This document shows positions 1-36,850 of a stretch of 36,850 nucleotides of DNA, in pieces. The notes under the pieces were generated by a model. That model had not been told where the DNA came from. It searched no databases and worked only from the letters and a program-made list of their open reading frames with translations. The stretch lies in assembly GCF_000165735.1 (NCBI RefSeq), contig NZ_GL538194.1, forward strand, positions 1-36,850, written 5' to 3'. Numbering within the stretch: the stretch's first letter is position 1; each line of letters begins with the position of its first letter. Position numbers and translations under genes: made by a program. The DNA is from Megasphaera micronuciformis F0359. Lineage in GTDB: Bacteria > Bacillota > Negativicutes > Veillonellales > Megasphaeraceae.

Positions 1-1
1 G

Positions 2-52
2 GGGATATATTTTTCTTAATCTTTCGATGGCACTTGTTTGTGCTTTCTTTTT
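2..52 (-). pseudogene. Start of IS3-family orfB (integrase domain), cut by the window edge
   Basis: In the -1 frame relative to orfA the sequence reads KAQTSAIERLRKIYP, which resembles the beginning of IS3-family OrfB proteins. The overlap with the orfA end and the AAAAAG run at 47-52 fit the -1 programmed frameshift used by this family, although the run has five A's rather than the classic six. Only the first few codons are in the window, so the DDE catalytic domain cannot be assessed. Confidence 0.6.
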
Positions 53-567
53 ACAGATCTATTGGGTTTAGCAATTTCACGTATTTCTTTCATAAAGTCA
101 TCGTAAAAAGACATTTCATATTTCAGCCGAGCGATTTCAGCTTCTAGTTCTTTTATCCGTTCTTTGTCTGATTTAATACTTTAATCTTTTGAGGGTGGTA
201 TTAGTTCTTTCGGTTTCATAGATGGTCTACTTTTAGGGTTAGGTTGTAATCCTGAGATTCCTTCATCTAAGTATCTTTTTTACCATGCTGCGATTAGGCT
301 AGGATTATCTAAATTAAAATGTTCTGCTACTTCCTTAAAGGATAACTTATTTTTCCATCTGGTTTCAATAACTTTACGTTTGAAGTCTGCTGAAAATACC
401 TGTTTAACCATTTTTCTATTTATATTATGATTAATCTTAAATTTAAGTAACCACCCATTTACAGTACTTTCTGGAATCTCAAGTTCTTTAGCAATGCTAA
501 AAGAATTCCATCCTTTTTCAGAAAGATAAATAGCCTTTTCTTTTACTTCTTTTGAATATTTTGACAC
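16..567 (-). pseudogene. IS3-family transposase orfA, broken by two in-frame stops
   Basis: OrfA normally supplies the DNA-binding half of the IS3-family OrfAB transposase. From the GTG at 567, 11 bases after GGAGG, the frame runs through a helix-turn-helix protein containing SIAKELEIPESTVNGWLLKF and a second HTH-like region (FKEVAEHFNLDN). TAA stops interrupt it at 280-282 and 181-183. Reading through both gives RYLDEGISGLQP and then a leucine-zipper-like coiled coil (ERIKELEAEIARLKYE), as in intact orfA proteins. Both stops are one C-to-T change from CAA (Gln), so simple nonsense decay explains them. The frame ends at 16-18. The intact IS3 order makes the family call secure, but the copy should be inactive unless stops are suppressed. 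Confidence 0.85.
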
Positions 568-603
568 AAAAAACTGCACCTCCAAAAATTGTGTCCAATT
601 TTT

Positions 604-616
604 GGGGTGCAGTTCA
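604..616 (-). repeat. Terminal inverted repeat of the IS3-family element
   Basis: TGAACTGCACCCC on the minus strand, followed inward by CAAAAATTGGACAC. The TG start and C-rich stretch match IS3-family ends. The GGAGG ribosome site of orfA (579-583) follows a little further in. Confidence 0.65.
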
Positions 617-643
617 CGTAAAGAGAAACCTTCTTTTTAGTTT

Positions 644-1483
644 TTAATCATTCGTTGTAGCGGCGAGGTATTCGGCCGTGTCGGACAAGTAATTAACCGC
701 GTACGATTCAATATCACCCTTATCCACATGGGCGGCAAATTGCGGATCAATAGGCAACTTGGCTACGTGAGGAATTTCGTACTTTTTAGCGGCTTCGTCT
801 ACATGGCTCTTGCCGAAGATTGAATGTCTCTTATGACAGTCGGGACATTCAAAATAGCTCATGTTTTCTACGATACCGAGTACGGGGACCTTCATGAGAT
901 CCGACATGCGCAAAGCTTTTTCGACAATCATGGAAACCAGCTCCTGCGGTGATGTAACAACAATGATTCCGTCGATGGGCAAGGATTGGAAGACTGTTAA
1001 GGGTACATCACCGGTTCCGGGAGGCATGTCGACAAACATGTAATCAATATCTCCCCACAAGACATCCGTCCAAAACTGTTTAACCGCTCCACCGATAACG
1101 GGGCCTCGCCAAACAACCGGATCGGCAGTATTATCGAGAAGTACATTCATGGACATAACCTTAATACCCGTTGAAGTTGTTACAGGAATAATGCCGCTTT
1201 CATCCCCTGAAGCACGTTCATTCAAACCGAAAGCCTGGGGGATAGAAGGGCCTGTAATATCAGCATCAAGAATCGCCGTTTTATATCCGTGCTTTTTCAT
1301 TTGTACGGCTAAGAGGGAGGTTACTAAAGATTTGCCGACACCGCCCTTGCCGCTGACAACTGCAATGACGTGTTTTACGTGTGTTCCTTCATGCGGTTCT
1401 GCTAAGAGGCTTTGAGGTGCTTTACGATCGGAACAGTTGCTGGCACAGCCGGAGCAACTGCTTTTTGTACAATTTTCGCTCAT
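644..1483 (-). CDS. mrp: Mrp/NBP35-family P-loop ATPase, iron-sulfur cluster carrier
   Basis: A 279-residue cytoplasmic P-loop ATPase of the Mrp/ApbC/NBP35 family, which binds and transfers 4Fe-4S clusters to apoproteins. The N-terminus is cysteine-rich (C5, C10, C13, C17), as in NBP35-type members. The deviant Walker A motif SGKGGVGKS is at about 44-52, followed by LDADITGPSIP and the MPPGTGD switch near 153. A CPDC pair at 213-216 is the conserved cluster-binding CxxC. The start follows AAAGGAG. It has its own promoter and a long leader (described separately), and an IS element lies directly downstream. An Fe-S carrier suits a genome rich in Fe-S enzymes such as the IorA nearby. The family call is strong; the client proteins are unknown. 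Confidence 0.93.
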   Translation of the reverse strand: MSENCTKSSCSGCASNCSDRKAPQSLLAEPHEGTHVKHVIAVVSGKGGVGKSLVTSLLAVQMKKHGYKTAILDADITGPSIPQAFGLNERASGDESGIIPVTTSTGIKVMSMNVLLDNTADPVVWRGPVIGGAVKQFWTDVLWGDIDYMFVDMPPGTGDVPLTVFQSLPIDGIIVVTSPQELVSMIVEKALRMSDLMKVPVLGIVENMSYFECPDCHKRHSIFGKSHVDEAAKKYEIPHVAKLPIDPQFAAHVDKGDIESYAVNYLSDTAEYLAATTND

Positions 1484-1760
1484 TTATATCAATCTCCTTT
1501 AGGTATATTACGGGAACTTTGCAGCCTTAGCGGCTACGTATTGCTAAGGGGGTAAATAATGGTATCCCTCTTATGAGCAGCCCTTATTCATTGAAGGATA
1601 ACTTCTGCAAACTTTCGACGGACAGATGTATAAAACCTGTGTTGTAGTCTTGTACCATACGGCATGGCTCATTCTTCTTGTGTCGAGATGGGGTAACATC
1701 CGTGAGAGAAGCGTCATGATAACCATGCGGTCGGGATATAAAAGCTATCCTATCGTTCTC
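1484..1760 (-). other. Long structured 5' leader of mrp, possible regulatory RNA
   Basis: From the predicted start near 1754 to the mrp start codon there are about 270 transcribed bases with no convincing reading frame. On the minus strand several pairings are visible. UAUCCC near 1735 can pair with GGGAUA near 1565. AUGAGC near 1670 can pair with GCUCAU near 1575. CCAU/AUGG and CCUU/AAGG form small hairpins. Near the gene, CCUUAGC/GCUAAGG (7 bp) competes with GUAGCC/GGCUGC for the same bases, a switch-like arrangement. I do not recognise a known riboswitch, T-box, 6S RNA, RNase P or tmRNA signature. Confidence 0.4.
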
Positions 1761-1789
1761 ATTATAGGAAGGCGAATAACATATGTCAA
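1761..1789 (-). promoter_or_regulatory. Consensus sigma-70 promoter for the mrp transcript
   Basis: A perfect TTGACA (1784-1789), a 17-base spacer and a perfect TATAAT (1761-1766) on the minus strand. It begins 28 bases after the stop of the upstream desulfidase gene, with no terminator between them. Mrp can therefore be transcribed strongly on its own as well as by read-through. This is the best promoter match in the window. Confidence 0.85.
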
Positions 1790-1817
1790 TTATTCGGTAT
1801 TTTCGTATAAACTGTTT

Positions 1818-3116
1818 TTAAGAACGATTTTTCGTCATCATAATATGGAGGACTTCCTTGTCGGCAACTTGCATACCCTTAGTCGCGAAAGCCCCTATAT
1901 TTCGTATTGATTCGTCGGCGGTGTTGCTGACAAGGCCTTCGGCTCCACCGACACGAATTCCTTTACGAGCCAGAAAAACGGCTCTATAGGCGGCGTCGAC
2001 AGCCGTGGCGATTTTCAAGGAGCAGCCGTCTCCGGCACCGTCACAAACCATACCGATGTGTTCACCGGTCATATTGGAGATGACGGCTTCCAGCATTTCG
2101 TATGAACCGTCGAAGAGAAGGGTCATACCGGCCGCAGATCCCATGGCAGCCGTTGCTGTTGCACAAAGACCGGAAAGTTTAGGGTAAAAAGCGTGAATAT
2201 AAATCGCCGTAATATGTGAGAGTGCTAAGGCACGTATGTGGTCTTCACGGGATGACTTGAGATAGCGAGCCGTCACATTAACCGGGACGGTTGCTGTAAT
2301 GCCCTGGTCGCCAGAGCCGGCATTCGTCATTGCCGGAAACGGAGCTCCACCCATACGGGCATCGGAAGCAGCTGTAGTTTCCATAATCAGGCGATCGTGG
2401 AAGTTTTCGGGTATCATTCCGTTTTGCAAATCATCAAGCATGGATTTGCCCAGAGAGAGACCGTAATGATGGCGTAGGCCTTCAGCTGACAAGGCATCAT
2501 TAACGCGACCGGCCTCGGCCATGAACTCAATATCGGCTAAGGGAACGGTTTTTGCGAATTCATATAAAAGTTTTAGATTTAGTGTTTCCATAAAAGGCAG
2601 ATCGGGGTTGGTAGGAGATGCTGATTCGTCATCTTTATGGAAAATAACCTTTTCATCCGTTTCAATGCGGACAATGTTTGTATGTCGTCCTTGGATAATG
2701 ACGCGAACCCAGTGTGCATCCGCGGTAAGACAGACTTCGACATAAAGCGGCAGACCAGTGTCGGCAACTTGGACAGAAACTATTTTTTGGGCAATTAATT
2801 CTTTTGCCTTTTCCACATCGGTATCTGTTAGCTTACGAAGAACATCCAGACCGCCCTCGGGATCGCCGCCCGTAACGCCTACAGCCACAGCAATATCCAT
2901 ACCGGGAAGTCCCGTGCCGGGTACCTTGACGGCCATGCCGTTTTTCATGAGATTGGGTGATACGAAAGCAGCTATCTCGGTCGGTTCCGACTCTAAGTAT
3001 TTGCGAGCCGTAGCCGCAGCGTAGGCTAAAGCAATGGGTTCGGTACAGCCTGTGGCATAGACGACCTCTTTTTTCAAAACTTCAATGATACGTACGTATA
3101 AAGTGTTTTCAGACAT
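1818..3116 (-). CDS. L-cysteine desulfidase / serine-dehydratase-alpha-like protein (CyuA/YhaM, UPF0597 family)
   Basis: A 432-residue cytoplasmic enzyme of the UPF0597 family. Characterised members (CyuA, CdsB) break L-cysteine into H2S, pyruvate and ammonia with a 4Fe-4S cluster. Conserved features include ATGCTEP with C24, the glycine-rich VGVTGGDPEGGL region near 80-90, AGSGDQG near 266, GLCATATAAMG with C318, and CDGAGDGC with C358 and C365. C24 with two of the C-terminal cysteines are likely cluster ligands. It starts 25 bases after the stop of the gamma-glutamyltransferase-like gene, so the two are probably cotranscribed. Together they could turn gamma-glutamyl-cysteine compounds into amino acids and then H2S plus pyruvate; that link is inference. 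Serine dehydratase activity is an alternative. Confidence 0.85.
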   Translation of the reverse strand: MSENTLYVRIIEVLKKEVVYATGCTEPIALAYAAATARKYLESEPTEIAAFVSPNLMKNGMAVKVPGTGLPGMDIAVAVGVTGGDPEGGLDVLRKLTDTDVEKAKELIAQKIVSVQVADTGLPLYVEVCLTADAHWVRVIIQGRHTNIVRIETDEKVIFHKDDESASPTNPDLPFMETLNLKLLYEFAKTVPLADIEFMAEAGRVNDALSAEGLRHHYGLSLGKSMLDDLQNGMIPENFHDRLIMETTAASDARMGGAPFPAMTNAGSGDQGITATVPVNVTARYLKSSREDHIRALALSHITAIYIHAFYPKLSGLCATATAAMGSAAGMTLLFDGSYEMLEAVISNMTGEHIGMVCDGAGDGCSLKIATAVDAAYRAVFLARKGIRVGGAEGLVSNTADESIRNIGAFATKGMQVADKEVLHIMMTKNRS

Positions 3117-3141
3117 AGGTAAGTCCCCTTTTTTCGAATAG

Positions 3142-4746
3142 TTACCAGACAGCTACGTCCCCGTCCGTGCGAGGATCCGTAGCACCGGCAAGTATGCCGT
3201 CTTTATTTCGCCAAATAATCTGTCCTCGGCCGAATACGGCTATATCAGAATTTACAGTAACGCAATGCCCCTTTTCTCGTAAGGCGGCAACGAGGCGGGA
3301 ATCAAAGTCGGGTTCAACTTCTATGTTCTTGTCGCCCGTCCATTGCCAACGAGGCTTGTTCAAAGCCGATTGCGGATCCAGGTGCTCGTCTACTGTATCG
3401 ATAACTAACTGCAGTTGTCCTTGCGGTTGCATGAAGGCACCCATGATGCCGAAGGGACCGATAGGTATACCGTCTTTACTTAAGAATGAAGGAATAATTG
3501 TATGGTATGATTTTTTACGCGGTCCTACGGCATTGGGGGAAGTCGGGTCGGCACTGAAATTTCGTCCTCGGTTGTTAAGAGCGATGCCCGTTCCGGGAAT
3601 GACAATGCCCGAACCGAAGCCGTCATAATTACTTTGGATGAGGGATACGGAGTTTCCGTCCTTATCGGCCGTGCAGGCATATACCGTACCGCCATCGCTT
3701 ACGTCGGGGCAGTCCGGCAAGTGAGCTGTAGTGGAAATGCGGCGTTGTCGATTCAGCCTGCTTTCTTCAGAGAGAAAGTCGTCTGTTGATATTTTCATGT
3801 AGGTCGGATCGGCAATAGTTTTCTTACCGTCCGTTAGAGAGGCTTTTAAAGCCTCTATTTGCATATGCAGTTTTTCAACAGGGTCGGCAGTAGGCGGCGT
3901 AAGATTATTTAATATATCCAGTGCGGCACTTACAACAATACCTTGACCGTTAGGCGGCAATTCCCAAACGTCGTAATCTTTATATGACATTTTTACGGGG
4001 GTTGTCCAAGACGGCTTATAAGCACTTAAATCTTCGTGACGAATAAGTCCGCCTGTCATACGAGAGTATTCGTCTATTATGCGACTCAGCTGCCCCGTGT
4101 AAAGAGATGAACATGCCGTTTCGGCCAAGTTTCGTAAGGTTTTTCCGTGGTCGGGAAGCGTTAAGACGCAGCCTTCTTCGGTGGGCCCGTCAGAGAAGAA
4201 CGTATTGAAGAGACCGGAAAATTCAGACCGGTTCTTGTAGGGAGCATACTTTTTGTACTCGCTTTGTAAGAGTCGGGCTAAAACCGGCATGACGGCAAAG
4301 CCATTCTCCGCATAATCCACAGCCGGTTCGAAGAGACTTTTAAAAGGCAACTTGCCGAAACGACTGTGCAATTCATACCAAGCAGCCGGGGCACCGGGAA
4401 TCATAACCGGCAGCCATCCGTAGGAGGGGAGACGGTTTGGTATATTCGGATCGGATTGTGTCAGTTTTGCAGGGGAAAACCCGCTGCCGTTTAACCCGTA
4501 TAGATGTCCGTCCATATGAATAATGGCGAACAAGTCGCTACCTATACCGTTGCTTACGGGCTCTAAAACGGTAAGCGCAATAGCAACGGCTACTGCAGCA
4601 TCGACGGCATTTCCGCCTTTTTTTAACATATCCAGACCAATATGTGCCGCCAACGTCTGAGAGGTGCAAACCATGCCCTTGCGACCGTATACGGTGCGGC
4701 GAGGCCGGTTATATAAAGGTGTTGTAGTATTAAAACCCCATGACAT
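3142..4746 (-). CDS. Gamma-glutamyltransferase family protein (YwrD-like)
   Basis: A 534-residue Ntn-hydrolase of the gamma-glutamyltransferase family, which cleaves gamma-glutamyl bonds such as that of glutathione after self-processing. The start follows GAGGAGG. N-terminal GGNAVDAAVAVAIALTVLEP and NGIGSDLF are family signatures. The predicted autocleavage and nucleophile residue is T354 in DGGTVYACTADKDGN, followed by SNYDGFGSGIV and PGTGIALNNRG. No signal peptide or membrane anchor is visible, unlike E. coli Ggt, so this is probably a cytoplasmic member like B. subtilis YwrD. It is the first gene of a two-gene unit with the desulfidase-like gene. True substrates could be glutathione, gamma-glutamyl peptides or related amides. 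Confidence 0.88.
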   Translation of the reverse strand: MSWGFNTTTPLYNRPRRTVYGRKGMVCTSQTLAAHIGLDMLKKGGNAVDAAVAVAIALTVLEPVSNGIGSDLFAIIHMDGHLYGLNGSGFSPAKLTQSDPNIPNRLPSYGWLPVMIPGAPAAWYELHSRFGKLPFKSLFEPAVDYAENGFAVMPVLARLLQSEYKKYAPYKNRSEFSGLFNTFFSDGPTEEGCVLTLPDHGKTLRNLAETACSSLYTGQLSRIIDEYSRMTGGLIRHEDLSAYKPSWTTPVKMSYKDYDVWELPPNGQGIVVSAALDILNNLTPPTADPVEKLHMQIEALKASLTDGKKTIADPTYMKISTDDFLSEESRLNRQRRISTTAHLPDCPDVSDGGTVYACTADKDGNSVSLIQSNYDGFGSGIVIPGTGIALNNRGRNFSADPTSPNAVGPRKKSYHTIIPSFLSKDGIPIGPFGIMGAFMQPQGQLQLVIDTVDEHLDPQSALNKPRWQWTGDKNIEVEPDFDSRLVAALREKGHCVTVNSDIAVFGRGQIIWRNKDGILAGATDPRTDGDVAVW

Positions 4747-4804
4747 AGATGTAAGGCCTCCTCGTTATGTATTCGTTTCTACTATAGCACAGGAACGTTT
4801 TATC

Positions 4805-4833
4805 TTCACTAAACAATTTATTATAGTTATAAT
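4805..4833 (+). promoter_or_regulatory. Sigma-70 promoter for the lipid kinase gene
   Basis: TTCACT (4805-4810), a 17-base spacer and a perfect TATAAT (4828-4833), 32 bases before the start codon, which has AGGAGG at 4852-4857. A TATAGT on the opposite strand (4781-4786) may be the -10 for the divergent gamma-glutamyltransferase gene, but no good -35 accompanies it. Confidence 0.65.
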
Positions 4834-4865
4834 AAGGACAGATGAAATGATAGGAGGGCATACCA

Positions 4866-5813
4866 GTGAGCCGGTGTATGATGATTGTAAACCCTACGTC
4901 CGGGCGGGAAAAGGCAAAGTATTATAAGGACGACTTGTACGCTCAACTGCAAACTATGTTCGATGAAGTGGAACTGCGTGAGACGCGGCGTAGCGGGGAT
5001 GCCGTCAACTGGGCGAAAGAAGCGTCTAACAATAATTATGATGCCGTTTTTTCCATGGGTGGAGACGGGACTTTAAATGAAACCGTAAACGGCTTGGCTC
5101 AGGCCGGAAAAGAAATCAAGTTCGGCTTTGTACCCTTGGGAACAGTGAATGATTTGGCACGGGCTTTAAATATTCCCTTGCAGCCGGAAGATGCTATCGA
5201 CATGTTACGGGATTGCAAGTTGGTAAAAGTGGATATAGGTCGAGTTAATGATCGTTACTTTGTCAATACTGTTGCGGCAGGTGTAATGCCCGAAGCGGTG
5301 GGAAGCGTATCTATTGAACAAAAGACGCGTCTCGGCCCGATGGCGTACTTCCTTACAGGTCTTAAGGCCTTGCAATCACGCAGAACATCACTTTTTAAGA
5401 TTGAGTCGGACGAGGGAACGGAAGTCCGCAGATCGCCGCTTATCGTGGCAATGCTCACCAGTTCTGTCGGCAGTTTTAACAACATAGCGCCTAAGGCCAA
5501 GGTCGATGACGGTACGATTTGGCTGGCTGTGTTTAAGGAATTTAATTACCTGGATGTATTAAAGGTTATCCCGGAAGTCCTGGCGGGGTTACCCATAAAC
5601 TCGGAGTATATGACGCTGACACAGATAAAAAAAGCACGTATTTCCATTGTAGACGATGAGAAACTGTCGACTAATATGGACGGGGATAAGGGACCGGATT
5701 TTCCGCTTGAACTGGAAGTCTGCCCTTCGTTTCTAAGTGTTTATGTGCCTAGAAAGGCCGTTCAGACAGGGTTTAGTCCTATTGTCGTTCCCAAAGAATT
5801 ATTCCACGGATAA
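4866..5813 (+). CDS. Diacylglycerol kinase family lipid kinase (DgkB/YegS-like)
   Basis: A 315-residue member of the soluble diacylglycerol/lipid kinase family, which phosphorylates diacylglycerol or related lipids to recycle them into phospholipid synthesis. The GTG start follows AGGAGG at good spacing. Visible motifs are IVNPTSG at 7-13, the nucleotide-binding GGDGTLNE at 65-72, and PLGTVNDLARAL, the family's PxGTxNDFAR motif. The C-terminal beta-rich half contains the usual DDGTIWLAVF segment and MDGDKG. It stands alone on the plus strand between its own promoter and terminator. The exact lipid substrate is not readable from sequence. Confidence 0.9.
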   Translation: MSRCMMIVNPTSGREKAKYYKDDLYAQLQTMFDEVELRETRRSGDAVNWAKEASNNNYDAVFSMGGDGTLNETVNGLAQAGKEIKFGFVPLGTVNDLARALNIPLQPEDAIDMLRDCKLVKVDIGRVNDRYFVNTVAAGVMPEAVGSVSIEQKTRLGPMAYFLTGLKALQSRRTSLFKIESDEGTEVRRSPLIVAMLTSSVGSFNNIAPKAKVDDGTIWLAVFKEFNYLDVLKVIPEVLAGLPINSEYMTLTQIKKARISIVDDEKLSTNMDGDKGPDFPLELEVCPSFLSVYVPRKAVQTGFSPIVVPKELFHG

Positions 5814-5821
5814 CGTATTTG

Positions 5822-5847
5822 ACCGCTCCTGTAAAGGGGCGGTTTTA
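5822..5847 (+). terminator. Rho-independent terminator after the lipid kinase gene
   Basis: ACCGCTCC (5822-5829) pairs with GGGGCGGT (5836-5843) over 8 bp with one G-U pair, a 6-base loop, then a T-rich tail, just after the stop codon. Confidence 0.85.
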
Positions 5848-5913
5848 TTATTAACCGGAAGCGGCTTGAAGGCTGGTGTATCGTTGCCGACAGACAATAA
5901 GTTTTGAAAAATG

Positions 5914-5947
5914 AAAAGGCTGAAACTGCATGCAGTTTCAGCCTTTT
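5914..5947 (-). terminator. Perfect 34-base palindromic terminator after rpsR, usable from both sides
   Basis: Two 17-base arms (5914-5930 and 5931-5947) are perfect inverted repeats flanked by A- and T-runs. It lies 8 bases past the rpsR stop codon on the minus strand and also faces transcripts arriving from the lipid kinase side. Confidence 0.88.
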
Positions 5948-5955
5948 GTTCGTTA

Positions 5956-6186
5956 TTATTCAGCTGTGTACGGCAACAATGCAATCGCACGTGCACGTTT
6001 AATAGCTACTGTGAGTTTACGCTGATGTTTAGCGCAAACACCGGATACACGGCGAGGAAGAATTTTTCCTCGTTCCGTCGTGAAACGACGGAGTTTAGCC
6101 GTATCTTTGTAATCGATTTCTTCGATATGATCTACGCAGAAGTTGCAAACTTTTCTTCTGGGTCTTCTCGAACGATCTCTTCTCAT
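5956..6186 (-). CDS. rpsR: 30S ribosomal protein S18
   Basis: A 76-residue small-subunit protein that pairs with S6 on the platform of the 30S subunit. The sequence has the basic N-terminus [11 protein letters not shown], then CNFC and the later CAKHQRKL, so it is a cysteine-containing (potential zinc-binding) form. The central [22 protein letters not shown] is the S18 signature region. The start follows GGGAGGAATT. It is the last gene of rpsF-ssb-rpsR and is followed by a strong palindromic terminator. Confidence 0.97.
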
Positions 6187-6231
6187 TATATAATTCCTCC
6201 CTCTATTGGATTTGAAGGGATGTATTTGACT

Positions 6232-6657
6232 CTAGAACGGGATTTCTTCGTCCGACTCGCTACCTAAACCGTCAAAACCGGTATCGGATGATGCGGGTTT
6301 ACTTACAGGAGCGCCCATGCTCTGGGACGAATCGGAACCCATCGGCTGTGCTACAAAATCGGCGACGACTTCCGTGCGATAGCGTTTCTGGCCGTCTGCT
6401 CCTTCGTACGAGCGAACGGAGATACGACCTTCTACGAATACACGCTTGCCTTTGGCCAAATTGTTACCACAACTTTCTGCCAAATTACCCCATGCGACAC
6501 AAGGAATAAAATCAGTTAATTCGCGTTGTTCCGTACTTCCTGCAGGAATGTACGTGCGTGTGCAGGCTACGGTAAACATTGCGACTGCTTTACCTGTCTT
6601 GGTAAAACGGATTTCCGGGTCACGAGCTAAGTTTCCCAATAATTGTACTGAATTCAT
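6232..6657 (-). CDS. ssb: Single-stranded DNA-binding protein
   Basis: A 141-residue SSB that coats single-stranded DNA during replication and repair. The N-terminal OB fold (MNSVQLLGNLARDPEIR, then FIPCVAWGNLAE and GKRVFVEGRI) runs to about residue 105. A short Ser/Gly-rich linker follows, and the C-terminal acidic tip DEEIPF, which recruits partner proteins, closes it. It lies between rpsF and rpsR, the classic Firmicute arrangement, and starts after GGAGG 15 bases beyond the rpsF stop. Confidence 0.97.
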   Translation of the reverse strand: MNSVQLLGNLARDPEIRFTKTGKAVAMFTVACTRTYIPAGSTEQRELTDFIPCVAWGNLAESCGNNLAKGKRVFVEGRISVRSYEGADGQKRYRTEVVADFVAQPMGSDSSQSMGAPVSKPASSDTGFDGLGSESDEEIPF

Positions 6658-6674
6658 ATCCTTTGCGCCTCCGG

Positions 6675-6959
6675 TTATTCGCCGATCTTAACGATCAAAT
6701 GTCTCAAGATTTCTTCACGGATTTTAATGACACGGTCAATTTCGAAAATCGCATCCGGTTCAATTTCAAAGTTGATCAAGACATAGTAACCGTCGTTTTG
6801 TTTTTTGACGGGATATGCCAAGTGGCGTTTGCCCCAGAGATCGACTTTTTCAATCTTTGCACCGTTTTTTGTGAGAAGATTGCTGATAAACTCTACGATA
6901 GGAGTAACTTCAGCTTCTTCGAGCGGTTTTGCGATAAACATGACTTCGTACTTTTTCAC
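6675..6959 (-). CDS. rpsF: 30S ribosomal protein S6
   Basis: A 94-residue S6 protein, partner of S18 in the 30S subunit. The start chosen is the GTG at 6957-6959, directly after GAGGAGGTGATTTC, giving the standard KKYEVMFI beginning. An upstream in-frame extension has no ribosome site. Motifs include LWGKRHLAYPVKKQNDGYYVLINFE and DRVIKIREEILRHLI. It is the first gene of the rpsF-ssb-rpsR operon. The operon is probably autoregulated by S6:S18 as in other bacteria, but I did not find the CCG box of that motif. Confidence 0.97.
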   Translation of the reverse strand: MKKYEVMFIAKPLEEAEVTPIVEFISNLLTKNGAKIEKVDLWGKRHLAYPVKKQNDGYYVLINFEIEPDAIFEIDRVIKIREEILRHLIVKIGE

Positions 6960-6986
6960 GAAATCACCTCCTCTTCTGGACATATG

Positions 6987-7034
6987 GCCCTTTTTTGAAA
7001 AAAAGGGCAAGAAAGATGCTTGACCCAATCAAGC
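6987..7034 (-). promoter_or_regulatory. Two tandem hairpins in the rpsF leader
   Basis: On the transcript, GCUUGA/UCAAGC (7018-7034, 5-base loop UUGGG) starts right after the promoter. A U-rich/A-rich hairpin with a GCCC/GGGC foot (6987-7008) follows, 28 bases before the rpsF start. The position fits a ribosomal-protein leader. The second stem is almost all A-U. Confidence 0.45.
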
Positions 7035-7040
7035 TTTTAT

Positions 7041-7069
7041 ATTCTATCACATTCGGAAGGCGAACACAA
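7041..7069 (-). promoter_or_regulatory. Promoter of the rpsF-ssb-rpsR operon
   Basis: TTGTGT (7064-7069), a 17-base spacer and TAGAAT (7041-7046) on the minus strand. A TG one base upstream of the -10 makes it an extended -10 promoter. It sits just past the stop of the CoA-transferase gene. Confidence 0.65.
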
Positions 7070-7095
7070 GGAAAGAGGTGTGGAAAGGGAGAAGG

Positions 7096-8436
7096 TTACC
7101 GTTTATTGCTGTATCGCCAAATTTTGAAAGCCTCCGCTTCTTTAATCAAGTCTTCGCGGAAATCGGGATGTGCCAAGTTAATAAGTTTTTCCGCACGTTC
7201 CCATGTGGAGGCGCCCATCAGGTTGGCAATGCCGTATTCCGTTGCTACATAATGGGTCTGGGATCGAGGTACGGTCGTGATTGTACCGGGAAGTAAGGTG
7301 GGACGAATTCGGGATTGCATTTTTCCCGACTTGTCCGTGAAGGTGGCATGGAAGGCAATGATGCTTTTTCCGCCTTTGGAGCGATAAGCACCGTCGGCAA
7401 AATCAAGCTGCCCGCCACTTCCGCTGATGTGCTTTGTTCCTGATGATTCGGAAGAAACCTGGCCGAACAAGTCTACTTCGAGACAGTTATTGATGGAGAT
7501 AAAGTTATCCAGCTGAGCTACTACGCAAGGGTCATTGACATAGGAAACGGGGTAAGCCGCTAAATAGGGATTATCATCCAACCATTCATACAATTCTTCG
7601 CTGCCTGCAGCAAAAGACCAAACGGCTTTATTCCGGTCAAGGCTCTTGCAACGGTTGGTCAGACGGCCTTTTTTATACATGAGTAAGAACGCGTCGACGA
7701 GCATTTCCGTGTGCATACCCAAGTCTTTTAAGTCGGAATCGGCGATCATGGCGCCTACCGCGTTGGGAAGACCGCCAACGCCTAACTGTAAAGTAGCTCC
7801 GTCAGGAATTTCTTTCAAAATCATTTTGGCAATCGTCTTATCCGTGTCGTTGCCGTCTTTGAAAGGAATGATAGGCATGGGGATAGAACCGGCTTCGACG
7901 ACTAGGTCGACATCGGAAATATGAATGCATTCGTCGGAGCCGCCGAGAACGCGAGGTGCCGCTTCGTTAACTTCCAGGATTACTTTTTTCGCCTTTTTAC
8001 AAATTTCAGCCGTTGCGGAAACCGTAGGTCCGAAGGTGAAGAAGCCGTGTTTATCCATGGGGCTCACCGTAATCATCGCTACGTCCACATCCAGAATATC
8101 TCTATAAATAGACGGTTTGTTACGGTACATCATGGGAATGAAGTTGCTGAGTCCCTGCGAACAAAGTTTGCGATCGTATCCGCTCATATGCCAGTTCATG
8201 GCCGTAAATGTTTTTCGTTCCGGGTCTTCATCTATAATATGCCGCGGAGAGAGCGAAAAGGCCATACGGACTTTAATATCCTTTAATTCATCCTTACGGG
8301 CTGCCAGGGCCTTATCGAGCACAATCGGTTGTGACGTAGCCATACCGTAGTCGACCCAATCGTGGTCTTTTACAATTTTAACGGCCTCTGCGGCACTGAC
8401 AGTCTTTTCTTTGTACATATCTGTCCATTGAGACAT
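7096..8436 (-). CDS. Acetyl-CoA hydrolase/transferase family CoA-transferase (4-hydroxybutyrate/butyrate type), first copy
   Basis: A 446-residue CoA-transferase related to 4-hydroxybutyrate and butyryl-CoA:acetate CoA-transferases, which swap CoA between an acyl-CoA and acetate. Features include the glycine-rich GATLQLGVGGLPNAVG, the probable catalytic E244 in GMHTEML, SESSGTKHISGSGGQLDF, and the C-terminal TEYGIANLMGASTWERAEKLI. The start was set at the ATG at 8434-8436, which matches the N-terminus of the second copy (12418-13755) and has AAGGG upstream. A further upstream ATG lacks a ribosome site. It has its own promoter and appears monocistronic. It is clearly paralogous to the second copy, and both end in IWR.SNKR, yet it sits outside the aromatic operon. 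The acyl specificity cannot be read from sequence. Confidence 0.88.
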   Translation of the reverse strand: MSQWTDMYKEKTVSAAEAVKIVKDHDWVDYGMATSQPIVLDKALAARKDELKDIKVRMAFSLSPRHIIDEDPERKTFTAMNWHMSGYDRKLCSQGLSNFIPMMYRNKPSIYRDILDVDVAMITVSPMDKHGFFTFGPTVSATAEICKKAKKVILEVNEAAPRVLGGSDECIHISDVDLVVEAGSIPMPIIPFKDGNDTDKTIAKMILKEIPDGATLQLGVGGLPNAVGAMIADSDLKDLGMHTEMLVDAFLLMYKKGRLTNRCKSLDRNKAVWSFAAGSEELYEWLDDNPYLAAYPVSYVNDPCVVAQLDNFISINNCLEVDLFGQVSSESSGTKHISGSGGQLDFADGAYRSKGGKSIIAFHATFTDKSGKMQSRIRPTLLPGTITTVPRSQTHYVATEYGIANLMGASTWERAEKLINLAHPDFREDLIKEAEAFKIWRYSNKR

Positions 8437-8499
8437 TGTAATCACCAAACCCTTCATATAAGTTGTTATTATAGTTGTTCATACGTACTCTTATTCTTA

Positions 8500-8528
8500 A
8501 TTATAGTTCCTTGTGATAAAAAGAACAA
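8500..8528 (-). promoter_or_regulatory. Candidate promoter for the first CoA-transferase gene
   Basis: A perfect TATAAT (8500-8505), 17 bases from TTGTTC (8523-8528), which matches only the TTG half of the -35. A second TATAAT lies at 8468-8473, 32 bases before the start codon, without a clear -35. Confidence 0.45.
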
Positions 8529-8561
8529 GGTAAACAATGCAATAATCGGTTAAGCGATATA

Positions 8562-8608
8562 CGAAAAAAGAATAGCACCCCCGCCGCTTATGCAATGGCA
8601 GAGGTGCT
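8562..8608 (-). terminator. Rho-independent terminator after the EF-G-like gene
   Basis: On the minus strand AGCACCUCUGCC pairs with GGCGGGGGUGCU (12 bp including G-U pairs, ends at 8608 and 8574). The loop has about 11 bases and is followed by a U-run at 8564-8569. It lies 7 bases past the stop codon. Confidence 0.85.
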
Positions 8609-8614
8609 CATATT

Positions 8615-10690
8615 CTATTCCTGTTTTTGAGCGGCCTTTTCGGCAATGACCGAATCGATTACTTTTTGAGGAGCTTCTTCGTAAGCATAAAATTCCATGT
8701 TGAACGTGCCCTTGCCTTGAGTCATGGAACGCAAGGTTGTAACGTAACCGGTCATTTCGGCTAAGGGGACCTGAGCCTTGACGACTATGATGCCGCTACG
8801 ATTGCGATGATGTTCCATACCGAGGATTCGCCCTCGACGACTACTGAAGTCACCCATGACATCGCCCATAAATTCTTCGGGTATGACGACGTCTACATTG
8901 TATATCGGTTCAAGAATGACGGGCTTTGCATCAGGCACACCCTTTTTCAAGGCCAGAGCGGCAGCTGTTTTGAAGGCCATTTCGGAAGAATCGACAGGAT
9001 GGTAAGACCCGTCCTTTAAGGTTACTTTGATGTTAATCATAGGATAACCGGCTAATAACCCTTTGTCCAAGGTCTCGCGTACACCCTTTTCAACGGCCGG
9101 AATATATTGCCGCGGTACAGCACCGCCGAATACGGCATCGACGAACTCAAAAGATTCACCGTTGTCGGACGGCTCAATTTGTAAAAACACATGTCCGAAT
9201 TGGCCATGGCCGCCACTTTGCTTTTTATGTTTCCCTTCAGCCGTTACGGAGCCGCGAATTGTTTCTCTGTAAGGAATGTACAGCTTTTCTTGCAGAGCTT
9301 TGATTCCGTATTTTCGCTCTATTTTTGTAAGAATGTGTTCCAAATGAACGTCACCCATACAATGTAAGATAACCTGATGCCCTTCAGGGTCCTTTTCCAT
9401 ACGGCAGGTAGGATCCTCTTCGCTGATGCGCAGGAGAGCAGCTGTCAGTTTTTCTTCTTCGCCTTTTTTTGCAGGAACCAAGGCTATCGTGTGAAGAGGT
9501 GTGGGGAAGCGAACGGGTTCGTACACAATGGGGAAGACCGAGGTTGCCAGTGTGTCACCTGTTTTGGCATCGCCCAGCTTCGGCAAGACGACAATATCAC
9601 CGGCCGTAGCCTTATCTACAGGAATCTGTTCCTTTCCTACCAGAGTAAAGACTTTGCCGATTTTTTCCTCTTTTTGCTGATTTATATTGACAATGCGGTC
9701 GCCTTCTTTTAATTCGCCCGAAAAAATTCGAATATAGCTTAATTTTCCGGAGAACGGATCGATGGACGTTTTAAAAATAAAGCCGGTAAAGGGCTTATTA
9801 GGATAAACCATGACCGGTTCATTATCCGCCGTGTTAGTGCCCATAATTACTTTTTGGGAAGCGTCGGGCATATAGCGAACCAGACGATTCAGCAGTTCCG
9901 TAGTACCCATGTGGGTTGTGGCGCTGCCGCACATAACAGGGCAAACGCGTCCGGTGAGCATGCCTTGACGTAAGCCGAAACGTAGTTCCTCCAGGGTCAG
10001 TTCTTCGCCGTTCAAATATTTTTCCAGTAAAGTGTCGTCACCTTCAGCCGCCGCTTCCATGCACATTTCACGAACTTCGCGTGCCTTTGCCATATATTGA
10101 GGAGGTACTTTGATTTCCTTGACCTCTGCACCGGTCCATTCCCAAGCCATCATTTTGCAAACGTCGATAATGCCGCGAAAATCATGTCCTTCACCTATAG
10201 GTATTTGTAAGGGCATAATGGATTTGCCGAAAAGGGAACGCATTTTTTCCAACGTTCCGAAGAAGTCGGCATGTTCCGTATCCATTTTATTAACATAAAT
10301 CATACGCGGAAGTTGTAATTCTACGCCATAGTCCCACGCACGTTCAGTATCCATTTCAATGCCTTCTTCAGCCGATACGACAAGTAAAATGCCGTCACAG
10401 GCCCGTAAGGCGGCACGCACTTCTCCGCAAAACTCGGAGTAGCCGGGCGTGTCGAGGAAATTGAGCTTATATCCATCCCATTCACACGGAGCGATGCCGA
10501 GTTGAATAGTTACATTCCGCTTAATTTCTTCAGGTTCGAAGTCCATAATGTGCTTATTATCTTTGCCTGTCCCTACGGCCGATACGGCGCCGCCGGCAAG
10601 GAGTAATGATTCTACAACGGCCGTTTTGCCGGCTCCGTCATGTGAAAGTACAGCTACGTTACGAATTTTATCGCTTGCATATTCTTTCAT
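8615..10690 (-). CDS. EF-G-like translational GTPase (EF-G-2 type)
   Basis: A 691-residue GTPase with full EF-G architecture: GTPase domain, beta-barrel domain 2, and the EF-G domains III-V. The P-loop is SHDGAGKTA (16-24) instead of the canonical AHIDAGKTT. G3 is DTPGYSEF from 80, and G4 is NKMD at 134-137. The switch I region reads RNVTIQLG rather than RGITI. These differences place it with the EF-G-2-like paralogues rather than the main FusA. Domain IV contains the loop region PVDSSEMAFKTAA, and SGGHGQFGHV is also present. The usual str-operon neighbours are absent, supporting a paralogue. The role of such proteins is unsettled; ribosome-dependent GTPase activity is known for Thermus EF-G-2. 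The gene is followed by a strong terminator. Confidence 0.85.
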   Translation of the reverse strand: MKEYASDKIRNVAVLSHDGAGKTAVVESLLLAGGAVSAVGTGKDNKHIMDFEPEEIKRNVTIQLGIAPCEWDGYKLNFLDTPGYSEFCGEVRAALRACDGILLVVSAEEGIEMDTERAWDYGVELQLPRMIYVNKMDTEHADFFGTLEKMRSLFGKSIMPLQIPIGEGHDFRGIIDVCKMMAWEWTGAEVKEIKVPPQYMAKAREVREMCMEAAAEGDDTLLEKYLNGEELTLEELRFGLRQGMLTGRVCPVMCGSATTHMGTTELLNRLVRYMPDASQKVIMGTNTADNEPVMVYPNKPFTGFIFKTSIDPFSGKLSYIRIFSGELKEGDRIVNINQQKEEKIGKVFTLVGKEQIPVDKATAGDIVVLPKLGDAKTGDTLATSVFPIVYEPVRFPTPLHTIALVPAKKGEEEKLTAALLRISEEDPTCRMEKDPEGHQVILHCMGDVHLEHILTKIERKYGIKALQEKLYIPYRETIRGSVTAEGKHKKQSGGHGQFGHVFLQIEPSDNGESFEFVDAVFGGAVPRQYIPAVEKGVRETLDKGLLAGYPMINIKVTLKDGSYHPVDSSEMAFKTAAALALKKGVPDAKPVILEPIYNVDVVIPEEFMGDVMGDFSSRRGRILGMEHHRNRSGIIVVKAQVPLAEMTGYVTTLRSMTQGKGTFNMEFYAYEEAPQKVIDSVIAEKAAQKQE

Positions 10691-10761
10691 ACATTAATCG
10701 CCTCCTAAGAAATACGTTATTGTTATAATTCGGCGTAGAGTAAAAAAATCCTTCTTTTTTA
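10691..10761. other. Divergent spacer between the EF-G-like gene and the aminopeptidase region (first part of the 10691-10998 gap)
   Basis: The minus strand holds the GGAGG ribosome site of the EF-G-like gene and a weak TATAAC. No convincing full promoter was seen. The rest of the 308-base gap is occupied by the small frameshifted reading frame at 10762-10965 and the ribosome site of the aminopeptidase gene. Confidence 0.5.
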
Positions 10762-10965
10762 ATGAAACTTTTCAGGGCCTTCTATGCCGATTCGGAACGA
10801 CATAGTCAAGAAGAATTACTCAACCGCATGAAATTCCGTGCTTTTCAAGGAAGACCGGAAGAAATTATTAAAAATATGAACGAACAGCCCTGTTTATTTC
10901 AGTATGATGTATTATAATAAAGAAGATTCCGATACGGGTTATGAGCGCTTGCGGTCGGAGTGAAC
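10762..10965 (+). pseudogene. Small unrecognised protein, apparently frameshifted
   Basis: From the ATG at 10762 a 51-residue frame runs to TAA at 10915, with protein-like composition (FRAFYADSERHSQEELLNRM, then FRAFQGRPEEIIKNMNEQP). Where it stops, the +1 frame continues convincingly as YYNKEDSDTGYERLRSE to a TGA at 10963. One lost base near 10908-10918 would therefore explain the break. The joined product would be about 67 residues. There is no ribosome site before 10762 and the frame is open a few codons further upstream, so it could also be the tail of a longer decayed gene. It ends 33 bases before the M18 peptidase gene on the same strand. I do not recognise the family. Confidence 0.4.
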
Positions 10966-10998
10966 TGTATAAGAAGCTTATGAAGTAGGAGGAAGAGA

Positions 10999-12366
10999 AT
11001 GCAGACTTTTGATAGAGAACATAGCGTATGGGCCAGATTTGATGTGCAGGAACGGAGAAAGGTTGATGAATATTGTAAAAATTATCGTCAGTTTCTTGAT
11101 ACGGCACGGACGGAACGCTTGGCAGCTAAAGAAATTCTCGGACAGGCCGAGAGTGCGGGATTTCGTTCTATAGACTCATATACGAGTTTGCAAGCGGGAG
11201 ATAAGGTTTACTGGAATCAAAAGGACAAGTCCGTTATTTTGGCAGTCATTGGAAGACGACCCTTGGAAGACGGAGCCAGGATCGTCGGCTCACATATAGA
11301 TTGCCCGCGATTGGATTTAAAGGTAATGCCGGTTGTCGAAAAAAATAAAATCGTTTATTTTAAGACCCATTATTATGGCGGGGTTTTAAAATACCAGTGG
11401 GTATGCCGGCCTTTAAGTTTAATCGGAGTTGTATATAATACGGACGGTCGTAAGACGGAAGTCTCCATCGGTGATAATCCGGATGATCCCGTATTTTTCA
11501 TTAATGATTTATTACCGCATTTGGGAAAAGACCAGGCGGCAAAAAAGTTAAGTGAAGCGATTGAAGGTGAAATGCTCATGCCGGTTGTCGGGCTTTGCGG
11601 GGAAGAAGAGGAAGTTAAACCGGCAATACTGCAGATTCTTAAAGATAAATACGGCATTGAGGAAGAGGATTTTGCCAGTGCGGAACTGGAAATTGTTCCG
11701 GCCCAAAAGAGCCGTGACGTGGGACTGGATCGCTCCATGATTATGGCACACGGACACGACGATCGGGTGTGCTCATATGCCAATTTGGCGGGGATTTTAG
11801 ATGCAACGGCAGGAGAATTTACCCAAATTGCTCTTTTTGCGGATAAGGAAGAAATCGGGTCAGTAGGAAATACCGGTGTTCAAGCATCGTATTTCCAGGA
11901 TTTTGTAGCGGAACTATTGGCTTTACAAGGGAAAAAGGAAGAATTATTTGTTCGCCGTATGTTGCGCCATAGCAAGGTCTTGTCAGCCGATGTGTGCGCG
12001 GCTTTTGATCCCGTGTTTCCCGGAGCTTACGAAGAAAATAATTCGGCACGCTTGGGTTACGGTATTTGCTTATGTAAATATACGGGAGCTCGCGGTAAAG
12101 CCGGCAGTAATGATGCGAATGCCGAGTTTTTGGCACAGGTGCGCCGAATTTTCAATGCAAACGGTGTTCCGTGGCAAACCGGGGAACTCGGTAAGGTAGA
12201 CCAGGGGGGCGGCGGTACGATTGCCTATATTATGGCCGACTGGGGGTGCGAGGTCGTTGATTGCGGCGTAGCCATGCTCAGTATGCACGCACCGCTTGAA
12301 TTGGTTGCCAAAACTGATGCGTACTGTGCGTATCTTGCCTATAAAGCCTTCTTTGAAAGCAAGTAA
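10999..12366 (+). CDS. M18-family zinc aminopeptidase
   Basis: A 455-residue cytoplasmic M18 (aminopeptidase I / DNPEP) metallopeptidase that removes N-terminal residues from peptides using a two-metal site. The start follows AGGAGG. Metal-ligand motifs of the family are visible in order: SHIDCPRLD with H99, HGHDDR near 250, DKEEIGSVG with the catalytic and ligand Glu pair, AAFDPVFP, and the C-terminal MSMHAP His. Length is normal for bacterial members. It is likely part of peptide use in an amino-acid-fermenting cell, supplying free amino acids to pathways such as the adjacent ior operon; that link is inference. A palindromic terminator separates it from the convergent CoA-transferase gene. 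Confidence 0.92.
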   Translation: MQTFDREHSVWARFDVQERRKVDEYCKNYRQFLDTARTERLAAKEILGQAESAGFRSIDSYTSLQAGDKVYWNQKDKSVILAVIGRRPLEDGARIVGSHIDCPRLDLKVMPVVEKNKIVYFKTHYYGGVLKYQWVCRPLSLIGVVYNTDGRKTEVSIGDNPDDPVFFINDLLPHLGKDQAAKKLSEAIEGEMLMPVVGLCGEEEEVKPAILQILKDKYGIEEEDFASAELEIVPAQKSRDVGLDRSMIMAHGHDDRVCSYANLAGILDATAGEFTQIALFADKEEIGSVGNTGVQASYFQDFVAELLALQGKKEELFVRRMLRHSKVLSADVCAAFDPVFPGAYEENNSARLGYGICLCKYTGARGKAGSNDANAEFLAQVRRIFNANGVPWQTGELGKVDQGGGGTIAYIMADWGCEVVDCGVAMLSMHAPLELVAKTDAYCAYLAYKAFFESK

Positions 12367-12376
12367 TAAAAATATA

Positions 12377-12414
12377 AAAACGTCCTGTCAATATTTGATT
12401 TGACAGGACGTTTT
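12377..12414. terminator. Bidirectional terminator between convergent genes
   Basis: Arms AAAACGTCCTGTCA (12377-12390) and TGACAGGACGTTTT (12401-12414) give a 14-bp stem with a 10-base loop and A/T runs on both sides. It ends the aminopeptidase transcript from the left and the five-gene ior operon from the right. Confidence 0.9.
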
Positions 12415-12417
12415 GTA

Positions 12418-13755
12418 TTATCGTTTGTTGCTTTTGCGCCAAATTTGTTGCTTTTCAGCGGCTTGAATCAACTCTTCGCGGAAGTCGGGGTGAGCCAAAC
12501 CGATTATTTTTTCGGCGCGCTCCCAGGTAGGTAAGCCGACGAGTCTGGCTATGCCGTATTCCGTAACCATGTACGGAGCTTGCGTGCGCGGAGTCGTAAT
12601 AATGTCGCCTCTCGTAAAATGCGGAAATATATTGGAGTGGCGGATACCTTTTTTTTCGACATACATGGACGGCATGGCGAGGAATGCCTTGCCGTGAGCA
12701 GCGCTATAGGCTCCGGTTACAAAGTCGAGTTGTCCTCCGGTACCGCTGATTTGTCGTGTGCCCGATGATTCGGAACAAATTTGTCCGTACAAGTCCATGG
12801 AGATACAGCTGTTAATGGAAATAAAATTATCCAGTTCTGCCATGACCGTCGGATTATTTACATATGACATAGGGGCCGAGAGTATTGACTCGTTTTGGTG
12901 AAGAAAGTCGTATAACTCTTCCGAACCCATGCAAATGGAGAAAACACCTTTGCCGCGATGGAGGGTTTTCTTTTTGTTCGTGATTTTCCCGGCCTTGTAC
13001 AGCTCCAAGTACCCGTCACTCATCAATTCAGTGTGCATGCCCAAGTCTTTCAAATCGGATTGGGCAATAAGTGAGCCCAAGGCGTTAGGCATACCGCCAA
13101 TACCGAGTTGAAGTGTCATGCCGTCGCGTAAATACGGAAAGATGTGTTCGGCAATTTTAATGTCAATGTCTCCGGGATTGCGATTAGGCATAGTCGGCAA
13201 CGGCGTGTCCGATTCGACAATGTAGTCTACATCGCTAACGTGGATATGGTCATTAGCCAGGCCCGAGATAACGGGCATGTGCTTATTCGGAATGACGATA
13301 ATCTTGCGAGCCGCATCTAACATTTCCTGTTGGCAACAGTTCGTGAGGCCGAAGCTGAAATTACCGTGCCTATCCATCGGGGAGACGGTAAGCATGGCTA
13401 CATCGACGGGAGCGATGCCCTGTTCATAATAGGAACCGCAGTGGCGGAAGAGCATGGGTTCATGGTAAGCCATACCCTTGTCGAGATAAGTTCGATCTAA
13501 ACCGGAACAGTGCCAGAGGTTATACGTAAAAGCCGTCTGGTCCGGGTCTTCTTCTACGACAGCAATCGGGAGGGCGGAAATGGCGTTACGGACCTTAACG
13601 TCCGTCAGTTCATCTTTACGAGCCGCCAGAGCCTTATCCAAGTCGGTCGGGAAAGAACAACATTGACTGTAGTCGATCCAATCACCGCTTTTTACAATTT
13701 TTGCAGCCTCTTCGGCAGTAATTAACTTTTTTCGGTATTCGTTGAGAAAATCCAT
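12418..13755 (-). CDS. Acyl-CoA:acetate CoA-transferase family protein, last gene of the ior operon
   Basis: A 445-residue CoA-transferase of the 4-hydroxybutyrate/butyryl-CoA:acetate type. Motifs include GMTLQLGIGGMPNALG, the probable catalytic E243 in GMHTELM, SESSGTRQISGTGGQLDFVTGAY, TTPRTQAPYMVTEYGIARL and the C-terminal IWRKSNKR. The start follows AAGAAGGTGCTTC. It lies 42 bases after the aminotransferase gene and ends at a bidirectional terminator, so it closes the operon. In this context I infer that it takes CoA from the arylacetyl-CoA (or branched acyl-CoA) made by IorAB and passes it to acetate. That frees the acid product and gives acetyl-CoA for ATP synthesis elsewhere. Butyryl-CoA:acetate transferase is the main alternative. 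Confidence 0.88.
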   Translation of the reverse strand: MDFLNEYRKKLITAEEAAKIVKSGDWIDYSQCCSFPTDLDKALAARKDELTDVKVRNAISALPIAVVEEDPDQTAFTYNLWHCSGLDRTYLDKGMAYHEPMLFRHCGSYYEQGIAPVDVAMLTVSPMDRHGNFSFGLTNCCQQEMLDAARKIIVIPNKHMPVISGLANDHIHVSDVDYIVESDTPLPTMPNRNPGDIDIKIAEHIFPYLRDGMTLQLGIGGMPNALGSLIAQSDLKDLGMHTELMSDGYLELYKAGKITNKKKTLHRGKGVFSICMGSEELYDFLHQNESILSAPMSYVNNPTVMAELDNFISINSCISMDLYGQICSESSGTRQISGTGGQLDFVTGAYSAAHGKAFLAMPSMYVEKKGIRHSNIFPHFTRGDIITTPRTQAPYMVTEYGIARLVGLPTWERAEKIIGLAHPDFREELIQAAEKQQIWRKSNKR

Positions 13756-13797
13756 GAAGCACCTTCTTTTCTATAGTAGGTAAGCGAAGAATGAGAT

Positions 13798-14985
13798 TTA
13801 ACGATAGGACTTCATCAATTCGGCGAATGCCGGGAGAGAACGGCGAATCATATCGGGCTGTACGCAATAGGAAATACGGACATAGCCGGGGCATCCGAAG
13901 CTGTCAGCCGGTACAATGAGCAGGTTAAGCGCCTTTGCTTTTTCGGAGAAGGCATTAGCATCCGCTTCGGGAGATTTGACGAATAAGTAAAAGGCCCCGC
14001 TCGGATATACACATTCATAGCCCAATTCTTTAAGACCGTTGTAAAGCAATTTTCTGTTAGCGTCATAGACGGAAATGTCCGACGTTTGTCCAAGGCATTT
14101 TAAGACTACGTCTTGGAAGAGATGGGGAGCGCATACGAAGCCCATGATGCGGCCTGCACCGCAGACAGCCGTATAAATTTCCTTACTGTCCGTAGCCGAA
14201 GGAGGGACGAGGATGTAGCCGATGCGTTCGCCCGGTAAGGACAGGGATTTACTGTACGAATAGCAGATAATCGTATCCTTATAGTAGTGAGGAACATAAG
14301 GGACGGTCAGGCCGTCATAAATAATTTCGCGATACGGTTCGTCGGCAATTAAATAGATGGGGTGTCCGATTTCGCCGGACTTCTTTTCCAAGAGAGCGGC
14401 TAATTTCTTATACGTATCTTCAGAATATACGACGCCGGAAGGGTTGTTCGGAGAATTGATAATCAGAGCTCGTGTTTTCGATGTAATCGCCTGTTCCAAA
14501 GCATCGAAGGGAATCTGGAAGCTTTCCATATCGGGCGGTACTACGACTTTTTCAGCTCCCGAATTTTTAATAAAAGCTGTGTATTCCGGGAAATACGGAG
14601 CAATGACGACGATTTCATCGTCCGGAGATTCTACAAGGGCCTTTAACGTAATAGTCAAGGAAGCGGCAGCACCGCAAGTCATGTAGAAGTTACCTGCTTC
14701 GACGCCGGCATTGAAGGTTTTATTCATATAATCGGCTAATCCTTTGCGGACGACAGGGTCGCCGGCTGCTGCCGTATACCCGTGAACAGCAACGGCTGTG
14801 CGGGTTTCCATGATTTCCGTAACGGCGTCTTTGATACATTCCGGAGCCGGCACGGTAGGGTTACCGATACTGAAGTCGAATACGTTTTCGTCACCTATTT
14901 TTGCGGCTTGTTCACGGCCATATGTAAAGAGGGCGCGAATTACGGAGCTCTGAGCCCCCCATTGATACATTTCTTTAGATGCCAA
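13798..14985 (-). CDS. PLP-dependent class I/II aminotransferase (aspartate/aromatic type)
   Basis: A 395-residue fold-type I aminotransferase that would convert an amino acid to its 2-oxoacid. The PLP lysine is K246 in SYSKSLSLPGERIGY. NSPNNPSGVVY, the ADEPYREIIYDG aspartate motif, GAAASLTITLKAL and the C-terminal PGYVRISYC arginine are also visible. The start is set at the TTG at 14983-14985, 8 bases after AGGAG. A GTG three codons upstream overlaps the ribosome site and is unlikely. It lies between the permease and CoA-transferase genes of the ior operon. This context suggests it makes the arylpyruvate (indole-, phenyl- or hydroxyphenylpyruvate) that IorAB oxidises. Sequence alone cannot separate aromatic from aspartate or alanine specificity. 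Confidence 0.88.
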   Translation of the reverse strand: MASKEMYQWGAQSSVIRALFTYGREQAAKIGDENVFDFSIGNPTVPAPECIKDAVTEIMETRTAVAVHGYTAAAGDPVVRKGLADYMNKTFNAGVEAGNFYMTCGAAASLTITLKALVESPDDEIVVIAPYFPEYTAFIKNSGAEKVVVPPDMESFQIPFDALEQAITSKTRALIINSPNNPSGVVYSEDTYKKLAALLEKKSGEIGHPIYLIADEPYREIIYDGLTVPYVPHYYKDTIICYSYSKSLSLPGERIGYILVPPSATDSKEIYTAVCGAGRIMGFVCAPHLFQDVVLKCLGQTSDISVYDANRKLLYNGLKELGYECVYPSGAFYLFVKSPEADANAFSEKAKALNLLIVPADSFGCPGYVRISYCVQPDMIRRSLPAFAELMKSYR

Positions 14986-15027
14986 TGAAATCACTCCTTT
15001 ATGAAGAGAATATCATGTTAACCGTCC

Positions 15028-16365
15028 CTATGAAAGGGAGATAAACGGTGAAATAAGTAAGAAGAAACCGAGTAAGGCTATGGGTACGACCTGGAACGTG
15101 CGGTATTTCTTAAAAACGTCAAGTTTATATACAAGACAAAGGGGTAAGAAACAAGCGATAATTCCGATCATAGGGCTTAACAGAGAAGCAAAGCTGAGTA
15201 CCGGGGCATTAAAAACGATGACGGCCCAACAAAGGACTATACAGAAAATACTGGTGCCGTATTTAATGATTGTGCGGTTGATTTTATCCGTCGGAATAAG
15301 CCGTTCCAATATGTTAACGGCAATGCCGCAACAAGAGTCGCGGAAACTAAGGAACATAGCAAAATAGGCCGTTACAATGGCAAAAATATTAAGCAAGAGA
15401 CTGAAGACTTTTACTAACGAGCCGTCAATATCTTTTGCCGCCATAGCCAAGGAGGAAATGTTGGCATGATATGCCTGAATGGCCTGTTCTTGAGAGATTG
15501 CCAAGTTAAAGGATACGGTGTAGAAAATTACGACTACCAACAAGATGATGTAAGCGTAATTGTATGTACGTAATGCCTTATAGTGGGCTACTGTTTTATT
15601 TTCGGCATGATTGCGGTAGTAGATAACCGTAGGGCTGAGATTGGCGAAGAATTCAATAGACAATGCGGCAAAGGGTAAAATAATGATGAATTGCTTAATT
15701 ATGTACCCGATATTATGCACAGGAGCGATGTTGGCGACGTTCCAGTATTGAACCATTAACACACCCATGGCGGCAATGACGAAGACCTTCGTAAGAACCA
15801 TGCCTGATGCGACTTTAAATAACAGCTTTTCACCTTGAGAAGCAACGGCTACGAGAACGCAAATTATGCCCAATCCGTAGAAGATGTTATCAGCCATGGA
15901 TGTTTCCGTGACCCCGAAGGTTACGAGGAAAGAAGCGCTGTCATTGGTCAGTGCGGTTGAATAGAGAAAGATGAGGATCGTCGTAAAGATAAAATAAATA
16001 GCACCTAAGGCGAACCCCCAGTTCTTGCCCAGGTATCCCGAAATAATGCCTGCAAAGTCTTCACACTTCGGCGCATCGGCCAGAATATTTAAGAAGAGTT
16101 TCTGGTGTTGATACATAATAGGATAGCCGATGAGTGCGGCAAGAATATAAATCCACAAGCCGGATAAACCGACCTGAACGGGAAGAAAAACAATGCCGGC
16201 GCCGATTGCCATGCCGATGTCCATAATAATCCACCCAATGTCAATACCGCCGAGCTTTGTTGCGGCCTTCCATTCGGAAAGGGTCATACCCGCTTCTTTA
16301 GCCAGCTCTTCTTGAGACGGGCCTGTGAAACGGTTGATGATAGGAAGCTTTTCAATGAAAGACAT
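15028..16365 (-). CDS. Amino acid permease of the HAAAP type (aromatic/hydroxy amino acid family)
   Basis: A 445-residue inner-membrane transporter with about eleven hydrophobic segments. Its general make-up resembles the hydroxy/aromatic amino acid permease family (SdaC, TdcC, TyrP, Mtr), including the N-terminal GWIIMDIGMAIGAGIVFLPVQ segment and a central PFAALSIEFFANLSPTVIYYR stretch. The start is the ATG at 16363-16365 after AGGAGGG. The 28 upstream in-frame codons have no ribosome site and overlap a hairpin. It sits between iorB and the aminotransferase gene, and the gene order argues for uptake of the amino acid consumed by this pathway. A serine or threonine substrate is also possible for this family. 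A strong hairpin precedes it, so its expression may differ from iorAB. Confidence 0.82.
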   Translation of the reverse strand: MSFIEKLPIINRFTGPSQEELAKEAGMTLSEWKAATKLGGIDIGWIIMDIGMAIGAGIVFLPVQVGLSGLWIYILAALIGYPIMYQHQKLFLNILADAPKCEDFAGIISGYLGKNWGFALGAIYFIFTTILIFLYSTALTNDSASFLVTFGVTETSMADNIFYGLGIICVLVAVASQGEKLLFKVASGMVLTKVFVIAAMGVLMVQYWNVANIAPVHNIGYIIKQFIIILPFAALSIEFFANLSPTVIYYRNHAENKTVAHYKALRTYNYAYIILLVVVIFYTVSFNLAISQEQAIQAYHANISSLAMAAKDIDGSLVKVFSLLLNIFAIVTAYFAMFLSFRDSCCGIAVNILERLIPTDKINRTIIKYGTSIFCIVLCWAVIVFNAPVLSFASLLSPMIGIIACFLPLCLVYKLDVFKKYRTFQVVPIALLGFFLLISPFISLS

Positions 16366-16385
16366 AATACCCTCCTGAAAACTCT

Positions 16386-16415
16386 CTCTTACGGGCCTCC
16401 CCCGACCCGTAAGAG
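16386..16415 (-). terminator. Strong intercistronic hairpin between iorB and the permease gene
   Basis: CTCTTACGGG (16386-16395) and CCCGTAAGAG (16406-16415) form a perfect 10-bp stem with a 10-base loop. On the minus strand it is followed by AGAGTTTTC, with only four T's. It is therefore better read as an attenuating or RNA-stabilising hairpin than a full terminator. Confidence 0.55.
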
Positions 16416-16426
16416 GAGTAAAATTG

Positions 16427-17002
16427 TTATACGGCAGCCATACCTGCATCGAATGCTTTTAAGTTTATATCAACGAATTTAGGCTTCACTGTACGACTGA
16501 TAATAGATTTCCAATCAATATCCGTTAGATCCAATGCTTTGATTAAGGCTCCGAGAAGAACGACGTTGGCACTTTTGGGGTTGCCGATATCCGTAGCAAT
16601 CTGTGTGGCATTTAAGGGTAACACGGTAGTCCGCGCTTTTAATTCTTCCAAGACGGTTTGCGGATATTTTCTTTTTCCCGATAAGACGGGCATAGACGGG
16701 ATCTGGAGCGTATTGACAACAACCTTGCCTTCGGGTTTTAAGAACTTCAGGTAACGGGCCGCTTCCATTTCTTCAAAAGAAACGAGTAAGTCCGCTGTTC
16801 CAGGACCGATAATGGGAGAGTAGACCTTCGGACCGAAGCGTACTTGAGTACTTACGGAACCGCCGCGTTGGCTCATGCCGTGTACTTCCGACATTTTTAC
16901 ATCATAACCGCTTTCTATTAAACCGATAGTGAGAATTTTGCTGGCAAGAATTGCACCTTGTCCGCCGACGCCGACAAAGAGCACGTTTTTGATTTCGCTC
17001 AT
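16427..17002 (-). CDS. iorB: Indolepyruvate:ferredoxin oxidoreductase, beta subunit
   Basis: A 191-residue gamma-type domain subunit of 2-oxoacid:ferredoxin oxidoreductases. With IorA it oxidises aryl-2-oxoacids plus CoA to aryl-acetyl-CoA, CO2 and reduced ferredoxin. Motifs include FVGVGGQGAILASKIL near the N-terminus, SEVHGMSQRGGSVSTQVRFG and LLVSFEEMEAARYL, typical of IorB. The start is the ATG at 17000-17002, one base after the iorA stop, with GGAAGGAGG inside the iorA end. Translation of the two subunits is therefore probably coupled. An upstream extension lies within iorA in another frame and was rejected. Confidence 0.95.
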   Translation of the reverse strand: MSEIKNVLFVGVGGQGAILASKILTIGLIESGYDVKMSEVHGMSQRGGSVSTQVRFGPKVYSPIIGPGTADLLVSFEEMEAARYLKFLKPEGKVVVNTLQIPSMPVLSGKRKYPQTVLEELKARTTVLPLNATQIATDIGNPKSANVVLLGALIKALDLTDIDWKSIISRTVKPKFVDINLKAFDAGMAAV

Positions 17003-17003
17003 A

Positions 17004-18782
17004 TTAACGAGCCTCCTTCCGGGAAATGGCGTTGACCGGGCAGACCTGGGCACAAACGCCGCAACCGACACAGTCTACGGAAATATTCGATTTTCTGCTT
17101 TCGTCGTCAAAACGCAATGCCGGGCAACCGGTAGAGAGACATTTTTTGCAACCGATGCACTTGTCCTGGTCAACGACAAAGGGTGTCATATTTAAATCAA
17201 ATTGTTCTTTATCTTCTTTAGAGAATTTCTTCAAAACACAAGGCCATTTGGTGATGATTACGGACGGTTCATCCGTAATAGCGTAAGCCCAGTCCAGAGC
17301 TTCGTTCATGGCTTTTAAGTCCAAGGGATTGACGATGCGAATATTTTTCAAGCCCAAGGCACGGACTACGGCTTCGATGTCGATAAACGAGGTTGTATCG
17401 CCCTTGATATTATAGCCTGTACCGGGGTTTTCCTGATGACCGGTCATACCCGTAATACGGTTGTCGAGGATGACATTAATTGTCGGAGACCCATTGTAGG
17501 CCACCTCTATGAGAGAGTTAATCCCCGTATGGAAGAAAGTAGAATCGCCCATGATGCTGACGACGCGTTTCGGTTGGTTGCTTTTTTCGAAAGCATGAGA
17601 CATGCCGTGCCCTAAGGAGAAAGCGGCACCCATACAGACTGCCAGATCGATGGCATTTAACGGATCGGCACCACCGAGAGCATAGCAACCGATATCGCCG
17701 ATCATAACCGTATCTTTACGCTTGCTGAGGGCATAGAAGAAGCCTCTGTGCGGACAGCCGGCACAGAATGTAGGAGGTCTGGGAACCAATAAGTCTTGAG
17801 GTACATCGTTGAATTCCCGGGTTGTCCCAAGAATGGCTTCGGCAATGATATTGGGGTTTAATTCATCAATCTTGGGAATGACGTCTTTGCCGTGGCAGTC
17901 GATACCGGCCGTGCGAAGAATCTCTTCCATATACGGATCCAACTCTTCGATGACATATAATTCGTCTACCTTTTCGCGGAATGCACGAATTTTCTCAACC
18001 GGCATGGGATAGGATAACCCGACCTTAAAGTAGGATGCTTTGTCGCCGAACACGTCTTTGGCATACATGTAAGCGGCACCGGATGCAACAATACCGATTT
18101 TCGTATCATGCATTTCTTCGTAGTTCCAAGGACAGTCGTTGCTATAAGCTTTTAATTTTTCTTCGCGAGCTTCGACGATATGTCGGCGTACTTTGGAAAC
18201 GGCCGGAATAGCATCATTTCGTTCAGGATGCTTTTCGTACAGGACAGGGGCAACCTCTACACGATTGCCTTCAGTAACAAGGCTCTTGGAATGACAGACA
18301 CGTGTCGTCATACGAATCATGACAGGCACTTCAAATTCTTCACTGAGACGATATGCGTCTTTGGTCATGTCGAGACATTCTTGAGAGTCCGAAGGTTCAA
18401 GCATGGCGATTTTCATGAATTTCGCGTAGTTTCGGTTATCCTGTTCGTTCTGGGATGAGTGCATACCCGGATCGTCTGCGGAAACGAAGGCAAATCCGCC
18501 GTTTACGGCTAAATACGAGAAGGTAAAGAGGGGATCGGCAGCTACGTTTACGCCTACCCTTTTCATAGCGGCAAAAGAACGTACGCCGGCCATTGATGCA
18601 CCGATAGCAGCTTCCATGGCTACTTTTTCATTAGGAGCCCATTCGGAGTAAATTTCATCATACGTCGATACGTTTTCCAATATTTCCGTACTGGGAGTGC
18701 CCGGATAGGCCGAGGCAAAGAGGACGCCGGCCTCGTAGAGGCCTCTGGCGACGGCTTCGTCACCTGTTAACAGTTTTTTCAT
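17004..18782 (-). CDS. iorA: Indolepyruvate:ferredoxin oxidoreductase, alpha subunit
   Basis: A 592-residue thiamine-diphosphate enzyme subunit. The N-terminal pyrimidine-binding domain has LLTGDEAVARG and AYPGTPSTEILE. The TPP-binding domain has FCAGCPHRGFFYAL, GDIGCYALGG and GDSTFFHTGINSL. The C-terminus carries two 4Fe-4S ferredoxin motifs, C542/C545/C548/C553 and C571/C574/C577/C581. With IorB it couples oxidative decarboxylation of aromatic 2-oxoacids to ferredoxin reduction. The start is the ATG at 18780-18782 after CCAGGAGG; the 53 in-frame codons upstream cover promoter sequence. It is the first gene of the five-gene operon and is read from a sigma-54-like promoter beside the divergent activator gene. 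Confidence 0.96.
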   Translation of the reverse strand: MKKLLTGDEAVARGLYEAGVLFASAYPGTPSTEILENVSTYDEIYSEWAPNEKVAMEAAIGASMAGVRSFAAMKRVGVNVAADPLFTFSYLAVNGGFAFVSADDPGMHSSQNEQDNRNYAKFMKIAMLEPSDSQECLDMTKDAYRLSEEFEVPVMIRMTTRVCHSKSLVTEGNRVEVAPVLYEKHPERNDAIPAVSKVRRHIVEAREEKLKAYSNDCPWNYEEMHDTKIGIVASGAAYMYAKDVFGDKASYFKVGLSYPMPVEKIRAFREKVDELYVIEELDPYMEEILRTAGIDCHGKDVIPKIDELNPNIIAEAILGTTREFNDVPQDLLVPRPPTFCAGCPHRGFFYALSKRKDTVMIGDIGCYALGGADPLNAIDLAVCMGAAFSLGHGMSHAFEKSNQPKRVVSIMGDSTFFHTGINSLIEVAYNGSPTINVILDNRITGMTGHQENPGTGYNIKGDTTSFIDIEAVVRALGLKNIRIVNPLDLKAMNEALDWAYAITDEPSVIITKWPCVLKKFSKEDKEQFDLNMTPFVVDQDKCIGCKKCLSTGCPALRFDDESRKSNISVDCVGCGVCAQVCPVNAISRKEAR

Positions 18783-18810
18783 CGTACAACCTCCTGGTTT
18801 AATAAAATAT

Positions 18811-18824
18811 GACGTTTTTACGTC
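18811..18824 (-). other. Small hairpin in the iorA leader
   Basis: GACGT/ACGTC arms (5 bp, 4-base loop) lie between the predicted sigma-54 start site and the iorA ribosome site. The hairpin is short and may be incidental. Confidence 0.25.
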
Positions 18825-18845
18825 TTTCATTCTTAAACTTATGAA

Positions 18846-18862
18846 TGAAATTATCGTGCCAA
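18846..18862 (-). promoter_or_regulatory. Sigma-54-type (-24/-12) promoter of the ior operon
   Basis: On the minus strand TTGGCACG (18855-18862) is a perfect -24 element, followed by TTTCA (18846-18850) in the -12 position. The GG-N10-xC spacing is kept, with T replacing the G of the -12 GC. It lies 64 bases before the iorA start codon and beside a gene for a sigma-54 activator. An overlapping sigma-70-like pair further up (TTTACA 18924-18929, 17-base spacer, TATCTT 18901-18906) is a weaker alternative or additional start. Confidence 0.7.
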
Positions 18863-18936
18863 CATATAAAAAGGCGGATTTATGCGAAAGGTAGATTTTA
18901 AAGATATTAAAGACATAAAAAAATGTAAAAAAAATA

Positions 18937-18954
18937 GACATGACTTTACATGTC
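18937..18954. promoter_or_regulatory. Palindrome, likely upstream activator site for the sigma-54 regulator
   Basis: GACATGACTTTACATGTC is a perfect 6+6 inverted repeat with a 6-base centre. Its centre is about 110 bp upstream of the predicted iorA start, the usual distance for a sigma-54 enhancer. It lies 31 bases before the regulator start codon, so it could also mediate autoregulation. A looser ACAT-N6-ATGT repeat lies at 18913-18926. Confidence 0.6.
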
Positions 18955-18985
18955 GGTGTATTCTAAAGAAGAGGAGGCTATGCTT

Positions 18986-20875
18986 ATGGGAAAGATCGTA
19001 TTTTTACTTGCCGATGAATTACTGAAAAAAGAAGTAGAATCTATTCTTTGGATTTATAGACCGGAAGAAGAGAAAAAACAGATTGATACGGAAATTGCAA
19101 TTATTGAGTTGGAAAGGGTGGTCGAACAGGCTGAACAACTTATTGCCCAAGGAGCACAGGTCATTATTACCAACAGCGGGTCTTATCAGATTTTAAGTGC
19201 CGCCGTTAAAGAGATTCCCGTCTTATGTCTTTACAGTTCGACCAGTGACACGTTGTATACATTGCAACAGGTAAAAGACTATGATACTATACACCTTTTA
19301 TTGAGCAAAAACTTTATGTTTAATGCTGCCGCCTGTCCAGCGGAACTTGAGCAGAAGTTAAAAATACATGCTGCTTATGCGATAGAAACGACATACCAGG
19401 AATTGCGTACTATTGTGAATCGCATTCCCGTAACACAAAATACGGTTATTGTCGGCTGTACTCTGTTGCCGCAAATTGCTAACACACCGATGCCGATTAT
19501 GACGATTCGCCCCAGTGAGTCGGCTATTTTATCAGTTTACCAGTATGCGTGTGAACTCGTTGATTTTAAGCGACAGGGGCAAAGTTGGGGGGCTACGATG
19601 AGCGCCGTCTTGGAAAACTATCATGACGGGATTGTTGTTTGCGATGAAGAAGGAAATATATATCATGTCAACAAAGCGGCTAAGAAATATTTACATTACG
19701 TTGATCAGGGAAAGAATATAGCCTCGGCTTTTCCGTCAGCATTAAATATAGAACCTCGTGCACTGTGTGATAAAGAAAAGGTCATCACAATTCGTTCTTA
19801 CACTCTGGTTTTGACGGCAACGATCTTTAAAGTTGACAATGACACACGCTATATCTTAAATATTCGAGACGTAACGGAACTTCAACATTTAGAAAAAAAT
19901 ATTCGCTATAAGTTGTCTCGTACGGGCTTGGTGGCAGCCCATCATTTTGAAGATATTAAGACCTGTGACGAAAAGATGAAAAGTGTCATAGAGACGGCTA
20001 AGGTGATGGCAACTTATGAAGCGCCCGTATTGATTCAAGGACAAAGCGGAACGGGGAAAGAACTCTTTGCCCAGAGTATTCATAATTACAGTATACGTCA
20101 TAAGGGCCCTTTTGTGGCCGTAAACTGTGCGGCCTTGCCGTCGGACTTGTTGGAAAGTGAGCTCTTCGGTTATGTCGGCGGCGCTTTTACAGGGGCCAGA
20201 AAAGAAGGAAAGGCGGGACTTTTCGAATTAGCTCATACAGGGACTATTTTTCTCGATGAAATAAACAGTATGTCCGCTAATATACAGTCTAAACTGTTAC
20301 GAGTTCTGGAAACGAAAGAAGTCATGAGAATAGGTTCCGACTTCGTCATTCCTCTGGACATACGCATTATTTCGGCGGCCAATCAGGATGTTGTCAAAGA
20401 GGTATCACAGGAGAGATTCAGAAATGACTTATTTTTTCGTCTCAATACACTGACGTTGAATTTACCGACGTTGGATGACAGGCCGTCCGATATAACGTAT
20501 CTGTTTGCTTCGTTTATGGAGCAGATATCGAGACAACCGTATAGTGAGGAGTGTATTCCGCAAGCCCTAAAAAAGGCGTTGCAAAGACATCGTTGGTGGG
20601 GAAATATCCGTGAACTGTACAGTGTGGCATTGCGTTATCATGTTTTAGGGGAAGAAGACAAGGGGGACTACGGCTACTTATTTGATACACCTGAAGAAGC
20701 AATTGACATAAACGGAGAAGGGCTCCCCGATTTAGATATGAAAAAACTTCAGCACTTATTCCAACAATCGCTCATTCATGATTTGAGGGCACAAGGATAT
20801 ACGCAAAGTCAGGTGGCTAAAATTCTGCATTTGAGTAGGCAGACGGTTTTTACGAGATTGAAAGAAAAAGAGTAA
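18986..20875 (+). CDS. Sigma-54-dependent transcriptional activator with PrpR-type N-terminal sensor and PAS domain
   Basis: A 629-residue enhancer-binding protein that remodels sigma-54 RNA polymerase at -24/-12 promoters. The N-terminal 190 residues resemble the PrpR_N sensor domain (small-molecule sensing, with VIITNSGSYQILS and IPVLCLY). A PAS domain follows at about 205-295 (LENYHDGIVVCDEEGNIYHVN). The AAA+ domain has Walker A GQSGTGKE (352-359), an intact GAFTGA loop (399-404) that contacts sigma-54, and Walker B GTIFLDEI (419-426). A Fis-type helix-turn-helix closes it (YTQSQVAKILHLSRQTVFTR). The start is the ATG at 18986, 8 bases after GGAGG; an ATG at 18950 lies inside the palindrome and has no ribosome site. 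It is divergent from iorA, so it most likely senses an aromatic amino or oxoacid and activates that operon. Confidence 0.9.
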   Translation: MGKIVFLLADELLKKEVESILWIYRPEEEKKQIDTEIAIIELERVVEQAEQLIAQGAQVIITNSGSYQILSAAVKEIPVLCLYSSTSDTLYTLQQVKDYDTIHLLLSKNFMFNAAACPAELEQKLKIHAAYAIETTYQELRTIVNRIPVTQNTVIVGCTLLPQIANTPMPIMTIRPSESAILSVYQYACELVDFKRQGQSWGATMSAVLENYHDGIVVCDEEGNIYHVNKAAKKYLHYVDQGKNIASAFPSALNIEPRALCDKEKVITIRSYTLVLTATIFKVDNDTRYILNIRDVTELQHLEKNIRYKLSRTGLVAAHHFEDIKTCDEKMKSVIETAKVMATYEAPVLIQGQSGTGKELFAQSIHNYSIRHKGPFVAVNCAALPSDLLESELFGYVGGAFTGARKEGKAGLFELAHTGTIFLDEINSMSANIQSKLLRVLETKEVMRIGSDFVIPLDIRIISAANQDVVKEVSQERFRNDLFFRLNTLTLNLPTLDDRPSDITYLFASFMEQISRQPYSEECIPQALKKALQRHRWWGNIRELYSVALRYHVLGEEDKGDYGYLFDTPEEAIDINGEGLPDLDMKKLQHLFQQSLIHDLRAQGYTQSQVAKILHLSRQTVFTRLKEKE

Positions 20876-20884
20876 TTTATATAA

Positions 20885-20911
20885 AAAACGGACCGCTATG
20901 CGGTCCGTTTT
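20885..20911. terminator. Bidirectional terminator between the activator and dehydrogenase genes
   Basis: AAAACGGACCGC (20885-20896) and GCGGTCCGTTTT (20900-20911) form a 12-bp stem with a 3-base loop. It is flanked by A and T runs and lies between two convergent genes. Confidence 0.88.
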
Positions 20912-20921
20912 CATTCAGCTT

Positions 20922-21869
20922 TTAGAGGATAATGTTTTGCTGTTTTCCTGCCAAGAAGGTGTGAATATTTTCAAATACGATGTGAGCTCGTTTATTCATT
21001 GATTCATGGGTAGCGAAAGCGGCATGAGGAGTTACAATAGTATTTTTTGCATGAAGCAGGGGGTGGTTGACATCAATGGGAGGTTCCGTTTCGAAGACAT
21101 CGATAGCGGCACCGGCAATAGAGCCGTTATTAAGCGCGTCTGCCAAATCCTGTGAATTCACAACCGGACCGCGAGCTTCGTTAATAAGGTATGCTGTAGG
21201 TTTCATATAGGACAGACTTTCTTTATTAATGATTCCCCGCGACTGGTCCGTTACGGGGCAGTGGAGAGAGACGATATCGGCTTCCTGCATGAGTTCTTTT
21301 AAAGGTAAATATGTAATGAGCTCCGTATCGGGTTTAGAGGAAAATCCGTTATAAGCAATAACGCGGGCTCCGAATGCGTGTACCAATTGAGCGACTTTGG
21401 TGCCGATAGCTCCAGTGCCGAAGATGGCTACTGTTTTTCCTTCCAATTCGCCCCCGATCAGGCCGGCCTTCGTTTGTCCCCGGCGGCAAGCGGCATCGAT
21501 TTGCGGTACGTTGCGGAGTAAGTCGAGCATCATGGCTAAGGTAAGTTCTGCAACGGCCACCGTTGAGTATCCCGAAGCATTGCTGACTTTAACACCCATT
21601 TCTTCAGCCGCTTTAAGGTCTACATGATCGACTCCTGTAAATGCTATATTAATATATTTCAAGTGTTTGCAGGCACGAATGACTTCTCCGGATAAAGGCA
21701 TGTTGGCTATCATTAGAATATCCGCGTCGGCACTTTCTTTAATTAATGTCGCCGTATCATCTGTCCGTTCATAAGCGGTGAAGGTATGGCCGAGATTTTC
21801 CAATTCTTTGGAATAAGATTGTAGCGTTTGGGAAGTAACTCCCAGGGATTCAAGTAAGACAATGTTCAT
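20922..21869 (-). CDS. D-2-hydroxyacid dehydrogenase (NAD-dependent)
   Basis: A 315-residue member of the D-isomer-specific 2-hydroxyacid dehydrogenase family, which reduces 2-oxoacids to D-2-hydroxyacids with NAD(P)H or runs in reverse. The Rossmann motif is GTGAIG at 151-156. Catalytic residues are R233 (NEARGPVVN), E262 (FETEPP) and H282 (TPHAAFAT). The start is the ATG at 21867-21869 after AAGGAGG; a longer in-frame extension overlaps the exonuclease gene and was rejected. It follows the exonuclease gene by 35 bases. Being next to the ior activator, it might reduce arylpyruvate to aryl-lactate, but glycerate or phosphoglycerate dehydrogenase-like roles are equally possible. Confidence 0.88.
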   Translation of the reverse strand: MNIVLLESLGVTSQTLQSYSKELENLGHTFTAYERTDDTATLIKESADADILMIANMPLSGEVIRACKHLKYINIAFTGVDHVDLKAAEEMGVKVSNASGYSTVAVAELTLAMMLDLLRNVPQIDAACRRGQTKAGLIGGELEGKTVAIFGTGAIGTKVAQLVHAFGARVIAYNGFSSKPDTELITYLPLKELMQEADIVSLHCPVTDQSRGIINKESLSYMKPTAYLINEARGPVVNSQDLADALNNGSIAGAAIDVFETEPPIDVNHPLLHAKNTIVTPHAAFATHESMNKRAHIVFENIHTFLAGKQQNIIL

Positions 21870-21904
21870 GGTAAATAACCTCCTTAAGATGATATAGTAA
21901 TGTA

Positions 21905-22459
21905 CTAGAAATGCTTTAATTTCAGTCCCGTGCGAGTCAGTAAATCCTCGACGGATGAGGCCCCGGTACGTTCGGCTGCGGCACAAACGATTCGGGCACA
22001 AGCACGGGCATCGTCTAAAGCTTGGTGGTGACGGAAAGTAAAGCCCAAATGGCCAGCAACCGTATCCAGTTTGTGATTGGGCAGATCGGGCCAAACCTTA
22101 CGTGAAATTTCAACGGTACAAGCGTAAGAGGCATTCAGTCCCGGTAGATTGTAGCGCTTAATCAAGCTGCGCAATACGCGTGTATCGAAGACCGCGTAGT
22201 GGGCAATAAGAATTCGTTTATTCAGACGTTTACGTATATCCGGCCATAAAGCGTCAAAGGTCGGCTTGGCAGATACCATTTGCGGAGTAATTCCGTGAAT
22301 TCGAATATTGTCCTCGTCAAAGCGGTTAAACGGCGGCTTAATTAATGTATATCCCTCATGCATCACTGACTGACCGGCTATACTTACGGCTGCCAGTGAG
22401 CAGGCACTGTCGGCGTAACGGTTGGCCGTTTCAAAATCAATGGCCGTAAATTCCAACAT
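21905..22459 (-). CDS. DEDDh 3'-5' exonuclease (DnaQ/PolC epsilon-like)
   Basis: A 184-residue single-domain exonuclease of the DnaQ superfamily, which removes nucleotides from 3' ends of DNA or RNA. The DEDDh residues are visible: D8 and E10 in AIDFET, D92 in AHYAVFD, and H145 with D150 in HHQALDDA. NIRIHGITPQMV is the conserved segment between Exo I and Exo II. No BRCT, polymerase or helicase domain is attached, so it may be a proofreading subunit homologue or a general nuclease. The start follows AAGGGATTTT. It is divergent by 50 bases from the metallopeptidase gene and probably cotranscribed with the dehydrogenase gene downstream. Confidence 0.9.
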   Translation of the reverse strand: MLEFTAIDFETANRYADSACSLAAVSIAGQSVMHEGYTLIKPPFNRFDEDNIRIHGITPQMVSAKPTFDALWPDIRKRLNKRILIAHYAVFDTRVLRSLIKRYNLPGLNASYACTVEISRKVWPDLPNHKLDTVAGHLGFTFRHHQALDDARACARIVCAAAERTGASSVEDLLTRTGLKLKHF

Positions 22460-22509
22460 AAAATCCCTTCTTATAGTGAATATATTAAAGAGGTGAACGG
22501 AGAATTATC

Positions 22510-23208
22510 ATGAAAACAACAGATACTCTACGCATCGGTGAAAATGTATACGAATATGAATGGCGACGTAAACCCATCAAAACCTTAAATCTTCGCGTCA
22601 GACCGGACGGAAGTTTATATGTATCATCGCCGCCCTTCGTATCTAAAAAAGAAGTAGAACGGTTTTTGCAAGAGCGTCGCTTATTTATTGAAAAGGCATC
22701 TATGCGGGGGCTCACTCTGGCAGACGGTACGAGTGTGCATATTTTCGGTAAGGAAATGCCGTTGTTCATTGAGCCCGCCACTCGTCGTCATCATGCGTGT
22801 ATAACGGAAAACGGAGTATATCTGTACGTTTACGAAAAAGATAATCGAGATGAACGAGTCAACCTTTACCGAAATTTGTTAAAGGAAACGGCGGAACACG
22901 TTTTTCCACAGGTGTTAGCACGCTTGTATCCTGTGGCGGCTCCGTACGGTGTTCCCTATCCGCAGATGAAGTTGCGTCGCATGCGCTCTCGTTGGGGATC
23001 TTGCATACCGACTAAAAGTTTGATTACTTTAAATACCTATTTGGTTATAGCACCATTGTCCTGTACGGATCAAGTTGTTTTACATGAATTATGTCATTTT
23101 TTGGAGCCCAATCACTCGGTACGATTTTATGCGTATTTAAGTCGAATGATGCCCGAGTGGCGTAGGTGGCGAGAGGCACTTAAAGAGTATACCCCTTATT
23201 GTTTATAA
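22510..23208 (+). CDS. YgjP-type (SprT/WLM-like, DUF45) zinc metallopeptidase
   Basis: A 232-residue protein of the YgjP/DUF45 metallopeptidase family. The metal motif HELCH is at 192-196, with H202 as the likely third ligand (HFLEPNHSVRFY). The family marker RMRSRWGSC is at about 157-165, and the N-terminal half is beta-rich (KTLNLRVRPDGSLYVSSP). Substrates of the family are poorly defined; related WLM/SprT proteins act on DNA-protein crosslinks. The last 13 bases overlap the convergent substrate-binding protein gene. Confidence 0.88.
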   Translation: MKTTDTLRIGENVYEYEWRRKPIKTLNLRVRPDGSLYVSSPPFVSKKEVERFLQERRLFIEKASMRGLTLADGTSVHIFGKEMPLFIEPATRRHHACITENGVYLYVYEKDNRDERVNLYRNLLKETAEHVFPQVLARLYPVAAPYGVPYPQMKLRRMRSRWGSCIPTKSLITLNTYLVIAPLSCTDQVVLHELCHFLEPNHSVRFYAYLSRMMPEWRRWREALKEYTPYCL

Positions 23209-24347
23209 GGCGACTGCGTATCCAATAAAGCAGGACTGCCCTGCCAGAAGGTAAAAATAAAGGCGGGATGAGTTATATGACGTCCTTGTACGGTTGTCGG
23301 TCCCGCGGCACCGGCATAGTCGGAAATGGAGGATAAGGCTTTATGTACATTTTCCGGGGCAGTCGAACCGGAAAGCTTAACCGCTTCGGCGATCAACATA
23401 ACAGCATCAAATCCTGAAGCGGCGTATGAGTCGGCAGAAATTCCGTACTTCGCGTAATAGCGCTCGGCAAACTCTTCGCCTGCTTCATATGTCGGGTCAT
23501 TTCCGTATGCTTCCGTATAAAAAAGACTTTGTAAATAAGTAGGCGGCAGATACTGTTCCAAACCGTCGTAACTCCATAGAGAAGATCCCAAGACAACGGG
23601 AGAACGGCCGGCCTGTCGCAAGAACGTTATAAAAGAAGCAGCTTGACGTCCTGTAAGCGGCATATAGACGGCATCATACGAGGCGGTAAGCAAATATTCG
23701 CATAAATCGGCCGTACCATGTTGATGCATGTCCATTGAAAAAGTTTCCATATTGTCAGTGGCGGAGAAGGCCTCGGCGGCAGCGGTAGAACGGGGAGAAT
23801 CTCCGGCGTAGATGACTAATATACGGGATTTATGTAGTTTTTGAGAGGTAAAGGCTGCCATGGCACGCCCTTCTTCCGCAGAGGTGAGGGCTGCGGTAAA
23901 CACGTAATTGTAAGGGATCCCTGTACAAGTGTCCGTCCACATATCTGTATCGACGTGTGCCGGAGTAATGATGGGCAAGTCTCTGTTTTCGCCTACGATA
24001 GCTGTCGGAGAAAGCAGTTTTGAATCTAAAGGGCCGATTAAGGCTGCGGCATGGCGTAAAGCCGCGTTTTCAGCCGCAATTTCACCGCCTTTTTCATTTC
24101 CCTTATTATCCAGTGTCATAATTTCTAGACGACGACCGTTAATGCCGCCCTTTTCATTGAGTATGTCGGCGGCTAACTCGATACCCTGTTCCATATGTAA
24201 CTCGGCAGGGGCAGCCGTTTCGGAAAGGTTTAGACTGACACCGATGCGTACGCTTGAGGTTATACGTGTATAGTGAACCCAAAGTGTAAAGAGGATAATA
24301 ATTACAGGTATGAGTAATAAGGGGCGTTTTTTTCCGCTTAATACCAT
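23196..24347 (-). CDS. ABC-type branched-chain amino acid-like substrate-binding protein, membrane anchored, orphan
   Basis: A 383-residue periplasmic-binding-protein fold of the LivJ type. The N-terminus has a positively charged start and one hydrophobic segment (residues 8-24) but no lipobox cysteine. It would therefore be exported and either cleaved or kept as a membrane anchor. Family motifs are IRIGVSLNLSE-like, GIELAADILNEKGGINGRRLE, AALIGPLDSKLLSPTA, YAKYGISADSYAASGFDAVMLIAEAV and the C-terminal PAFIFTFWQG. The start follows AAAGGAGCCTCT. No permease or ATPase genes are nearby, so it may share a distant transporter or act as a sensor. The stop overlaps the convergent metallopeptidase gene by 13 bases. 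Confidence 0.85.
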   Translation of the reverse strand: MVLSGKKRPLLLIPVIIILFTLWVHYTRITSSVRIGVSLNLSETAAPAELHMEQGIELAADILNEKGGINGRRLEIMTLDNKGNEKGGEIAAENAALRHAAALIGPLDSKLLSPTAIVGENRDLPIITPAHVDTDMWTDTCTGIPYNYVFTAALTSAEEGRAMAAFTSQKLHKSRILVIYAGDSPRSTAAAEAFSATDNMETFSMDMHQHGTADLCEYLLTASYDAVYMPLTGRQAASFITFLRQAGRSPVVLGSSLWSYDGLEQYLPPTYLQSLFYTEAYGNDPTYEAGEEFAERYYAKYGISADSYAASGFDAVMLIAEAVKLSGSTAPENVHKALSSISDYAGAAGPTTVQGRHITHPAFIFTFWQGSPALLDTQSPYKQ

Positions 24348-24380
24348 AGAGGCTCCTTTGAATGAATCATGCCGAAATGA

Positions 24381-25010
24381 TTAAATGGATACGGCGCCGT
24401 CAAGAGATTTGTAGATTTTGGCTCCGCCGTTTGTTGTAGACACGGAAAGAGATTTGTTTATCGAACTTGAAGAGTGGGGGCGATCTCTGGGAATTCGTTT
24501 GTACGGGAATTCATCGAGAAGTCTTTTTACAGCCGGTCTCAGTATATCATCGGGATTATTCAAGTCGACGGCTTCTTTACTTCCTTGTCCGTTTACGGTG
24601 TAAGAACGGAAGGAAGCGGTTTCTTTATCGTAAGCATAGAGACTGAAACGATAAGAGTATTCCGTATACCAGTCGTCGTTATACGGGAAGAATCCTTGAA
24701 ATTGTCTGAAGTACCAATGGTTGACAAAGGGAACGATGACGAGGTCCGCCTGATAGCGAGTAGCCAATTCGGCCAGATTCGCTTCCGTAATGTCGGACGA
24801 AGAAAGAATTTCATCGGCGTTTATAACATTCCACCAAGGAATCCGAAAGGGCTCCCTGATACCTTTATTTAAGTAATGAGACGCATAATTATTTTGTGTC
24901 GTACGGCAAATCAGTACGTTCCGACTACCGTCAAAAGTTGCCGTATCAGCTGCCAAAGATGTAAGACAGATGACTTGGATTAGAAGTAACAGAACGAATA
25001 CTTTTTTCAT
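24381..25010 (-). CDS. Secreted protein of unknown function
   Basis: A 209-residue protein with a clear Sec signal peptide (basic KK start, hydrophobic core VFVLLLLIQVICL, likely cleavage after SLAAD or nearby). The mature part has FDGSRNVLICRT, PWWNVINADEILSSSD and YQADLVIVPFVNHWYF. It is rich in aromatic residues in the middle (FFPYNDDWYTEYSYRFSLYAYD) and ends in a Ser-rich, low-complexity stretch. The layout resembles small periplasmic proteins that carry a nucleotide-like or PBP-like fold, but I do not recognise the family. The start chosen is the ATG at 25008-25010, 7 bases after AAAGG; an ATG five codons upstream has no ribosome site. It lies between the radical SAM gene (26 bases upstream) and the substrate-binding protein gene, all on one strand. 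Confidence 0.75.
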   Translation of the reverse strand: MKKVFVLLLLIQVICLTSLAADTATFDGSRNVLICRTTQNNYASHYLNKGIREPFRIPWWNVINADEILSSSDITEANLAELATRYQADLVIVPFVNHWYFRQFQGFFPYNDDWYTEYSYRFSLYAYDKETASFRSYTVNGQGSKEAVDLNNPDDILRPAVKRLLDEFPYKRIPRDRPHSSSSINKSLSVSTTNGGAKIYKSLDGAVSI

Positions 25011-25036
25011 AATATATCCTTTCATGAGTATATCAA

Positions 25037-25924
25037 TTAAAAACCACCGGTATTATTGAGGAGAGGTACCGTATTATCCAGTTGCGGTTTGTATAAACTT
25101 AGCTCGGATAAAAGAGCACTTTTATCTTGGGGCAACGTGCCGGCGAGGGCAAAGAGATTGGAAACATGATTGCTGCGGAAAATACAAGGGGAAGTCATTG
25201 TTGTTTGTTGTAAAACGGCTTCCAGCTCGTCGAGAAAACCGCGGGCTGTTAAGGGAGTAAATCGTCCGGCTCCGACATCGATAGATAAAGGGGCCGTGCG
25301 AGGAATCATGAGTGTTAAGGCACTGAGCATGGTCGGATTCACATCCGAGATGAGGGATGCTGTTTCAGTTGCATGTTCTTTTGTATATTCTTGGCCTCCC
25401 AGTCCTAACAAAATCATGGCGGAAAGTTTCATGCCCGCCTCTAACACCTTGTGACAGGCCAGGCGCGTTTCATGAGCTGTGACTCCTTTGTTGATGAGTG
25501 ATAAGACTTTATCACTGCCGCTTTCGATGCCTATGTAAATAATTTTTAAGCCGTGCTCTTTCAACGTTTTTAATTCTTCTACCGATTTTCTGTTAATATC
25601 AGCTGCAGTTGCATAGGCGCCGACACGAGTCAAAGACGGGAATGCGGTACGGCATTTGTCGAGAATTTGCAACAAAGATTCTGTCGGTAAGACGAGAGCA
25701 TCGCCGTCGGCAAGAAAAATTCTGCGAGTATAGGGCATAGCTGTTGCAGCACGATTTATAATACCTTCTATTTCTTCAAGGGGGCGAATACGGAAGCGAG
25801 AGTCTTTATACATGGTGCAAAACGTGCAGGCATTGTGGGAACAACCGATAGTAACCCGTAAAATAAAACTGCGAGCTTCGCTGGGAGGTCTGAAAACAAG
25901 ACCGCCTGCATCATCTATAAGCAT
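25037..25924 (-). CDS. Radical SAM protein
   Basis: A 295-residue radical SAM enzyme. The cluster cysteines are C28, C33 and C36 in GCSHNACTFCTMY, a CX4CX2C spacing instead of the usual CX3CX2C. My recollection is that this spacing is common in this subfamily (VTIGCSHNxCTFC proteins), so it is not by itself a defect. FLADGDALVLP near 70-80, IYIGIESGSDKVLSLINKG and AMILLGLGGQEY fit the barrel core of Elp3/HemN-like proteins. There is no TRAM, B12-binding or SPASM domain. The start follows AAGGAGGAG. Function is unassigned. A TATAAT at 25961-25966 may be its -10. Confidence 0.85.
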   Translation of the reverse strand: MLIDDAGGLVFRPPSEARSFILRVTIGCSHNACTFCTMYKDSRFRIRPLEEIEGIINRAATAMPYTRRIFLADGDALVLPTESLLQILDKCRTAFPSLTRVGAYATAADINRKSVEELKTLKEHGLKIIYIGIESGSDKVLSLINKGVTAHETRLACHKVLEAGMKLSAMILLGLGGQEYTKEHATETASLISDVNPTMLSALTLMIPRTAPLSIDVGAGRFTPLTARGFLDELEAVLQQTTMTSPCIFRSNHVSNLFALAGTLPQDKSALLSELSLYKPQLDNTVPLLNNTGGF

Positions 25925-26007
25925 AAACTCCTCCTTATATAACTAAGAATGTATGTCTTTATTATATACAGTGATTTTAAAAAATAATAGAGCTGAGTCA
26001 TTTGAAA

Positions 26008-26040
26008 ACAAAGGATACGACGGAAAGTCGTATCCTTTGT
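26008..26040 (-). terminator. Terminator after the uracil-DNA-glycosylase-family gene
   Basis: A 14-bp perfect stem (26008-26021 and 26027-26040, 5-base loop) followed on the minus strand by TTTTC. It separates the DedA-glycosyltransferase operon from the radical SAM gene. Confidence 0.85.
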
Positions 26041-26080
26041 CACCTTTTTTATGTATTTCAACATCTACGAAGAGAAGTTG

Positions 26081-26779
26081 TTACGGGCAAGTACTTACCC
26101 ATTGAGTAAATTCGCGTTGAAAACGGCTGCCGCCGCCATTAGCCGGATGCCGCATGGCTGTAGCCGTTATACCGGCTGAAGACAAGGTTTCCGCTGATTT
26201 GCGACCGATAGCTCCGATACGAACTGACGAAGGGCAAAGAGCCAAGAGTTCTTTGGTATAGGTCAGGCCAATCGTAAGCTCTTGAGTTGTCGGTGTCCGA
26301 TTGGAGAACAAAATGCCTTCTTTGTAGGGGTGAAAAGGAAAAATGTTCCAAAGCAGGACTTCGCACGGATTTAAACCGTTGTCTGCGACAGCTCCCCATA
26401 CATAAGTATCCGTCGGTTCGTTCATTCCGCTTGTTCGTTGTGCATCAGAGGTCATATAAGGGCTGTCGGGGCGACTGGTTCGAATACCTTTATGGCCGAG
26501 AATCAGATTCGGATTCGTTTTTTTATGCAGACCTAAAAGCATCCGTTCACAGGTTAATGCGATTCCCGTAAAATGCCCCCCCTGGTATCCGGCCGCCTCG
26601 GCAATAAGAATATATCGGGCCTGGGCTAAACGGAGATTTAAGAATTCAATTAACTGGTTACGGCGAATCATCGGTGCATCGGGGCCGATATCGCTCTTTG
26701 AATCGTAGTCTCGCCAGGGATTGAAGACGTTCTCACCGGTATAAGATTTTAAATTATCAATGAATGAGGATACGGTCAT
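26081..26779 (-). CDS. Uracil-DNA glycosylase superfamily protein
   Basis: A 232-residue protein of the uracil-DNA glycosylase superfamily, which removes damaged bases from DNA. The motif-1 region is AEAAGYQGGHFTGIA at about 60-74, and the C-terminal motif is RHPANGGGSRF, resembling the conserved HPSNGG form. It lacks the GQDPY sequence of family 1 and the cysteine cluster typical of family 4, so it is a divergent member whose activity must be tested. Its ATG overlaps the stop of the upstream ArnT-like gene by four bases (ATGA-type), so the two are translationally coupled. The functional reason for that coupling is unclear. Confidence 0.8.
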   Translation of the reverse strand: MTVSSFIDNLKSYTGENVFNPWRDYDSKSDIGPDAPMIRRNQLIEFLNLRLAQARYILIAEAAGYQGGHFTGIALTCERMLLGLHKKTNPNLILGHKGIRTSRPDSPYMTSDAQRTSGMNEPTDTYVWGAVADNGLNPCEVLLWNIFPFHPYKEGILFSNRTPTTQELTIGLTYTKELLALCPSSVRIGAIGRKSAETLSSAGITATAMRHPANGGGSRFQREFTQWVSTCP

Positions 26780-28401
26780 AATATCTCCTCTCTCGGCGTA
26801 TAGACAAAAAAGGTTCCGTAGACCCCTTGAAGGGTCATTAAGTCTTTAAATTCGCTTTTTTCGAAATCGGTGGTGCGGCTTTTCGGGACGATGAGAGTCA
26901 GATTTTCTCCGGCGTGTAAACGCGATGAGAAGGAGTGACTTTCTTCGGTTTTGAATAGGTGCTTGCGAGACCAGACTGAATCTCGTTTGAGGCGAGCACT
27001 TTCATCATATTCGGCAGGAGCGATCAGTACGGCAGAACGGCCCGTATAATATTCAAAGGATGTACGGTATTCTTCAAAAAAATATATGTGCCCCTTTAGA
27101 TTCCGAGAAGCTGTGACAAGCGGTATTGTTGAACGATATTCGTAAAAGGGAACCAGAACCTGCCAAGTCAACAGAACGTAAATGGCGGCTGTAGCCATAG
27201 CAATGAGCGGAGATATGGCGAGGTACGCCCTTTTATACAAAGCAATCGAGATGATGAGTATGGCTGTAGGAATAAAGACGATTAAGGGCCATAAAGAACC
27301 CAGATGCAGATAGTCGACGCGAACAAACAAAGCACTCCCGAAAAAGAGAATCCAGAAAAAGAACGCAGGACCTACGGCTATGAACTGGATTATACGCCGA
27401 TTGGATTTGTAAAGGTAAACAGCTCCGACAGCGGCAAACCACATGAGCGGAATGTGCGCAATATAAGCGTACGTCGGGTATTTGGTAGCTAAAAGCGTGT
27501 AGAAAAGGACGGTTATACCGGCCCAGAGAGTAGCAAAGAGCGGAAATCCGGTACGGTGAAAAGCCTTTTTTATACCATATAAGGCGACCCCCGTCCAAGG
27601 CAAAAGTCCGACAGGGACAACGAGTAAATAGTAGTACCAAACATTTTCTTCGGGATGTTCAGCAATGACGGCCCGCGTGACGTTGTTGAAGCCCAACAAT
27701 CCGTCCCAAAAGGCTTGCCCGTGAGTGATGTGCATATAAACGTACCACGGTAAGCAAAGAAATAAAAACAGGAAAGGGCCGTCAGGGCGAAAAAGTCGTT
27801 TGAGGTAAGCAGTCTTGCGTTCACAGGCAATGTAAACGAGGATGATAAGTCCGGGCAAGACGATGCCGACAGGCCCCTTGGTTAAGACTGAACCGGCAGC
27901 GGCTGCATAGGCGATATAGATATGGCGACGATTATTTTCCGAGAGCCCTATGTACAAGCTGAAAAGAGAGATTTCCGTGAATAAGAAAAGAAACTGGTCT
28001 GTCAAGACGGAACGGGTAATAACCCAGAACAATAGGGAGGTAGCGGTCATGGTAGCGGCCAGGATTGCCGTAGCGGTCTCATTACCGCGGCGTTTTATGT
28101 AATAGGCCAGCATGGTTACGGAAAGGGCACCGCAGAGCGTGAAGGGAAGGCGTGAGGCAAAGTCGGAAAAGCCGAAGAGAGCGTAAGATACGCAAAGTGC
28201 CCAGTAAGTGAAGACGGGCTTATCAAACCAAAATGTGTTGTAAATTCGAGGGGATAGCCAGTCCCCGGAAAGCACCATTTCTTTGGCCGTTAAGGCGTAG
28301 TTGGATTCTACCGGATCTGTAACGGCGAGCAGACTGTTGCCGATGGAAAGGAAAAGAAATGAAATGATACAGACCGGGATGAGAAGACGAGCATATTTCA
28401 C
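26776..28401 (-). CDS. ArnT-like (GT39/GT83) membrane glycosyltransferase, copy A
   Basis: A 541-residue membrane protein with about twelve hydrophobic segments, from the ArnT/PMT family that moves sugars from an undecaprenyl-phosphate carrier to an acceptor outside the inner membrane. The first periplasmic loop holds DPVESNYALTAKEM, WLSPRIYNTFWFDKPVFTYW and FGFSDFASRLP, matching the family pattern (aspartate and glutamate motif, then DKPP-like). Copy B has DPDE here; this copy has DPVE. TKGPVGIVLPG and TKYPTYAYIAHIPLMW are also family stretches. The GTG start follows GGAGGTAACTC, three bases after copy B. In a diderm Firmicute the likely target is lipid A or another outer-membrane glycolipid; that is inference. 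Confidence 0.82.
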   Translation of the reverse strand: MKYARLLIPVCIISFLFLSIGNSLLAVTDPVESNYALTAKEMVLSGDWLSPRIYNTFWFDKPVFTYWALCVSYALFGFSDFASRLPFTLCGALSVTMLAYYIKRRGNETATAILAATMTATSLLFWVITRSVLTDQFLFLFTEISLFSLYIGLSENNRRHIYIAYAAAAGSVLTKGPVGIVLPGLIILVYIACERKTAYLKRLFRPDGPFLFLFLCLPWYVYMHITHGQAFWDGLLGFNNVTRAVIAEHPEENVWYYYLLVVPVGLLPWTGVALYGIKKAFHRTGFPLFATLWAGITVLFYTLLATKYPTYAYIAHIPLMWFAAVGAVYLYKSNRRIIQFIAVGPAFFFWILFFGSALFVRVDYLHLGSLWPLIVFIPTAILIISIALYKRAYLAISPLIAMATAAIYVLLTWQVLVPFYEYRSTIPLVTASRNLKGHIYFFEEYRTSFEYYTGRSAVLIAPAEYDESARLKRDSVWSRKHLFKTEESHSFSSRLHAGENLTLIVPKSRTTDFEKSEFKDLMTLQGVYGTFFVYTPREEIL

Positions 28402-28404
28402 GAG

Positions 28405-29970
28405 TTACCTCCTACCGGCGAGAATTACTTGTCCCGGTGTAGTTGCAATAATGTTATAGTCGCTTAAATCAGTGTGAGTACGCAATAATTTATTATAGGT
28501 TGATTGCTGCATGATTACATATATATCGGGGGTCTCACGGCGTAGAGTTGCAAAGTCGGGAGCGTTTTGAGATTCCCAGGATACACCGGTCGTATTGCCG
28601 TAAAAAGCCAAGGCGGGACAAAGAAATTTTTCAATATATACGGGACCGGAATGATTTAAGGAGATATACTCTTCGGCAATGGCCTTGCCGGAAATATATT
28701 CGGCTGACTGAGGCAAAATACCGGCAAAGGCAACAGTCATAAATACAAACATACAGCTCACTGCCGAAAGTAAGGCGGAACGCCATCTTTTTAAGTGCAT
28801 AAAGGCGGCAGGTATGATGAGGGCCAAGGTCAGTAAAACGGAAGCCCAAAGGATGGGGGTTGCAAAGAACAGGGCACTTTCATTCAGCGGGATGGCGTTG
28901 CATGCCAGCAGGATGACGCCGCCTATGTAGGAGACGGCCAACCAGATACGCGGGAGCTTGCCGTTTCGCTTCAAGGCATAGGTATACCAACCCAAGATAA
29001 CCGACAGGGGCGGAAAGAGGGGAGATATATACGTGACTAATTGTGTTTGAGAAAGAGAAAAGAAAATAAAGATAAAGGTAGACCAAATGAAACAGAAGAG
29101 GAGTCCGTCACGGTACGGGCCGTTGCCGCGAAGGCAACGGATAAGTGCTTGAAAAAGGGCTCCTGTCCAAGGCATGAGGCCACCCAATACGATGGGAATA
29201 AAAAAGAAGATGCTGTTTTGCCCGGGATGTTCCGGAGCAGCAAAGCGTGTAATGTTATGATAACCGATAAAAACATTTGTAAAGTCTGTACCGTGTACGA
29301 TGTACATATACACGTACCAGGGCAGGCCGACAAGAAAGGCCAGAAGAATACCTTGAGGGATTTTCATCTCTTTCAGCAAAGACCAACGGCGAGTACCTGC
29401 GATATAAAGCAGCATGATCAATGCCGGGAAGGCGTATCCTACGGGGCCCTTGGCCAGCAAAGCCAGACCGCATCCGAAGTAAGCGAGGTAGTATTGTTTA
29501 CGGTAGAAGGCAAACATGCTGAACGTTAGAGTGAAGACGAGGGTCATGTCCGTAACGGCCGCCTTGGCTATATAAATAAAACCGACGGATGTCAACAGTA
29601 TAAGGGCAGCTCGGAATGCGATGTGTTTATTGAAAACGGCCCGACTTTGAACATAAACGGTAGCAACGGTAGCGATTCCCATAACGGCACTCGGTAAGCG
29701 AGACGTGTAGTCGCTGATGCCGAAGAGCGAGTAGGAAATCATTTCCAACCAGTAGAATAACGGCGGCTTGTCATACCAAAAATTTCCGTATATGCGAGGT
29801 GACAACCAGTCGCCGGCAGCCAGCATTTCACGAGCCGTCTGCCCATATACGGGCTCATCCGGGTCGATTAGGGGAAAGGCACCTAAAAAAGGCAGCAAAA
29901 AAATTGCTGCCAAAAGGATGATACCTAACCCGTAACGATTCTCGTGAATATAAGCGGTAAAAAATTTCAT
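28405..29970 (-). CDS. ArnT-like (GT39/GT83) membrane glycosyltransferase, copy B
   Basis: A 521-residue polytopic protein of the same family as copy A. The catalytic-loop motif is DPDEPVYGQTAREM, followed by DWLSPRIYGNFWYDKPPLFYW and GISDYTSRLPSAV. AKGPVGYAFPAL and PWYVYMYIVHGTDFTNVFIG correspond to stretches in copy A, so the two are tandem paralogues. The conserved Asp and Glu near 38-40 fit the ArnT/PMT active site. Spacing to the DedA gene upstream is five bases and to copy A three, so all are one operon. The C-terminal 100 residues form a soluble periplasmic domain, as in the full-length family. Confidence 0.84.
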   Translation of the reverse strand: MKFFTAYIHENRYGLGIILLAAIFLLPFLGAFPLIDPDEPVYGQTAREMLAAGDWLSPRIYGNFWYDKPPLFYWLEMISYSLFGISDYTSRLPSAVMGIATVATVYVQSRAVFNKHIAFRAALILLTSVGFIYIAKAAVTDMTLVFTLTFSMFAFYRKQYYLAYFGCGLALLAKGPVGYAFPALIMLLYIAGTRRWSLLKEMKIPQGILLAFLVGLPWYVYMYIVHGTDFTNVFIGYHNITRFAAPEHPGQNSIFFFIPIVLGGLMPWTGALFQALIRCLRGNGPYRDGLLFCFIWSTFIFIFFSLSQTQLVTYISPLFPPLSVILGWYTYALKRNGKLPRIWLAVSYIGGVILLACNAIPLNESALFFATPILWASVLLTLALIIPAAFMHLKRWRSALLSAVSCMFVFMTVAFAGILPQSAEYISGKAIAEEYISLNHSGPVYIEKFLCPALAFYGNTTGVSWESQNAPDFATLRRETPDIYVIMQQSTYNKLLRTHTDLSDYNIIATTPGQVILAGRR

Positions 29971-29975
29971 AGCGG

Positions 29976-30557
29976 TTATTTACCTCTGCGTTTAATGAAG
30001 AAAACAAGAGTGATAACAGCTGCCAAGACAATCAAGGCAATGAGGAAGATGTGATTATATTCAATAAGATCACGCCAGTGGCTGCCTAAAACGGATCCGG
30101 CCCAAACGAGTAGCCAAGTCCAAGGAATGGTCCCGACGGTTGTCAGAATGATGAATTTGAAGAAAGGATAGCGCGCTACTCCGGCGGGGAAAGAAATAAA
30201 GGTGCGAACACCGGGCAAGCAACGGCAGACGAGGACTGCAATGCCTCCGTAAGAATCAAAAAGACGCTCAGTCAGCTGGAATTTCTTTTCATTAAAGAAA
30301 ATGTATTTGCCGTATTTCAGCAATAAGGGACGGCCTCCGTAAAGGCCGAGAAAATAGCTTATAACGGAGCCGAAGATTCCGGCCAGACAGGCAATAATAA
30401 ACGTAGGCATAAACTCGAAGACGCCCTGAGAAATTAAAAAGCCCGCAAACCCCAAGATAACTTCACTGGGAATGGGAATATTGGCATTTTCGGCAGCCAT
30501 GGCGAAAAACATGGCAATATAACCGTAAGACTCCATTAGTTGCAATAATGTATCCAA
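29976..30557 (-). CDS. DedA-family membrane protein
   Basis: A 193-residue inner-membrane protein of the DedA (SNARE-associated) family, with roughly five hydrophobic segments. Some members flip undecaprenyl phosphate or other lipids and affect resistance to cationic peptides. ENANIPIPSEVILGFAG, GSVISYFLGLYGG and LVCRCLPGVRTFISFPAGVARYPFFKF are the family motifs. The start is set at the TTG at 30555-30557, 7 bases after GAGGAG; an ATG 12 codons upstream lacks a ribosome site. It heads the operon with the two ArnT-like genes and the glycosylase-family gene. The pairing of a DedA lipid flippase with ArnT-like transferases suggests a shared undecaprenyl-phosphate route. Confidence 0.88.
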   Translation of the reverse strand: MDTLLQLMESYGYIAMFFAMAAENANIPIPSEVILGFAGFLISQGVFEFMPTFIIACLAGIFGSVISYFLGLYGGRPLLLKYGKYIFFNEKKFQLTERLFDSYGGIAVLVCRCLPGVRTFISFPAGVARYPFFKFIILTTVGTIPWTWLLVWAGSVLGSHWRDLIEYNHIFLIALIVLAAVITLVFFIKRRGK

Positions 30558-30646
30558 AACAGTTCTCCTCTGCGTAAAATAGCTGGTGTTCAAAATATTG
30601 TCTTATCATAGCATAGACGGAAATCCTTGCCAAATGCCAAATTGTA

Positions 30647-31693
30647 CTACGGATCCTTAAATGAGGGGATGCGGCTTAATAGGTGTTCGTCGAGAAAGCG
30701 AAGGTAAGCAATCGTAGCTAAAAGAGTAAGACACATGGATAGCCATAGAGGAAAGTCGAAAGGGGTAAGTAAGGAACGGATGGTAAGTGCGACGATATAG
30801 GCGGTATACGAGATGCCGTAAGCTCGTTGGGCCAATATACGCTTTGTACCGCAAGACACGGAAAACAGAGAGCCTACGTATAAAAAGGCGGGTATACCCG
30901 TACCGGCCGCAAGGGTCAAGAAGACAGGTATATACATGCCGGCAAAGTCTGTCAGAGAAAGGCTCAGAAAAATAATAAAAGCGACGACCCAAGCAAAGGC
31001 CGGTTTGAAGGTATTGTTTGCAAAAATACGGGCGCGGTAAGCTTGTATACCTGCAACGTAGTAGATACTCCAACCGATGAGGGTCGTTAGTATTTCGACG
31101 GTTCGGAGATTTATGTTAATGCCGCATATGAGGATTAAGGTGATTACAACATGTAAGAATGTAGATGTCAGTAATACCTTTTGAAACGATGTATTGTAAC
31201 GATGTCTGAAAAAGGTCGATGAAAATTTTTTTAACAAGGCGGAAAGCAACAAAAGAAAAAGAAATACGCCCAGAAAAGCATACGGTCCGGGAGCGTATGC
31301 ACTATAAATGAACGTCGTCGAAAAAAAGGGGAGTTCGTTATCCGCATCAAACAGATGTGCGAGGACGGTAAGAAGAGGCACTAAAAAGATAAAAGCGACA
31401 AAGGTCGGAAGAACAATTCGTATTCCCTTTTTCTGAAAAAAATAGGTGAAATTATGAATGTGTAAGGTAGCGGCACAGCAATAGGCGCCGATAAAAAAAA
31501 GTACACTTAGAGAAACGGTGAAAAAGACGATACCTATACGACCGAAAAGAGATGTGCAAAAAGTGGTTTCTGACGAAGCGATCGGAAAAAAATAAATAGC
31601 CGGTACGGCGTACACGGCTAATAGACTTGCAGCCGTAGCCGTGTAAACGGCTACGGTTCTGGCCGAGTCCAGTATGGAAATATGTTTGCTCAC
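30647..31693 (-). CDS. Polytopic membrane protein, acyltransferase-3-like
   Basis: A 348-residue protein with about ten hydrophobic segments. The beginning (KHISILDSARTVAVYTATAASLL) has the shape of acyltransferase-3 (OafA/WecH) proteins, where DxxR in the first helix is followed by a conserved His. Here the His appears to be replaced, so enzyme activity is doubtful and the family call tentative. The start is the GTG at 31691-31693, 9 bases after AAGGA; another GTG six codons up lacks a ribosome site. It follows the AEC transporter gene on the same strand. No specific function can be assigned. Confidence 0.65.
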   Translation of the reverse strand: MSKHISILDSARTVAVYTATAASLLAVYAVPAIYFFPIASSETTFCTSLFGRIGIVFFTVSLSVLFFIGAYCCAATLHIHNFTYFFQKKGIRIVLPTFVAFIFLVPLLTVLAHLFDADNELPFFSTTFIYSAYAPGPYAFLGVFLFLLLLSALLKKFSSTFFRHRYNTSFQKVLLTSTFLHVVITLILICGININLRTVEILTTLIGWSIYYVAGIQAYRARIFANNTFKPAFAWVVAFIIFLSLSLTDFAGMYIPVFLTLAAGTGIPAFLYVGSLFSVSCGTKRILAQRAYGISYTAYIVALTIRSLLTPFDFPLWLSMCLTLLATIAYLRFLDEHLLSRIPSFKDP

Positions 31694-31729
31694 GAGAAAG
31701 AGTCCTTTCACAGTAAAGAATTTCAGATA

Positions 31730-32704
31730 TTAGACGAAAAGAAGATGTCCTAAATAGACAACAATCGGTATGGTAAAGGCGCTGAAAGCAGTCGTATTCA
31801 TAACCGTTTGTAAGGCGTAATCCCCGTTATTGTTAAATTCCATAGCGAAAAAAGCCGTATTGACTGCTGTAGGGATAGAGCAATATACGAGAAATACCAT
31901 AGAGCCGACAGCCGAAAAGGTGCCGGGAGCCATCCAGTTAGCTGCGTAAACCGTGCAAAGTCCCAGTATAGGTAAAAAAATGAGTTTAATTACACCGGCA
32001 ATGCAGACGTCTGTATTGAAACGGCCTATGCCGCTTTGGGACAGTTGAATCCCTACGGTAATCATAGCTACGGGCAACAAGGCGTGTCCGGCCATATCCA
32101 GAACCGGCCAGAAAAAGAATTGAGTCGCATCTATTTCGGCCCAGCGGCAAATCAGGGCGGCACTGATCATATATACCATTGGCATGCGAAAGATGACACT
32201 CAGTGTATCGTGAACTGTCAGGTTACCGCGAGCTGCCTGGTACAATCCTAAGGTATTAAGAAAAACACTTTGAATCACATAAATGACCAACTGTACTACC
32301 ATGGCTTCGGCCAAGTAAACCGGTTGTCCGTCCACCAAAAAAGGGGGGTGTGAAAAAATCAGTAAGATTAAAGATACGCCCAGATTTCCCGTGTTATTAA
32401 ACATGAGTGCATTGCGACAGGCACGAATCATACCGGCATCGTAGCCGCGAGCTTTACCGACCCCTTCAGCGATTAAGGCTGACAGTATCAAGAAAAAGAG
32501 GACTGTTAAAATAATAGGAACACTCGTAGCAGGAAAGTCCGTAGTGTAAATACTCGTGAAAATGAAAGACGGAATGACGATGTACATTAAAAACTTTGAT
32601 AATGTTCGTACGTCCAGATGAAGTTTTTTATCCAACAGAAAGCCTAGTGCCGTAAGGCCGAAGATAGGCAACATTGTGTGTTCGATAATAAATAAAAAGA
32701 CCAT
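31730..32704 (-). CDS. AEC-family (auxin efflux carrier-type) transporter
   Basis: A 324-residue inner-membrane protein of the AEC family, related to plant auxin carriers and to bacterial malate or malonate permeases. About ten hydrophobic segments are visible. Typical stretches are LTALGFLLDKKLHLDVRTLSKF, the NNTGNLGVSL motif and PTAVNTAFFAMEFNNNGD near the C-terminus. The start is the ATG at 32702-32704, 7 bases after AAAGG. It sits 38 bases after the M20 gene, so it may be cotranscribed with it. Substrate is probably an organic acid; transport of aryl-acetates from the ior pathway is only a guess. Confidence 0.86.
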   Translation of the reverse strand: MVFLFIIEHTMLPIFGLTALGFLLDKKLHLDVRTLSKFLMYIVIPSFIFTSIYTTDFPATSVPIILTVLFFLILSALIAEGVGKARGYDAGMIRACRNALMFNNTGNLGVSLILLIFSHPPFLVDGQPVYLAEAMVVQLVIYVIQSVFLNTLGLYQAARGNLTVHDTLSVIFRMPMVYMISAALICRWAEIDATQFFFWPVLDMAGHALLPVAMITVGIQLSQSGIGRFNTDVCIAGVIKLIFLPILGLCTVYAANWMAPGTFSAVGSMVFLVYCSIPTAVNTAFFAMEFNNNGDYALQTVMNTTAFSAFTIPIVVYLGHLLFV

Positions 32705-32742
32705 AGGTACGCCTTTCAAAAGAGGAATACGTAAAAATGGAA

Positions 32743-33903
32743 TTAGCGATAGAGCGGCAAATAATACACGAGGGTTGCCAGTGCTTCACAGGTATATTTA
32801 AGCATAACCGTATCCCAAATGAAGTCGGGAGAACCGTCATAAACGGGGGTATCACGGTTGATTCCGGCAAAAACGCTGAGAGTCGGGCATTTAGAGGCAA
32901 GCCGAGTGATGTCGTCAGAGTGAAATCCGGGATTCATAGGAAGACAAGTGAAACGATCAGTTCCGTATTCAGCCAAAACTTGATAAGCCTGCTTGCATAG
33001 TTGCGCATCATTTTCTCCGGCATCCGATCGGGAAATGACTGACAAATGTCCGTTCGGATACAGAGAATGCAACTTCTGAAGGAGGTTGTCACGGATTTGT
33101 GAGTCATAAGTTCGTAAGGTGCCGGAAATGCTTATACAAGCCGGGAGTACGGTTAAATTACCGCTATTCGAATCGAAAGAAAAAGACAGAGATGCTTTGT
33201 TGTTCGGCAAAGCATCCACCTGAGTGACGGCCTCGTGCATGAATTTAATAGCTGTTGTAAAGGCGTTTTCATCTGTGGAGACGGCATAAGGACGACCGCT
33301 TTTTCCGTGTATAGCCAGACGGAAATCGTCGCGGGATGCAAAGAGAGGCCCCGTTGCAAGGCCTAGATAGCCTCCTTTTAAGGATCCGTCCAATTGCATA
33401 TCCAAGACGTAATCGACAGACGGATTTGACAAAATACCGCTGTCAATCATTTTGTCGAGGCAACCTCCGGTTTCCGTATCGGGTTCGAAAACCAGGCGAA
33501 CGGTGCCATGCAACTGGTCGTTATGGGATGTCAGTATTTTAGCCAAACCTAACAGGTTGGCAATAAGTCCGTCATGCCCTGACGCATGCATGACGCCGGA
33601 AACCAGGGATGCATAGGGTAAATCATTATTTTCATCCAAGGCGACGGCATCTGTTTTGGCGCGTAATAATACGGTAGGACCGGGAAGCGCTCCACGAATT
33701 AGGGCAGTTACCCCCGTGCCGGCAATGATGCGGATGTCTTCGGCACCCAGAAGACTTAGTTCGCGAAAAATAGTTTTACATGTATCGAATTCATTGCCGC
33801 TCGTTTCAGGGCGAGCATGAAAATATTCTCTCATTTCCATCATATACGGCATAACTTTGCGGACTGCCGTTCGAATGGAAAAGGTAACAGAAGTTGCGGT
33901 CAT
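32743..33903 (-). CDS. M20-family amidohydrolase-like protein with altered metal site
   Basis: A 386-residue protein with the fold and layout of M20/peptidase D amidohydrolases (N-acyl amino acid hydrolases). The start is the ATG at 33901-33903 after GGAGG. Standard metal ligands have changed: HACGHD is HASGHD here (S108 replaces the ligand Cys), the EExG pair is ETGG (E144-T145), and the usual His in the following beta strand reads as D168 (VLDMQLDG). The dimerisation lid (FRLAIHGKSGRPYAV) and the C-terminal HSDDI motif remain. Lost or altered metal binding, a different metal, or a new function are all possible. It is the first gene of a run with the AEC transporter and the membrane protein, behind an operator-like palindrome. 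Confidence 0.75.
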   Translation of the reverse strand: MTATSVTFSIRTAVRKVMPYMMEMREYFHARPETSGNEFDTCKTIFRELSLLGAEDIRIIAGTGVTALIRGALPGPTVLLRAKTDAVALDENNDLPYASLVSGVMHASGHDGLIANLLGLAKILTSHNDQLHGTVRLVFEPDTETGGCLDKMIDSGILSNPSVDYVLDMQLDGSLKGGYLGLATGPLFASRDDFRLAIHGKSGRPYAVSTDENAFTTAIKFMHEAVTQVDALPNNKASLSFSFDSNSGNLTVLPACISISGTLRTYDSQIRDNLLQKLHSLYPNGHLSVISRSDAGENDAQLCKQAYQVLAEYGTDRFTCLPMNPGFHSDDITRLASKCPTLSVFAGINRDTPVYDGSPDFIWDTVMLKYTCEALATLVYYLPLYR

Positions 33904-33917
33904 AGGAAACACCTCCG

Positions 33918-33936
33918 GCATCGGACAGTCCGATGC
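33918..33936. promoter_or_regulatory. Perfect palindrome at the transcription start, likely operator
   Basis: GCATCGGAC (33918-33926), a single A, then GTCCGATGC (33928-33936): a perfect 9+9 inverted repeat between the -10 box and the ribosome site of the M20 gene. A one-base centre is too tight for a good RNA hairpin loop, so a protein-binding operator is more likely. Confidence 0.6.
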
Positions 33937-33939
33937 TTA

Positions 33940-33969
33940 ATTATGGTTATATATAAGATTCGTCGTCAG
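33940..33969 (-). promoter_or_regulatory. Candidate promoter of the M20-AEC-membrane protein run
   Basis: On the minus strand CTGACG (33964-33969), an 18-base spacer and CATAAT (33940-33945). The palindrome at 33918-33936 covers the expected start site, so a repressor bound there would block transcription. Confidence 0.5.
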
Positions 33970-33991
33970 TCTGAAAAATCCTTTAAAAATA

Positions 33992-34372
33992 CTAAAAAAA
34001 GGATTCTCCCGCAATGAGACCTATAAAACAACAGATGAAAGCAACTCCGACATTGAGCAAACCGTACAGACAGGCATAAGAGAGGTGGCCCGTACGAATA
34101 AGCGTTAAAAGCTCGAGGTTGTAAGTGGAAAAGGTCGTAAATCCCCCGAGAACTCCCGTAACGGCAAAGAGTCTTATTGCCGGCGGCAAATCGGCGTGTA
34201 CGGAAAAATATGCGGCACATAGACCGATCATAAAGGAACCCGCAATGTTTACGATAGCTGTACCGTACGGAAAAAGCAAGCCGCCGTGTTCATTGGCATA
34301 AAAAGAAACTAAAAAGCGCAGTGCGGCTCCAAGGCCGCCGCCGCAAGCGATGACTAATATATTTTGAGCCAT
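33992..34372 (-). CDS. crcB: CrcB/Fluc fluoride channel
   Basis: A 126-residue dual-topology membrane protein of the CrcB/Fluc family that lets fluoride leave the cell. Four hydrophobic segments are visible. GGGLGAALRF, AIVNIAGSFMIG and GGFTTFSTYNLE are the pore and Phe-box motifs of the family. The start is the ATG at 34370-34372 after GGAGGTAATT; an earlier ATG has no ribosome site. It is divergent from a CLC antiporter gene. There is no second crcB gene next to it, so it probably works as a homodimer. No fluoride riboswitch was recognised upstream. Confidence 0.93.
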   Translation of the reverse strand: MAQNILVIACGGGLGAALRFLVSFYANEHGGLLFPYGTAIVNIAGSFMIGLCAAYFSVHADLPPAIRLFAVTGVLGGFTTFSTYNLELLTLIRTGHLSYACLYGLLNVGVAFICCFIGLIAGESFF

Positions 34373-34449
34373 AATTACCTCCATTATATTCATTTATAGG
34401 TAACACGATAAAAGGAGCCTTGTCAATTTCAGATAGACGAATCAGCCTG

Positions 34450-34458
34450 TGCTATAAT
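34450..34458 (+). promoter_or_regulatory. Extended -10 promoter of the CLC gene
   Basis: TGCTATAAT at 34450-34458: a perfect -10 with the TGn extension, 29 bases before the ATG, which has GGGAGGATATT upstream. No clear -35 at the right spacing was seen. Confidence 0.55.
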
Positions 34459-34487
34459 ACGAAGAGAATAACTTTCGGGAGGATATT

Positions 34488-36059
34488 ATGCATATTTCGG
34501 GGCAATTGATTCCGACAATTCGTCAATTAAACACTTGGCCGCGGTTTCGTCTACGGCTTTTTGCCGAAGGGGCTCTGGTAGGTGTATTCGCCGGCCTGAC
34601 GGCCGGTTTTTTTCGCTTTGCTTTGGAAAAAGGAACTTTATTGCGAGAATATATATATACTATATTAATACAATCGGATTTATGGGTAAACCTTCTATGG
34701 TTTGCAGCACTTGCCGCGGCCGGATATATTTTGTGGCGCTGTGTTGCTTATGAACCTGATGCGGCAGGAAGCGGCATACCGCAAGTAAAAGGGGCAATTG
34801 CCTGTGCTTTGCACATGTGTTGGTGGAGGATTTTGTGGGTAAAGTTGTTTAGCGGAATTTTGGGAATCGGCTTGGGCTTGTCACTGGGACGTGAAGGGCC
34901 GTCCATTCAGTTGGGAGCCGTGGCGGCTCAAGGGATTAGTGAGACTATGGGTCGCACGCGTATGGAAGAACGGTATCTAATCACAGCGGGGGCCAGTGCC
35001 GGTCTGGCAATGGCTTTTAATGCCCCTTTAGCGGGAGTACTCTTTGCCTTGGAAGAACTGCACCGCAATTTTTCCGGCGTAGTTTTGGCTCCGGCTATGG
35101 CGGCAGCCTTGATTTCCGCCGTTTTATGTCGATTTATGTTTGGGGGACAGTCGGTATTTCAGTTCGGAATGTTACCGACCTTTCCCGTTGAATACACGTG
35201 GTTAGCTGTTATTCTAGGACTTATCTTGGGATTGTGCGGATTGGTATTTAATAAGGGATTATTGGCATCGCGAAAGTTTTATGAATTGCCCGTATTCAGG
35301 AAACCTTGGATGCCTGTTGCATTCGCGTTGTTTACTGCCGGAATTTTGGGTTATGTGCTGCCGCAGGTTTTGGGTGGCGGTAATGATTTAATTAATTCAC
35401 TGCATAGTATGCCTTTATCATTGCAACTTTTCGGGATTCTGTTGGTCGGAAAGTTTTTATTTACGTTAGTCAGCTACGGTAGCGGAGTTCCCGGGGGATT
35501 TTTCCTTCCAATCCTGGTTATCGGAGCCTTAACGGGGAGTGTAATCGGCATCGGGTTCATTCAAATCGGACTGGTAGAAGAAGCTTACTTATCAAATATT
35601 GTCATTATTTCCATGGCTGCATTTTTTACGGCTTCTGTGCACTCTCCCATAACGGGGACCGTTCTGATTATGGAAATGACCGGTTCATATGAGCATTTGC
35701 TGGTATTATGCATGGCCTCTTTGATTGCTTTGGTAACAGCCAAGCTTTGTGGAGGCAAGCCTATTTATGATACCTTGCTTGAACGACTCCTGAAAACGGG
35801 GAATAAAGTCGGAACTCATGAGAATCAGCGCAATATCATAGAGTTTGCTGTTATCGGCGGCAGTCGCTTGGACGGTAAAAAAGTAACGTCCGTTGAATGG
35901 CCGGAACGGGTAGCTTTGGTGGATATTAAGCGAGGCGACGGGGAAATTATTCCTGACAGTCGGGCTGTAATACAGGCGGGAGATTATATTTATATATTAA
36001 CGGATTCTCCGCAATCGGCTGAGGCGGTACGTTGCTTGGCAGAAGAAGAAATTGTATAA
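34488..36059 (+). CDS. CLC-family chloride channel/antiporter with C-terminal TrkA-C domain
   Basis: A 523-residue membrane protein. The CLC core (about 1-430) has GSGIP at 94-98, GREGP with gating E136 at 134-138, LEELHRNFS with E190 at the position of the proton-side glutamate of CLC-ec1, and GVPGGFFLPILVIGA. KPIYDTLLERL carries the conserved Tyr. These point to a Cl-/H+ exchanger rather than the fluoride-specific CLC-F type. The last 80 residues form a TrkA-C-like regulatory domain (EFAVIGGSRLDGKKV to AGDYIYILTD), which commonly binds nucleotides or ions. It is divergent from crcB. Likely roles are anion and pH homeostasis. Confidence 0.92.
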   Translation: MHISGQLIPTIRQLNTWPRFRLRLFAEGALVGVFAGLTAGFFRFALEKGTLLREYIYTILIQSDLWVNLLWFAALAAAGYILWRCVAYEPDAAGSGIPQVKGAIACALHMCWWRILWVKLFSGILGIGLGLSLGREGPSIQLGAVAAQGISETMGRTRMEERYLITAGASAGLAMAFNAPLAGVLFALEELHRNFSGVVLAPAMAAALISAVLCRFMFGGQSVFQFGMLPTFPVEYTWLAVILGLILGLCGLVFNKGLLASRKFYELPVFRKPWMPVAFALFTAGILGYVLPQVLGGGNDLINSLHSMPLSLQLFGILLVGKFLFTLVSYGSGVPGGFFLPILVIGALTGSVIGIGFIQIGLVEEAYLSNIVIISMAAFFTASVHSPITGTVLIMEMTGSYEHLLVLCMASLIALVTAKLCGGKPIYDTLLERLLKTGNKVGTHENQRNIIEFAVIGGSRLDGKKVTSVEWPERVALVDIKRGDGEIIPDSRAVIQAGDYIYILTDSPQSAEAVRCLAEEEIV

Positions 36060-36188
36060 TAATTAAAAGGCTATACAAGATAAGGGAAAAAACATTAGAA
36101 AAACAGCTAAAATACATGAGAAAATAGTTGATCGACCATTACAAAAAGGTATAAAAATATCAATAGTTATGTATAAAACTGTAGAATT

Positions 36189-36236
36189 TTGACTTAACCA
36201 TCTTTTTTTGCTATACTCACCGTAAGCAGAGCTTAC
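36189..36236 (+). promoter_or_regulatory. Promoter and 5' hairpin of the 3D-domain gene
   Basis: TTGACT (36189-36194), a 17-base spacer and TATACT (36212-36217) form a near-consensus sigma-70 promoter. GTAAGC (36222-36227) and GCTTAC (36231-36236) form a 6-bp hairpin right at the predicted transcript start, possibly protecting the RNA 5' end. The rest of 36060-36256 is A/T-rich with nothing else recognised. Confidence 0.7.
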
Positions 36237-36256
36237 TGTTTAATCGAGGTGGTTTT

Positions 36257-36820
36257 TTGAAGAAATTCACAATACTTTTACTTACTCTTATTTTTACCTT
36301 ATCTTTATCAGCCATCGTAATGGCTAATGTTTCTTTAGGAATGACAGGCACACGCGTTGCGAGTGTTCAGAATATGCTAATCGGCACGGGATATTTGACT
36401 GACGGGGCGGATGGTGTGTTTGGAAGCGGTACACAGGCTGCTGTACAACGGTTCCAAGCGGATCATGGGTTGACGGCTGACGGTATTGTCGGCACGCAGA
36501 CGATGAATGCGTTATCAACTGCCAGCGGACAACCTATTCCTGTCGATAATACAATTGTAATGGAAGCTACTGCTTATACTGCCGATGATCCCGGCAATAG
36601 CGGATATACCGCAACGGGACAGCCTTTGGCATACGGAATGGTATCCGTAGATCCCAATGTAATTCCGTTGGGAAGTCAATTATATATTGAAGGATACGGA
36701 TATGCCGTTGCTGCCGATACGGGCGGAGGTATTGTGGGAAATCGAATCGATTTGGCTATGGATTCCGTTTCCGACGCATTGAATTTCGGTCGCAGAGATG
36801 TGGTCGTACACGTATTGTAA
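36257..36820 (+). CDS. Secreted cell-wall protein with peptidoglycan-binding and 3D domains
   Basis: A 187-residue exported protein. The TTG start at 36257 follows GAGGTGG; a signal peptide occupies about 1-23 (KKFTILLLTLIFTLSLS, cleavage near VMA-N). A PG_binding_1 domain follows (LGMTGTRVASVQNMLIGTGY to GIVGTQTMNALS, about 27-87). The C-terminal 3D domain (about 100-187) has the three aspartates D132 (VDPNVIPLG), D154 (AADTGGGI) and D165 (IDLAMDS), as in YocH- or Rpf2/MltA-like wall lytic proteins. It most likely cuts or remodels peptidoglycan. It has its own promoter, and a palindromic terminator begins at 36829. Confidence 0.92.
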   Translation: MKKFTILLLTLIFTLSLSAIVMANVSLGMTGTRVASVQNMLIGTGYLTDGADGVFGSGTQAAVQRFQADHGLTADGIVGTQTMNALSTASGQPIPVDNTIVMEATAYTADDPGNSGYTATGQPLAYGMVSVDPNVIPLGSQLYIEGYGYAVAADTGGGIVGNRIDLAMDSVSDALNFGRRDVVVHVL

Positions 36821-36828
36821 TAAAAAAA

Positions 36829-36850
36829 CAGGGAGACATATGTCTCCCTG
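36829..36850 (+). terminator. Terminator after the 3D-domain gene, at the window edge
   Basis: A perfect 11-bp inverted repeat (36829-36839 and 36840-36850) preceded by an A-run, 8 bases after the stop codon. The expected T-run lies beyond the window. Confidence 0.7.

Follow-up and report, generated by a model that had tools for sequence, protein, structure and literature searches.

In archaea, indolepyruvate ferredoxin oxidoreductase (IOR) serves peptide fermentation and is usually paired with an ADP-forming acyl-CoA synthetase. Arylacetates formed by bacteria reach the host, and the enzymes behind them are now being traced. In the HpdDEFG-HpdJ-HpdK tyrosine pathway of Clostridium scatologenes, as the main text of PMC13285125 describes it, an arylpyruvate is converted to an arylacetate with reduction of ferredoxin and conservation of the thioester energy. 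According to the same text, the kinase encoded beside the IOR of C. difficile prefers phenylacetate and hydroxyphenylacetate, and an IOR of Bacteroides is accompanied by an AMP-forming arylacetate-CoA ligase. Phosphotransacylase-kinase routes after the oxidoreductase are described in the main texts of both PMC13285125 and PMC13290082, and the ligase route in the former; a term search of these main texts returned neither CoA-transferase nor Megasphaera. Likewise, a literature search joining arylacetate or phenylacetate, CoA-transferase and (indolepyruvate) ferredoxin oxidoreductase found nothing. Here we describe a switchable gene set from Megasphaera whose probable role is the conversion of aromatic amino acids to arylacetates, and in which a CoA-transferase, instead of a kinase or a ligase, appears to cash in the energy of the IorAB product.

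Results

Organization of the locus and conservation of the iorAB-CoA-transferase link

The window analysed is a stretch of 36,850 nucleotides from Megasphaera micronuciformis F0359. The initial annotation had described five same-strand genes with short gaps, and this was confirmed: iorA, iorB and the genes for a permease, an aminotransferase and a CoA-transferase (CAT) all lie on the minus strand, separated in this order by 1, 61, 33 and 42 bp, with a Shine-Dalgarno-like sequence before each start. Directly 3' of the CAT gene is a bidirectional intrinsic terminator (12377-12414) with a 15-pair stem and a T-tail, compared with 5-8 pairs for the other 12 terminator-like sites between 12300 and 21000. 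An Rfam search of eight stretches at gathering scores returned only tRNA and SRP RNA, none of them inside the window.

We compared 15 iorAB loci of the host family (Megasphaeraceae), 74 sampled other loci from the same phylum and 15 Megasphaera genomes, scoring CAT as linked when it lay within 7.5 kb of iorAB. This was the case for 14 of the 15 host-family loci, including one whose operon is degraded (the exception was locus L029), and for none of the 74 sampled loci outside the family, where ptb/buk were found in 15 and a PaaK-type ligase in 28. The linkage spans two genera, although the genes between iorAB and CAT are exchanged. The ten closest non-family IorA loci (57-60% identity) carried ptb and/or buk in five cases; a phosphotransacylase with a kinase was found in 0 of the 15 host-family loci. 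Across the 15 genus genomes, no ADP-forming synthetase domain (weak matches in three), no butyrate kinase and no PaaK C-domain scored above cut-off; the search covered these three known alternatives for the last step, and the acid could also be released in other ways, by thioesterases, other ligases or a lone phosphotransacylase (ptb). These results strengthen the earlier proposal that a CoA-transferase follows IorAB. Conservation of the full five-gene order, however, did not hold: iorA-iorB-CAT recurs, but the permease is present in only 6 of the 15 host-family loci (one of them the degraded operon) and the aminotransferase in only 9. With other transporters in the permease slot of some genomes as well, what is conserved is the core iorA-iorB-CAT, usually accompanied by the sigma-54 activator (11/15), and not a full five-gene pathway.

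Variable members of the operon

The permease (15028-16365, minus strand; 445 amino acids) belongs to the HAAAP superfamily and is nearer to its Ser/Thr (stp) branch. It barely exceeded the Pfam model Trp_Tyr_perm (PF03222; 23.0 versus 22) and scored by far best with the Ser/Thr model TIGR00814 (stp; 339 bits), yet without reaching its cut-off of 525.8, whereas the aromatic model TIGR00837 (araaP; cut-off 350) gave 21 bits. The assignment as an aromatic-type importer, drawn from family membership alone, was therefore dropped. In the genome G002 the permease slot is occupied by an APC (BcaP-like) transporter (580 bits, under the cut-off of 690), and in G001 by an MFS (lactate or oxalate-type) transporter that scored under its model cut-off. 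Permease paralogs adjoin trpE in G009 and G005; a further paralog in G009 is located beside a serine-dehydratase-alpha-type gene and a further one in G005 near a gamma-glutamyltransferase homolog. The paralog in the M. micronuciformis genome itself (53% identity) has no neighbours that could be named. Since these hints are mixed, they do not settle the specificity of the permease.

The class I aminotransferase (13798-14994, minus strand; best PDB match 3ele) exceeded the NF005305 cut-off (547 versus 376 bits). Its start is more likely TTG at 14985 than the GTG at 14994 of the ORF list, because the latter overlaps the sequence AAAGGAG. Permease and aminotransferase are the variable members of the operon.

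Identity and substrate range of IorAB

IorA (17004-18782, minus strand; 592 amino acids; PF01855, PF02775, Fer4) corresponds to the alpha subunit of a 2-oxoacid (arylpyruvate):ferredoxin oxidoreductase, with fused POR_N and TPP_C domains and a ferredoxin tail for two 4Fe-4S clusters, and exceeded the TIGR03336 cut-off (677 versus 650.9 bits). IorB (16427-17002, minus strand; 191 amino acids; PF01558), a gamma-type subunit, passed NF005325 (278 versus 230 bits) and stayed below TIGR03334 (IOR_beta; 175 versus 206 bits); the domain scans of iorB and of the permease used the longest ORFs. With the cut-offs of iorA and of one iorB model passed, IorAB is predicted to be a two-subunit IOR-type oxidoreductase. 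By TIGR02176, the three remaining POR-domain proteins encoded in the genome, of which two were scanned as partial stretches, are pyruvate:ferredoxin oxidoreductases. In the IorA tree, the host family falls in a half with 38 rows, of which 7 are linked to ptb/buk and none to PaaK. An insertion in the iorA of G013 was only apparent, as the stretch holds a run of N.

In the main text of PMC13290082, three two-gene PPFOR-type enzymes, one from I. bartlettii and two from B. hydrogenotrophica, prefer aromatic 2-oxoacids. VOR-like enzymes also turned out to be aromatic there, showing that sequence is an imperfect guide to substrate. By analogy with these published assays of relatives, none of them from Megasphaera, the substrates of the Megasphaera IorAB would be aromatic. 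The complete pathway from aromatic amino acids to arylacetates that had been proposed for the operon thus gains from the preferences of the assayed IOR and PPFOR relatives and from the recurrent CAT link, but is weakened by a permease that is not of the aromatic type and by the variability of permease and aminotransferase.

The same module and chemistry could instead serve branched-chain or other aliphatic amino acids, with isovalerate, isobutyrate or 2-methylbutyrate as products. The BcaP-like permease in the slot of G002 and the butyryl-CoA:acetate model nearest to CAT are in line with such substrates, and M. elsdenii forms branched-chain acids from branched-chain amino acids, as stated in a part of PMC13319893. 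In addition, IorB is the sole free-standing PF01558 protein of M. micronuciformis, which would make IorAB the only candidate there for branched-chain oxidation; several other genomes of the genus, however, possess separate short PF01558 proteins besides iorB that could be VOR subunits. As iorA exceeds the cut-off of an IOR model and the active two-gene PPFOR-type enzymes in the main text of PMC13290082 favour aromatic substrates, we consider branched-chain oxidation unlikely.

Direction of the pathway

An operation in the biosynthetic direction, in which CAT would activate an arylacetate from acetyl-CoA, IorAB would carboxylate it and the aminotransferase would yield Phe, Tyr or Trp, seems to us highly improbable. 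The steps are reversible in principle, the Bacteroides IOR with its AMP-forming ligase is proposed to be biosynthetic in the main text of PMC13285125, and M. micronuciformis, G002 and G004 carry the operon and have no prephenate dehydratase match. But prephenate dehydratase is present in 9 of the 12 iorA-bearing genus genomes, including G006 with its degraded operon, and G010 lacks both prephenate dehydratase and iorA; a correlation between the absence of this enzyme and the presence of the operon was looked for in the genus genomes and not found. Furthermore, trpB is present in M. micronuciformis, and close IorA relatives are found together with the ATP-yielding ptb/buk.

Properties of the CoA-transferase

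CAT (12418-13755, minus strand; 445 amino acids; PDB matches 3eh7/3gk7) carries both Pfam domains of the AcetylCoA_hydro (AcH) family, PF02550 and PF13336. Its nearest named model is that of butyryl-CoA:acetate CoA-transferase, TIGR03948 (505 bits), the cut-off of which (674.8) was not reached. Glu243 is invariant in 15 of 15 aligned sequences, and its region aligns with the catalytic glutamate of the AcH family. The CAT sequences form their own supported clade.

Megasphaera genomes carry 2-8 matches to the CoA-transferase domain of CAT. G005 has CAT without iorAB and without detectable operon remnants, and in G150 CAT and iorAB are on different contigs. G010 also has CAT without iorAB, but permease and activator remnants adjoin it, so that this CAT looks like an operon relic. 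That CAT acts mainly on straight-chain acids (butyrate, valerate, caproate) and stands beside iorAB by an accident of ancestry, as the lone CAT of G005, the separate contigs of G150 and the multiple domain matches might suggest, is very doubtful, given its own clade, its linkage to iorAB in two genera despite the exchange of intervening genes, and a second AcH CoA-transferase of M. micronuciformis (7096-8457) that could do such work.

We tentatively propose that CAT is a dedicated arylacetyl-CoA:acetate CoA-transferase and that Megasphaera has evolved a further cash-out module for the oxidation of phenylpyruvate, hydroxyphenylpyruvate or indolepyruvate, feeding acetyl-CoA directly and switched by a PrpR-type sigma-54 sensor; this is possible, if somewhat less than an even prospect. 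In the literature consulted, we met no AcH-type CoA-transferase with this specificity.

Control by sigma-54

Divergent from iorA, a sigma-54 activator with the architecture PrpR_N - PAS - AAA (with GAFTGA) - HTH (18980-20875, plus strand; PF06506, PF00158) starts at ATG 18980 after AGGAGG, compared with 18950 in the ORF list. A sigma-54-like -24/-12 promoter of iorA (18846-18862, minus strand; TTGGCACG-ATAA-TTTCA) matches 12 of the 13 scored consensus positions, and a dyad TGTAAA-N15-TTTACA (18924-18950) is the candidate activator site. Activator, promoter and dyad were absent from the initial annotation.

All 11 activator-bearing loci have promoter counterparts (10-12 of 13 positions; TTGGCAY-N5-TTTCA-like pattern), with TTTCA as the -12 element in eight and TTGCA in only one, as well as the dyad (N15/16) with 11 or 12 of 12 positions, starting 88-90 bp from the -24 element in 10 of the 11; loci L031 and L032, without activator, also reach 10 of 13 promoter positions, though elsewhere. 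The rpoN of M. micronuciformis is full length and scored slightly below cut-off (264 versus 277 bits). Only G014 of the 15 genus genomes has no rpoN match; its iorAB locus lacks the activator and the promoter has decayed, and since this genome is 88% complete, the absence of rpoN could be a gap. The divergent GAFTGA activator, the -24/-12-like element and rpoN in the genome together predict that the operon is under sigma-54 activator control.

Discussion

Upon gene families and gene order, terminator, promoter-like element, dyad and the recurrent iorAB-CAT link, all read from the sequence, we place metabolic steps by inference. An aromatic amino acid would be imported and transaminated to an arylpyruvate. 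IorAB would oxidise the arylpyruvate, reducing ferredoxin, releasing CO2 and forming arylacetyl-CoA, from which CAT would then move CoA onto acetate. This transfer would release the arylacetate together with acetyl-CoA, which could give ATP via the acetate pathway; CAT would thus replace the phosphotransacylase-kinase pair seen beside about half of the closest non-family IorAB relatives. The PrpR_N-type activator may sense a ligand, bind the candidate dyad and switch on the operon via sigma-54. We regard this explanation as a whole, an inducible operon for oxidative amino acid fermentation with arylpyruvate oxidation by IorAB and arylacetate release by CAT, as reasonably probable. If CAT does this job, 2-oxoacid oxidation is tied to the acetyl-CoA pool, and genome screens for kinases or ligases alone would miss Megasphaera producers. 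The predicted sigma-54 control offers a direct handle, as the inducing ligand of the activator would indicate what the actual substrate is.

Compared with known systems, the archaeal IOR relies on an ADP-forming synthetase, the domain of which stays below cut-off in the 15 Megasphaera genomes with weak matches in three. The C. difficile IOR with its linked kinase and other IOR-ptb-buk loci, as the main texts of PMC13285125 and PMC13290082 present them, also encode the cash-out of the acyl-CoA beside the IOR, with aminotransferases at some loci; there, however, the acyl-CoA is cashed by phosphotransacylase and kinase, and in Megasphaera apparently by a CoA-transferase. The Hpd pathway of C. scatologenes, in the description of PMC13285125, differs in its four-subunit VOR-like oxidoreductase as well as in its phosphotransferase and kinase. 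The Bacteroides route shares the IOR family but uses a ligase, and a PaaK C-domain match occurs in 0 of the 15 Megasphaera genomes. CAT resembles the 4-hydroxybutyrate and butyryl-CoA:acetate CoA-transferases (3gk7, 3eh7, TIGR03948) in sequence family, in the glutamate of the matching region and probably in its use of acetate as CoA acceptor; it differs from them in its score (505 versus a cut-off of 675), its own clade and its genetic link to iorAB. It is this pairing of iorAB with CAT that is new.

Organization and conservation of the operon

The operon (12418-18782, minus strand) was read from the ORFs of the window as iorA, iorB, a HAAAP-superfamily permease, a class I aminotransferase and an AcetylCoA_hydro-family CoA transferase (CAT), arranged head to tail. 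The initial annotation had described five same-strand genes separated by short gaps, and these were indeed present, the gaps being 1, 61, 33 and 42 bp. A strong bidirectional terminator (12377-12414) lies 3' of the CAT gene, and on the other side of the operon a divergent gene encodes a sigma-54 activator of PrpR_N-PAS-AAA-HTH architecture with a GAFTGA motif; its probable start is the ATG at 18980, after AGGAGG (18950 in the ORF list). The gene cluster is real, its core is conserved, and it is very likely regulated as one unit. The activator gene is convergent with that of a D-2-hydroxyacid dehydrogenase (20922-22094), which is retained at the locus in two further genomes, G004 and G014, and could act as a 2-oxoacid reducer in a reductive branch.

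IorA scored above the cut-off of the indolepyruvate-type oxidoreductase (IOR) alpha subunit profile (677 vs 651 bits), IorB was over NF005325 and under TIGR03334, and the aminotransferase was over NF005305, a model without a named substrate. The weak point of the earlier reading was the permease, proposed to import aromatic amino acids: it scored 339 bits with the Ser/Thr model and 21 bits with the aromatic one, under both cut-offs. In G009 and G005, paralogs of this permease occur immediately upstream of trpE on the same strand, at a distance of 400-500 bp (L165, 3509-6691; L166, 10137-13453), a possible lead to a tryptophan permease. In the same two genomes, other permease paralogs (L169, L170) have beside or near them homologs of genes from a pair in the window (1818-4746), in which a serine-dehydratase-alpha-domain protein adjoins a gamma-glutamyltransferase; this pair may serve in cysteine or serine salvage.

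We compared 60 related genomes (15 Megasphaera including our own, 2 other Megasphaeraceae and 43 of the same order but outside the family) at an iorA threshold of E ≤ 1e-60. The gene was found in 12/15 genus genomes (own included; G006 as fragments) and in both other family genomes, and in none of the 43 from other families. Among the 15 iorA loci of these 14 genomes, CAT was on the same strand within 7.5 kb of iorA in 14, counting the degraded G006 locus; the exception, L029, is a second iorA copy of G001, whose other copy has CAT. A divergent activator over the search threshold was present at 11 loci, with fragments in G006; in G003 an apparent frameshift splits it. The aminotransferase was found at only nine of the 15 loci and the permease at six; in the permease slot, G002 has a BcaP-like APC transporter and G001 a lactate/oxalate-type MFS carrier (both below model cut-off). 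What is kept is therefore iorA-iorB-CAT, in most cases together with the activator, whereas the import and transamination functions can be exchanged and the full five-gene set is not conserved.

CAT orthologs were also found in all three genus genomes without iorA. In G010, iorAB has been deleted, and activator and permease pieces still adjoin CAT; in G008, CAT reaches the contig end; the lone CAT of G005, with no remnants of other operon genes in the 19 kb read, has no such explanation. Decay is seen elsewhere as well: in G006 (L034, 8587-11784) the activator-iorA-iorB-CAT series is fragmented and has internal deletions, with iorB and CAT fused into one ORF, and the iorA break of G013 contains a run of N.

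Regulation

All 11 activator-bearing loci carry a TTGGCAY-N5-TTTCA-like element upstream of iorA, matching at 10-12 of 13 scored positions (shuffle frequency 0.001 to 0.043), with TTTCA as the -12 part in eight and TTGCA in one. A dyad, TGTAAA-N15/16-TTTACA, a candidate activator site, matches these loci at 11 or 12 of 12 positions and starts 88-90 bp upstream of the -24 element in ten of them (97 in L029); as the motif was derived from the sequences on which it was scored, its shuffle values (up to 0.06) are descriptive only. At the activator-less loci, promoter scores were 8 (L022), 10 (L031) and 10 (L032) of 13, the latter two elements lying ~165 bp upstream with a different -24 part (shuffle frequency 0.037 and 0.028). 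L022 belongs to G014, the only genome among the 15 of the genus that gave no rpoN match (assembly 88% complete); the locus has no activator and a decayed promoter, and keeps a dyad relic (11 of 12). This concurrence supports putative sigma-54 control of the operon. The rpoN of our own genome is full length but scores 264 bits, under the cut-off of 277. The former promoter of L022 now has TATAAT, resembling a sigma-70 -10 element.

CAT as candidate for the energy-conserving step

CAT scored 505 bits with the butyryl-CoA:acetate CoA transferase model, under the cut-off of 675, and its best PDB matches were 4-hydroxybutyrate CoA transferases. Glu243, invariant in 15/15 aligned sequences, lies in the stretch that aligns with the catalytic glutamate of the family. 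In a 57-row tree, CAT falls in a supported clade of 18 rows (17 from Megasphaeraceae and one from G150). A second enzyme of this type (7096-8457; 579 bits, under the same cut-off) belongs to a separate clade with members from 14/15 genus genomes including our own, the G012 candidate having been left out.

In 398 genomes of the phylum, with at most a few candidates scored per genome, IorA was found in at least 249 (E ≤ 1e-90) and a CAT homolog in at least 124 (E ≤ 1e-60). Among the matches listed, CAT identity of at least 60% was confined to the genus and G150; 63% was reached in the two other Megasphaeraceae, which were not part of this sample. We then scored neighbours within 7.5 kb (tblastn, E ≤ 1e-12, each enzyme represented by one to four reference proteins) at 74 non-family iorAB loci, hand-picked among higher-scoring matches listed; most families contributed one or a few, and some loci were cut by contig ends. 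None had a CAT-family CoA transferase; 15 had ptb and/or buk, 28 a PaaK-type ligase (one locus had both kinds), and the remainder none of these. Conversely, ptb, buk and paaK were absent within 7.5 kb of all 15 family loci. In three genomes, each from a different family (L036, L039, L041), iorB and buk have between them a conserved ORF of 212-223 aa without Pfam match.

Over cut-off, none of the 15 genus genomes had an ADP-forming synthetase domain (weak matches in three), a butyrate kinase (weak matches in 14, within ORFs of ~400 aa that are likely putative acetate kinases) or a PaaK C-domain. With the genus-wide searches covering these three enzymes, CAT is the best candidate for freeing the acid while saving the thioester energy; thioesterases, other ligases and phosphotransacylases are conceivable alternatives.

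In an 88-row IorA tree (quick method, LG+G4, SH-aLRT support only), the family falls within a 22-row group (support 99) of 13 CAT-linked, five ptb/buk-linked and four unlinked rows. The 38-row half containing the family has seven ptb/buk and no PaaK rows; the other 50 rows comprise 27 PaaK, eight ptb/buk and 15 unlinked. As the two family genera are not sisters inside the 22-row group, the tree is compatible with one or more origins of the CAT link.

Substrate and direction

According to PMC13290082, PPFOR-type two-gene enzymes, one from I. bartlettii and two from B. hydrogenotrophica, prefer aromatic 2-oxoacids; we infer from naming and gene number that they are IOR-type like ours. In the same source, two VOR-like enzymes turned out to be aromatic, and no motif predicted indolepyruvate use. 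An IOR-adjacent kinase of C. difficile worked best with phenylacetate and hydroxyphenylacetate and more poorly with indoleacetate (PMC13285125). By analogy with these enzymes, the main product would more likely be phenylacetate or hydroxyphenylacetate than indoleacetate. In a 2026 vaginal study, Megasphaera lornae correlated positively with indole-3-acetic acid (PMC13367043), which is a correlation only, in a species that need not be that of the window. Branched-chain amino acids are also possible substrates, since M. elsdenii produces branched-chain acids (PMC13319893), against which stand the aromatic preferences of the PPFOR-type enzymes. The lack of a prephenate dehydratase match in our own genome raised the option of a reverse, biosynthetic direction, but this is unlikely, as 9/12 iorA-bearing genus genomes have this enzyme and trpB was found in our own.

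Comparison with known systems

The listings returned by PMC searches contained no report of a CAT-type step beside an IOR, and the terms CoA-transferase and Megasphaera are absent from the main texts of PMC13290082 and PMC13285125. The cluster is of a known kind, oxidative amino-acid fermentation via an IOR, within which it stands out by the apparent use of CAT to release the acid.
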